Shown here: piece after piece, positions 1-42,542 of the stretch
Layout of the letters: the number at the start of each line of letters is the position of its first letter
How positions within the stretch are numbered: position 1 is the first letter of the stretch
Assembly: GCA_021740045.1 (NCBI GenBank)
Contig: JAIPAP010000020.1
Span: 1-42,542, forward strand
From: Bacteroidales bacterium
GTDB taxonomy: Bacteria > Bacteroidota > Bacteroidia > Bacteroidales > JAIPAP01
Direction of reading: 5' to 3'
Length of the DNA stretch: 42,542 nt
Translations under genes and position numbers: made by a program
Notes under the pieces: model-generated
What the model was told of the DNA's origin: nothing
What the model saw: only the letters and a program-made list of their open reading frames with translations
Database searches by the model: none

Positions 1-91
1 AAAGTGGGCTAAGTATAAATGCAAAGGTGACTGCAACCCGACGGAGACCCCTGCCTGTCCCTTTAGCTTTGCCTGAAGTTTTAAAAGTTTA

Positions 92-140
92 GGTGGAGGA
101 GGGGGGAAAAACGCTTTGCGTTTTTCCCTCCGCCTCCACC
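92..140. repeat. Long inverted repeat (hairpin)
   Basis: GGTGGAGG (92-99) pairs with CCTCCACC (133-140), and GGGAAAAACGC (104-114) pairs exactly with GCGTTTTTCCC (118-128) around a three-base loop. The middle part of the stem is imperfect. It may terminate a gene that lies left of the window or be a REP-like repeat. No obvious U-tract follows on the plus strand, which argues against a simple terminator. Confidence 0.65.
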
Positions 141-234
141 CCCCTAACAACAACTATTTTGTCATTTCGAATTTTCAGTCTTTTTTAAAGCCCACATAAC
201 TAAAATGACAATTAGCGCTGCAACTATATATTGC

Positions 235-524
235 CCCCGAAGTATACGGGGCAGGCGTTCGCTTTAGCGAACGGGTTTAGGGGTCTACAACCTATGCTGG
301 GCTTTAGCCCATAGGATGGGTGCCGGGTTAAAACCCGGAAAAAGGGTAACTCATTTTGTAATCCGTCGACTAACCCCGAAAGCTTTCGGGGCGACAGCCT
401 GTCCCGATTAATCGGGAGCAATTCATATTTATCTCACAATCAATACAAAACAAAAACTTGTCATTGGTAGAAACAACCGAGCGATAGCGAGGTTGTTGAG
501 GGAGCCCGCCTGCCGGCGGACAGG
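235..524. repeat. Cluster of short palindromes (REP-like)
   Basis: At least six different palindromes lie within 290 bp: CCCCG..CGGGG (235-251), GTTCGCT-TT-AGCGAAC (257-272), a CCTAT/ATAGG stem enclosing GGGCT-TT-AGCCC (291-315), CCGGGT-TAAA-ACCCGG (323-338), the perfect 18-mer CCCCGAAAGCTTTCGGGG (374-391, flanked by GTCG/CGAC) and the perfect 16-mer TCCCGATTAATCGGGA (402-417). AACAACC/GGTTGTT (472-497) and a GC-rich CCGCCTGCCGGCGG block (506-519) follow. The variety of sequences suggests stacked dispersed repeats rather than one element. Confidence 0.65.
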
Positions 525-660
525 AAATCTCCATGCTAAATGCAATTTCACCGAACGCCAGTGATATCTTATAAGCTTTATATGGTTCAACCTTATTACA
601 GCTATTCAATACACTACTGATAAGAAAAGAGACATTATTGGTTAAGACGAATCAGTAGTT

Positions 661-752
661 CTGAATCTACACGCTGAAATCTAAAATCTCCACTCTACAT
701 TCTCCACTCTACATTCTCCAATCTACATTTCCAATCTCCATTCTCCACTCCC
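661..752. repeat. Degenerate CTCCACTCTACATT direct repeats
   Basis: Words such as ATCTCCACTCTACATTCTCC and shorter variants recur imperfectly about every 10-20 bases, all pyrimidine-rich on the plus strand. The run ends at the stop codon of the downstream minus-strand gene. Similar word salad occupies the right end of the window (about 42,280-42,510). Function unknown. Confidence 0.5.
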
Positions 753-2011
753 TATGTCTTTCTCTTCTTCTTCTTTGCTGCCGGGAACAGGATATTGTTA
801 AGAATTAAGCGGTATCCCGGTGAATTGGGATACAGTTCCAGCCTTGTGGGTGGGTCGCCTACGCGGTGTTGATAGTCTTCGGGGTCGTGTCCTCCGTAGA
901 ATGTCCAGGTTCCCTTGCCAAATTCGCCATGAATATAGCGGGCTTCGTTGGCCGATTTATTTTCACCCATTACCAGCACATCGGGTTTCAGGTAATTTTT
1001 GTTAAATGCGGTGGTCTGTCCCATAAATCCTTTTATCACATTTTTGTGATTCTGGCAAAGCATGGTGGGTATAGGATCCCATTTAGCCGAAAAATCGAAT
1101 AAGGTGAAATAGTCATTCTGGCGGCTTACCTTCCGGTCGTAGGTTACATCGATTGAAGATATCTCATACTCATAGGGATTTGTTACCAGTTCAAAATCTT
1201 CAAAAGCAATACAATTGCTATAATCCAGCTTCTGTTGAGCATTGGGATCGGCCGGGTCCCCATCGAACATCTCGGCGCAAATGTCCACACCTTCGGCTGC
1301 CAGGGCAACGTCAAAACTGTCGGGCGCTGAGCACATGGAGAACAGGTAACCGCCACCGGCAACAAATTCTTTGATCTTTTTTGCCACGGCCAGTTTTAAA
1401 TGCGACACCTTACTAAAGCCCAGCTTGCTGGCCATTTCTTCCGACAATCTTACATCTTCCTGGTACCATGCTGCATTACGATAAGCCCGCCAAAATTTCC
1501 CATACTGCCCGGTAAAATCCTCGTGGTGAAGGTGGAGCCAGTCATAGGTGGGTAATTTCCCCTGCATCACCTTTTCATCATAAACCAGCTCATAAGGGAT
1601 CTCGGCAAAGGTAAGGGCAAGTGTTACGGCATCGTCCCAGGGCTGGTTGTTCGGTGGGGCATAAACAGCAATCTTGGGCGCTTTATGAAGTTTCACGTTG
1701 TTCATGTTGGTTCCCGGGTCGGAGATCTTTCGCAGTATGGCTGTACTCTGCGCATCGGCAATTACTTCATAGCTCACACCACGAATATTACATTCATCTT
1801 CGATGGACTGGTGATATTTGCTCATAAAACTACCACCCCGGTAATTGAGCAGCCAATCAACCTCCACCTCACGTTCCAGAATCCAATAAGCGATTCCATA
1901 GGCCTTGAGGTGATTTTCCTGGGTTTCATCCATGGGAATAAGCATGTAAGCTGCTTTGGCAGAGCTTATACTGATAAGCAGCAGCCCAATAAAGATAATT
2001 CGTTTAAACAT
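752..2011 (-). CDS. Conserved exported protein ('asparagine synthetase B' misnomer)
   Basis: This 419-residue protein has a clean signal peptide (MFKRIIFIGLLLISISSAKA). The start is therefore placed at the second Met (2011) rather than at 2032, where an uncharged seven-residue extension would precede it. The mature part begins AYMLIPMDETQENHLKAYG, a stretch I recall as highly conserved in Bacteroidota proteins that databases often label asparagine synthetase B. I see no N-terminal catalytic Cys of a class II amidotransferase and no SGGxDS ATP-pyrophosphatase loop, so that name is not supported. Gly-rich strands near residues 220-240 would fit a class I amidotransferase-like fold, but this is a guess. 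The C-terminus is very basic (KKKKRK). It lies about 60 bp downstream of dnaB on the same strand and may be co-transcribed with it. Confidence 0.75.
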   Translation of the reverse strand: MFKRIIFIGLLLISISSAKAAYMLIPMDETQENHLKAYGIAYWILEREVEVDWLLNYRGGSFMSKYHQSIEDECNIRGVSYEVIADAQSTAILRKISDPGTNMNNVKLHKAPKIAVYAPPNNQPWDDAVTLALTFAEIPYELVYDEKVMQGKLPTYDWLHLHHEDFTGQYGKFWRAYRNAAWYQEDVRLSEEMASKLGFSKVSHLKLAVAKKIKEFVAGGGYLFSMCSAPDSFDVALAAEGVDICAEMFDGDPADPNAQQKLDYSNCIAFEDFELVTNPYEYEISSIDVTYDRKVSRQNDYFTLFDFSAKWDPIPTMLCQNHKNVIKGFMGQTTAFNKNYLKPDVLVMGENKSANEARYIHGEFGKGTWTFYGGHDPEDYQHRVGDPPTRLELYPNSPGYRLILNNILFPAAKKKKRKT

Positions 2012-2069
2012 AACAGCAGGTGTTTTCCACATAGCGTTGAAACGCTTGCGTTATTGTATCAAGAACTTC

Positions 2070-3626
2070 CTAGAAAGGTACATTATCGTCTTTATCAAAA
2101 CCTTTTTCCTCCTGATCGTCATCATCATTCATTTTCGATTGGAATGTGAAGGTTTGCCCGGAGCTTTCAAAATCTTCATTTGGCGTAAGATCGGTCTGGG
2201 CATATTCATGCTCCTCCAGATCGGTAAAACGGGCGAACTTATTGATGAATTTAAGACGGATATCTTCCAATGCCCCATTTCTGTGCTTGGCGATACTTAC
2301 TTCGGCAACGCCATCAAGGGAATTCCCTTCTTCATCCTCAGTGATCTTGTAATATTCGGGGCGGTATATAAACATAACAATATCGGCATCCTGCTCAATT
2401 GCGCCTGATTCTCTGAGGTCGGAAAGAATGGGCTTTTTACTTCCACCCCTGGTTTCCACTGCACGGCTTAGCTGAGAAAGAGATATCACCGGCACATTCA
2501 GTTCTTTCGCCAGGCTTTTTAATGAACGGGAAATATTGCTGATCTCCTGTTCACGGTTTGATTTATTATTACCGGCATCGGAGGTCATCAACTGCAGGTA
2601 GTCCACCACAATCAGTTCAATATCATGTTGCGCTTTCAAACGCCGGCACTTGGCTCTAAGCTCGAAGATCGATAAAGCCGGGGTGTCGTCGATAATAAGC
2701 GGTGCATCAATCAGGTTGTTGATACGTGCATGCAATTGCTCCCATTCGTGGGGCTCGAGGTTACCTTTTTTCAATTTACCGGCGCCTAAACCTGTTTCGG
2801 AGGCGATCAGCCTGGTTACTAACTGCAAGGCCGACATCTCGAGGGAAAAAATTGCCACAGGTTTTTTAAAGTCAACGGCAATATTACGGGCCATGGTCAG
2901 GGCAAAGGCTGTTTTTCCCATACCCGGCCGCGCGGCCAGGATGATCAAATCGGATTTTTGCCAACCCGACGTCACGCGATCAAGTTCCGTAAAGCTTGAG
3001 GGCACGCCACTGAGGTGACCTTCCTGATCGCGGGCGGATTCGATTTGATGAACGGCTTCTTTTACCAAAGAGCGCATATCATCGTAACTACGCCGCAGGT
3101 TACTTTCACTTACTGCAAAAAGATTGCTTTCGGCCTTATCGAGCAACTCAAACACATCGGTGGTATCTTCAAAAGCATCTTTAATGATCTCAGAAGAAGT
3201 GCGTATCAACTCCCGCTGAATGAACTTTTGAAGCAGGATGCGCGCATGATATTCAATATTGGCCGCCGAGGCAATACGATTGGTAAGCTGGGTGATGTAA
3301 TAAGGGCCTCCTACCAGCTCAAGCTCACCGGATGACTTTAGCTCATTGGTCACAGTGAGAATATCGACCGGCTGCGAATTGGCAAACAAATTTTTCATGG
3401 CCGCAAATATCTTTTGATGCGCTTCTTTGTAAAAGACTTCCGGTTTTAGAATATCGATTACCGAAGTAAGCGCATCTTTCTCGAGCATCATGGCGCCCAA
3501 TACGGTTTCTTCAATATCCACCGCCTGAGGAGGGATTTTACCGTGCTCATAAGATGCCTGTGTTATAAGGCCTTGCGTTAATTTTTCCCGCTTCTTGTTC
3601 TGAGAGGAATTGGTTGGATTATTCAT
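2070..3626 (-). CDS. dnaB: Replicative DNA helicase DnaB
   Basis: This 518-residue hexameric 5'-3' helicase unwinds DNA at the replication fork and recruits primase. The N-terminal domain (about 35-135, beginning PPQAVDIEETVLGAMM) and the RecA-like C-terminal domain (about 205-470) are both complete. Walker A is ARPGMGKT at about 232-239, followed by a Walker B-type LIVVDYLQLM and the H4 segment SLSQLSRAVE with a downstream arginine-rich ILSDLRESGAIEQDAD. The acidic tail DDDDQEEKGFDKDDNVPF is typical of Bacteroidota DnaB. Length is slightly above the enterobacterial norm because of the N-terminal extension and tail. No intein is present at the usual insertion sites. Confidence 0.97.
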   Translation of the reverse strand: MNNPTNSSQNKKREKLTQGLITQASYEHGKIPPQAVDIEETVLGAMMLEKDALTSVIDILKPEVFYKEAHQKIFAAMKNLFANSQPVDILTVTNELKSSGELELVGGPYYITQLTNRIASAANIEYHARILLQKFIQRELIRTSSEIIKDAFEDTTDVFELLDKAESNLFAVSESNLRRSYDDMRSLVKEAVHQIESARDQEGHLSGVPSSFTELDRVTSGWQKSDLIILAARPGMGKTAFALTMARNIAVDFKKPVAIFSLEMSALQLVTRLIASETGLGAGKLKKGNLEPHEWEQLHARINNLIDAPLIIDDTPALSIFELRAKCRRLKAQHDIELIVVDYLQLMTSDAGNNKSNREQEISNISRSLKSLAKELNVPVISLSQLSRAVETRGGSKKPILSDLRESGAIEQDADIVMFIYRPEYYKITEDEEGNSLDGVAEVSIAKHRNGALEDIRLKFINKFARFTDLEEHEYAQTDLTPNEDFESSGQTFTFQSKMNDDDDQEEKGFDKDDNVPF

Positions 3627-3633
3627 ATGAGAT

Positions 3634-3641
3634 CAAAAATA
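3634..3641 (-). promoter_or_regulatory. Candidate -7 box upstream of dnaB
   Basis: Read on the minus strand the sequence is TATTTTTG, a full match to the Bacteroidetes -7 consensus TAnnTTTG. No clear TTG -33 element is seen 17-19 bases upstream. The predicted transcription start falls within a few bases of the dnaB ATG at 3626, so the transcript would be nearly leaderless. Confidence 0.35.
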
Positions 3642-3796
3642 TAATAATAACTTTTAAATTCTATCGATTCCTTCAATGAGTTACTAACAAGCTAAGCAAT
3701 TGACTCTAAACCATGTTTGTTTTAAAGTATTCTTTTTCAAGACTTTAAAATTGTCCCAAATAGGGCTATTCAATACAACCAACCATAGAAAATGGT

Positions 3797-3804
3797 TATT
3801 TTTG
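3797..3804 (+). promoter_or_regulatory. Candidate -7 box upstream of the BatA-like gene
   Basis: TATTTTTG matches TAnnTTTG and lies 37 bases before the ATG at 3841, giving a leader of roughly 30 bases. The -33 element is not obvious. Confidence 0.35.
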
Positions 3805-3840
3805 CCCTTTGATTGAAAAAACAATTAACGCAACAATTCT

Positions 3841-5886
3841 ATGGAATTTGCTCATCCGTCATTCTTATATGCCTTAACGGCCATTGCGATACCGATTATT
3901 ATCCATCTTTTTAATTTTCGCCGATTTAAGCGGGTATTTTTTACCAATGTCCGCTTTATCAAAGAATTAAAACAGGAAACACAAAAGCGATCGCAATTAA
4001 GGCATTTGATCGTTTTATTGATGAGAATATTAGCCATTGCGGCCCTGGTCTTTGCATTTGCTCGACCTTTCATACCGGTTGATGCCAACGAAGAAAAAGT
4101 AACCCGCAAAAATGCCGTAAGCATCTTTATCGACAATTCCTTTAGCATGCAGGTGGAATCCACCGAAGGCAGACTCCTGAATGTAGCCCGCCGAAAAGCC
4201 GGTGAAATTGTGAATACCTATAGCAATACCGATAACTTTCAATTGCTTACCAATAATTTTAGAGGCATCCACCAACGGCTTGTAAGCAAAACCGAGATGG
4301 ATGAAATGCTTGAGCAGATCAACATCAGCCCGGTTTCACGCAGGGCTAGCGAAGTGCTTACCCGGCAAAAAGATTTGCTGAATGAGCAAACAGGATCTAA
4401 TAAGACATCGTATATAATCTCTGATTTTCAAAAGAATACATTTGATTTTGCTCAACTAAAGCAAGACACCACCCTGGATGTTGTCCTTGTACCGCTTACG
4501 GCAGATAATACAAGCAACCTGTTTATCGATAGCTGCTGGTTTACAACACCCATACAGCAGGTGAACCAGGGCGTTACGCTTAAAGTCAGCATTACTAATT
4601 CATCGGATAAGGAATATGAAAAAATTCCGGTTAAGCTCCGAATTGGTGGACAGCAAAAAGCCCTGGCGAGTTTTAGCATAAAGCCCCGTTCCTCCACCGA
4701 GGTGGACCTGGCTTATACCCATTATTCCCCGGGCATTAAATACGGCGAGCTGGAGATCAACGATTACCCGGTAACTTACGATGATCGTTTTTATATCTCA
4801 TACCGTGTTGATGCCACCATCCCGGTATTGGCCATAAATGATGATGAAGAAAGCGCTTATTTAAATGCCCTGTATGGGAGAGATTCGGTTTTTGTGTTTG
4901 ATCAAACCGCATTGCGGCAAATCAATTATTCCGGCTTATCCGATTATCAGCTTATTGTATTAAATAACCTCGACAATCTTCCAACCGGCCTTATCCGGCA
5001 ACTCCAACGATTTATGCAAAGCGGGGGCAGTGTTGCTGTATTTCCATCGGAAGATATCGAACGCTCGAGTTATGAAACCTTTCTTGGCCAGTTCAGGATA
5101 GGGCGATTGGAGAAAATTGATACGGCCAGCACAGAGGTTAGCTCTATTAACACCTCTCATCTTTTATACCAGGATGTTTTTGAAGAAATTCCTGAAAACA
5201 TGGATTTCCCGGCAGTTTTTGCACATTATCCCTTGCGGCTGATCTCCCGCTCACCCACCGAACCGGTTTTAACCATGCAAAACGGCGATGTGTTCCTTAC
5301 CCAAACACCTTATGAAAATGGGCATATTTACTTTTTCACCAGCCCCTTGGACAGCGATTTCTCGAATTTTCCCCGCCATGCCCTGTTTGTTCCCACGCTT
5401 TATAAAATTGCACTCCTGAGCCATCCACCTCAACGGCTTTATCATACCATTGGCAAAAGCTCCGCTATCAGGCTTCGCAACATTAATATACAGAATGAGG
5501 AAGTATTTCATATAAAAAGCTTCAACGGGGATTTTGATATCATTCCTTCGCACATGCAATCGGCCGGGCAGGTTATCATCGATCCTCATGAACAAATTAA
5601 GGAAACAGGCAACTACCGCATTGTAAAACAGGAAAAGGAAGTGGCCGGCATTGCTTACAATTACGACCGTACCGAATCCGTTTTAAATTATTACACCAAG
5701 GATGAGCTTGAACAAATGATAGCCGATAACCAGTTGGAGTCATTTTCAGTTCTTGATATACAAACCGAAAATGTTAAGAAAGCAATAACCCGCTTAAGTA
5801 AAGGCGTGCAGCTATGGATATATTTTGTTTTAGCAGCTTTGTTATTTTTGCTCGCCGAAGGACTCATACTTCGTTTTTGGAAATAA
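3841..5886 (+). CDS. BatA-type membrane protein with VWA-like domain
   Basis: This 681-residue protein starts with the double-transmembrane BatA/aerotolerance-type N-terminus: MEFAHPSFLYALTAIAIPII, then an IHLFNFRRFKRV motif and a second membrane helix at about 57-78. A von Willebrand A-like fold follows, with the metal-site signature D98-x-S100-x-S102 (FIDNSFSM). A long periplasmic part follows, including a class I amidotransferase-like region around GDVFLTQTPYENGHIYFFTS, and a final membrane helix at about 658-677. Proteins of this type are widespread single genes in Bacteroidota. They are often called BatA or hypothetical, and no enzymatic activity is established. The gene stands alone here, without the batBCDE or MoxR genes of a Bat operon. 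The gap to the topoisomerase gene is 138 bp. Confidence 0.85.
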   Translation: MEFAHPSFLYALTAIAIPIIIHLFNFRRFKRVFFTNVRFIKELKQETQKRSQLRHLIVLLMRILAIAALVFAFARPFIPVDANEEKVTRKNAVSIFIDNSFSMQVESTEGRLLNVARRKAGEIVNTYSNTDNFQLLTNNFRGIHQRLVSKTEMDEMLEQINISPVSRRASEVLTRQKDLLNEQTGSNKTSYIISDFQKNTFDFAQLKQDTTLDVVLVPLTADNTSNLFIDSCWFTTPIQQVNQGVTLKVSITNSSDKEYEKIPVKLRIGGQQKALASFSIKPRSSTEVDLAYTHYSPGIKYGELEINDYPVTYDDRFYISYRVDATIPVLAINDDEESAYLNALYGRDSVFVFDQTALRQINYSGLSDYQLIVLNNLDNLPTGLIRQLQRFMQSGGSVAVFPSEDIERSSYETFLGQFRIGRLEKIDTASTEVSSINTSHLLYQDVFEEIPENMDFPAVFAHYPLRLISRSPTEPVLTMQNGDVFLTQTPYENGHIYFFTSPLDSDFSNFPRHALFVPTLYKIALLSHPPQRLYHTIGKSSAIRLRNINIQNEEVFHIKSFNGDFDIIPSHMQSAGQVIIDPHEQIKETGNYRIVKQEKEVAGIAYNYDRTESVLNYYTKDELEQMIADNQLESFSVLDIQTENVKKAITRLSKGVQLWIYFVLAALLFLLAEGLILRFWK

Positions 5887-6024
5887 GGAGAAGCTGAATT
5901 GAAGAGAACAGACAACATATTGAAAACCGGCTACCTGGAATGTGGTCAGAAGCTCCATGACCATTGAGCAATAGGATTACCAGTATCATCCTAAACACAA
6001 ACGAACCGAGGAAAGCGAGATTAG

Positions 6025-8673
6025 ATGAGTGAGAACGAAGAAAATAACCGACAAAACGAAGAAGGCAAACAGGGCGAGGAGAATGGAAATCCTGCCGGCC
6101 ACTTGGTGCGAAGCATCCATTTGAACGAGATGTACGAGGACTGGTTTCTCGATTATGCATCCTACGTCATACTCGAAAGGGCCGTACCCAATATTGTGGA
6201 TGGATTAAAACCGGTTCACCGCCGCATCCTGCATGCCATGCGCGAATTGGATGACGGCAGGTTCAACAAAGTGGCCAACATTATCGGGCATGCCATGAAA
6301 TATCACCCCCACGGTGATGCCGCTATCGGAGATGCATTGGTGCAGTTAGGAACAAAAAATCTCTTAATCGATACCCAGGGGAATTGGGGCAATATACACA
6401 CCGGCGATAGTGCAGCAGCGCCCCGTTATATCGAGGCCCGGTTGTCGAAATTTGCCAATGAGGTGGTGTTCAACCCAAAGACAACAACCTGGAAAGCATC
6501 CTATGACGGAAGAAATAAGGAGCCGCTTACTTTACCGGTAAAATTTCCGTTGCTCCTGGCGCAGGGCGTTGAAGGTATTGCCGTGGGCTTATCTTCCCGC
6601 ATCTTACCTCACAACTTTAACGAATTGATCGACGCCTCCGTCAGGATACTGCAAGGGAAAGATTTTGAGATTTACCCCGATTTCCCCACCGGAGGAATGG
6701 CAGACTTTACTAAATACAACGAAGGTAAACGTGGCGGGCGCGTCAGGATAAGGGCCAAGATCACCCAGGCAGACCGTAAAACCCTGGCAATTACCGAAAT
6801 CCCCTATGGCTCCACCACCAACAGCCTGATAGATTCTATTATTGCAGCCAATGATAAGGGCAAGATAAAGATCAGAAAAATTGATGATAACACAGCCGAA
6901 AATGTGGAAATCCTCATCCACTTAGCCCCCGGCACAGACCCTGACACCACCATTGATGCCCTTTATGCCTTTACCAATTGTGAAGTGTCCATATCACCCA
7001 ATGCCTGTGTTATCGATGAAGAAAAGCCGCGTTTCCTGGGCGTAAAGGATATCCTGAAAATCTCCACCGAAAATACTGTAGACCTTCTCAAAAAAGAGCT
7101 GGAGATCAGAAAAGGGGAATTGCTGGAACAGTTGCACTTTTCATCCCTCGAAAAGATATTTATCGAAGAGCGCATCTACCGACCCATCGAACAATGTGAA
7201 ACCTGGGAAGAAGTCATTAATACCATCGATAAGGGTCTTGATCCCTTCAAGCCAAACCTGTATCGCGAAGTGACCCGCGATGACATCATCAGGTTAACGG
7301 AGATAAAGATCAAACGCATCTCTAAGTACAATTCCTTTAAGGCCGACGAAGCCATGAAGGAATTGAAGAAAGAATTGGAACTGGTGGAATTCAGGCTGGA
7401 GAATCTGGTGGATTTTGCCATTGACTATTTCCGCAAGATCAAGAAGAAATACGGAAAAGGTCGTGAGCGCAAATCCGAGATGCGCAGCTTCGACACCATT
7501 GAAGCTAGTATGGTAGCGGCCGCTACCCAAAAGCTCTTTGTGGACCGCACAGAAGGTTTTGCCGGAACAGGTCTTAAAAAAGCCGAATACGTAGCCGATT
7601 GCTCCGACATTGATGATATTATTGTATTTCGGAAAGATGGAACCTTCATTGTAACCAAGGTAACCGATAAGGTATTTGTGGGTAAGGATGTGATCCATAT
7701 CGATATTTTTAAACGCAATGATGAACGAACCATATACAACATGGTATATCGCGATGGTAAAGGTGGCCATAATCTTGCCAAACGATTCGCGGTGCTGGGA
7801 ATCACCCGCGATAAAGAGTACGATCTTACCCGCGGCAATTCCGGTTCGAAGATCCTCTATTTTTCAGCTAATCCAAATGGGGAAGCAGAGATCATTAAAA
7901 TATTGCTTTACCCGCGCCCCAGATTGAAAAAACGTACGTTCGATTTCGACTTCAGTGAATTGGCCATTAAAGGACGAACCGCCAAAGGCAACATCCTTTC
8001 GCGTTACCCCATCCAAAAAATCACCAAAAAGGAAGAAGGTATCTCTACCCTGGGCGGGCTGGACTATTGGTTCGATGAAGAAGTGCAACGGCTCAACACC
8101 GATGAGAAAGGGAAATACCTGGGTAACTTCAAAAACGATAAGCTATTCACGTTGATGAAATCGGGTTCCTATAAGCTATATACTCCTGATGTACAAACCC
8201 ATTTCGAGGATGATTTGATCCATATTGAAAAATTCGATCCCGAAAAGGTGATCACAGCAGTATATTATCACGGGGAAAAGGAGTTTTATTATGTCAAGCG
8301 GTTCCAGGTGGAGGAAACCGACAAACGGGTCGATTTTATCGACGCCGAAACCGGTTCGAAGCTAGTGCATGTGACAATGGCTCAAAATCCTTGGTTGGAG
8401 GTGGCTTTCGATAACAAAAAATTAAAAAAACCTCTTGATAATGAAGAGATCGATGCAACTGAATTCATCGGCATAAAAAGCTATAAGGCAAAAGGGAAAC
8501 GCCTAACCGATAAACCGGTGAAGGAGATCAAATTATTGATACCGGTCCGGGAAGAAGAAAAGCAATCTGCTCCTTCATCAGAAGAGGAATCCACGGAAAA
8601 AACCAATACTACGGATTCTTCCGATGATGACCATGATGATGGCACGCAACAAATGGAATTTAAATTCAATTAG
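6025..8673 (+). CDS. parC: DNA topoisomerase IV / gyrase subunit A (ParC-like)
   Basis: This 882-residue type IIA topoisomerase A subunit makes the transient double-strand break that lets DNA pass through; ATP hydrolysis is supplied by a partner B subunit not in this window. The quinolone-resistance region and winged helix are intact: VDGLKPVHRRILHAM (58-72), YHPHGDAAIGDALV (93-106) and the catalytic Tyr135 in AAPRYIEARL. A beta-pinwheel-like C-terminal domain (about 530-830) follows. It lacks an evident canonical GyrA box (QRRGGKG), which favours ParC over GyrA. The tail is acidic and Ser/Asp-rich. A purine-rich AGGAAAG lies about 10 bases before the ATG at 6025 and supports this start. The usual parE neighbour is absent. 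Confidence 0.9.
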   Translation: MSENEENNRQNEEGKQGEENGNPAGHLVRSIHLNEMYEDWFLDYASYVILERAVPNIVDGLKPVHRRILHAMRELDDGRFNKVANIIGHAMKYHPHGDAAIGDALVQLGTKNLLIDTQGNWGNIHTGDSAAAPRYIEARLSKFANEVVFNPKTTTWKASYDGRNKEPLTLPVKFPLLLAQGVEGIAVGLSSRILPHNFNELIDASVRILQGKDFEIYPDFPTGGMADFTKYNEGKRGGRVRIRAKITQADRKTLAITEIPYGSTTNSLIDSIIAANDKGKIKIRKIDDNTAENVEILIHLAPGTDPDTTIDALYAFTNCEVSISPNACVIDEEKPRFLGVKDILKISTENTVDLLKKELEIRKGELLEQLHFSSLEKIFIEERIYRPIEQCETWEEVINTIDKGLDPFKPNLYREVTRDDIIRLTEIKIKRISKYNSFKADEAMKELKKELELVEFRLENLVDFAIDYFRKIKKKYGKGRERKSEMRSFDTIEASMVAAATQKLFVDRTEGFAGTGLKKAEYVADCSDIDDIIVFRKDGTFIVTKVTDKVFVGKDVIHIDIFKRNDERTIYNMVYRDGKGGHNLAKRFAVLGITRDKEYDLTRGNSGSKILYFSANPNGEAEIIKILLYPRPRLKKRTFDFDFSELAIKGRTAKGNILSRYPIQKITKKEEGISTLGGLDYWFDEEVQRLNTDEKGKYLGNFKNDKLFTLMKSGSYKLYTPDVQTHFEDDLIHIEKFDPEKVITAVYYHGEKEFYYVKRFQVEETDKRVDFIDAETGSKLVHVTMAQNPWLEVAFDNKKLKKPLDNEEIDATEFIGIKSYKAKGKRLTDKPVKEIKLLIPVREEEKQSAPSSEEESTEKTNTTDSSDDDHDDGTQQMEFKFN

Positions 8674-8742
8674 GCTGAACATATATATTTAGTGAAGGGT
8701 TCTATTAAACGGAATTTTGGAGAGAAAACAAAAGAAACACTT

Positions 8743-9945
8743 ATGGCAGATAATCAGGTACTTGATGTAACAAAAGATGTGAAATGGGTGGGCGTACTCG
8801 ATCCCGACCTGCTGACCTTTGATGTGGTTATGGAAACCGAATACGGGACTACCTACAATTCATATTTTATCGATGCCGATAAAAAAGCGGTAATCGAAAC
8901 TACTAAAGAGAATTTTTGGGAAACTTATCTCGAAAAGCTCAAACAAGTAGGTGATCCCAGCGAAATTGAATACATTATTCTCGATCATGCCGAGCCGGAC
9001 CATTCGGGTAATGTGAAAAACCTGTTAAGGATAGCACCCAATGCAAAGCTTGTTGGAAGCGGTAATGCCATCCGATATATGAAGGATATGATGGAAGGTG
9101 AATTCGATTACATCACCGTAAAAGGCGGCGATACACTCGATTTGGGCAACAAAACCCTTCGTTTCATAAATGCACCCAATCTGCACTGGCCCGATTCCAT
9201 TTATACCTATTTGGAGGAAGACAAAATGCTGTTTACTTGTGATTCATTCGGGGCACATTATTGCGATGAACGTATGTTTGATGATCTGGTGGATAACTGG
9301 GATGACGCTTTTAAATATTATTTTGACGTTATCCTGAAGCCCTATAGCAAGTTTATGTTAAAGGCCATCGACAAGATCAAACCACTTGATATAGATATTA
9401 TAGCCCCCGGGCATGGTCCCATCTTGCGCTCCGATTGGAAACGGTACGTGGATATGTCGCAGCAGTATGCCGAAGAAGCCATGAAATACCCGGAAACAAA
9501 GCATGTCTTTATCCCGTTTGTTTCAGCTTATCATAAAACTGGTATGATGGCCGAAGAAATTGCAGCAGGAATCCAAAAGGCCGGTGATATAACAGTAGAT
9601 GTGTGTGACATAGAACACATGTCGGTTGGTGATTTGGAAGCCCATATAACCAAGTGCTCCGGCGTACTGGTTGGTTCACCGGTGATCAATCAAAACATAC
9701 TTTTGCCGGTTTACAAGCTATTTGGGGTAATGACACCTATTCGTGATAAGAAAAAACTGGCAGCCTCCTTTGGTTCTTACGGTTGGAGCGGCGAAAACGC
9801 AAACCAGATCAATTCCAACCTTAAGAACTTGAAATTGAACTTATTCAATGATGGCCTATTTGTCAAATTCACCCCGACAGGTGAGGAAAAGCAGCAATGT
9901 CGTGAATTTGGCAAGGCATTTGGTGAAGCGCTGCTTAAGAACTAA
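8743..9945 (+). CDS. FprA-type flavodiiron protein
   Basis: This 400-residue cytosolic oxygen/NO reductase has an N-terminal metallo-beta-lactamase di-iron domain and a C-terminal flavodoxin domain that binds FMN. Di-iron ligands are visible as H82-x-E84-x-D86-H87 ([10 protein letters not shown]), then LHWPDS, the bridging Asp in CDSFGAHY, and the last His in APGHGPILR. The flavodoxin part starts around residue 252 ([20 protein letters not shown]) and carries the [10 protein letters not shown] phosphate/isoalloxazine region and a GSYGWSG loop. The start is set at 8743 (MADNQVLDV), which gives the normal family length. An upstream GTG at 8692 would add 17 residues unlike the family. Role: scavenging O2 or NO in an anaerobe or microaerophile. 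The electron donor, probably a rubredoxin, is not nearby. Confidence 0.93.
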
Positions 9946-9957
9946 ACAAGCTGAATA

Positions 9958-10818
9958 ATGCCCGATTTACTAAAACGAATAACCGGACAGCAACAAGGAA
10001 GCAAGCTAATGTTGCTTTTAGTTGTCCTGATTTTGTCCTTTTCGGCATGTAGCCCCCCAAGAAGATTAGCCAAGGAATTCATTTCAAAGGAAGACAAGGT
10101 CTCCATTATGTTAATGCCTACTGATGTGGTTTACAAGGAGAATCAGAGGATCAACCGCAATGAGCTGCCCGATTCCCTTACACAAGCCGAAACGGACTCG
10201 GTTATTTACAACCGGAGCAAATACTTGCAATACATTTCCGACAGCGTTTTTCTCGAAACCTATTTGAATAGCTTTATCGACGGGCTTTATGAATATGGTT
10301 TTGATGTATACACCCCCCAATATATGGAATCATTCCTGCAAAAGGATTCCATGGCTTATATGCTGAATGTTTCCCAAATCGAGCTTGAGGAATATGTTCG
10401 GAAAGAAACGGAGGAGGCTTATTTTAGTGAAGATTATTTTTATAAGGAATTTGACTTGAATGCGGTGAATATCAACACCTGGTTCGAATTATCCAAAGTA
10501 AATTCCGATGAAAGCGAGGTGCTTTATGCCAGCCACTATGTTACCGATGATTTGAAAGGGCATTATCGTGAGGTATATGAAGGCCAGCATCAGTTTATTT
10601 ACAAAATCGACACCATGCCGGTGGATGCTGTATATAAGCTGAGCGAGATGCTGGGAAGAAAATATGCCGGTTATTTGTATGATTATTTAATGAACCGTTA
10701 CATCAGCAATAATCTTCCACAAGGCGTAAGGCCGGCTTATCTGTATCATTATGACCGCCGCAAAGACCGCATCCGTATTGCCTGGGAAAAAGGTGGGTTT
10801 ATTGAGCTCGATCAGTAG
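9958..10818 (+). CDS. Lipoprotein of unknown function
   Basis: This 286-residue predicted lipoprotein has a basic N-region, a hydrophobic stretch LMLLLVVLILSFSA and a lipobox cysteine at residue 31 (SFSAC). The start at 9958 keeps the positive charges needed by the signal peptide; starting at the internal ATG (10009) would lose them. The mature protein is rich in Tyr, Asp and Glu and has no domain I can name. It begins 12 bp after the flavodiiron gene and is probably co-transcribed with it, but nothing suggests a shared function. Confidence 0.75.
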   Translation: MPDLLKRITGQQQGSKLMLLLVVLILSFSACSPPRRLAKEFISKEDKVSIMLMPTDVVYKENQRINRNELPDSLTQAETDSVIYNRSKYLQYISDSVFLETYLNSFIDGLYEYGFDVYTPQYMESFLQKDSMAYMLNVSQIELEEYVRKETEEAYFSEDYFYKEFDLNAVNINTWFELSKVNSDESEVLYASHYVTDDLKGHYREVYEGQHQFIYKIDTMPVDAVYKLSEMLGRKYAGYLYDYLMNRYISNNLPQGVRPAYLYHYDRRKDRIRIAWEKGGFIELDQ

Positions 10819-10829
10819 ATGATATTGAA

Positions 10830-11057
10830 TTAAACACCAAGCCATAGAGTTTTTACTTCCTGACATTTATTTTTCAGCAAGAAAGTATCATCCCGTATAG
10901 GTTTCATGGCAGTATGCCGGTCCCATAAGACAAATCCCATTAAGAATAGCATAAGCGCAATCAAAATCCCAAAGCCCCAGTATAGAGCTTCAATTTTGGT
11001 ATCTTGAGCATCAAAACGAATGATTAATACAAAAGTGTATTGCTTATCCAGGAAACA
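10830..11057 (-). pseudogene. C-terminal fragment of a membrane protein, in frame after tsaD
   Basis: Translating the minus strand directly after the tsaD stop, in the same frame, gives about 75 codons without a stop. They include RFDAQDTKIEALYWGFG, a membrane helix ILIALMLFLMGFVLW, and DRHTAMKPIRDD. This resembles the C-terminal part of small coiled-coil plus single-TM proteins common in Bacteroidota (a short coiled coil, then a helix ending in WDRRTAL-like sequence). There is no start codon and the coiled-coil N-terminus is missing, so it is a truncated remnant rather than a gene. The family match is from memory of such sequences; the reading frame itself is directly visible. Confidence 0.6.
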
Positions 11058-12077
11058 TTATAACCTGCTCCTTGAATAAGGCGACACCTTCTGATCGGTG
11101 AATTGTCCCTGTTTATATTTGAAGAGTCCGGTAACCGCTATCATGGCGGCATTATCGGTGGTGTATTCAAATTTTGGGATAAATACACGCCAGCCTTGCT
11201 CCTCTCCTATCCGGTAAACTTCGCTCCGGAAATGTGAATTGGCCGAAACTCCTCCGGCAATGGCAATGTCATTTATGCCTGTCTCCTGTGAAGCTTTTAT
11301 CAGCTTCTTATTCAGGATATCGATGATGGTTTTCTGTATGGAAGCCGAAAGGTCTTTTTTATTATTTTCAATGAATTGCTCATCCTTTTTCAGTTCATCA
11401 CGAAGGAAATACAGGAACGAGGTTTTTAAGCCACTAAAGCTATAGTCGAGATTGGAAATGTTGGGATAAGGAAACTGAAACCTGTGGGGATCTCCCTCTT
11501 TTGCCAGCTTATCGATCACTGGTCCACCGGGGTAAGGCAATCCCATTATCTTGGCAGCCTTGTCAAATGCTTCGCCGGCAGCATCATCAATGGTGCGCCC
11601 GATGATCTTCATCTCGAAATGATCATCAACCCTTGTAATTTGTGTGTGACCACCCGAAACCGTTAAGCAAAGAAAAGGAAATTCAGGATGGTGATTTGCG
11701 GCCGTATTATCTTTAATAAAATGGGCCAGAATATGGGCTTGCAAATGATCCACTTCGATTAGGGGCACCCCAAGCCCCATGGAAAAGGTTTTGGCAAACG
11801 ATGTTCCTACCAGCAGCGATCCCAGTAATCCGGGACCCCGTGTAAAGGCAATGCCATTGAGTTGCGTTTTGTCAATGCCGGCTTCGCTCAAAGCTGCTTC
11901 AATAACAGGAATAATATTTTGTTGATGCGCCCTGGAAGCCAATTCTGGGACCACACCCCCATAATCCTTATGAACCTTTTGGTTGGCAATTACATTCGAC
12001 AAAATCACCTGGTCTTTGATAACCGCTGCCGAGGTATCGTCGCACGAAGATTCTATGCCCAAAATATATGCTGCCAT
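11058..12077 (-). CDS. tsaD: tRNA N6-adenosine threonylcarbamoyltransferase TsaD
   Basis: This 339-residue protein transfers the threonylcarbamoyl group from TC-AMP to A37 of ANN-decoding tRNAs, working with TsaB and TsaE, which lie elsewhere. It is an ASKHA-fold ATPase. The N-terminal phosphate loop is GIESSCDDTSAAV. The metal-binding histidines are H111 and H115 in VDHLQAHILAHF, with the substrate loop GPGLLGSLLVGTSFAK before them. The FLCLTVSGGHTQI strand, the late IAGGVSANSHFR motif and the terminal TTDNAAMIAVTG with its metal-binding Asp are all present. Length is normal. It is divergent from the TamB-like gene, a recurrent arrangement in Bacteroidota. Confidence 0.97.
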   Translation of the reverse strand: MAAYILGIESSCDDTSAAVIKDQVILSNVIANQKVHKDYGGVVPELASRAHQQNIIPVIEAALSEAGIDKTQLNGIAFTRGPGLLGSLLVGTSFAKTFSMGLGVPLIEVDHLQAHILAHFIKDNTAANHHPEFPFLCLTVSGGHTQITRVDDHFEMKIIGRTIDDAAGEAFDKAAKIMGLPYPGGPVIDKLAKEGDPHRFQFPYPNISNLDYSFSGLKTSFLYFLRDELKKDEQFIENNKKDLSASIQKTIIDILNKKLIKASQETGINDIAIAGGVSANSHFRSEVYRIGEEQGWRVFIPKFEYTTDNAAMIAVTGLFKYKQGQFTDQKVSPYSRSRL

Positions 12078-12102
12078 CGTATTGAATCGTTTACTTGTTT
12101 AA

Positions 12103-12110
12103 CAAAATTA
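12103..12110 (-). promoter_or_regulatory. Candidate -7 box for tsaD
   Basis: On the minus strand this reads TAATTTTG, a full match to TAnnTTTG, 26 bases before the ATG at 12077. This would give a short leader of about 18 bases. A -33 TTG was not recognised. Confidence 0.35.
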
Positions 12111-12151
12111 AAGTGACCAGCGATTTTTATATTCAGATACGCTTTTTGTCA

Positions 12152-12159
12152 TAACTTTG
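12152..12159 (+). promoter_or_regulatory. Candidate -7 box for the TamB-like gene
   Basis: TAACTTTG fits TAnnTTTG in the divergent spacer between tsaD and the TamB-like gene, implying a leader of about 75 bases. The -33 region is only T-rich. Confidence 0.3.
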
Positions 12160-12238
12160 TGAAGCTTAACTGATATGGTTTATTGCAAATTAACGTATTT
12201 CGATCAATAATCTTGTATAAACTTTTAAAGGGGTAAAG

Positions 12239-15200
12239 ATTATCAAAAAAAGGTTTAAAATACTGCTTGGATTACTCTTTGTTATACTGTTGCTGGTAGC
12301 TGCCGGTTATACCATTTTGCAAAACAGTAAAGTGCAAACCTATATCATTGAAAAATTAACCGAAAAGCTTAGCGATGATCTTAACACCCGGGTGAGCATT
12401 GAAAAAGTGGATCTTAATTGGTACCTCGACCTGGTATTAAAAGGTGTTTACGCAGAAGATCGTAACAATGACACCCTCCTTTATGCCGAAAAGATCAAAG
12501 TGGATGTGGACAGGATCGACAGAGGCGACAACCATATTTTTGTGGATAAGATCAAATTTCAACGCTCGGTGATCAACTTGCGCAAGTATAAGGATGACAC
12601 TACCATAAACCTTCAATTGTTCATTAATTATTTTAGAACTCCCAAGCCCGATTCCCTTAGGACTAAATGGAATATTTCCTGTAAAGGACTTGCCATTGAA
12701 AACACCCGTTTTACCTATTCCAATCACAACAAACCATTCAAAGATAACGGTATTGAGCCTAATCATTTGGTAATAAATAATTTAACCACTGATATCGAGC
12801 ACATCCATCTTGAACGCGATACGGTAACGGCCAAAATCAACCATCTTGGCCTGCAAGAGCATAAAGGGTTTGAACTAGAGCATCTGGCCGCTGTTGTGAA
12901 ATACAGCCCGGCAGGTATATTGGCCAACAATTTGCGCATCAAGACCAATAACTCCAACCTGGCTATGAACCTCAAGCTAAATCATGAAGATAATAAACCA
13001 TTACGTGATTTTGTCGATAAGGTTAACATGGATATTCTTTTCGAACCCTCACGACTCTACATGGGGGATCTGGCCTTTTTTGTCCCCGGCATATATGGAA
13101 TGGATAATACCATTGACCTGGAAGGAACTGTAAGTGGGAAAGTTAAAAGGATAAGAGCCCGCGATTTTAAATTCGTCATTGGTAAACACACCCGTTTTGC
13201 CGGTAATATTGATATGACCGGATTACCGGATATAAAAGAAACCTTTATTCACCTTTCGGCCGATAAATTTGAGTCGTCGGCTTCGGATATCACGAACATA
13301 AAGCTTCCGGCTGGTAAAACACTCAAAGTTCCTGCTATGGCCTGGAAGTTGGGGCGCTTTAGAATAGAGGGAAAATTTACCGGATTTTATAACGATTTTG
13401 TTTCCTATGCCGATTTCTACACCAACTTGGGTCATATTGCCACCGACATAGCGCTAAAAAGCCAACCCGACAATCAGGTATTAGCATATAATGGAAAACT
13501 CAGCACCAACAACTTCCATCTGGGACGGTTAACGGGATCAGACGAACTGGGCACTATGGATTTAAAAGCTGAAGTTAAAGGTAGTGGCCTGTCGCAAAAA
13601 ACTGTCGATCTGGCGCTTACAGGACAAATCGATTCATTGGTATTTAGAAATAATAGTTATGACAGCATAAATATTTCAGGCAATCTGGCGGAGCAGCGCT
13701 TTAACGGTAAACTGGCTATTTTCGATAACCTCATCAAACTTGATTTTAACGGATTGGTCGATTTCGGTGGTGACTTACCCATCTATGATTTTAATGCCAT
13801 CATAGACAGCGCCTGGATTACCAAATTAAATCTGGCCAACCGTGATACTACAGCAATTTTGTCTACCCGCATTAATACCGACTTCATTGGAAAAGACCCC
13901 GATAACATGAGAGGGACCATAACGATCGACAGCACCTATTTTATCGAAAAGGAAAAAACATATGAACTAAGTAAACTCGATATTTCCATCGATGGCCGTT
14001 CAAAAACCAGGAAGTTTCTGCGTATGCAATCCGATGCTTTTGAAGTGGATGTGGATGGCAATTATACCATAAGCGATCTTGGAAAGTCATTTTCTTCTTT
14101 TATCAATCATTATATGCCTTCCCTTAAACTAAAATACCAATCGCAAAAAGTGAGCAACCAGGTAGTGAACCTTGATGTAACCATTAAAGAAAGTAAAAAG
14201 CTAACGGATATCTTCCTTCCAACCCTATCTATATCACCTGGAACCCGCCTCAGGGTTCAATTCGATACAAGAGATTCTCTCTTACGGGTATTCGGAAAAT
14301 CGGACCTTATCAAATTGGGCAAATATCAGCTTGACGATTGGTACCTGACCAGCCGATCATATGAAGGAGGGGTTATGCTTAAAACAGGCACCCGGGAGCT
14401 GATCCTTAAAGATAAAGGTAAGCGTAAGCGAGACACCCTGGTGCTGGGCATGGATGATTTTATCTTCTCCACGGACCTGCGTGCCGATACGGTGCATTAT
14501 TTTGTGAGCTGGAATGATCCACTCGAAGCTTCAAAAAACAAAGGCGAAATAACCGGTTTCGTTGATCTGAGCACTTACCCGAAAGTGGGTATGAAGATAA
14601 CACAAGCGGATATGCTGGTAAACGATACAAGCTGGACCATAAAACCCGGTAATTATCTCGAAATCGATTCTTCATCGATTACCGTGCGGGATTATGATAT
14701 TCGCACGGCTGAACAGCGTTTGCAAATGAACGGTAAATTCGCAAAAGATGCCACTGAGGATTTTGACATGGACTTTGAAAACCTGTCCCTATCGAATTTC
14801 GATTTATTTTTCCGCACTGCAGGCATTGATATGGATGGCCGTATCGATGGACAAGCGACTATTTCGAACGTATACGAAGCCCCAAAATTTACCAGCGATC
14901 TGGAAATAGAATCTTTTGCATTTAATCACCGGACATTAGGCGATGCCAGGATCATCACCATTTGGAATCCTTCCAAGCAATCGCTCGATGTAAATATGGA
15001 AGTAATTTATGAGGGTAACGCCGGTAAAAGTATGCCTTTAAGTGTTAAGGGCTTTTATTATCCCGAAAAAGAGAACGATAAAATCGACCTGGACATAGAA
15101 CTGCAAAACCTTAAGCTGGGCTTCCTTTATCCCTTCCTGAATAGTTTCCTTGCCAATTTGAAAGGATATGGCAGCGGAACCATGCATTTGGGTGGCACAC

Positions 15201-16705
15201 TTAAAAAACCCAAATTGACGGGGGAGGTGAACGCCATGCGAACAGAACTCATGATAGGTTACACCAAAGTAACCTATTCCCTGGCCGATAATATCATCTT
15301 TAACCCCACCGAAATTGTGTTTGACAATATAACAGTTTATGATTCACTGGGGAACAGGGGTACGGTAAATGGTTCGGTGTATCATGACTATTTTAAGAAT
15401 TTCAGGCCTGATATGAGCATTGAAGCCGAAAATTTGAGCGGACTAAACCTCAGTAGCGATCAAAACGAGATGTTTTACGGACAAGCCAGGGCCACAGGCA
15501 TAGTCAGGATATATCAGCTTGGCGATAATCTTTACATAAACACCAATGTTACCAGCGATGAAGGGACCGATATCGTGATCCCAATTACTTACGCCACAGA
15601 TGTGAGCAGTAAGGATTTTATCAAATTTGTGGGCAGCAATAATAAGGAAGGAAAAGAGGAAGATGAAGTCGATTATGAAGTCGATTTGAGTGGAATTGTT
15701 ATGAACCTGGAGCTGGAAGTTACGCCCGAGGCCAACATCAAATTATACCTGCCCTATCAAATGGGGAATTTAGAAATGACAGGTTCGGGAGATATACGTA
15801 TGGAAGTGGGCACCACGGGAGGATTCAATATGTTCGGGGAATACCAGATCGATGAGGGTGAATTCCTGTTTCAGCTTGAGAACATGATCAGCCGCACATT
15901 TTCTATCGGCGAGGGAAGTTCTATCCGGTGGTCGGGTGATCCGTACAATGGCTTATTGAATGTAAATGCCGTTTATCGCACCCGGCCCTCCTTAAGCAGC
16001 ATACCCATGTATTCGGAGATGCAAGAATATAACGAGCGCATACCGGTTAATGCCATTGTAAAACTTCGAAATGAATTATCCAATCCGGATATATCCTTTA
16101 GCTTAGGCATTCCTGATGTAGATGAACAAACCAGGCGACTGGTGTACAGTGCAGTCGACACTTCGAACCAGGCGGAAATGAGCCGGCAGATGATCTCGCT
16201 GCTGGTTTTAAACAATTTCAGCTTCTCCGCTTCCAATGCCGGCATAGCTTCCAGCGTGGGTAGTTCTTCCTTCGATCTGATCTCCAGCCAGGTGAGTAAC
16301 TGGCTTTCGCAAATCAGTAGCGAAGTGGATGTGGGCGTAAATTACCGGCCCGGAACCGACATCAGCACCGAGGAGCTCGAAGTAGCCCTTTCGACCCAGC
16401 TTTTTAACAACCGGGTTATTATCGATGGTAATGTTGGCTACCTGGGCGATGAACCCAACCGGAGTAATGCCAGTAATCTTGTGGGTGATGTGAATGTGGA
16501 GGTAAAATTGACCAAAGATGGACGGCTCAGGCTAAAAGCGTTCAATAAATCCAACAACATTTACCTGTTCGATACCTACGCGCCCTACACACAGGGAGTA
16601 GGCGTATCGTACCGAAAAGAATTCGATACCTTCAGGGAATTATTAGGCATTGGCAAGGAAGAGCTGCCTGATTCACTGCAAACCCGGAACAAGCAAAAAC
16701 AATAA
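12239..16705 (+). CDS. TamB-like translocation/assembly module protein
   Basis: This very large (about 1,488-residue) envelope protein has one N-terminal membrane helix (IIKKRFKILLGLLFVILLLVAAGY), a long run of AsmA/TamB-like amphipathic beta-strands and a C-terminal TamB (DUF490) domain at roughly 1,050-1,450. The C-terminal landmarks are a run of G-x-GS-phi-phi-GT/GSG motifs, NMFGEYQIDEGEFLFQLENM and the late VGVNYRPG segment. TamB-like proteins bridge inner and outer membranes and are linked to outer-membrane protein assembly and phospholipid transport. The membrane helix lies partly upstream of the first conventional start (TTG at 12290). The frame is open back to 12221 with no ATG, GTG or TTG, so I place the start tentatively at an ATT (12239). 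Confidence 0.88.
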   Translation: MIKKRFKILLGLLFVILLLVAAGYTILQNSKVQTYIIEKLTEKLSDDLNTRVSIEKVDLNWYLDLVLKGVYAEDRNNDTLLYAEKIKVDVDRIDRGDNHIFVDKIKFQRSVINLRKYKDDTTINLQLFINYFRTPKPDSLRTKWNISCKGLAIENTRFTYSNHNKPFKDNGIEPNHLVINNLTTDIEHIHLERDTVTAKINHLGLQEHKGFELEHLAAVVKYSPAGILANNLRIKTNNSNLAMNLKLNHEDNKPLRDFVDKVNMDILFEPSRLYMGDLAFFVPGIYGMDNTIDLEGTVSGKVKRIRARDFKFVIGKHTRFAGNIDMTGLPDIKETFIHLSADKFESSASDITNIKLPAGKTLKVPAMAWKLGRFRIEGKFTGFYNDFVSYADFYTNLGHIATDIALKSQPDNQVLAYNGKLSTNNFHLGRLTGSDELGTMDLKAEVKGSGLSQKTVDLALTGQIDSLVFRNNSYDSINISGNLAEQRFNGKLAIFDNLIKLDFNGLVDFGGDLPIYDFNAIIDSAWITKLNLANRDTTAILSTRINTDFIGKDPDNMRGTITIDSTYFIEKEKTYELSKLDISIDGRSKTRKFLRMQSDAFEVDVDGNYTISDLGKSFSSFINHYMPSLKLKYQSQKVSNQVVNLDVTIKESKKLTDIFLPTLSISPGTRLRVQFDTRDSLLRVFGKSDLIKLGKYQLDDWYLTSRSYEGGVMLKTGTRELILKDKGKRKRDTLVLGMDDFIFSTDLRADTVHYFVSWNDPLEASKNKGEITGFVDLSTYPKVGMKITQADMLVNDTSWTIKPGNYLEIDSSSITVRDYDIRTAEQRLQMNGKFAKDATEDFDMDFENLSLSNFDLFFRTAGIDMDGRIDGQATISNVYEAPKFTSDLEIESFAFNHRTLGDARIITIWNPSKQSLDVNMEVIYEGNAGKSMPLSVKGFYYPEKENDKIDLDIELQNLKLGFLYPFLNSFLANLKGYGSGTMHLGGTLKKPKLTGEVNAMRTELMIGYTKVTYSLADNIIFNPTEIVFDNITVYDSLGNRGTVNGSVYHDYFKNFRPDMSIEAENLSGLNLSSDQNEMFYGQARATGIVRIYQLGDNLYINTNVTSDEGTDIVIPITYATDVSSKDFIKFVGSNNKEGKEEDEVDYEVDLSGIVMNLELEVTPEANIKLYLPYQMGNLEMTGSGDIRMEVGTTGGFNMFGEYQIDEGEFLFQLENMISRTFSIGEGSSIRWSGDPYNGLLNVNAVYRTRPSLSSIPMYSEMQEYNERIPVNAIVKLRNELSNPDISFSLGIPDVDEQTRRLVYSAVDTSNQAEMSRQMISLLVLNNFSFSASNAGIASSVGSSSFDLISSQVSNWLSQISSEVDVGVNYRPGTDISTEELEVALSTQLFNNRVIIDGNVGYLGDEPNRSNASNLVGDVNVEVKLTKDGRLRLKAFNKSNNIYLFDTYAPYTQGVGVSYRKEFDTFRELLGIGKEELPDSLQTRNKQKQ

Positions 16706-16899
16706 GATAGCTTGAGGATTCTAAAGGAATTGCAATCATTAAACCCATGCGTTTTTTTATTCTACATACTCCTCACTATTATTTAACCAATCAATCGTCA
16801 TTGGGGAGGAAACGTACATTTTCTCATCAGCACATCATCACATCAACATTCTCCTTGCGCTCCCGCCTCAGAATCATTATCTTCGTAAAAAATTCACCT

Positions 16900-17985
16900 A
16901 TGTGTAAAAAACTTATTATAAGCCTTCTGACGCTATTTTTAAGCATAACGGCATATTCCCAAATCACCATCGATGCCAATGACATGCCCGATGTGGGCGA
17001 TACCATTCGTCGCTCGGTAACCTTCGATATTACAGGTTATGATTTTGAAGAAACCGGAAATGATTACACCTGGAATTTCTCCAACTTATTGCCGGTGGAA
17101 CAGCAAGTAGACACCTTTGTTAGTGTGGGCTCCACCCCATTTGTGTATCAACTTGTATTCATCTATCCTTTTGTTGCCACTATAGCCTCTCCCACGGGCA
17201 ACGGATTGGAGATGTTCCCCGATTCGGTCATCTCCGATGTTTATTCCTTTTTTAAGGAAACCGATGAAAAGTTCCAGCTAGCCGGTTACGCAGCTACGCT
17301 AAGCGGCATTCCCTTACCCGCTAAATACGATGAACCCGATGTTTGGTATAACTTCCCGATGGAACCCGGTGATATGGACTCGAGCTTATCGTCTTTTGAA
17401 ATGAATGTACCCGAAATAGGTTTTTTCAGCACTGAACGAAAACGGGTGAATACAGTGGATGGCTGGGGTACTTTAACAACTCCCTTTGGAACATTCGAAA
17501 CTCTCAGGGTAAAATCGGAAGTGAATCAATATGACAGCTTGTATATCGATTCACTCAATATGGGCTTTCCCATCGAAAGAGAATATACCGAATATAAATG
17601 GTTGGGAAATGATTTCGGTCTCCCGCTGATTAAAGCCACCGAAGAGAGCTTGGGCGGATATACCATTCAATACATCGATTCGGTGCGAACCATTACATCA
17701 ATGCCTGAAACAGCATCCAAGCCAAATCAAGCTGCCAGGATTTATCCCAATCCCACCGGCGCAAGCTTCACTATTCATATAAAGAGCAATAATGCCCATA
17801 CAGCCTATATTGATATAAGGGATTTAAATGGCCGGCTTGTACATGTACTTTATGCCGGCAAACTCTCCCAAAGCGGTTTTCAACAAAATTACCGGATAAA
17901 AAACCTGGGGTTAAAGCCCGGGGTTTACGTGATTAATTTTAAGTTGGATGAAAGCAGTTTTAACAAAAAGTTAATCGTTAGGTAA
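16900..17985 (+). CDS. Secreted protein with T9SS C-terminal sorting domain
   Basis: This 361-residue protein starts at the internal ATG 16900, where a clear signal peptide begins (MCKKLIISLLTLFLSITAYSQ). The 51 extra codons back to 16747 have no signal character. The central part is beta-rich and of unknown function. The last about 80 residues form a type A Por secretion sorting domain: ARIYPNPTGASFTIH, then YIDIRDLNGRLVH, and LGLKPGVYVINFKL ending in a basic KLIVR. It is therefore probably exported by the T9SS and anchored to the surface or released. Confidence 0.82.
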   Translation: MCKKLIISLLTLFLSITAYSQITIDANDMPDVGDTIRRSVTFDITGYDFEETGNDYTWNFSNLLPVEQQVDTFVSVGSTPFVYQLVFIYPFVATIASPTGNGLEMFPDSVISDVYSFFKETDEKFQLAGYAATLSGIPLPAKYDEPDVWYNFPMEPGDMDSSLSSFEMNVPEIGFFSTERKRVNTVDGWGTLTTPFGTFETLRVKSEVNQYDSLYIDSLNMGFPIEREYTEYKWLGNDFGLPLIKATEESLGGYTIQYIDSVRTITSMPETASKPNQAARIYPNPTGASFTIHIKSNNAHTAYIDIRDLNGRLVHVLYAGKLSQSGFQQNYRIKNLGLKPGVYVINFKLDESSFNKKLIVR

Positions 17986-18039
17986 GGTAATAAATTTAAG
18001 AAAATACTAACAATGCTATCATAAGCTTGGGCCTGGAAT

Positions 18040-18255
18040 CTAATACTCTCTTTCCAATATCTGCAAGGCTTTCTCTTCATCCCCGGTATTTACATTCACC
18101 TGTATTCCCGTACCCAGCATGCTGTTTGAAAATGGCAGCAGGGTTGAAATATTTTCATTGGTCAAGAAACAGGAAACACCTTCATTTTCAAGTTTTCCCT
18201 TAAGCATGTGTGCTTCCGGCACCGAATTGCAAATTGCTACACAGATGTAATCCAT
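18040..18255 (-). CDS. DUF2007 domain protein (PII-like small protein)
   Basis: This 71-residue protein has the layout of DUF2007 proteins: an N-terminal strand (YICVAICNS), a helix with the signature VPEAHMLKGKLENEGVSCFL, a variable loop, then GIQVNVNTGDEEKALQILEREY. The family has been suggested to be signal transducing, with a ferredoxin-like fold related to the C-terminal domain of PII-type proteins, but no ligand is established. It is convergent with the T9SS-secreted gene to the left; a frameshifted fragment lies just upstream. Confidence 0.85.
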   Translation of the reverse strand: MDYICVAICNSVPEAHMLKGKLENEGVSCFLTNENISTLLPFSNSMLGTGIQVNVNTGDEEKALQILEREY

Positions 18256-18298
18256 AAACGAATCTTTGTTATTTATAAACTCATTAACACTTCATAAA

Positions 18299-18516
18299 TT
18301 ATTCAGGGTGTTCAAGAATGAGCCCACCGGGATGCTCTCCCTGTTCCACTATATATACCGTCATAAAAACATCCTTTTTTTCCGAAAAATAGTCCTCGTC
18401 ATGCTGTAACGCTAGCCCTCTTTCTCCGTCTTATACTTAAAAGGAAACCGGTTTTCTTCCAGCATGATTTCAGCCAACGTTCGGTAACGAACACTGCCTA
18501 TATAAGAATGAACACT
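18299..18516 (-). pseudogene. Frameshifted coding fragment, family unknown
   Basis: The minus strand contains two adjoining open frames with strong coding character. The first reads YIGSVRYRTLAEIMLEENRF and on to KYKTEKEG before a TAG near 18414. The second, one frame over, continues LALQHDEDYFSEKKDVF, then VYIVEQGEHPGGLILEHPE and a TAA at 18299-18301. Joined across the frameshift they form one plausible protein of about 70 residues. It has no start codon, and the 5' side meets an in-frame stop at 18517-18519. I do not recognise the family. It is probably the 3' end of a decayed gene; a sequencing error in a shorter real gene is the alternative. Confidence 0.45.
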
Positions 18517-18648
18517 TTAAGGCAGCTACAAATCAAAAATAGTTACATATTAATTTGACTTACAAGTTTTTATAAAGTTTGGCACAAGGTTCGATAAAGA
18601 TTAAGGTGAAAACGAAAATTGAAGTAAAACTCAAAAATATATAGACCC

Positions 18649-19137
18649 ATGAAAGTAAAAGTATTGGCCATAATCGTAATGTTGGTAGCATCTGGCGCCA
18701 ACCTGGCTACAGGAAACCAAACCGGAGAATTCTTCCCGTTGGAAGATGAATGTACCGTTGATGATATCCCCTTTGATACCCGTACAGTTTTTCTTAATGT
18801 AATCAAAGGTGACAGCACCTTTCAGCAAGTATTTAAAATGGAAGAAGAAAGCCCTGTTAACGACATCCCGTTCAATACGGAAGTAATTGCCCGCGAAGCG
18901 ATGGCATCAAGAGGATATTCAGCTACCGACAACCCCTTTATGTTGGAAGAAGAAGCCAGCGTGAACGATATTCCGTTCGATACCAAACAGATTTTCAATC
19001 ATATCAGTTATAATTGGAATGAAGTATTTTGCCCGGGATATAACAAATTGATAAATTGTTTCAGTTTATCACCCGAAAGCTATATTGATGATATACCATT
19101 CGATACATTTCGTGTAATTTGTATTACAGCGAAATGA
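18649..19137 (+). CDS. Small exported protein with four DDIPFDT repeats
   Basis: This 162-residue protein has an N-terminal signal peptide (MKVKVLAIIVMLVASGANLA). The mature part is built from four copies of a 14-residue motif at residues 31-44 (LEDECTVDDIPFDT), 64-77 (MEEESPVNDIPFNT), 99-112 (LEEEASVNDIPFDT) and 140-153 (LSPESYIDDIPFDT). The copies start 33, 35 and 41 residues apart. The invariant core is [ND]-D-I-P-F-[ND]-T preceded by a Leu/Met-Glu-rich stretch. The linkers differ, so the motif itself is under selection. I know of no described domain with this core. The acidic, Asp-rich motif could bind Ca2+ or a protein partner; this is a guess. A strong terminator follows immediately. 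Confidence 0.8.
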   Translation: MKVKVLAIIVMLVASGANLATGNQTGEFFPLEDECTVDDIPFDTRTVFLNVIKGDSTFQQVFKMEEESPVNDIPFNTEVIAREAMASRGYSATDNPFMLEEEASVNDIPFDTKQIFNHISYNWNEVFCPGYNKLINCFSLSPESYIDDIPFDTFRVICITAK

Positions 19138-19176
19138 CAATCGTTTTTCCTTGTTTTGTTTTGCAGAAGTTGACCT

Positions 19177-19210
19177 AAAGCCCCCCTTGCCTGTTGTGGG
19201 GGCTTTTGTT
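19177..19210 (+). terminator. Rho-independent terminator
   Basis: AAAGCCCCC (19177-19185) pairs with GGGGGCTTT (19198-19206) around a 12-base loop and is followed by a T-rich stretch (TTTTGTTATTT). It lies about 40 bases after the stop of the DDIPFDT-repeat gene and between convergent genes. On the minus strand it would end just past the GWxTD gene, though the T-run there is weaker. Confidence 0.85.
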
Positions 19211-19212
19211 AT

Positions 19213-20472
19213 TTAACGCCGCCATTGTTCCACGGCATTGAACCAAAGATTTTCATAACCCGGCGAACGGTCGATCAGATAATAATCGGGTGTAAACGGA
19301 TTATCAACCCGGATAAAATCAAATTTTTTAGCCTCCAGGCTACCCGGTATACCGTATACCCATCGCTCAAAATCATCGCGGCGAAAAACAGCATTGGGTA
19401 GTCCGAAAATAATATACATCATCCCCCGTTCGGTTTTCCAGCCTTCGCGGATAGAAGGAAATAACCGGTTGGCATCTTCCACCCGGTGGTAATATTTTTT
19501 TAATAAAACCATTGCGCGGCCAGGTGTTCCTGCTATGTTTAACCAAAAACTGTCGACCGCCACCTTAGGCTCCTCATAACTCATCAGCTCTTCATACTCT
19601 TCCTGCTTGGTAATGTACCGCAGGGCTTCCGCCATTTGATGAGAGGTATTCACATTGGGGTAACCTTCGTATAAATAGGATAGCGTAAGCCCTTTCTTGC
19701 TGCTGGTATCGTTTTTAAACTGATAAAAGCCGGGCTTATCCAGGGTAAGTATTTCTGTTTGCCTATTATTGGTTAACATGATGGGATAGGTGGTATCTGC
19801 TTCATAATTGATATCACCAGAGGTTTCGTCGATTTTGAATGGTGGCGGCGGAACCGGTAAACGATCGCTGTAATATCCCATATAGATCTGCTCATGTTCA
19901 GGCGCTCCGCATTTTAACTGGAAAGGCTGTCCCGATGAAAAGTAATTGACAAAAATGGGATTACCCTTTGGGGTTAACGGAATAAAATAATGCGGATCGG
20001 AATAGGAGCTCTTATAAATTTCATGTATTGTGGTATAGGTATAGCCACGGTTCATATCCTTCAAATCAATCACCAGGATGTAATCATCTTCAAATTCAGC
20101 ATTCACATTAAAGTATTCTATGAGCTTATAATCCTTTTTGTAATGCCGGGAGTCAGTATATTCCAATGAAGCACTGTCGATTATCTCATCACTCTCGAAG
20201 GAATCATACAGCTCAAAATGCACTTGTATTTTAGCCTGGAAGGGCTCACCCGGTTTTTCACGGGCATACAAATAATCCTGCATTTTAGTCTTAAAATATA
20301 TCCGGGTAACAGAATCACTTACATTGAACGGCCTGAACTGAATAGCCGGCCGTCCTCTTTCACTTTTATAGAGATACGCCAGGTTTTCATAAGTCATCTT
20401 GTTCGACGGAGCGCAGCCGAACATCATGATCAAAAGCATTGAAATCGTTAATATGAGTATGGTCTTTTTCAT
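19213..20472 (-). CDS. GWxTD domain lipoprotein
   Basis: This 419-residue lipoprotein has a signal peptide ending in a lipobox with Cys20 (LLIMMFGC). The C-terminal third is the GWxTD domain: LFPSIREGWKTERGMMYIIF, where the usual TD appears as TE, followed by GLPNAVFRRDDFERWVYG. The domain ends in a conserved FNAVEQWRR tail, a layout typical of Bacteroidota. Function is unknown. Its ATG overlaps the rmuC stop codon as TAATG (20470-20474), which implies translational coupling. Confidence 0.87.
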   Translation of the reverse strand: MKKTILILTISMLLIMMFGCAPSNKMTYENLAYLYKSERGRPAIQFRPFNVSDSVTRIYFKTKMQDYLYAREKPGEPFQAKIQVHFELYDSFESDEIIDSASLEYTDSRHYKKDYKLIEYFNVNAEFEDDYILVIDLKDMNRGYTYTTIHEIYKSSYSDPHYFIPLTPKGNPIFVNYFSSGQPFQLKCGAPEHEQIYMGYYSDRLPVPPPPFKIDETSGDINYEADTTYPIMLTNNRQTEILTLDKPGFYQFKNDTSSKKGLTLSYLYEGYPNVNTSHQMAEALRYITKQEEYEELMSYEEPKVAVDSFWLNIAGTPGRAMVLLKKYYHRVEDANRLFPSIREGWKTERGMMYIIFGLPNAVFRRDDFERWVYGIPGSLEAKKFDFIRVDNPFTPDYYLIDRSPGYENLWFNAVEQWRR

Positions 20473-21836
20473 TATTCCTTATCGTTTAGTGCGCTTTGTT
20501 TAAAGCTTTGTGGGATTTCACTACTATTGCGGGCACCCAGTTCCCTTAGTTTCTCAACATGCCGTACCAGATTGCCACGGCCTGTTGCCAGTTTCTTATG
20601 AGCTTCATCATAGGTTTTTTGCACTGTTTGAAGTTGATTCCCCATTTTATCCATCTCCTTAAGGAAGGAAACAAATTTGTCGTATAAATTCCCTCCCTGC
20701 CGGGCAATTTCTAATGCATTTTGAGTTTGTTTCTCATGCCGCCATATTGAAGCCACAGTTTTTAAAGTGGCTAGTAAAGTGGTGGGGCTCACCAGCACTA
20801 TTTTCTTTTCCCAGGCGAAGTTAAACAAGGTGGTATCGTTTTCGATAGCGGCACTAAACGCCGGTTCAACCGGCAGAAACAGCAGCACAAAATCAGGGCT
20901 GTCAATCTGAATACTGCTTTCATAATTCTTTTCACCAAGCAGCTTAATATGATTGCGAACCGATTCGAGGTGCTGCTTAATAAAACGGTTCCGCTCAGCC
21001 TGATCGTCGGAGTTGATATATCGCTCATAGGCTACCAGCGAAACCTTGGAATCAATTATAATGTGCTTGTTTTCGGGCAGATGGATTACCACATCGGGTT
21101 TAACCTGTTTTCCCGATTGATTGGTACCCGTGTATTGCAGATCGTATTCCGAGCCTTTGGTCAAACCCGAACGCTCAAGGACTTTCTCAAGGATCATCTC
21201 ACCCCAGTTACCTTGCTTTTTCACATCACCTTTCAGGGCACGGGTGAGGTTATTGGCTTCCTGACTGATCTTTTGATTAAGGGCATGCAGGCTTTTAATT
21301 TCCGCCTTCAGGTCGGTTTGATCCTTAATTCCTTTTTGATAGGTATCTTCCACCTTTTTTTCAAAATTCGAAATCCGCTCCTTGAGCGGATTTAGCAGTT
21401 CACCCATATTTTTCTGATTGGTTTGGGAGAACTCTTCGGTATTTCGTTTTAATATCTTATGGGCGATGTTTTCAAACTCGGTGGTAAATTTCTTTTGCAA
21501 CTCCTCCATCTCCTTCTTCCTCACATCGAATTGGTCCTGCAAATTCTTAAAATCACTCTTCATTTGGGCCAGTTGAACGTTCAATTGTTCATTCCGATGA
21601 CGTTCACTGGTCAACTCCTCGCTCATTCGATTTTTTTCTTCTTCCAGGCGCTGATAGCGGTCATTTAATATTTCATATTGTGTTGATTGCCGGCTCAATT
21701 CCTGCATCTTCTCCTTCTCCAACCGGTTGATCCCGGTGGCATGACTATTTTCGGCCCTGCGCATAAGCCACTTATGGATGAACCAAACAATAATAAAGCC
21801 GATTAGTATGCCTGAAGCCAGATAGATCAAATCCAT
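20472..21836 (-). CDS. rmuC: DNA recombination protein RmuC
   Basis: This 454-residue protein has the RmuC plan: an N-terminal membrane anchor (LIYLASGILIGFIIVWFIH), a long coiled coil (about 35-135, Glu/Gln/Lys-rich heptads) and the RmuC nuclease-like domain (about 145-420). The latter contains GDVKKQGNWGEMILEKVLER, KPDVVIHLPENKHIIIDSKVSL and VLLFLPVEPAFSAA. RmuC limits inversions at short inverted repeats and belongs to the PD-(D/E)XK fold; the D/E-x-K residues are visible in the DSKVSL strand. The start at 21836 gives the anchor directly. It is followed without a gap by the GWxTD lipoprotein gene. Confidence 0.92.
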   Translation of the reverse strand: MDLIYLASGILIGFIIVWFIHKWLMRRAENSHATGINRLEKEKMQELSRQSTQYEILNDRYQRLEEEKNRMSEELTSERHRNEQLNVQLAQMKSDFKNLQDQFDVRKKEMEELQKKFTTEFENIAHKILKRNTEEFSQTNQKNMGELLNPLKERISNFEKKVEDTYQKGIKDQTDLKAEIKSLHALNQKISQEANNLTRALKGDVKKQGNWGEMILEKVLERSGLTKGSEYDLQYTGTNQSGKQVKPDVVIHLPENKHIIIDSKVSLVAYERYINSDDQAERNRFIKQHLESVRNHIKLLGEKNYESSIQIDSPDFVLLFLPVEPAFSAAIENDTTLFNFAWEKKIVLVSPTTLLATLKTVASIWRHEKQTQNALEIARQGGNLYDKFVSFLKEMDKMGNQLQTVQKTYDEAHKKLATGRGNLVRHVEKLRELGARNSSEIPQSFKQSALNDKE

Positions 21837-21856
21837 AGACCGGAAATTTCTTTATG

Positions 21857-21886
21857 TAAAATTACGAAAAACATAGAAGACAAAAA
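21857..21886 (-). promoter_or_regulatory. Candidate rmuC promoter
   Basis: On the minus strand TTTTTG (21886-21881) lies 16 bases before TAATTTTA (21864-21857), resembling the Bacteroidetes TTTG-N17-TAnnTTTG promoter with one mismatch in the last -7 base. Transcription would start about 14 bases before the ATG at 21836. Confidence 0.3.
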
Positions 21887-21892
21887 TGAAGT

Positions 21893-21970
21893 CCGCTAAA
21901 TTACGCCGGCCCATCACCAGGAAACGCTATTAAATGGCGTAACTTAGCGGGGAAATCGCGTAACTTAGCG
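21893..21970. repeat. Interspersed GC/AT inverted repeat, copy 1
   Basis: CCGCTAAATTACGCC (21893-21907) is inverted, with one mismatch, as GGCGTAACTTAGCGG (21936-21950). The core GCGTAACTTAGCG recurs directly at 21958-21970. The word style (CCGC-TAA-nTTACG) matches a second element at 35691-35781. It lies upstream of rmuC and downstream of the GDSL gene. Confidence 0.6.
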
Positions 21971-22013
21971 AACAATAATAAACCTGATTCGTACAAAAAT
22001 ACTTTTCTAAATC

Positions 22014-23318
22014 CTAAGGAAATGGAATTCCTTGGTATTCACTCACAGTAACCCTGGGTATTTGTGCATTGTACTGGGCATTTATCGCCATAATAAAATG
22101 ATTGGCGATTATGGCATTGCCGCGTTTGGATAAATGGATGCCATCAACACTGAACAAGCCACCGGTTATGAATTCGGCGCTGAAATCTATTCCATCGTAA
22201 GTTAAGCCTTCGGTTACCGATTTGCTTAGTATCTCATTCACATCCGCAAGCGCCAGGTTCATCTCCTGCGCCACCGAAAGAATAATGCCATTGTAGTTAT
22301 CGACGGCAGCCTCTACTTTAGCGGCCTCTTCCTCATCCAGCACAAAATAATGTGGAATAGGCTTTGCACTGCCCCATTGCGCACATTTTATGGAATCTTG
22401 CGGTACGGTAAGCAAAACATATTCGTTCTCTTTGATCTGCCTTACACCGCCCGGAGCGTTTTGATCTTCGATAATAAACGGATTCGGTCCCAGCTCAAAA
22501 GTAATTCCCAGTTGCTCATATGATAAATTCAATGCATCCCTGGTGGCCTCATCCTCAATCACAAGGGCATTATAGGGAACCGTGTTAAAAAACGGAATAT
22601 TGGTAATTTCGGGCACCGTGGATATTACCCCTTTGGCACCATTGGAGGTTAACTGGGTTAAAATGCCGAAAAGCGATGTTTGGAACAAATTACCCGAAGT
22701 AATGCTGTCGCCGGTGTTTTCACCTCCACTAACAGCATACCCCAACACATCATTGCTCCCGATCCAAAGCGAGAAAAAGCTGAAATTGGTAGCCATCACT
22801 TCATCCATAACCGATACATTGCCCGGGTTGGAAGCAAAGCGCGCAAAATAAGGATTGCCTCCTTGTGGATTGCTGTATAGAGGTGTTAGCAGATGAAATA
22901 TTTTAGCTCCGGGCACCCCGAAATTATTAAAGGGCCCCTGACCGGCAATAGAGATCATGTTTTCAGGATTGAACTCCTGATCGTAGGGAACAGGCGCCAG
23001 GCCAGCTTCTCCGTCGCATGCCTCCTTTATTCCCAGCATCAACCGGTTACCGAAACCGGTTCCATCAACCATTAAGGGCTGATTGAAATCACCGCCCCCG
23101 GCAAGCGCCATTTGCTCAGCCATTAATTTAGGGAAGGCATGTTTTTGTCCTTCCAGGTATAATTCACCGTTGGTAAAACCGGCTGTAAGGGAATTGCCCA
23201 CGGCCACGAAGTTTGAAAGGTCTGCTTCACCCTGCGTGGGTGAAAACTCTTCTATCTCAGGCGTGCAAGCCGCCAAAACAAATATAAACAGGATTAAGTA
23301 TATTGATATACGTTTCAT
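22014..23318 (-). CDS. SGNH/GDSL-type hydrolase lipoprotein
   Basis: This 434-residue lipoprotein has lipobox Cys18 (VLAAC). Block I of the SGNH hydrolases is FVAVGNSLTAGF with the nucleophile Ser43. Block III is SLWIGSNDVLGY with a GxND-type motif, and block V is SVDGIHLSKRGNAI, carrying the Asp-x-x-His of the triad near the C-terminus. It therefore probably cleaves esters at the outer membrane. It starts 29 bp after the FadL gene, and such GDSL-FadL pairs recur in Bacteroidota. A lipid released by the hydrolase and moved by the channel is a plausible shared role, but this is inference. Confidence 0.87.
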   Translation of the reverse strand: MKRISIYLILFIFVLAACTPEIEEFSPTQGEADLSNFVAVGNSLTAGFTNGELYLEGQKHAFPKLMAEQMALAGGGDFNQPLMVDGTGFGNRLMLGIKEACDGEAGLAPVPYDQEFNPENMISIAGQGPFNNFGVPGAKIFHLLTPLYSNPQGGNPYFARFASNPGNVSVMDEVMATNFSFFSLWIGSNDVLGYAVSGGENTGDSITSGNLFQTSLFGILTQLTSNGAKGVISTVPEITNIPFFNTVPYNALVIEDEATRDALNLSYEQLGITFELGPNPFIIEDQNAPGGVRQIKENEYVLLTVPQDSIKCAQWGSAKPIPHYFVLDEEEAAKVEAAVDNYNGIILSVAQEMNLALADVNEILSKSVTEGLTYDGIDFSAEFITGGLFSVDGIHLSKRGNAIIANHFIMAINAQYNAQIPRVTVSEYQGIPFP

Positions 23319-23347
23319 GATCAGTGTTTTTTATAATTCAACCTTCA

Positions 23348-24580
23348 TTAGAAATGATAATTAATGCCCAGCCCGGGGACAACGGCGTTGTACTTATAGG
23401 TACCGCCGAATTTGCCCGGTTCGTATGTGGCATCCCGTTCAAAGCCCATAATGTATAAAATGGAAGCATCCACATCGAAATTTTCCGACGGGGAATAAGT
23501 GAACCCCGCTGATAGCCCCAACTTATGAGCATCGGGGGTTTCGGGATTGTAATAGTTGTCTTTTACCGCCGGCATGTCATAATAAGCGCCCGCAGCTACA
23601 ATCCACTGATCATTGGCTTTATAACGTCCGCCTACGCGGAAAACAAGATTGTCATCATAGAGGCGCGGATTCCGCGAATCCTGTAGAGAAGGTGTATTGG
23701 TTTTAAAATCGAAGATAAGGGAGTCATAGGTGCTCCATTGGGTAAAATTGATATCGAGCGCCAGGGTGAGCTGTTCACTGGCTTTATAAGAAGCGCCGAA
23801 GTTAATGGTGGCCGGAAGCGGCAATTCCGCATCAAATTCATTTTCGGCCGGAAATGAGGCTGCAAGCGATTGCGGAACGGTAAAGTTGGCATCGCCGCCT
23901 TCCATTTCCATTAAGATCTCCGAACGGTAGGTCAACCCGAATTCCAATTGATCGGTGGGCCGGTAGGTTATTCCGGCATTGAATCCATAATTGGCTGTGG
24001 ATCCTTCCATATTCACACCAGCTTCACTTCCGTCGCTGCCGGTTAAGGGTAAGGCCTTGTTAAGCGTTACATCGCCCATAGCGTAAATAAAACCAATGCC
24101 AATGCCTAATTGGTCATTAATTTGATAAGCCACCGTAGGTTGAATGTATACGGCAAAAAGGGAAATATCCTGGATGAGGAAACGCCCGGCCCATGACTCG
24201 CCCCAATCCGTAGAGCTTCCAAAGGGCGTATAAGCTCCTATTCCTATACTGAGTTTATCGGATATTTTACCGGCACCATAAATGTAAAACGGCGTCCCGA
24301 AAGGATTATCGGTTTCGGCTTCATATACCGAAGGCGCTTCTTTTTGGAAGACAACATTCGACATAATACCGCTAGCGCCTAAGGAAAAACTGTATTTATC
24401 CCGTAAAAAAGGCAATGCACCGGGATTGTAAAAAATGGATTCAGAGCCAAGTGTTATACCGGTTCCGACCAACCCCATGGCCGTTTGCTTATTTCCTTGG
24501 AGCAACACTTGGTAACCACCTCCATAAGTGAGGCTGTTAGCTACTATGAACAAAAGCAGCAAAGCAAAAGTTTTTTTCAT
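23348..24580 (-). CDS. OmpP1/FadL-family outer-membrane transporter
   Basis: This 410-residue protein has a signal peptide (MKKTFALLLLFIVANSLTYG) and then the FadL-like hatch start: GGYQVLLQGNKQTAMG-x-VGTG and SESIFYNPGALPFL. Long alternating beta-strands end in a C-terminal aromatic residue (LGINYHF), typical of 14-stranded outer-membrane barrels. The family transports hydrophobic compounds such as fatty acids. It is the first gene of a two-gene unit with the GDSL hydrolase. Confidence 0.9.
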   Translation of the reverse strand: MKKTFALLLLFIVANSLTYGGGYQVLLQGNKQTAMGLVGTGITLGSESIFYNPGALPFLRDKYSFSLGASGIMSNVVFQKEAPSVYEAETDNPFGTPFYIYGAGKISDKLSIGIGAYTPFGSSTDWGESWAGRFLIQDISLFAVYIQPTVAYQINDQLGIGIGFIYAMGDVTLNKALPLTGSDGSEAGVNMEGSTANYGFNAGITYRPTDQLEFGLTYRSEILMEMEGGDANFTVPQSLAASFPAENEFDAELPLPATINFGASYKASEQLTLALDINFTQWSTYDSLIFDFKTNTPSLQDSRNPRLYDDNLVFRVGGRYKANDQWIVAAGAYYDMPAVKDNYYNPETPDAHKLGLSAGFTYSPSENFDVDASILYIMGFERDATYEPGKFGGTYKYNAVVPGLGINYHF

Positions 24581-24740
24581 AATGATCGATTTTGGTTAAT
24601 AAGGTTTGATTTGCAAGATAACAATTTTTTTTACACTGCTATCCATAATCACCCATTCTGCTATTTTTTGAAATCTTTTAATCCATATATGTCTATTTGA
24701 AAATAATTTATAGTATTGTAAAACAATATTTTCATGATTA

Positions 24741-24769
24741 TTGTCCTTATTATTGATAAGGTATTTTTG
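24741..24769 (+). promoter_or_regulatory. Strong Bacteroidetes-type promoter of the hybrid kinase
   Basis: TTG (24741-24743) is followed after 18 bases by TATTTTTG (24762-24769), a full fit to TTG-N17/18-TAnnTTTG. The expected start of transcription, a few bases past the box, coincides with the ATG at 24775, suggesting a leaderless message. Confidence 0.5.
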
Positions 24770-24774
24770 TGAAG

Positions 24775-27240
24775 ATGAATAAGAAAGTTCTAAACAGATT
24801 AGATCACATTGAACAGTTGATTATCTCCCATAAAAGTAATCCTGAGGATGCAGATTGGGAAGAGTTAGAGGAAGAAGTAGGCAAGCTCAGGAAAGACCTG
24901 AAAACAGAACAGGGCAAAACCAAAACTCAAACTGATAACCGTAACAAACTGCTCAATGACCTTAAAGAACGTTATAAAGAACTTAACTGCCTGTATAAAT
25001 TATCATGCGTAGCTATTGATAGTGAGCTTTCAATGCAGGAGATCTTTCAGGAAGCCCTGAAGCTTATTCCGGAAAGCTGGCAATTTCCCGAACACACAGC
25101 AGCCCGGATTACATATAATGACCAGGAGTTCCAAACCGGTAATTTTGAAAAAACCCAATGGGTCCAGTCAGCTAATATAGAGAATGGCAGAGGTCGTATG
25201 GGGAGCATCGAGGTGTATTATCTGGAAAAAAAACCTACTGCCGATGAAGGACCGTTTTTGAAAGAGGAACGGGACTTACTGAACACCTTTGCCGCCTTGC
25301 TAAGTGATATCATTAAACGGAAGGAAACCGAAAACCATCTGAAAGCAAGTGAGCACCGGGCAAGTCTGATCACGGAAAACACCAGTTCGTTGATTTCACT
25401 CATCGATCCCGGGGGAAGCGTCGACTATGCCAGCCCCTCACATAAAAACCTTGGATACAATCCGGATAAACTTATAAATACCCCAGGGTTTAACCTTATT
25501 CATCCTGACGATAAACCACAGCTTTCGTCAAAGCTCGAAAAAGCCAATGCCGGAAAGCTCGATCATATTAATATTGAATTCAAAATCCTGAATACCGATG
25601 GAAGTTACCACTATATGGAAGGAACTTTTGATGCCATCAGGAACCCGGAAGGAAAGCTGGAAAGCATTATTATGGTAGCCGATGATATTACCTCCCGGAA
25701 AAAAGTTGAAGAAGCTTTAAGAGAAAGTGAGCAGAAATACCGCGACTTGGTTGAGGATCTGGGTGAGGGCATTGTCATAATGGATAAAAACTTCAATATC
25801 AATTTTGCCAATCCGGCCGCTGAAAGCATAATGGGTGTTGAAAGAGGAGGCCTTACTAACCGAAGTGTTCGTCAATTCACCAATGCAACCTCCCAGCGGA
25901 AAATTGAAGCTGAAATCACAAAGCGAGCCCACGGCAAAAAATCCTCCTATGAAATTGAATTGGTACGCCCTGATGGAGCTACACGCTGGGTACAGCTTAC
26001 CGCTGTTCCTAAGTTCGATCAGCAGGGCAATTTTCAATATTCGATGGGGATCATCAGGGATATAACCCAAAATAAAATCTACTATGAAGAGTTGGTTGCA
26101 GCCAAAGAAATGGCTGAAGAAAGCGACCGGCTTAAGTCAGCCTTTTTGGCAATCATGTCGCACGAACTGCGCACCCCTTTAAATGCCATTATCGGTTTTA
26201 GTAACCTGATAGAAAATGAATTGCCGGTAGAAGAGTCGAAGGAGTACCTACAGATCATTAATCGCGAAGGGCATCATTTGCTGGAGATCATCGAATCAAT
26301 GTTTGATATTTCGATACTCGAAACCAAAGAGGCAACCCTGAATAACGATAGATTTATACTGAAGGATTTCTTTAACCTATTGGATACTGAGATTACCAGC
26401 ATTAAAAGTGCACATGGCAAAGATCATTTAGAGATTAATAAACATTTACCTGAATCCTATGAGGAGGTGGAGCTTAATGCCGACGAAAGCAAGCTGAAAA
26501 GGGCAATGCACGTATTACTGGACAATGCTGTTAAATTCACAAGCGAAGGCCATGTCGAGTATGGCATTACCATTAACGATCAACAACCGGTATTTTATGT
26601 AAGTGACACAGGCATAGGCATTCCAAAAGATCAACAAGCCATCATTTTCAAAAAATTCCGCATGGTGGATGAATCGCATACCCGTCAGTATGGTGGTGTG
26701 GGTCTTGGATTGGCCCTTTGCAATAAGATTGCCGATCTGCTCCGGGGAAAAGTTTGGGTTAAATCTGAAGAAGGTGCGGGCGCAACATTTAAATTTGCCC
26801 TTCCGAATACTTCTTTAAAAACTGAAGTAAAAATGGAAGAAAAAGAAAGTAAATCCGGAAATCCGAATTTAACCGGTAAACAAATCATTATCGCCGAAGA
26901 CGAAGAAACCAATTTTGAGTTTCTCAACATCATGCTTCGGAAGCTAGGGGCTACCATTTACCGGGCCTATAATGGTAAAGAGGCTATTAAACTAGCCTCC
27001 GAAAATAAGGATATCGACCTTATTATTATGGATATCAAAATGCCGGTCATGAATGGATACACTGCCACGCAAAAAATCAGGGAATTCAATAAAGAGGCAC
27101 CCATTATTGCCGTAACGGCCTACGCCATGGCCGGTGATGATATAAAGGCCAAAGAAGCCGGCTGCGATGATCATCTTTCAAAACCATTCAGAAAAGAAAA
27201 ACTTATGAGAATGATCAATAAATACATGCGTGCAGTCTAA
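24775..27240 (+). CDS. PAS-domain hybrid sensor histidine kinase/response regulator
   Basis: This 821-residue soluble kinase has an N-terminal coiled coil (about 10-70), a GAF-like region (about 70-185), PAS1 (about 195-312), PAS2 (about 316-438), HisKA with phospho-acceptor His463 (FLAIMSHELRTPLNAI), an HATPase domain (N-box LLDNAVKF at about 581, G1 box DTGIGIP at about 611, then YGGVGLGLAL) and a C-terminal receiver (acidic pair near 708, phospho-Asp753 in LIIMDIKMP, Lys803 in LSKPF). All catalytic residues are present, so it can probably phosphorylate its own receiver. No transmembrane helix was seen, so the signal is cytoplasmic. The ATG at 24775 is preferred over the GTG at 24769, which lies inside the -7 box. 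No output regulator is adjacent. Confidence 0.93.
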   Translation: MNKKVLNRLDHIEQLIISHKSNPEDADWEELEEEVGKLRKDLKTEQGKTKTQTDNRNKLLNDLKERYKELNCLYKLSCVAIDSELSMQEIFQEALKLIPESWQFPEHTAARITYNDQEFQTGNFEKTQWVQSANIENGRGRMGSIEVYYLEKKPTADEGPFLKEERDLLNTFAALLSDIIKRKETENHLKASEHRASLITENTSSLISLIDPGGSVDYASPSHKNLGYNPDKLINTPGFNLIHPDDKPQLSSKLEKANAGKLDHINIEFKILNTDGSYHYMEGTFDAIRNPEGKLESIIMVADDITSRKKVEEALRESEQKYRDLVEDLGEGIVIMDKNFNINFANPAAESIMGVERGGLTNRSVRQFTNATSQRKIEAEITKRAHGKKSSYEIELVRPDGATRWVQLTAVPKFDQQGNFQYSMGIIRDITQNKIYYEELVAAKEMAEESDRLKSAFLAIMSHELRTPLNAIIGFSNLIENELPVEESKEYLQIINREGHHLLEIIESMFDISILETKEATLNNDRFILKDFFNLLDTEITSIKSAHGKDHLEINKHLPESYEEVELNADESKLKRAMHVLLDNAVKFTSEGHVEYGITINDQQPVFYVSDTGIGIPKDQQAIIFKKFRMVDESHTRQYGGVGLGLALCNKIADLLRGKVWVKSEEGAGATFKFALPNTSLKTEVKMEEKESKSGNPNLTGKQIIIAEDEETNFEFLNIMLRKLGATIYRAYNGKEAIKLASENKDIDLIIMDIKMPVMNGYTATQKIREFNKEAPIIAVTAYAMAGDDIKAKEAGCDDHLSKPFRKEKLMRMINKYMRAV

Positions 27241-27250
27241 AATTGCTCTG

Positions 27251-27865
27251 CTATTTCACGGTCAACTCCATCATTTTTTGATCTTCGAGATAGCAAACCA
27301 GGCTATCGCTTATCTTCACCTCACCCACGCCTTCGGGGGTTCCTGTAAAGATTAGGTCACCCATTTTCAGGGTCATAAATTGTGAGACATAGGAAATAAT
27401 CTGATCAATGGAAAAGATCATATCTTTTGAAGTGGCTGCTTGTGCTGCTTCACCGTTCAGCTCCATACGAAAACGGATATTCTCGGGGTCGGGCAGATCT
27501 TGTTTCATTACAAAGCCACGACTTACGGGAGCCGAAAAATCAAAGGCCTTGGCTATCTCCCACGGAAGGCCCTTTTCTTTACATTTTCGCTGAAGGTCGC
27601 GTGCCGTAAAATCAATCCCTATTCCAATTTCATCCCAATACGTGTAAGCCCACTTTTCCTGGATATTCTTCCCTACCTTGTTGATGCGTACCACGAGTTC
27701 GGTTTCGTAATGGATCTCGTTTGAAAAATCGGGATAGAAAAATGGATGATTTTTGGGCAACAGAGCCGACTCGGGCTTAAGAAAAAAGACCGGGGCTTCC
27801 GGCAGGGGATTATTCAGTTCTTTAGCATGATTGACATAATTTCTGCCGATGCATATGATCTTCAT
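27251..27865 (-). CDS. Fumarylacetoacetate hydrolase (FAH) family protein
   Basis: This 204-residue FAH-fold protein starts with KIICIGRNYVNHAKELNNPLPEAPVFFLKP, the short bacterial form. Divalent-metal ligands are E54 and E56 (IHYETELVV) and D85 (IGIDFTARD). The late TGTPEGVG loop is conserved. Related enzymes hydrolyse or decarboxylate acylpyruvates and oxaloacetate; the substrate cannot be told from sequence. It lies 22 bp downstream of the exonuclease gene and is convergent with the kinase gene only 10 bp away. Confidence 0.9.
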   Translation of the reverse strand: MKIICIGRNYVNHAKELNNPLPEAPVFFLKPESALLPKNHPFFYPDFSNEIHYETELVVRINKVGKNIQEKWAYTYWDEIGIGIDFTARDLQRKCKEKGLPWEIAKAFDFSAPVSRGFVMKQDLPDPENIRFRMELNGEAAQAATSKDMIFSIDQIISYVSQFMTLKMGDLIFTGTPEGVGEVKISDSLVCYLEDQKMMELTVK

Positions 27866-27887
27866 AATGACACCTCTTTTCTTTTGC

Positions 27888-28712
27888 TTAGGTTATGTTT
27901 ACCGAATTCTTATTGAAACCACGCAGTTTTATGGCGGTGATCACCTTTTTAGTTGACCGCGGAAAATCGGCCTTCATCATCCAGTCGTAATAAGCAGGCT
28001 CTTTGTTAAAGATAGCTTCCACCGATTTGCCTTTATGTTTACCGAAATTAAAAACCTCCACATTATCTTTATTAAAAATAATGTTACCCAGCAAATCGGC
28101 ATTCCGGTTAAAGTAACTGAACTGCTGCAGGGCTTCAACATCGTTTTTCACCGGAAAACTAACATTACCTTTTTTATCCACATACTGGGTGTCCTGGTAT
28201 TTATCAAGCTGGGACTTGAGCACTTCATAAGTAGCCCGGGCATCGGCTTCGGCACTATGGGCATTTTCAAGGTCTTTCTCACAATAAAATTTATAAGCTG
28301 CTTTCAGGGTGCGCGGTTCCATTTTATGAAAGATATTCTGCACATCCACAAAGCGCCGGTTCTTGATGTCGAAATCAATTTCAGCCCTTAGGAATTCCTC
28401 CACCAGTAAGGGAATATCAAATTTGATGGAATTATATCCACCCAAGTCGCATGATTCAAGAAACTTGGCAAATTCATTGGCCTTTTGGGCAAAGGTGGGC
28501 TTGTCCTTTACATCCTCGTTAGTAATGCCATGAATAGCTGTGGTTTCGGGGGGAATGGGTATGGTTGGGTTGATGAGTTCGGTTTTTAGCTCTTCGGTAC
28601 CGTCGGGATGGATCTTTACAATACTGATCTCCACAATGCGATCCTTACCGACATTTGTGCCGGTGGTTTCCAGATCGAAAAAGGCGATGGGGCGTGTTAA
28701 ATTAAGCTCCAT
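27888..28712 (-). CDS. DnaQ-like 3'-5' exonuclease
   Basis: This 274-residue exonuclease has an N-terminal DEDDh domain: Exo I D13-x-E15 (AFFDLETTGTN), Exo II in GGYNSIKFDIPLL, and Exo III with the His and Asp in NAHSAEADARATYEVL. The C-terminal about 60 residues (FNFGKHKGKSVEAIF, then PAYYDWMMKADFPRSTK) form the small DUF3820-type module seen after some bacterial exonucleases. It resembles the proofreading epsilon subunit, but the extra module suggests a stand-alone repair or RNA-processing role. The gene lies behind a -7 box and a 5' hairpin. Confidence 0.9.
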   Translation of the reverse strand: MELNLTRPIAFFDLETTGTNVGKDRIVEISIVKIHPDGTEELKTELINPTIPIPPETTAIHGITNEDVKDKPTFAQKANEFAKFLESCDLGGYNSIKFDIPLLVEEFLRAEIDFDIKNRRFVDVQNIFHKMEPRTLKAAYKFYCEKDLENAHSAEADARATYEVLKSQLDKYQDTQYVDKKGNVSFPVKNDVEALQQFSYFNRNADLLGNIIFNKDNVEVFNFGKHKGKSVEAIFNKEPAYYDWMMKADFPRSTKKVITAIKLRGFNKNSVNIT

Positions 28713-28743
28713 GATTAAGGTATTATTTGATTAAAATAAATTA

Positions 28744-28770
28744 AGCTTTACGGTTCAGAACCGTAAAGCT
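28744..28770 (-). promoter_or_regulatory. Perfect 12-bp stem-loop at the 5' end of the exonuclease mRNA
   Basis: AGCTTTACGGTT (28744-28755) and AACCGTAAAGCT (28759-28770) form a perfect stem with a three-base loop. On the minus strand it lies directly after the -7 box at 28774-28781, so the predicted transcript would begin with this hairpin, 30 bases before the ATG at 28712. It could protect the mRNA 5' end. Alternatively it terminates the E2 transcript arriving from upstream, since a U-rich stretch (TTTATTTT) follows. Confidence 0.55.
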
Positions 28771-28773
28771 ATA

Positions 28774-28781
28774 CAAAGGTA
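28774..28781 (-). promoter_or_regulatory. Candidate -7 box for the exonuclease/FAH unit
   Basis: On the minus strand this reads TACCTTTG, a full match to TAnnTTTG. No TTG is seen at the -33 distance. Confidence 0.4.
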
Positions 28782-28836
28782 GCGTTTTATCGGGAAACCG
28801 GAATCGGTTAGGGTTACTTTTTCGTGAAGAATGATT

Positions 28837-28872
28837 AAGCCCTGCCAGCATTTAAATCCTTGGGAAGGGCTT
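28837..28872 (-). terminator. Weak hairpin downstream of the E2 gene
   Basis: AAGCCCT (28837-28843) pairs with AGGGCTT (28866-28872), about 70 bases past the E2 stop. The loop is long and no U-run follows, so termination is uncertain. Confidence 0.3.
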
Positions 28873-28938
28873 GAATGCATCAGCAAATTCTGTCATCCCT
28901 AACATTATAAGTAACTAACTTCCATCAGCCGGGGCAAT

Positions 28939-30330
28939 CTACACCGTCCTGGTTGTATCGAAATTCTCCAGGTAATCGGCTAAATCTTTCAGGAATTTAC
29001 CCCCCAATGCACCATCGACAACACGGTGGTCATAAGAAAGCGACATGGTCATCATATGCCTGATGGCTATAACATCACCTTCGGGTTGTTCCAATACCAC
29101 GGGCTTTTTCTTGATCACCCCTACGGCCAGGATTGCCACCTGTGGCTGGTTAATAATAGGATTGCCGGTAGTGCTCGAAAATGAACCGAAGTTGGTCACC
29201 GTAAATGTGCCGTCTTGAATTTCATCGGGTTGAAGTTTATTATTGCGGGCCCGGTTGGCCAGGTCGTTAACATCTTTAGCCAAACCCAGCAAGTTCTTCT
29301 GGTCAGCTTTCTTGATCACCGGGACAATGAGGTTGCTATTGGGCAGGGCTGTGGCCATTCCCACATTAACATCTTTACGCAATACCACCTGCTGGCCCAT
29401 TACCGAGGCATTAACCCAGGGGTACTTCTTCAGGGCCTTGGCAGTAGCCTCAATAAAAATTGGGGTAAAGGTGAGCTTTTCACCTTCGCGCTTTTGGAAT
29501 TCATCTTTGACCTTATTGCGCCAGTTTACAATGTTGGTCATATCCACATCGATAAAGGAAGTAACGTGCGGTGAGACATGCTTGGATGTCACCATATGTT
29601 CGGCAATCATCTTGCGCATGCGGTCCATATCAACCACCTCATCATTGGGCCCCGGACGTACTTCCGGCGGCTTGATACCTGGCATCTGATAACTGGCTGT
29701 TTCCCCACCAGCAGAAGCGGCGGCCGCTTTTGGAGCCTCTTCCCGCGCCGGAGCTTCGGCGGCAGGTTTTTTGGCCTTTCCGGCCTTACGGTCTTCAAGA
29801 TATTGCAAGACATCGCGCTTAGTAACGCGCCCGTTTTGGCCGGTTCCTTTTATTTGATCGAGTTCTTCAACGGTTATATTTTCTTCGCGTGCTATGCTGC
29901 GTACAAGCGGTGAATAAAAACGCCCTGATGAAGAGGTGTCAATTGGTTTTGATCCTTCCGATACCGGTTCACCGGCTTTTTTCGGTTCAGCTTTGGCTTC
30001 GTCTGTTGCAGCGAGCTGAGCTTCTTCGGCCTTAGCCTCTTCCTTGGCAGGTTGCTCTGCTGCTTCCGCTTCTTCTTCACCTTCTTCCTCTTCGGTATTA
30101 ATATATGCAATCACCTCTCCCACCGAAATAGTATCACCTTCGGAATATAATTGCTTGCCCATGGTTCCTTCCACCGGGGAGGGTATTTCGGAATCTACTT
30201 TATCGGTTGATATCTCAACAATGGCGTCATCTTCTTCAATCGTGTCGCCTTCTGTCTTAAGCCATTTTGTAATGGTTGCTTCAATTATGCTCTCGCCCAT
30301 CTTGGGCATTACCAATTCAAATTTTCCCAT
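28939..30330 (-). CDS. 2-oxo acid dehydrogenase E2 (lipoyl acyltransferase)
   Basis: This 463-residue E2 subunit has one lipoyl domain (1-78, lipoyl-Lys44 in EISTDKVDSEIPSP), an acidic Ala/Glu/Lys-rich linker, a peripheral-subunit-binding domain (about 137-178, FYSPLVRSIAREENITVEEL) and a CoA-dependent acyltransferase domain (about 225-460) with active-site His435 and Asp439 in SYDHRVVDGALGGKF. The single lipoyl domain and overall form suit a branched-chain or generic 2-oxo acid complex more than pyruvate dehydrogenase with several lipoyl domains, but the substrate cannot be decided. E1 and E3 genes are not adjacent. Confidence 0.93.
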   Translation of the reverse strand: MGKFELVMPKMGESIIEATITKWLKTEGDTIEEDDAIVEISTDKVDSEIPSPVEGTMGKQLYSEGDTISVGEVIAYINTEEEEGEEEAEAAEQPAKEEAKAEEAQLAATDEAKAEPKKAGEPVSEGSKPIDTSSSGRFYSPLVRSIAREENITVEELDQIKGTGQNGRVTKRDVLQYLEDRKAGKAKKPAAEAPAREEAPKAAAASAGGETASYQMPGIKPPEVRPGPNDEVVDMDRMRKMIAEHMVTSKHVSPHVTSFIDVDMTNIVNWRNKVKDEFQKREGEKLTFTPIFIEATAKALKKYPWVNASVMGQQVVLRKDVNVGMATALPNSNLIVPVIKKADQKNLLGLAKDVNDLANRARNNKLQPDEIQDGTFTVTNFGSFSSTTGNPIINQPQVAILAVGVIKKKPVVLEQPEGDVIAIRHMMTMSLSYDHRVVDGALGGKFLKDLADYLENFDTTRTV

Positions 30331-30636
30331 GAATATCCAGTTTTACAGGGTTAATGATCTTAACAAATTGCCTGTGTTCCTTATTTTATCACAGATACAA
30401 CAAAGGTTCATGTAAAATGTTTATCAATGCTGTTGGTGGGGTTTTGATGAATTGCTCCTGCATTAAACCGGTGGTGATTGTTTTTGCGATAGATGAACCT
30501 GCCCACAACATCATTTTCACCACGGAATACACAAAAACAGTTTGGCGCAATCTTTAAGCATCGAAATGACAATCAATGTTTTTAAAAGATGGGGGCGTTG
30601 GGGGGCAGAAAAAAGATCAAAATACAACCCAACCAT
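30331..30636. other. Gene-free spacer
   Basis: Reading all frames showed no gene or recognisable remnant between the E2 gene and the glycosyltransferase gene. Only short open frames broken by stops are present. Confidence 0.5.
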
Positions 30637-32604
30637 TTACCCTCTCCCCAAATTCCTGAAGCCTTTCATGATAATATTCACATCATTTTTTACTTTATAA
30701 TCCCTGGCATACAGCAGGTTTAGGTTATGAATGGTTTGCCTGGTGATCTCCTTTTCGCCAAAAACATCGAGGGGCGTAAGCACGCCCGGCTTGATGTCGG
30801 GTAAGCGGTCGGTTTCATCGGTTGATAATTCGTAATAGCCTGTCCACGAGCGCCGGGCAAATAAAACCTTGAATATGTTTTTGATCAATCCCCATGGCCT
30901 TTTAACGATGAAGACACTTACCGGTAAGCTAACAAGCAATATTAAGCTGGTCAAAATATCAATCAGTCTTTTGTTACGACGATTTTGGATACGTCCCACC
31001 GAGTTGATGTCCACCACATAAAGCTCACCGGACGTGCTGATGGAGTTACTTCCGATGATCGACAGGCTTTCGGGTGGGGCTATTTTATATTCGATGTTGG
31101 AATGCTGCAACTCCGACATTTTATCGATGATCTGGTCGGCCGGAAGGTCCCGGGCACAAAAGATCACCTCATCGATCTTATAAATGGAAATAATGTCATT
31201 GATTTGCCCGAGGTTTCCAATAAAACCTTCGTGGGTATTTCCATTGGGAGAAACACTGACCAATCCTATAAAACCGGGATTTTCATAAGTTTTTCGCAAA
31301 AGGTTAGCCACACGCTCGGCTTCTTCGGGTTCCCCTACAATGGCAATACGCATTTTGCGGTCCATTCCGAGCTGAAAATCGGCAATACGGCTAAAATGCA
31401 GCATTACCCGGGTAAACATCATAGCAACCAGCGCCCACACAGCCCCCATTACAATGATCGCTCTTGAAAAACGCAAGTGCTCTGGCAACAGGGCATAAAA
31501 GACTAAAATCACTACCGTCCCGGCTACCAATCCCTGGAATATCTTCGATAACCGGACCGGTCTGTCGTATCCGCCGAGAAAATACACCGATCCCAGCCAT
31601 ACCAAAATGTATATGGGCACTACAATGGTGATGAACTCAATGGGGTAATAATCGCTACCGGCGTTCAGAATGTGTTTTTCCCAATAATTTTCAAGCAGGT
31701 AAATGCCTCCGAAAATGAGAAAAGCATCCCAGAGGGGAAGAATCACACTGCGTAAAAACCGGTGTAAAATGGCTACAAAAGCCCTTAAATATACCGCCAC
31801 ATTGATGAAATAGGTGAAGAGCCGGGCATTTTTCCGGCTAAAGTGCTTGCGTGCAAAAATGATCATGGCATTGTAAAAGGTGATCACATAATTCACGCTG
31901 CTCTTTTTGGTGCTTTCACCTTTGTAATGTATGATGCGGGTGCCGGGATAATAGTAATTCTTATAACCGGCTTGTATAATACGATATGAAAGATCGATGT
32001 CCTCGCCGTACATGAAAAAATTTTCATCGAGTACACCAATCTCTTCCAGTACCGATTTGCGCAGCAACATAAAGGCTCCGGCGAGGATTTCCACCTCGTT
32101 GGTTTCGTCCTTATCCAAAAAGCCCAGATGATATTTTCCGAAGGTCTTGGATTTGGGAAAGAGTTTTGAAAGGCCGAAGATTTTGTAAAAAGCCACGTCG
32201 GGTGTCGGCAAGCCACGTTTCGACTCGGGCAGGAAACGGCCCTTGCCATCCACCATCTTTACACCAAGGCCACCTGCGTCGGGATGCTCATCCATGAACT
32301 GCACCACCTTACTAAAGGTATCTTCCTCCACAATCGTATCGGGATTCAGGAGTAAAACATATTCTCCCTTGGATACCTTGATGCCCTGGTTATTCGCCCT
32401 CGAAAAGCCAAGGTTTTCCTTATTGGCAATCAACCTGACTTCGGGGAACTTGTTTTCCATCATTTTCACCGATCCATCCACGGAATTATTATCCACTACG
32501 ATCACCTCGGTAGATACATTTTTCCCGGCCTTGCGCACTGAATACAGGCACTGCTCCAGGAAATACTTCACGTTATAGTTCACTATAATAACCGATAGCT
32601 TCAT
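30637..32604 (-). CDS. Family 2 glycosyltransferase fused to a degenerate sugar-phosphate transferase-like module
   Basis: This 655-residue protein uses the ATG at 32604 (MKLSVIIVNYN), a canonical GT2 start; a 38-residue extension to 32718 lacks any motif. Residues 1-230 are a rhamnosyltransferase-like GT2 domain with VVDNNSVDGS, LLLNPDTIVEED and FFMYGEDIDLSYR. Membrane helices lie at about 265-300, 323-345, 357-375 and 383-400. A Rossmann-like segment starts RIAIVGEPEEAERV (419-432). The last part begins KRLIDILTSLILLVSLP, then has PDIKPGVLTPLD and LLYARDYKVKNDVNIIMK, an outline of polyprenyl-phosphate sugar-1-phosphate transferases. The KFRSM and DE catalytic region and the DELPQ block are missing, so this half is probably inactive or structural. 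It likely serves surface polysaccharide synthesis. Confidence 0.82.
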   Translation of the reverse strand: MKLSVIIVNYNVKYFLEQCLYSVRKAGKNVSTEVIVVDNNSVDGSVKMMENKFPEVRLIANKENLGFSRANNQGIKVSKGEYVLLLNPDTIVEEDTFSKVVQFMDEHPDAGGLGVKMVDGKGRFLPESKRGLPTPDVAFYKIFGLSKLFPKSKTFGKYHLGFLDKDETNEVEILAGAFMLLRKSVLEEIGVLDENFFMYGEDIDLSYRIIQAGYKNYYYPGTRIIHYKGESTKKSSVNYVITFYNAMIIFARKHFSRKNARLFTYFINVAVYLRAFVAILHRFLRSVILPLWDAFLIFGGIYLLENYWEKHILNAGSDYYPIEFITIVVPIYILVWLGSVYFLGGYDRPVRLSKIFQGLVAGTVVILVFYALLPEHLRFSRAIIVMGAVWALVAMMFTRVMLHFSRIADFQLGMDRKMRIAIVGEPEEAERVANLLRKTYENPGFIGLVSVSPNGNTHEGFIGNLGQINDIISIYKIDEVIFCARDLPADQIIDKMSELQHSNIEYKIAPPESLSIIGSNSISTSGELYVVDINSVGRIQNRRNKRLIDILTSLILLVSLPVSVFIVKRPWGLIKNIFKVLFARRSWTGYYELSTDETDRLPDIKPGVLTPLDVFGEKEITRQTIHNLNLLYARDYKVKNDVNIIMKGFRNLGRG

Positions 32605-32758
32605 AGGCCTGGCAGATAACGCGCCAAAAATACGATTAATCTGTTTGGCGGCAAAATGGAAGGGAGAAGGTAGCAGGGATTTGGGTGATGGGCCTTTTAG
32701 GCGCTTAGGTTGTCTCATCCTGAAATCAGTTTACATGAAAAGTAAGTAAAGCCTCATG

Positions 32759-32893
32759 GCTTTTCTTCATCAGCAATGGATGGTAAAGGTTTTTGCCTTT
32801 TTATCTTTCCTTCTTTGATGAGCTGCTCTTTTTCGGTTTTGATTTTTTCAAGGAGGTCACGGGCGTTGTATTCGGGTGTTTGTGCCAAATCAG
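32759..32893 (-). pseudogene. HsdS (type I restriction specificity subunit) linker remnant
   Basis: The minus strand reads SPDLAQTPEYNARDLLEKIK and then TEKEQLIKEGKIKRQKPLPS-IADEEKP before a TGA at 32759. The core LLEKIK-x-EKEQLIKEGKIK-x-QKPLP is the central conserved helix and linker of Bacteroidota-type HsdS subunits, which lies between the two target-recognition domains. Neither recognition domain nor a start codon remains. Upstream the frame runs into the 15-bp tandem array, translating as repeated RFIAS. I rate the family identification high and the remnant status certain. Confidence 0.7.
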
Positions 32894-32974
32894 GAGACGC
32901 GATGAATCGAGACGCGATGAATCGAGAGGCGATGAATCGAGAGGCGATGAATCGAGACGCGATGAATCGCGTCT
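32894..32974. repeat. 15-bp tandem array of REP-like half-sites
   Basis: Five head-to-tail units GAGA(C/G)GCGATGAATC start at 32894, 32909, 32924, 32939 and 32954. Units 1, 2 and 5 have C and units 3 and 4 have G at the fifth base. GCGTCT closes the array, so the last unit forms the hairpin GACGCGAT-GA-ATCGCGTC. The unit differs by one base from half of the palindrome inside the adjacent RAYT gene (33230-33257). The array begins 6 bases past the RAYT stop codon. Confidence 0.9.
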
Positions 32975-32979
32975 GTACA

Positions 32980-33597
32980 TTATGGATTTAATGTATCATC
33001 ATTCCAATTCCTGGGATTGTTGATGATGTAATTTTTTATTCGTTGATATTCCATATCGTTTCGGATGATGTGGTCGTAGAAACGGGATTGCCAGGCAAAA
33101 TCGGCATTGATTTTTCGGGATTCAAATGTTACCCTGCCTTTGTACCAATTAAATATTCGTGAAATATTATCGTGTAACATTGGGTTTTTATTTCCTGTTA
33201 TCCCGCCAGGTTTTTTGGGGTTTGGTCCCGTAGAGACGCGATTAATCGCGTCTCTACCGTCCCCCGCGTCTCTATCATCCGTGCCACCATCATGATCATC
33301 AATAACGTTCCTGCGTCCATTGCCCGTTTTTTTAATAATTACAATCGCGTGAACGTGATTTGGCATTACAACAAATTCATCCAAATCCGCATATTCATAT
33401 CGTTGTGGTATTTCCATTAAAAATTGGTTTGCCAATTTTCCTGTTTCTGACCATACAATTTCATCATTCTTAATATCCCCAAAATAACATTCCCTGTTTG
33501 CTGTACAGATGGTCACAAAATAGGCCGCATTCCAGCCATAATCCCAATTTTTCAATCGGGCAGATGGGATACGGTATTTGTTTTGAAATTTATCCAT
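32980..33597 (-). CDS. REP-associated tyrosine transposase (RAYT, Y1_Tnp family)
   Basis: This 205-residue single-strand-DNA transposase is related to IS200/IS605 TnpA and is thought to move REP palindromes. The start of the fold is RLKNWDYGWNAAYFVTICT. The metal-binding HUH-type motif is MPNHVHAIVII (H81, H83). The catalytic Tyr is probably Y174 in SRFYDHIIRNDMEYQRI, followed by the family ending YIINNPRNW. Residues about 95-135 are a Gly/Asp-rich insertion not needed by the family. In it, residues 114-123 (RDAINRVST) are encoded by a perfect 28-bp palindrome. The frame stays open, so the gene may still work. Its ATG overlaps the stop of a 17-codon frame as TAATG. No transposon ends or tnpB are present. 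Confidence 0.88.
   Translation of the reverse strand: MDKFQNKYRIPSARLKNWDYGWNAAYFVTICTANRECYFGDIKNDEIVWSETGKLANQFLMEIPQRYEYADLDEFVVMPNHVHAIVIIKKTGNGRRNVIDDHDGGTDDRDAGDGRDAINRVSTGPNPKKPGGITGNKNPMLHDNISRIFNWYKGRVTFESRKINADFAWQSRFYDHIIRNDMEYQRIKNYIINNPRNWNDDTLNP
33230..33257. repeat. Perfect 28-bp palindrome inside the RAYT gene
   Basis: The half-site GTAGAGACGCGATT is followed by its exact reverse complement, with no loop, centred between 33243 and 33244. A further half copy (CCGCGTCTCTATC) lies at 33265-33277. It is the same sequence family as the 15-bp array 260 bp away. Confidence 0.92.
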
Positions 33598-33648
33598 TAT
33601 TCCATGGCTTTTTTCAGTTCTTCGAGAATGTTGTTTTGCAATGCTTCC
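33595..33648 (-). pseudogene. 17-codon frame ahead of RAYT, possibly an HsdM-like tail
   Basis: The minus strand encodes MEALQNNILEELKKAME and a TAA that overlaps the RAYT ATG. The helical, charged ending resembles the last helix of HsdM-type or similar subunits, and the HsdS remnant on the other side of RAYT makes hsdM plausible. The frame is too short for homology to be secure. It could be a tiny leader gene coupled to RAYT instead. Confidence 0.3.
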
Positions 33649-33735
33649 ATTTCTTATGGTGCTTTTTTGAGATTCATGGCAAATTATCCGGTTCTTGTTT
33701 GTAATCTTTTCATTTCCAAATATACATACATTATA

Positions 33736-33840
33736 TCATATCTCGAGTTTATCCAATGGACTTTTGATGCTTTGCAGTTATTTACTCCTTACGCTTGGAT
33801 ATATTTCGGTTGTTTTGGAAGACTTGTTGCGAAGTATGGT
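33736..33840 (-). pseudogene. Tyrosine recombinase (integrase) C-terminal remnant
   Basis: The minus strand reads TILRNKSSKTTEIYPSVRSK, an in-frame TAA, then LQSIKSPLDKLEI and a TGA at 33736-33738. This matches the end of XerC/D-like integrases of Bacteroidota, normally of the form LGHKSSKTTEIYTHV-STK-LQNIKSPLD. It contains the catalytic Tyr in TTEIY. The rest of the catalytic domain is gone, and the internal stop sits where the family has a Ser/Thr-Lys-x. It belongs to the same island of decayed genes as the HsdS remnant. Confidence 0.75.
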
Positions 33841-33916
33841 TTCACGGGCTTTGCCCATCTGGTGTAATCGTATGCATTGATTGATCCGGCTGGCACCAAA
33901 TGGAAAGAAAAATTAA

Positions 33917-33953
33917 AAAAGCCCCGCATGGTAGATTTACATGCCGGGCTTTT
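33917..33953 (-). terminator. Rho-independent terminator of the transglutaminase gene
   Basis: AAAAGCCC-C-GCATG (33917-33930) pairs with CATGC-C-GGGCTTTT (33940-33953), with a single C-C mismatch and a nine-base loop. On the minus strand it lies 20 bases after the stop codon and is followed by a T-rich tract (TTTTTTAATTTTT). Confidence 0.87.
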
Positions 33954-33973
33954 CAATGTATTTTGTTCATTGC

Positions 33974-35590
33974 TTATTCAACCGGTTCCCAGTCGGCAAA
34001 GTTTTCGGTAACCACATAGGTTTTGGGTTCGGTAGTCCATGATTCGTTGGAGTTATAGGTCCAGCCCATGGTTTCGCTGCCGCCTCCGCTTTGGGTTGTA
34101 ATGAGAAAACGGTTTGCCGTAAAGCCGATGTACCTAGCCTGTCCGCGGGGCGTTTTTTGGTCTCCCCCACTGGGATCAACCGGTATCCAGCCGAAATTGG
34201 GCAGGTAGATCTCTACCCAGCGGTGAAAAACATCATCCATGCTGGCGTCATCACCTCTTACAACCAAAGAGCCTACATAGCGCGCAGGAATACCGGCCGC
34301 ACGGCACATGGCGATGTACACAAAAGAATATTCGGAGCAGGAACCGTTACCGCGTTCCAACACAGCCGGAGCGGTATTCCAACCACCGACCATCTCATAA
34401 TACATATTATCGATAATGTAATTAAAGATATTCCGGGCCATCCAGTAGGGATTGGTTTCATTGCCCACCGATTTCTTAACCGCATTTTGAATGCTTGGGT
34501 GATCGATTTGGTACTTTTCGTTATTCTCCAGGTAGCGGTTGGTGATTTCTCCGGGGATATCATCGAGTGATCCGACCCGGTGAGGCCATACATAATGCCT
34601 TACATCCCAAAGATCGGCGCGGGTTTTCATGTGAACGGTGCGGGTCTCCCCCGCTTTCATGTTTTTAAAGCGATAATGCGCCGTTTTTTGGCCCCATTTG
34701 TCCGTTACGATGTCGGTATATTTGGGCGAATATTCGATCTCATCGATGATTTTTTGATTCTTACGTTCCTCAGGAATAGCCAGATGAACATCCATCGTTT
34801 CAACTTTTCCGGGCCCATAATTGGTCGCCTGATAGGTATAGTTCACCGTGGCTTCCCGCTTATTGAATTTGGCAAATTTCTCTCCATCATCGCGGACCAG
34901 TTCGTATAGCTTATCATCTTCCGAATCGACGGCCCAAAGTTTCTCTCCATTGGTAGCCAGGCCGCGGGCATAAGGCCCGGGAGCTTCGGTAATGATGATC
35001 ACCGAACCATCTTCGGGATTGATCATATAAATCTCATCTGTAATGCGATCGGAAACCCACAGGTATGTCCCATCATAAGTCAATCCCTGCGGATGGCCGG
35101 CGGGTGAATCAAAGGAGCGAATGGTTGTGCCATCATCGGGATCGAATTGAATGACCTTGTCCATGCGGTCATCCACACACCAAAGGTATTCACCGTCCCA
35201 GGTTAAACCGCGGGGGCTGTCGCCCGGAGCCGAGATGGTTCGCAAAACAGTACCATCCTCAGGATCGATGCGATAGACTTTTCCGTCATAGTTTTCTGCC
35301 AGTGGGATCCCGCCTTTTACATCGGCATTCCAGAGGGCTTTGCCGTCCCAGGTAAGGCCCATGGGCCAATAGCCCGGACTCGAAACGTAATGAAGCACTT
35401 CCCCGCTTTCGGGATCGATGGCATAAAGCAGGTCGCTCATGCGGTCGGCCAGCCAAAGCTTTTCACCGTCGAAGGCGAGGCCTGTGGGGTGCTTTTCAGG
35501 GGTGTCGAATGATTTTACCACTTCGCCGGTATGGGCAAAGGTTATAAAGGGCAATACAACTGCAATTAATAAAGCTTTAAGTTTTCTCAT
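33974..35590 (-). CDS. Secreted transglutaminase-like protein with N-terminal beta-propeller repeats
   Basis: This 538-residue exported protein (signal peptide about 1-19) begins with five repeats of about 45 residues with the core P-x-GL-x-WDG-x-x-LW-x-x-D (about 36-50, 77-90, 127-140, 168-181 and 209-222), an NHL/YVTN-like propeller arrangement. A beta-rich spacer (about 245-325) follows. The transglutaminase core (about 370-480) has Cys418 (GNGSCSEYS), His456 (DVFHRWVEIYLP) and Asp472 (WIPVDPSGGDQ), so the triad is complete. Bacterial members act as transglutaminases, proteases or peptide-handling enzymes, and which applies is unknown. No T9SS domain is seen, so it is probably periplasmic. 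A strong terminator follows. Confidence 0.88.
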   Translation of the reverse strand: MRKLKALLIAVVLPFITFAHTGEVVKSFDTPEKHPTGLAFDGEKLWLADRMSDLLYAIDPESGEVLHYVSSPGYWPMGLTWDGKALWNADVKGGIPLAENYDGKVYRIDPEDGTVLRTISAPGDSPRGLTWDGEYLWCVDDRMDKVIQFDPDDGTTIRSFDSPAGHPQGLTYDGTYLWVSDRITDEIYMINPEDGSVIIITEAPGPYARGLATNGEKLWAVDSEDDKLYELVRDDGEKFAKFNKREATVNYTYQATNYGPGKVETMDVHLAIPEERKNQKIIDEIEYSPKYTDIVTDKWGQKTAHYRFKNMKAGETRTVHMKTRADLWDVRHYVWPHRVGSLDDIPGEITNRYLENNEKYQIDHPSIQNAVKKSVGNETNPYWMARNIFNYIIDNMYYEMVGGWNTAPAVLERGNGSCSEYSFVYIAMCRAAGIPARYVGSLVVRGDDASMDDVFHRWVEIYLPNFGWIPVDPSGGDQKTPRGQARYIGFTANRFLITTQSGGGSETMGWTYNSNESWTTEPKTYVVTENFADWEPVE

Positions 35591-35690
35591 AGTGGTTTCT
35601 TTTCTACTATTTAACTGTTTACATTTCTTGTAACCAACATAGGCAAATTTACATCAAATCTTATTGATACTGAAATGCAAGTTTAGAAGG

Positions 35691-35781
35691 TAGTCCGCTA
35701 ATTTCTGCGAATTACCCCGCTAATTTTCGCTAAGCAGTATTCGCGGGAATTTGCGTTGGATTCGCGGAAATTCGCGGACTA
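35691..35781. repeat. Interspersed inverted repeat, copy 2
   Basis: TAGTCCGCTAATTTC (35691-35705) is inverted, with one mismatch, as GAAATTCGCGGACTA (35767-35781). Between them are further CGC/GCG and AATT words, including CCCCGCTAATTTTCGC and TTCGCGGGAATTTGCG. This 91-bp element resembles that at 21893-21970 in word composition and position between genes. It carries no coding capacity. Confidence 0.65.
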
Positions 35782-35833
35782 TTTTATCATTCCGAAAAGA
35801 AAAAGTGTATCTTAGTTCTCAAAAACCCTATTT

Positions 35834-36838
35834 ATGAAAAAGCTTTACGTACTGATAATTGCCCTGGCCTTTGCAGCAACCTCCTATTCACAGGACACCT
35901 TTTCCATTATTGCCCTCGATACCGTTACCGGTGAAATAGGCGGCGCCGGGGCTTCATGCATCGATGACAATGCCATCAACAATGGCGTATTGATCATCAA
36001 CGATATTATTCCAGGCCGTGGTGGCATACATACCCAAGCCTACTGGCGACCGGAGAATCAGGAGAATGCCCATGATCGCATGATGGAAGGTATGAGTCCC
36101 GATGAGATCATTCACTGGCTGGTGCAAAATGATGTGCAAAATAATCCCAGTATTCGTCAATATGGTATAGTGGATTTTGACAGCACCGGAAATCCCCGTT
36201 CAGCAGCTCATACCGGTAAAAATTGTGATGATTACAAAGACCATATCCTTGGGCCCAATTACGCCATACAAGGCAATATTCTTCAGGGCCAACACATCCT
36301 TGATAGCATGGAAGCCCGCTTCCTGAATACCGATGGCATGCTGGCCGAAAAGCTGATGGCCGCCTTGCAGGGAGCCAACATCCCCGGCGCCGACACCCGT
36401 TGCACTGCCGAAGGCGTCTCTTCACTTAGCGCATTTGTCCGCGTTGCCAAACCCTCCGATACCAGCGGCTCCTATTTCTGTGACTTACTGGTGCCTGAAA
36501 CCCCATATGGCGTAGAACCCATCGATTCATTGCAAGTATTGTTCGATGAATGGATGACCTACCTGGGTGTGGAAAACATGCCCGGAAAAAGTAACTGGCT
36601 GAAAATAGCGCCCAATCCGGTTGCTGCAAATGAAATGTTGTCTTTTTCGACGCCCGGCAATAACCAATTCAAAAAGATCAGATTGGTTAATTCCTATGGT
36701 GTGCCGGTTGCTGAACAAAATGGCAATGACAAATCGGTTATAAAACTCAGCCTCGTAGGCATTGAGAAAGGAATATACTTGTTGGAAGTCACTGCGAAAA
36801 ATGGGATGGTGGGCACAAAAAAAGTAATTGTTCAATAG
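35834..36838 (+). CDS. DUF1028 protein with T9SS sorting domain
   Basis: This 334-residue protein has a signal peptide (MKKLYVLIIALAFAATSYSQ). The DUF1028 domain (about 21-230) begins DTFSIIALDTVTGEIGGAGASC, with SQARCT-like replacement NIPGADTRCTAEG and SSLSAFVRVAKPSD; the family has an Ntn-hydrolase-like fold and no proven activity. A type A sorting domain closes the protein (LKIAPNPVAANEMLSF, GIEKGIYLLEVTAKNGMVGTKK), so T9SS export is likely. A perfect-stem terminator follows at once. Confidence 0.9.
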   Translation: MKKLYVLIIALAFAATSYSQDTFSIIALDTVTGEIGGAGASCIDDNAINNGVLIINDIIPGRGGIHTQAYWRPENQENAHDRMMEGMSPDEIIHWLVQNDVQNNPSIRQYGIVDFDSTGNPRSAAHTGKNCDDYKDHILGPNYAIQGNILQGQHILDSMEARFLNTDGMLAEKLMAALQGANIPGADTRCTAEGVSSLSAFVRVAKPSDTSGSYFCDLLVPETPYGVEPIDSLQVLFDEWMTYLGVENMPGKSNWLKIAPNPVAANEMLSFSTPGNNQFKKIRLVNSYGVPVAEQNGNDKSVIKLSLVGIEKGIYLLEVTAKNGMVGTKKVIVQ

Positions 36839-36840
36839 GA

Positions 36841-36868
36841 TAATGCGGAAGCTTTAACTTCCGCATTA
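36841..36868 (+). terminator. Rho-independent-type terminator
   Basis: TAATGCGGAAG (36841-36851) pairs exactly with CTTCCGCATTA (36858-36868) around a six-base loop, just past the stop of the DUF1028 gene. Only a short T-run (TTTG) follows. Confidence 0.7.
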
Positions 36869-36947
36869 TTTGATTCAAAAATCCAATTAGTTTTTATATG
36901 ACCGTGGTATCTGATGCAATACATCTGGTAAAAATCAGGTACATTGT

Positions 36948-39386
36948 TTAATCTATCAATATTTTATGGGTAAACAAGCCATCGGGTGTTTGCACTCGTA
37001 TGATGTAGACACTGGATTCAAACTCGCTCACATTAAGCTTAATATGCGGGGAAGAATAATGCTTTTGGAAAACCTGCTGACCCATGGAATTAAAAATCTG
37101 CACCTTATCGATCCTTCCTCTGGTTTTAATGTTGATTTGTTCTCCGGCAGGATTCGGATATACCGATACCGGGATTTGGCTGGCCAGCGGATTTTCCTCC
37201 AGGCCGGACATTAATTCATAAGACCAAACATTCACCTCATAAGCCTCTATCTCCTCAATCATCAGATTACCCGAAGCATCGATCTCGAGGGTTTCATATT
37301 GTTCGTTCATCATCTCCCACATGCTGTATGAATCATTGGCCATGCCAGTGGAAGAAAGATCAATGCTTACATTTTGCAAGGCCTCTCCCGACGTATTGAT
37401 CACCACAATAGCCGTATCCTTTGCTGTTCTCCGTATAAAAGAAAACACAGCATTGGAGCTGGACGAAGTTTCCATGTAATCGCCTTCCTGCAATGAAGGT
37501 TTCAGGTTGCGTATCCTGATCATCTTTTTGTAGCGGTTCAGGAGTGAGGCGGAATCCTGGCTTTCGGTCTCCACGTTGTAATCCTCGAAATTGTAATTGA
37601 TCTGATGCCAGGGCGTACCGGTTGTAAAACCGGCATTTTCACCCGGGGTCCATTGCATGGGGCGACGTATGTCAGGATCGGGCTTGGTACCCAGCATACC
37701 GATCTCCTCCCCATAATAAATGAACGGCACACCCGGTAAAGTAAGGTAAATTGAAGCTGCCAGCTTATTCTTTTCCTCATCCTGTCCCAGTACTTCAAAT
37801 ACCCGGTTCATGTCGTGGTTGGTGAGGAATGTTCCCCATTGCAGGTAGGGGTAAACATCGTATACCTGTTCCATTTTGCCTCTTAAATTACCCGTTGTAC
37901 CGTTATTGGCCGCATCAAGTATGCTGCCGGCAAGGTCAAACTCAAAGCACATATCCAATTTATCATCTTCAACATAATTAATCACTCCACCGGTATTGGT
38001 CCAGGCCTCTCCAATGGTATAAGAATCAGGCGCACCGGTTTTAATATGCTGATTAAAATCCTTCCAGAACTGGAAGGTCTCCGGCAGATCCACGAGATTT
38101 GAGCCGTCTTCGTAAATAAACTTTATAGCATCCAGGCGGTAACCATCCACGCCTACATCATTAAGCCAGTAATCGGCATAGTTGAACATGCTGTCCTTTA
38201 CTTGTTGTGTATTGTAGTTCAAATCGGGCATGCCTCCCCAGAAAAGTCCGTAATAATAACCCGAATTGTGATAATGCCACACTTGTTGTCCCCAGGGGCC
38301 AATATGACCGGGATCGGTTTCCGACCAGCGGTAATAATCACGATATTCACTACCGGGGTCTTGCGAATTGATAAACCAGGGATGTTCGCTGCTGCTATGG
38401 TTCATCACATAATCGATGATCACCTTGATCCCCCGTTCATGAGCAGCATCCAGGAAGTTCTGAAAATCCTCCATAGTGCCGTAATCCGGGTTGATGGCTG
38501 TGTAATCGGTTACATCATATCCATGATAAGTGGGTGAAGGATTGACGGGCATTAACCATATGCCTTTAATACCCAGATCACCGGTGGTTTCCGGGTCACC
38601 ATCGTTAAGGTAATCAAGTTTTTGGGTCAAACCATTAAAATCTCCTATGCCGTCCCCATCGGAATCGTAGAAACTACGAACAAAAATCTCATAAAATACC
38701 GTTTTGTTCCACCAATCGAGTTGGGTAGTATCACGCTCAACAACCTGAATGTAATCGGGAATGAGGAGTGTATCGGCTATGCTGTCATTACCTGCGATAA
38801 GCTGCACATCATAACTGCCTGTTTGTGAGTAGATTACTTCAGGCTCTTCCTCCGAGGATGTTTCTGGGTTGCCGCCTTCAAAATACCATTGCAAATAGGT
38901 GTAAATACCCTGGGATTGATTTTGAAAGTGCACAGTACTTCCAACGTACACGCTTGTACTGGAAGAGGTAAAATCAGCAATAGGCGGGCCACTTGGAGGC
39001 TCTTGATCATTATACCAAAAGTATAGCGAATCGTTCACCGATTCCACCGTATATACCCTGTTATTTCCCGTACCCGGGAATTCCTCATTTCCATCCCACA
39101 CTCCATTTAGACGGAATTTGAATTCGATGGTTTGCCCAACAGTAAAATCTTCAACGGTCACATTGTAAATACTGTCGTTATTATCATCCGATAAAGGTAT
39201 TAGCTCTTCGCCCCAATTGTTGAATGTTCCGGCTATATCCACAAAATCCTCTTCCGGGTCAAAATCCCCAAGTTCGGCCTGGTATGACATGTTAACTTCA
39301 AAAAAGATGATAGCTTCCTGTGCTCCAAGCCTGATCCCAAGTGCGGATACTATGATCAATAATAAAAGTATACGTTTCGATATCAT
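36948..39386 (-). CDS. Secreted GH13 alpha-amylase with T9SS sorting domain
   Basis: This 812-residue starch/glycan hydrolase starts at the ATG 39386 (MISKRILLLLIIVSALGIRL); a longer frame to 39443 would place the -7 box inside the gene. A starch-binding-like Ig domain follows (about 25-125, including FVDIAGTFNNWGEELIPL), then a PKD-like domain (about 134-215). The GH13 barrel (about 225-680) has the catalytic nucleophile D419 (VDGYRLDAIKF), acid/base E460 (TIGEAW) and D525 (TNHDMN). The C-terminus is a type A sorting domain (IPVSVYPNPAGEQINIK, VQIFNSMGQQVFQ). All three catalytic residues are present. Likely role: extracellular degradation of alpha-glucans. Confidence 0.93.
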   Translation of the reverse strand: MISKRILLLLIIVSALGIRLGAQEAIIFFEVNMSYQAELGDFDPEEDFVDIAGTFNNWGEELIPLSDDNNDSIYNVTVEDFTVGQTIEFKFRLNGVWDGNEEFPGTGNNRVYTVESVNDSLYFWYNDQEPPSGPPIADFTSSSTSVYVGSTVHFQNQSQGIYTYLQWYFEGGNPETSSEEEPEVIYSQTGSYDVQLIAGNDSIADTLLIPDYIQVVERDTTQLDWWNKTVFYEIFVRSFYDSDGDGIGDFNGLTQKLDYLNDGDPETTGDLGIKGIWLMPVNPSPTYHGYDVTDYTAINPDYGTMEDFQNFLDAAHERGIKVIIDYVMNHSSSEHPWFINSQDPGSEYRDYYRWSETDPGHIGPWGQQVWHYHNSGYYYGLFWGGMPDLNYNTQQVKDSMFNYADYWLNDVGVDGYRLDAIKFIYEDGSNLVDLPETFQFWKDFNQHIKTGAPDSYTIGEAWTNTGGVINYVEDDKLDMCFEFDLAGSILDAANNGTTGNLRGKMEQVYDVYPYLQWGTFLTNHDMNRVFEVLGQDEEKNKLAASIYLTLPGVPFIYYGEEIGMLGTKPDPDIRRPMQWTPGENAGFTTGTPWHQINYNFEDYNVETESQDSASLLNRYKKMIRIRNLKPSLQEGDYMETSSSSNAVFSFIRRTAKDTAIVVINTSGEALQNVSIDLSSTGMANDSYSMWEMMNEQYETLEIDASGNLMIEEIEAYEVNVWSYELMSGLEENPLASQIPVSVYPNPAGEQINIKTRGRIDKVQIFNSMGQQVFQKHYSSPHIKLNVSEFESSVYIIRVQTPDGLFTHKILID

Positions 39387-39408
39387 AATCGCTATTTTGG
39401 ATTTACCG

Positions 39409-39416
39409 CAAAGGTA
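39409..39416 (-). promoter_or_regulatory. Candidate -7 box of the amylase gene
   Basis: On the minus strand TACCTTTG is a full match to TAnnTTTG, 22 bases before the ATG at 39386. A -33 TTG is not seen, though the flank 17 bases upstream is T-rich. The box supports the start choice for the amylase. Confidence 0.45.
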
Positions 39417-39486
39417 ATCATAAGGTAGTAGTAAATAGCCCATGGTAAAAATATGCCTGTTTGTAATAGAATAGTTAAGGCCTATT

Positions 39487-39749
39487 TTACTTTTTGGGAA
39501 AGAACTTGTAAATGTCTTTTCTATGCAAACACCTTATAAATATAATAGTTGAACCATATGCCTCAACACCTATCTTGTATTGGCCTATCTTATTCTATAA
39601 CTATTTGGGGCATTTCTTAACTTCTTTAGGTTTTGGATAGCATGAATTTGACTGGCTTCATTTACTTGAATGATCAGGTCACGAACTGTTTGATTCAATT
39701 CTTTGTCATTAATTTTCCGGGTATCTCTCTGAAAGGTTTTATCAATCAA
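39487..39749 (-). pseudogene. RelE/HigB-type toxin gene broken by a one-base deletion
   Basis: From a TTG at 39749 the minus strand encodes LIDKTFQRDTRKINDKEL, then NLKKLRNAPNSYRIR, and hits a TAG. One frame over it continues without a break as IGQYKIGVEAYGSTIIFIRC and LHRKDIYKFFPKK, ending in TAA at 39487-39489. The two halves join perfectly at about 39585-39592 if one base is restored (AGA-ATA-AGx-ATA-GGC). The sequence is a whole RelE-fold toxin with the typical DTRKINDKE start, YRIRIGQYKIG core and LHRKDIY-x-FP end. Such toxins cut mRNA on the ribosome. No cognate antitoxin is upstream. Confidence 0.8.
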
Positions 39750-39771
39750 TATACTTTATTATCAAAACAAA

Positions 39772-40047
39772 TTAAAAATTTATAACAGCCAGTTTCTCGC
39801 TAAATTTACTGCCAGTTTCTGTTGCCACTTCAATAATATACATTCCGTGTGGTAAACCTGAAATATCTATTTCGTAAGCATGATTATTCTTTATCAATAT
39901 TGGCTGCCCTAGTTGATTATAAATACACACTTTTTTAATGATAATTCCATCATTTGTGGTTTTATCGCTTCCTGGCGGGAAAATGTATCTGCTAAAAAAT
40001 AATAGATATCCGGTACAAGATGTTTTTATATTGAGGCAAAAGTGTTT
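39772..40047 (-). pseudogene. Orphan T9SS C-terminal sorting domain fragment
   Basis: The minus strand reads DGIIIKKVCIYNQLGQPIL, then YEIDISGLPHGMYIIEVATE and KFSEKLAVINF, ending in TAA at 39772-39774. This is a type A Por sorting domain (strand, YNQLGQ turn, SGLPHGMYII, basic end). The frame is open back to 40047 without a start codon. The usual YPNP start is replaced by unrelated sequence, so the cargo protein and part of the domain are gone. It is followed by the RelE-type remnant. Confidence 0.75.
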
Positions 40048-40105
40048 TCAATGACATTTGAATTACTCTTTTTAGAAAAATTTGATAATTGATGAAGGAG
40101 CATAC

Positions 40106-40402
40106 ATGAAAGAAGTTACTATTAAAGACTGCCTCAAGAAACAGTATTTCTGGGATATAGACATTAGCATGCTTGATCCTCAAAAACACTATAAACTGAT
40201 CATTGAGCGTATCTTTAGTTTCGGGACCATTTCGGAGATGAAAGTCATTACCCGCTATTACGGCAGGGATAAGGTTATTAAGGAGTTACAAAATCTAAAT
40301 CACCTCGATCCCAAAACATTGAATTTTGTCGCTTTTATGTTTAATGTTTCAAAAGAATCTTTTCGATGCTACCAAAAAATGCAGTCGAACAAAATAAATT
40401 AA
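40106..40402 (+). CDS. Orphan DUF6922-type protein (antitoxin-like)
   Basis: This 98-residue protein starts at 40106, where AAGGAG (40095-40100) sits five bases before the ATG, a rare clear Shine-Dalgarno in this window. The sequence (QYFWDIDISMLDPQKHYKLI, IERIFSFGTISEMKVI, YGRDKVIKEL, LDPKTLNFVAFMFNV) fits DUF6922. Members of this family commonly sit before an AbiEii-type nucleotidyltransferase toxin, like an AbiEi antitoxin. Here no toxin follows; the next gene is a polysaccharide lyase. It may be a solitary antitoxin or a remnant of a lost pair. Confidence 0.75.
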   Translation: MKEVTIKDCLKKQYFWDIDISMLDPQKHYKLIIERIFSFGTISEMKVITRYYGRDKVIKELQNLNHLDPKTLNFVAFMFNVSKESFRCYQKMQSNKIN

Positions 40403-40447
40403 CTTCGTGAAACGGAATTCCTGAATTATAACCTAAAGCCAAAAGAT

Positions 40448-42163
40448 ATGAAACCAAATACCATGAGCCGGTCAAATCAACCTCTGCAACTGTGTGGAAG
40501 AAGTTGTTGGTTTGTGTTAAACTCCTTCAAAATCGATAATGCCCGGAGAGGCGGTAAACATATGGTCGGCCTGCTAGTGTGGCTAATGCTGGTATTTTCA
40601 GGCAACCTTATGGCCGAAACTTACTTCGTTGCCACCGATGGTGATGATGCGAATAGCGGCACCATCGACAACCCCTTTGCTACATTCGGGCATGCAATCA
40701 GCCTGGTAAATGCCGGTGATACCATTTACGTCCGTGGTGGCACTTATATGCTTGACGCGCCAATTGTAATCGATAAAGCAGGAACTGAAGATCATTACAT
40801 TTGCTTGTGGGCCTATGAACACGAATCGCCCATAATCGATTGCGGTAATAATCCGCGTCACGGCAATCCACCACAACCACGCGATGACGATTCCATTGAG
40901 GCCACCAGCGATGCCCTGGGCGTTTTTGTTGCTCCGGAAAGCGATTGGTGGCATATCAAAGGGCTTACCATACAGGATGCTCCATATTATGGTGTGCGCG
41001 TGTATGCTTCACACAATATTTTTGAAGAAATGGTATTGCGCGATAATCAGGCGGCAGGTCTGGAAATTACAGGTAAAGAGGGCCATGTTCCCAGCCACAA
41101 CACGGTACTCAATTGCGATTCCTATCTTAACTTCGATCCACAGACCAACGGAGAAGATGCCGACGGATTTGCCGCCAAATTCGAATCGCTTGGCCCCGGG
41201 AATGTATTTATAGGCTTAAGGGCCTGGAGCAATTCAGATGACGGTTATGATTTCTGGCATGCCACCCATCCGGTGTTGCTCGATAAGTGTTGGTCGTTCG
41301 ATAACGGTTTCTTCCGTCCCGAGTGGGAACCCGAGGTAAACGGCTCATGGCGTGGCGATGGGTTGGGTTTTAAATTAGGGCAGGATGCCTCGGAACTCAT
41401 TTTACATCGCGATGTAGCTTTTGGAAATAAAGCCTATGGCATTCATGATAATGGCAACAATAGCCCTGGCGGTGTAACCATTTACAATGCCACATTGGTA
41501 AATAATGCCAAAAACGGTAATCCCACGCAAATCCAACTCAACGACGGCAGTCCGCATACCACACGCAACACCGTTGCTTTTGATGTTGACGGTTCTGATG
41601 TGACCATTCTTGGTGGTGAAGTCGACGATGCTTACAACACCTGGAATGGAATTGGTGTTTCGGCCAACGACTTTGTAAGTATCGATATGGATACGCTCTA
41701 TGCCCAGGGCACTGCTCCCCGCAATCCTGATGGCAGCCTGCCGGAGCTCGGCCTTCAACTTTCTCCTTCAAGCGACCTGATCGACGCAGGTATTGATGTT
41801 GGTTTACCCTATTATGGTGAAGCCCCCGATTTGGGTGCGTTTGAAAGAGATATTACTTCCGTTGATGAAGGTAGCTTTGTTTCAAAAACGTCACCCTTCA
41901 ATCTGGAGGTGGAGCCAAATCCATTTATTGATGAGGCTACAATACGTTTTGAGATTCAGCAAGCAGCTGATATTAGCATTGAAATCAGGAATACCTCCGG
42001 GCTTCTTATCCAACAGTTGAAGGAGCGGAGCATCTCTCCCGAAAAACATACTATTCCATGGAATGGGCTTAATGAAACCGGTGAACAAGTCCCGGCCGGA
42101 TTATACTTCATCCATATTCAATCGAATGGAGAAAAAGCCGTAAAGAAAATCCTTAAGCTTTAA
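40448..42163 (+). CDS. Secreted PL9-like polysaccharide lyase with T9SS sorting domain
   Basis: This 571-residue right-handed beta-helix enzyme begins ETYFVATDGDDANSGTIDNPFATF, with DTIYVRGGTY marking a DUF1565/PL9-type start. Pectate-lyase family 9 landmarks are a Ca2+-type Asp239 (EDADGFAAKF), Asp264, Asp265 and Asp268 (SNSDDGYDFW), and Lys309 in DGLGFKLGQDAS, the expected catalytic lysine; this assignment is by motif only. A FlgD-like sorting domain (VEPNPFIDEATIRFEIQ, PWNGLNETGEQVPAGLYFIHI) ends the protein. The signal peptide starts at about residue 39, so the ATG at 40562 is an alternative start. The preceding RRGGKH supplies the positive N-region, which favours a longer form. Confidence 0.85.
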   Translation: MKPNTMSRSNQPLQLCGRSCWFVLNSFKIDNARRGGKHMVGLLVWLMLVFSGNLMAETYFVATDGDDANSGTIDNPFATFGHAISLVNAGDTIYVRGGTYMLDAPIVIDKAGTEDHYICLWAYEHESPIIDCGNNPRHGNPPQPRDDDSIEATSDALGVFVAPESDWWHIKGLTIQDAPYYGVRVYASHNIFEEMVLRDNQAAGLEITGKEGHVPSHNTVLNCDSYLNFDPQTNGEDADGFAAKFESLGPGNVFIGLRAWSNSDDGYDFWHATHPVLLDKCWSFDNGFFRPEWEPEVNGSWRGDGLGFKLGQDASELILHRDVAFGNKAYGIHDNGNNSPGGVTIYNATLVNNAKNGNPTQIQLNDGSPHTTRNTVAFDVDGSDVTILGGEVDDAYNTWNGIGVSANDFVSIDMDTLYAQGTAPRNPDGSLPELGLQLSPSSDLIDAGIDVGLPYYGEAPDLGAFERDITSVDEGSFVSKTSPFNLEVEPNPFIDEATIRFEIQQAADISIEIRNTSGLLIQQLKERSISPEKHTIPWNGLNETGEQVPAGLYFIHIQSNGEKAVKKILKL

Positions 42164-42542
42164 AAAAAGTATAGTAATCTGATTATTAATTCCTCGCAAA
42201 GACCGATAAACCACATCGGCACGTATGTCTCAACAGCACAAACTTGCGGCGACCCGGTTAAATCTCCGGTTCAATACACAATCCTTTACTCCATGCTCCA
42301 AGTTCTTTGCCCTGTGCTCTATGCTCCGCACTATAACTTATCCCAAAGCTAAACACCATATTCCTTCACAGACCTTGCTAATCTATAATCTACAATCGTC
42401 AATCTAAAATCCCTCCCTCCATGTTCTTTGCTTTAGGCTTTGCGCTCTGCAATCCATTCAATTCTACCTTCTAATTTCTATTCTCTACCGTCTGTTTTCT
42501 CTACACAGCACAATGATCATCATCACAACACGCCACTTTACC
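42164..42542. other. Gene-free right end with pyrimidine-rich word repeats
   Basis: No gene or remnant was found on either strand. From about 42,280 the plus strand consists of imperfectly repeated words such as CTCCATG, CTTTGC, CTCTATGCTCC and ATCTATAATCTACAATC, similar in style to 661-752. Confidence 0.5.

Follow-up and report, generated by a model that had tools for sequence, protein, structure and literature searches.

Exported DDIPF-repeat proteins of Bacteroidales form an undescribed family that may dock a partner in the cell envelope

A gene for a predicted exported protein with four DDIPF-type repeats was analysed in a 42,542-nucleotide stretch of DNA (the window) from a Bacteroidales bacterium (GenBank assembly GCA_021740045.1, contig JAIPAP010000020.1). 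Strong selection acts on the repeat, which is occasionally fused to a TonB-type domain, and the likely role of the protein is therefore to dock an envelope partner. No described family in the searched curated libraries or the open literature contains the DDIPF-repeat proteins, which are new at the level of the protein family; the mechanism is not claimed as unprecedented. A strongly selected, multi-copy exported family, nameless in these libraries, is thereby added to Bacteroidales known mostly from metagenomes.

Results

Gene and protein

The open reading frame (18649..19137, + strand) starts with ATG and encodes a protein of 162 amino acids. Its N-terminus, MKVKVLAIIVMLVASGANLA, has a maximal 15-residue hydropathy of 2.37 and is plausibly a Sec signal peptide (about residues 1–22; 18649..18714, +), as predicted from hydropathy, the N-termini of the family and a helix in the AlphaFold model. 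Signal-peptide-like N-termini are found throughout the family. The original prediction of a real gene with an exported product is supported, and many genomes hold homologues. The mature part is acidic, with 25 Asp or Glu against 9 Lys or Arg in 137 residues. The signal-peptide-like stretch stands alone at the N-terminus, where a membrane anchor with motor-binding motif is absent. The TonB_C fold was absent from the protein in Pfam and AlphaFold analyses and is carried by a minority of relatives only. Pfam and NCBIfam gave no match to a T9SS cargo signal (C-terminal Por_Secre_tail or type B sorting domain).

Four copies of [VI][ND]DIPF[ND]T had been described 33–41 residues apart behind a signal peptide, and this arrangement was confirmed. 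The cores are VDDIPFDT at residue 37 (18757..18780, +), VNDIPFNT at residue 70 (18856..18879, +), VNDIPFDT at residue 105 (18961..18984, +) and IDDIPFDT at residue 146 (19084..19107, +), with spacings of 33, 35 and 41 residues. The [LM]-x-[VI] gap is five residues in 4/4 copies, and the Tyr that usually precedes the core in the family is present at core 4 only. In 1000 shuffles, the mature part never yielded an 8-mer with over two occurrences at ≤2 mismatches; the real protein has four, far more than chance would give. Only 3–4 of 8 third codon positions are common to the cores. The repetition is therefore maintained at the protein level and does not stem from recent DNA duplication; the four cores are old copies.

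The window protein had no significant match in Pfam, NCBIfam, PHROGs (weak matches only) or PDB. The 45 relatives, searched singly, matched no Pfam family at E 0.01, and against NCBIfam gave stray weak matches in 1–2 members only. PDB searches with the window protein and with the 45-relative profile returned nothing significant (best E 0.14 and 0.062, respectively, both to unrelated chains). Four spellings of the core motif were absent from 5.39 million open-access papers, and a wider search of the open literature found nothing on the family. The expectation that no named domain has this core therefore holds across these sources.

Repeat unit and selection

The family was defined by a signal peptide and at least one unit x-[LFM]-x(4)-[YFVS]-[IV]-[DN]-D-I-P-F-[DN]-T-x-x-[IV], a definition that the window protein fits. 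Possession of a core does not by itself identify a member: on each of three viral contigs a single chance copy occurs in an unrelated protein, and a viral origin was rejected. The consensus unit is F-x-[LFM]-E-E-E-x-Y-I-[DN]-D-I-P-F-[DN]-T-x-x-[IV]-A-x(4)-Y-x-x-A-[LMI], with the nearly invariant core Y-I-D-D-I-P-F-D-T. Acidic residues are conserved at core positions -4, -3, +1, +2 and +6, of which +1 and +6 interchange Asp and Asn. Units number one to five per protein, with two to four at nearly all loci of the first scan and a single recognised core in some members.

Among 84 non-redundant proteins, successive cores were spaced by 32 residues in 69 cases and by 31 in 26. The spacings of the window protein fall off this typical period, from which other members deviate too, and in this respect it is divergent within the family. 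Conservation extends beyond the core into the linker and the helix of the unit (Y+16, A+19, L+20), so that "32-residue repeat" is an apter name than a motif with free spacers. The original description of the linkers as unrelated and free thus suits the irregular window copy and fails for the family. In some units (L003, L013, L016, L043, L045 and others) a cysteine pair follows just after the core, e.g. TECITVDCLYEKA; most units are without it.

Substitution rates of motif and linkers were compared, as had been proposed. In 18 pairs of relatives (partly non-independent, and with cores marked by pattern in one sequence per pair, which slightly favours conservation), pooled dN/dS was 0.10 in the core region and 0.285 in the linkers, indicating stronger purifying selection on the core. 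In the same pairs, pS was similar in core (0.417) and linkers (0.367), and dN/dS was 0.387 in signal peptides and 0.162 in C-terminal tails.

Distribution

A scan of genome contigs yielded 56 related loci of the same layout, nearly all coding for signal-peptide proteins. All lie in metagenome-assembled genomes labelled Bacteroidetes/Bacteroidota, Bacteroidales, Marinilabiliales, Lentimicrobium or Lentimicrobiaceae, with some Chlorobiota. The profile search for homologues, also proposed earlier, was performed with 45 sequences and detected the family in 26/393 Bacteroidales genomes (13 families, 15 genera); among 394 genomes sampled across Bacteroidota, it matched the window's own genome only. 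An exact DNA pattern for the core was present in 15/393 Bacteroidales genomes, with 0 for the reversed control. The family is confined, as found so far, to some mostly uncultured Bacteroidales.

The 28 genomes reached via the first scan hold one to about seven gene copies each, some in tandem; tandem or near-tandem genes occur at L180, L181 and L183, with up to three in 2.7 kb. In Lentimicrobium sp. KA12 (L052:4750-5198; also L128), a repeat gene is split over two reading frames, either as a decayed copy or through an assembly error.

Genomic context

In the window, tsaD (opposite strand) is followed by tamB (12290-16705), a gene for a T9SS-sorted protein (16747..17985, +; assigned by Pfam Por_Secre_tail and synteny) and the repeat gene. 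The order of tamB, T9SS gene and repeat gene was confirmed in L036 and L052, and a homologue of the T9SS gene adjoins the repeat gene in G005, G119, G285 and G344. Homologues of the T9SS protein, in which Pfam detected no domain other than the sorting tail, occurred in 24/25 repeat-bearing genomes searched, some matches covering the sorting domain only. Both tamB and the T9SS gene are regarded as context, and no functional partnership with the repeat gene is claimed.

With neighbours named by eye from the sequence (except tamB, tsaD and the T9SS gene), family genes were located in four or more conserved settings that are unrelated to one another: after rsmI (about eleven loci), after tamB and the T9SS gene, near ZIP/panC-type genes and near a DNA-3-methyladenine-glycosylase gene. 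Long-lasting vertical inheritance is likely. Neighbour clustering and reading of 14 larger regions found no common operon partner; synteny is conserved in places and there involves unrelated housekeeping genes. An operon partner is not likely.

A terminator-like hairpin with a U-rich tail lies downstream of the gene (19177..19215, +). The hairpin (about 19177-19206) has a predicted stability of -18.3 kcal/mol (z -3.5). Of the strong terminator originally ascribed to the gene as its own, the stable hairpin stands; since the next gene converges on it from the other side, both genes possibly share the terminator. Evidence for promoters is weak: the Bacteroidota-type -33/-7 pair was not enriched upstream of family genes (1/44 vs 0.6 in shuffles), and TAnnTTTG alone was enriched (13/44 vs 4.4).

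Predicted structure and C-terminal domains

AlphaFold modelling of the window protein with 45 sequences gave no global fold (pTM 0.21, mean pLDDT 67). The model begins with a signal helix; the cores lie in coil, and each is followed by a short helix. This picture suggests that the chain becomes ordered only once bound. The low confidence may instead stem from a thin alignment or a fold that requires a ligand.

A C-terminal hydrophobic stretch resembling a membrane anchor was found in 6/84 non-redundant members. A TonB C-terminal domain (CTD) directly follows the last core in 7/84 by pattern, and in nine sequences of a separate collection. In Pfam the fused domain gives a weak signal that falls slightly short of the cut-off (best E 4e-5); a profile comparison with TonB proteins encoded in the window's own genome gave E 4.9e-10. 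In one fused member, AlphaFold predicted a TonB-type domain at pLDDT of about 62–79, and each of the top 16 Foldseek matches in PDB was a TonB-type CTD (probability up to 1.00, best E 2.4e-3). In fused members, the helix behind the last core is aligned with the one preceding the YP motif of canonical TonB, and the DDIPF core itself lies outside the region aligned by profile. TonB/TolA CTDs bind partners by beta-strand addition (PMC12204202).

Small secreted proteins consisting of a TonB-type CTD only were also found in Bacteroidales (L189:429-782, G027 locus L195, loci L194-L225). They carry no membrane anchor, and at L030 (about 2640-2978) the gene for one of them immediately follows a repeat gene. 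Such proteins were present in 20/54 repeat-bearing genomes vs 3/60 close relatives of the window genome, a co-occurrence that is only suggestive because the query was taken from a repeat-bearing genome, and in which the lineages are not independent. The window genome had none at the threshold used. It does contain a 670-residue open frame with three TonB_C domains (L097, C69:20311-21300), whose N-terminal part is peptidase-like and, by eye, of M56/BlaR1 type.

Discussion

The reading we favour, with a confidence somewhat short of an even chance, is that the window protein is exported and mostly disordered and serves for multivalent docking in the periplasm or envelope. It would be a small Sec-exported protein, largely unfolded alone, with four docking units, each an acidic extended stretch ending in Y-I-D-D-I-P-F-D-T and followed by a short amphipathic helix. 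Every unit would bind one copy of the same envelope partner, and the protein would act as a multivalent scaffold or tether. Relatives would reach the envelope as soluble, C-terminally anchored or TonB-type-CTD-joined forms. Repeated binding of one partner is suggested by the variable number of units combined with a fixed unit and a selected acidic-hydrophobic core, and the periplasmic or envelope location by the signal peptide, the alternative anchor and the TonB-type domain. A unit number of one to five with a sharp period is as expected if units work singly and their number tunes avidity. Of the repeated binding site originally proposed, the conservation of the core and the selection on it are observed; binding is their most likely interpretation. 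Against docking, the family has no conserved partner gene next to it, the TonB domain is absent from the window protein and the TonB-like solo protein co-occurs unevenly.

The hydrophobic residues that recur periodically (F, Y, I, Y, A, L) also count against docking, in that a regular repeat fold could arise from them. In such a fold, the 32-residue units would stack as a small solenoid or hairpin-type domain, possibly derived from the segment preceding the TonB CTD, and the core would be structural (a turn and helix cap) instead of a binding site. The sharp period and the conserved non-core positions fit such a fold, as does, for the derivation, the alignment of the post-core helix of fused members with the pre-YP helix of TonB. 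It is unlikely nonetheless: the AlphaFold model shows no packing, single-core members exist, the spacings of the window protein would break a tight solenoid, and the alignment with TonB stops short of the core. Another reading, a special case of docking, makes the repeats a sensor or regulator of TonB/outer-membrane transport that mimics or competes with the TonB partner sequence and is bound by TonB-type domains. It draws on the recurrence of the TonB CTD fusion in several families and on the solo proteins, with their sequence similarity to the fused domain and their co-occurrence with the repeats; given the origin of that query, the non-independence of the lineages and the lack of a solo protein in the window genome at the threshold used, it is improbable.

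The acidity of the mature part and the conserved acids could alternatively mean that each E-E-E-x-Y-I-D-D-I-P-F-D cluster holds a divalent cation such as Ca2+, for storage, buffering or ion-dependent folding. This is quite improbable, as two of the acidic positions swap freely between Asp and Asn, no EF-hand, RTX or other Pfam calcium motif matches, and the hydrophobic residues I, P, F and T vary as little as the acids, a pattern more in keeping with a protein contact. Multiple near-identical cores within an exported protein, in variable copy number and with several paralogues per genome, would also be seen in a precursor from which several identical peptides are released (signalling peptides, bacteriocins or cores of modified peptides). 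We consider such a precursor very improbable, because no maturase, protease or transporter gene recurs beside the family, the cores diverge in linker and length, some members end in an anchor or in a folded TonB domain, and strong positional conservation reaches the helix of the unit.

If the units dock, as we favour, the partner would be a shared, so far unseen envelope component, and the TonB-domain fusions are the first place to look for it. A broader proposal, itself rather unlikely, is that the DDIPF unit is a dedicated periplasmic recognition code, read by a single conserved partner in the envelope that may be a TonB-type domain. Several free-standing multivalent carriers per genome, whether soluble, anchored or fused to TonB-type domains, would then organise this partner across a whole branch of uncultured Bacteroidales.

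Relation to known proteins

RTX, EF-hand and similar acidic repeat proteins resemble the DDIPF family in being exported or acidic and in the regular spacing of their repeats. The family differs from them in having no glycine-rich nonapeptide, no EF loop and no Pfam match. The TonB C-terminal domain (PF03544) belongs to the same compartment and follows the last repeat in some relatives; the window protein is without this domain. The fused members begin with a signal peptide, whereas the N-terminus of TonB holds a membrane anchor and motor-binding helix, and they show no proline-rich spanning region. The TonB-CTD-only proteins differ from the repeat family in having no DDIPF repeats, but share with it the signal peptide and are 35–44% identical to the fused domain.
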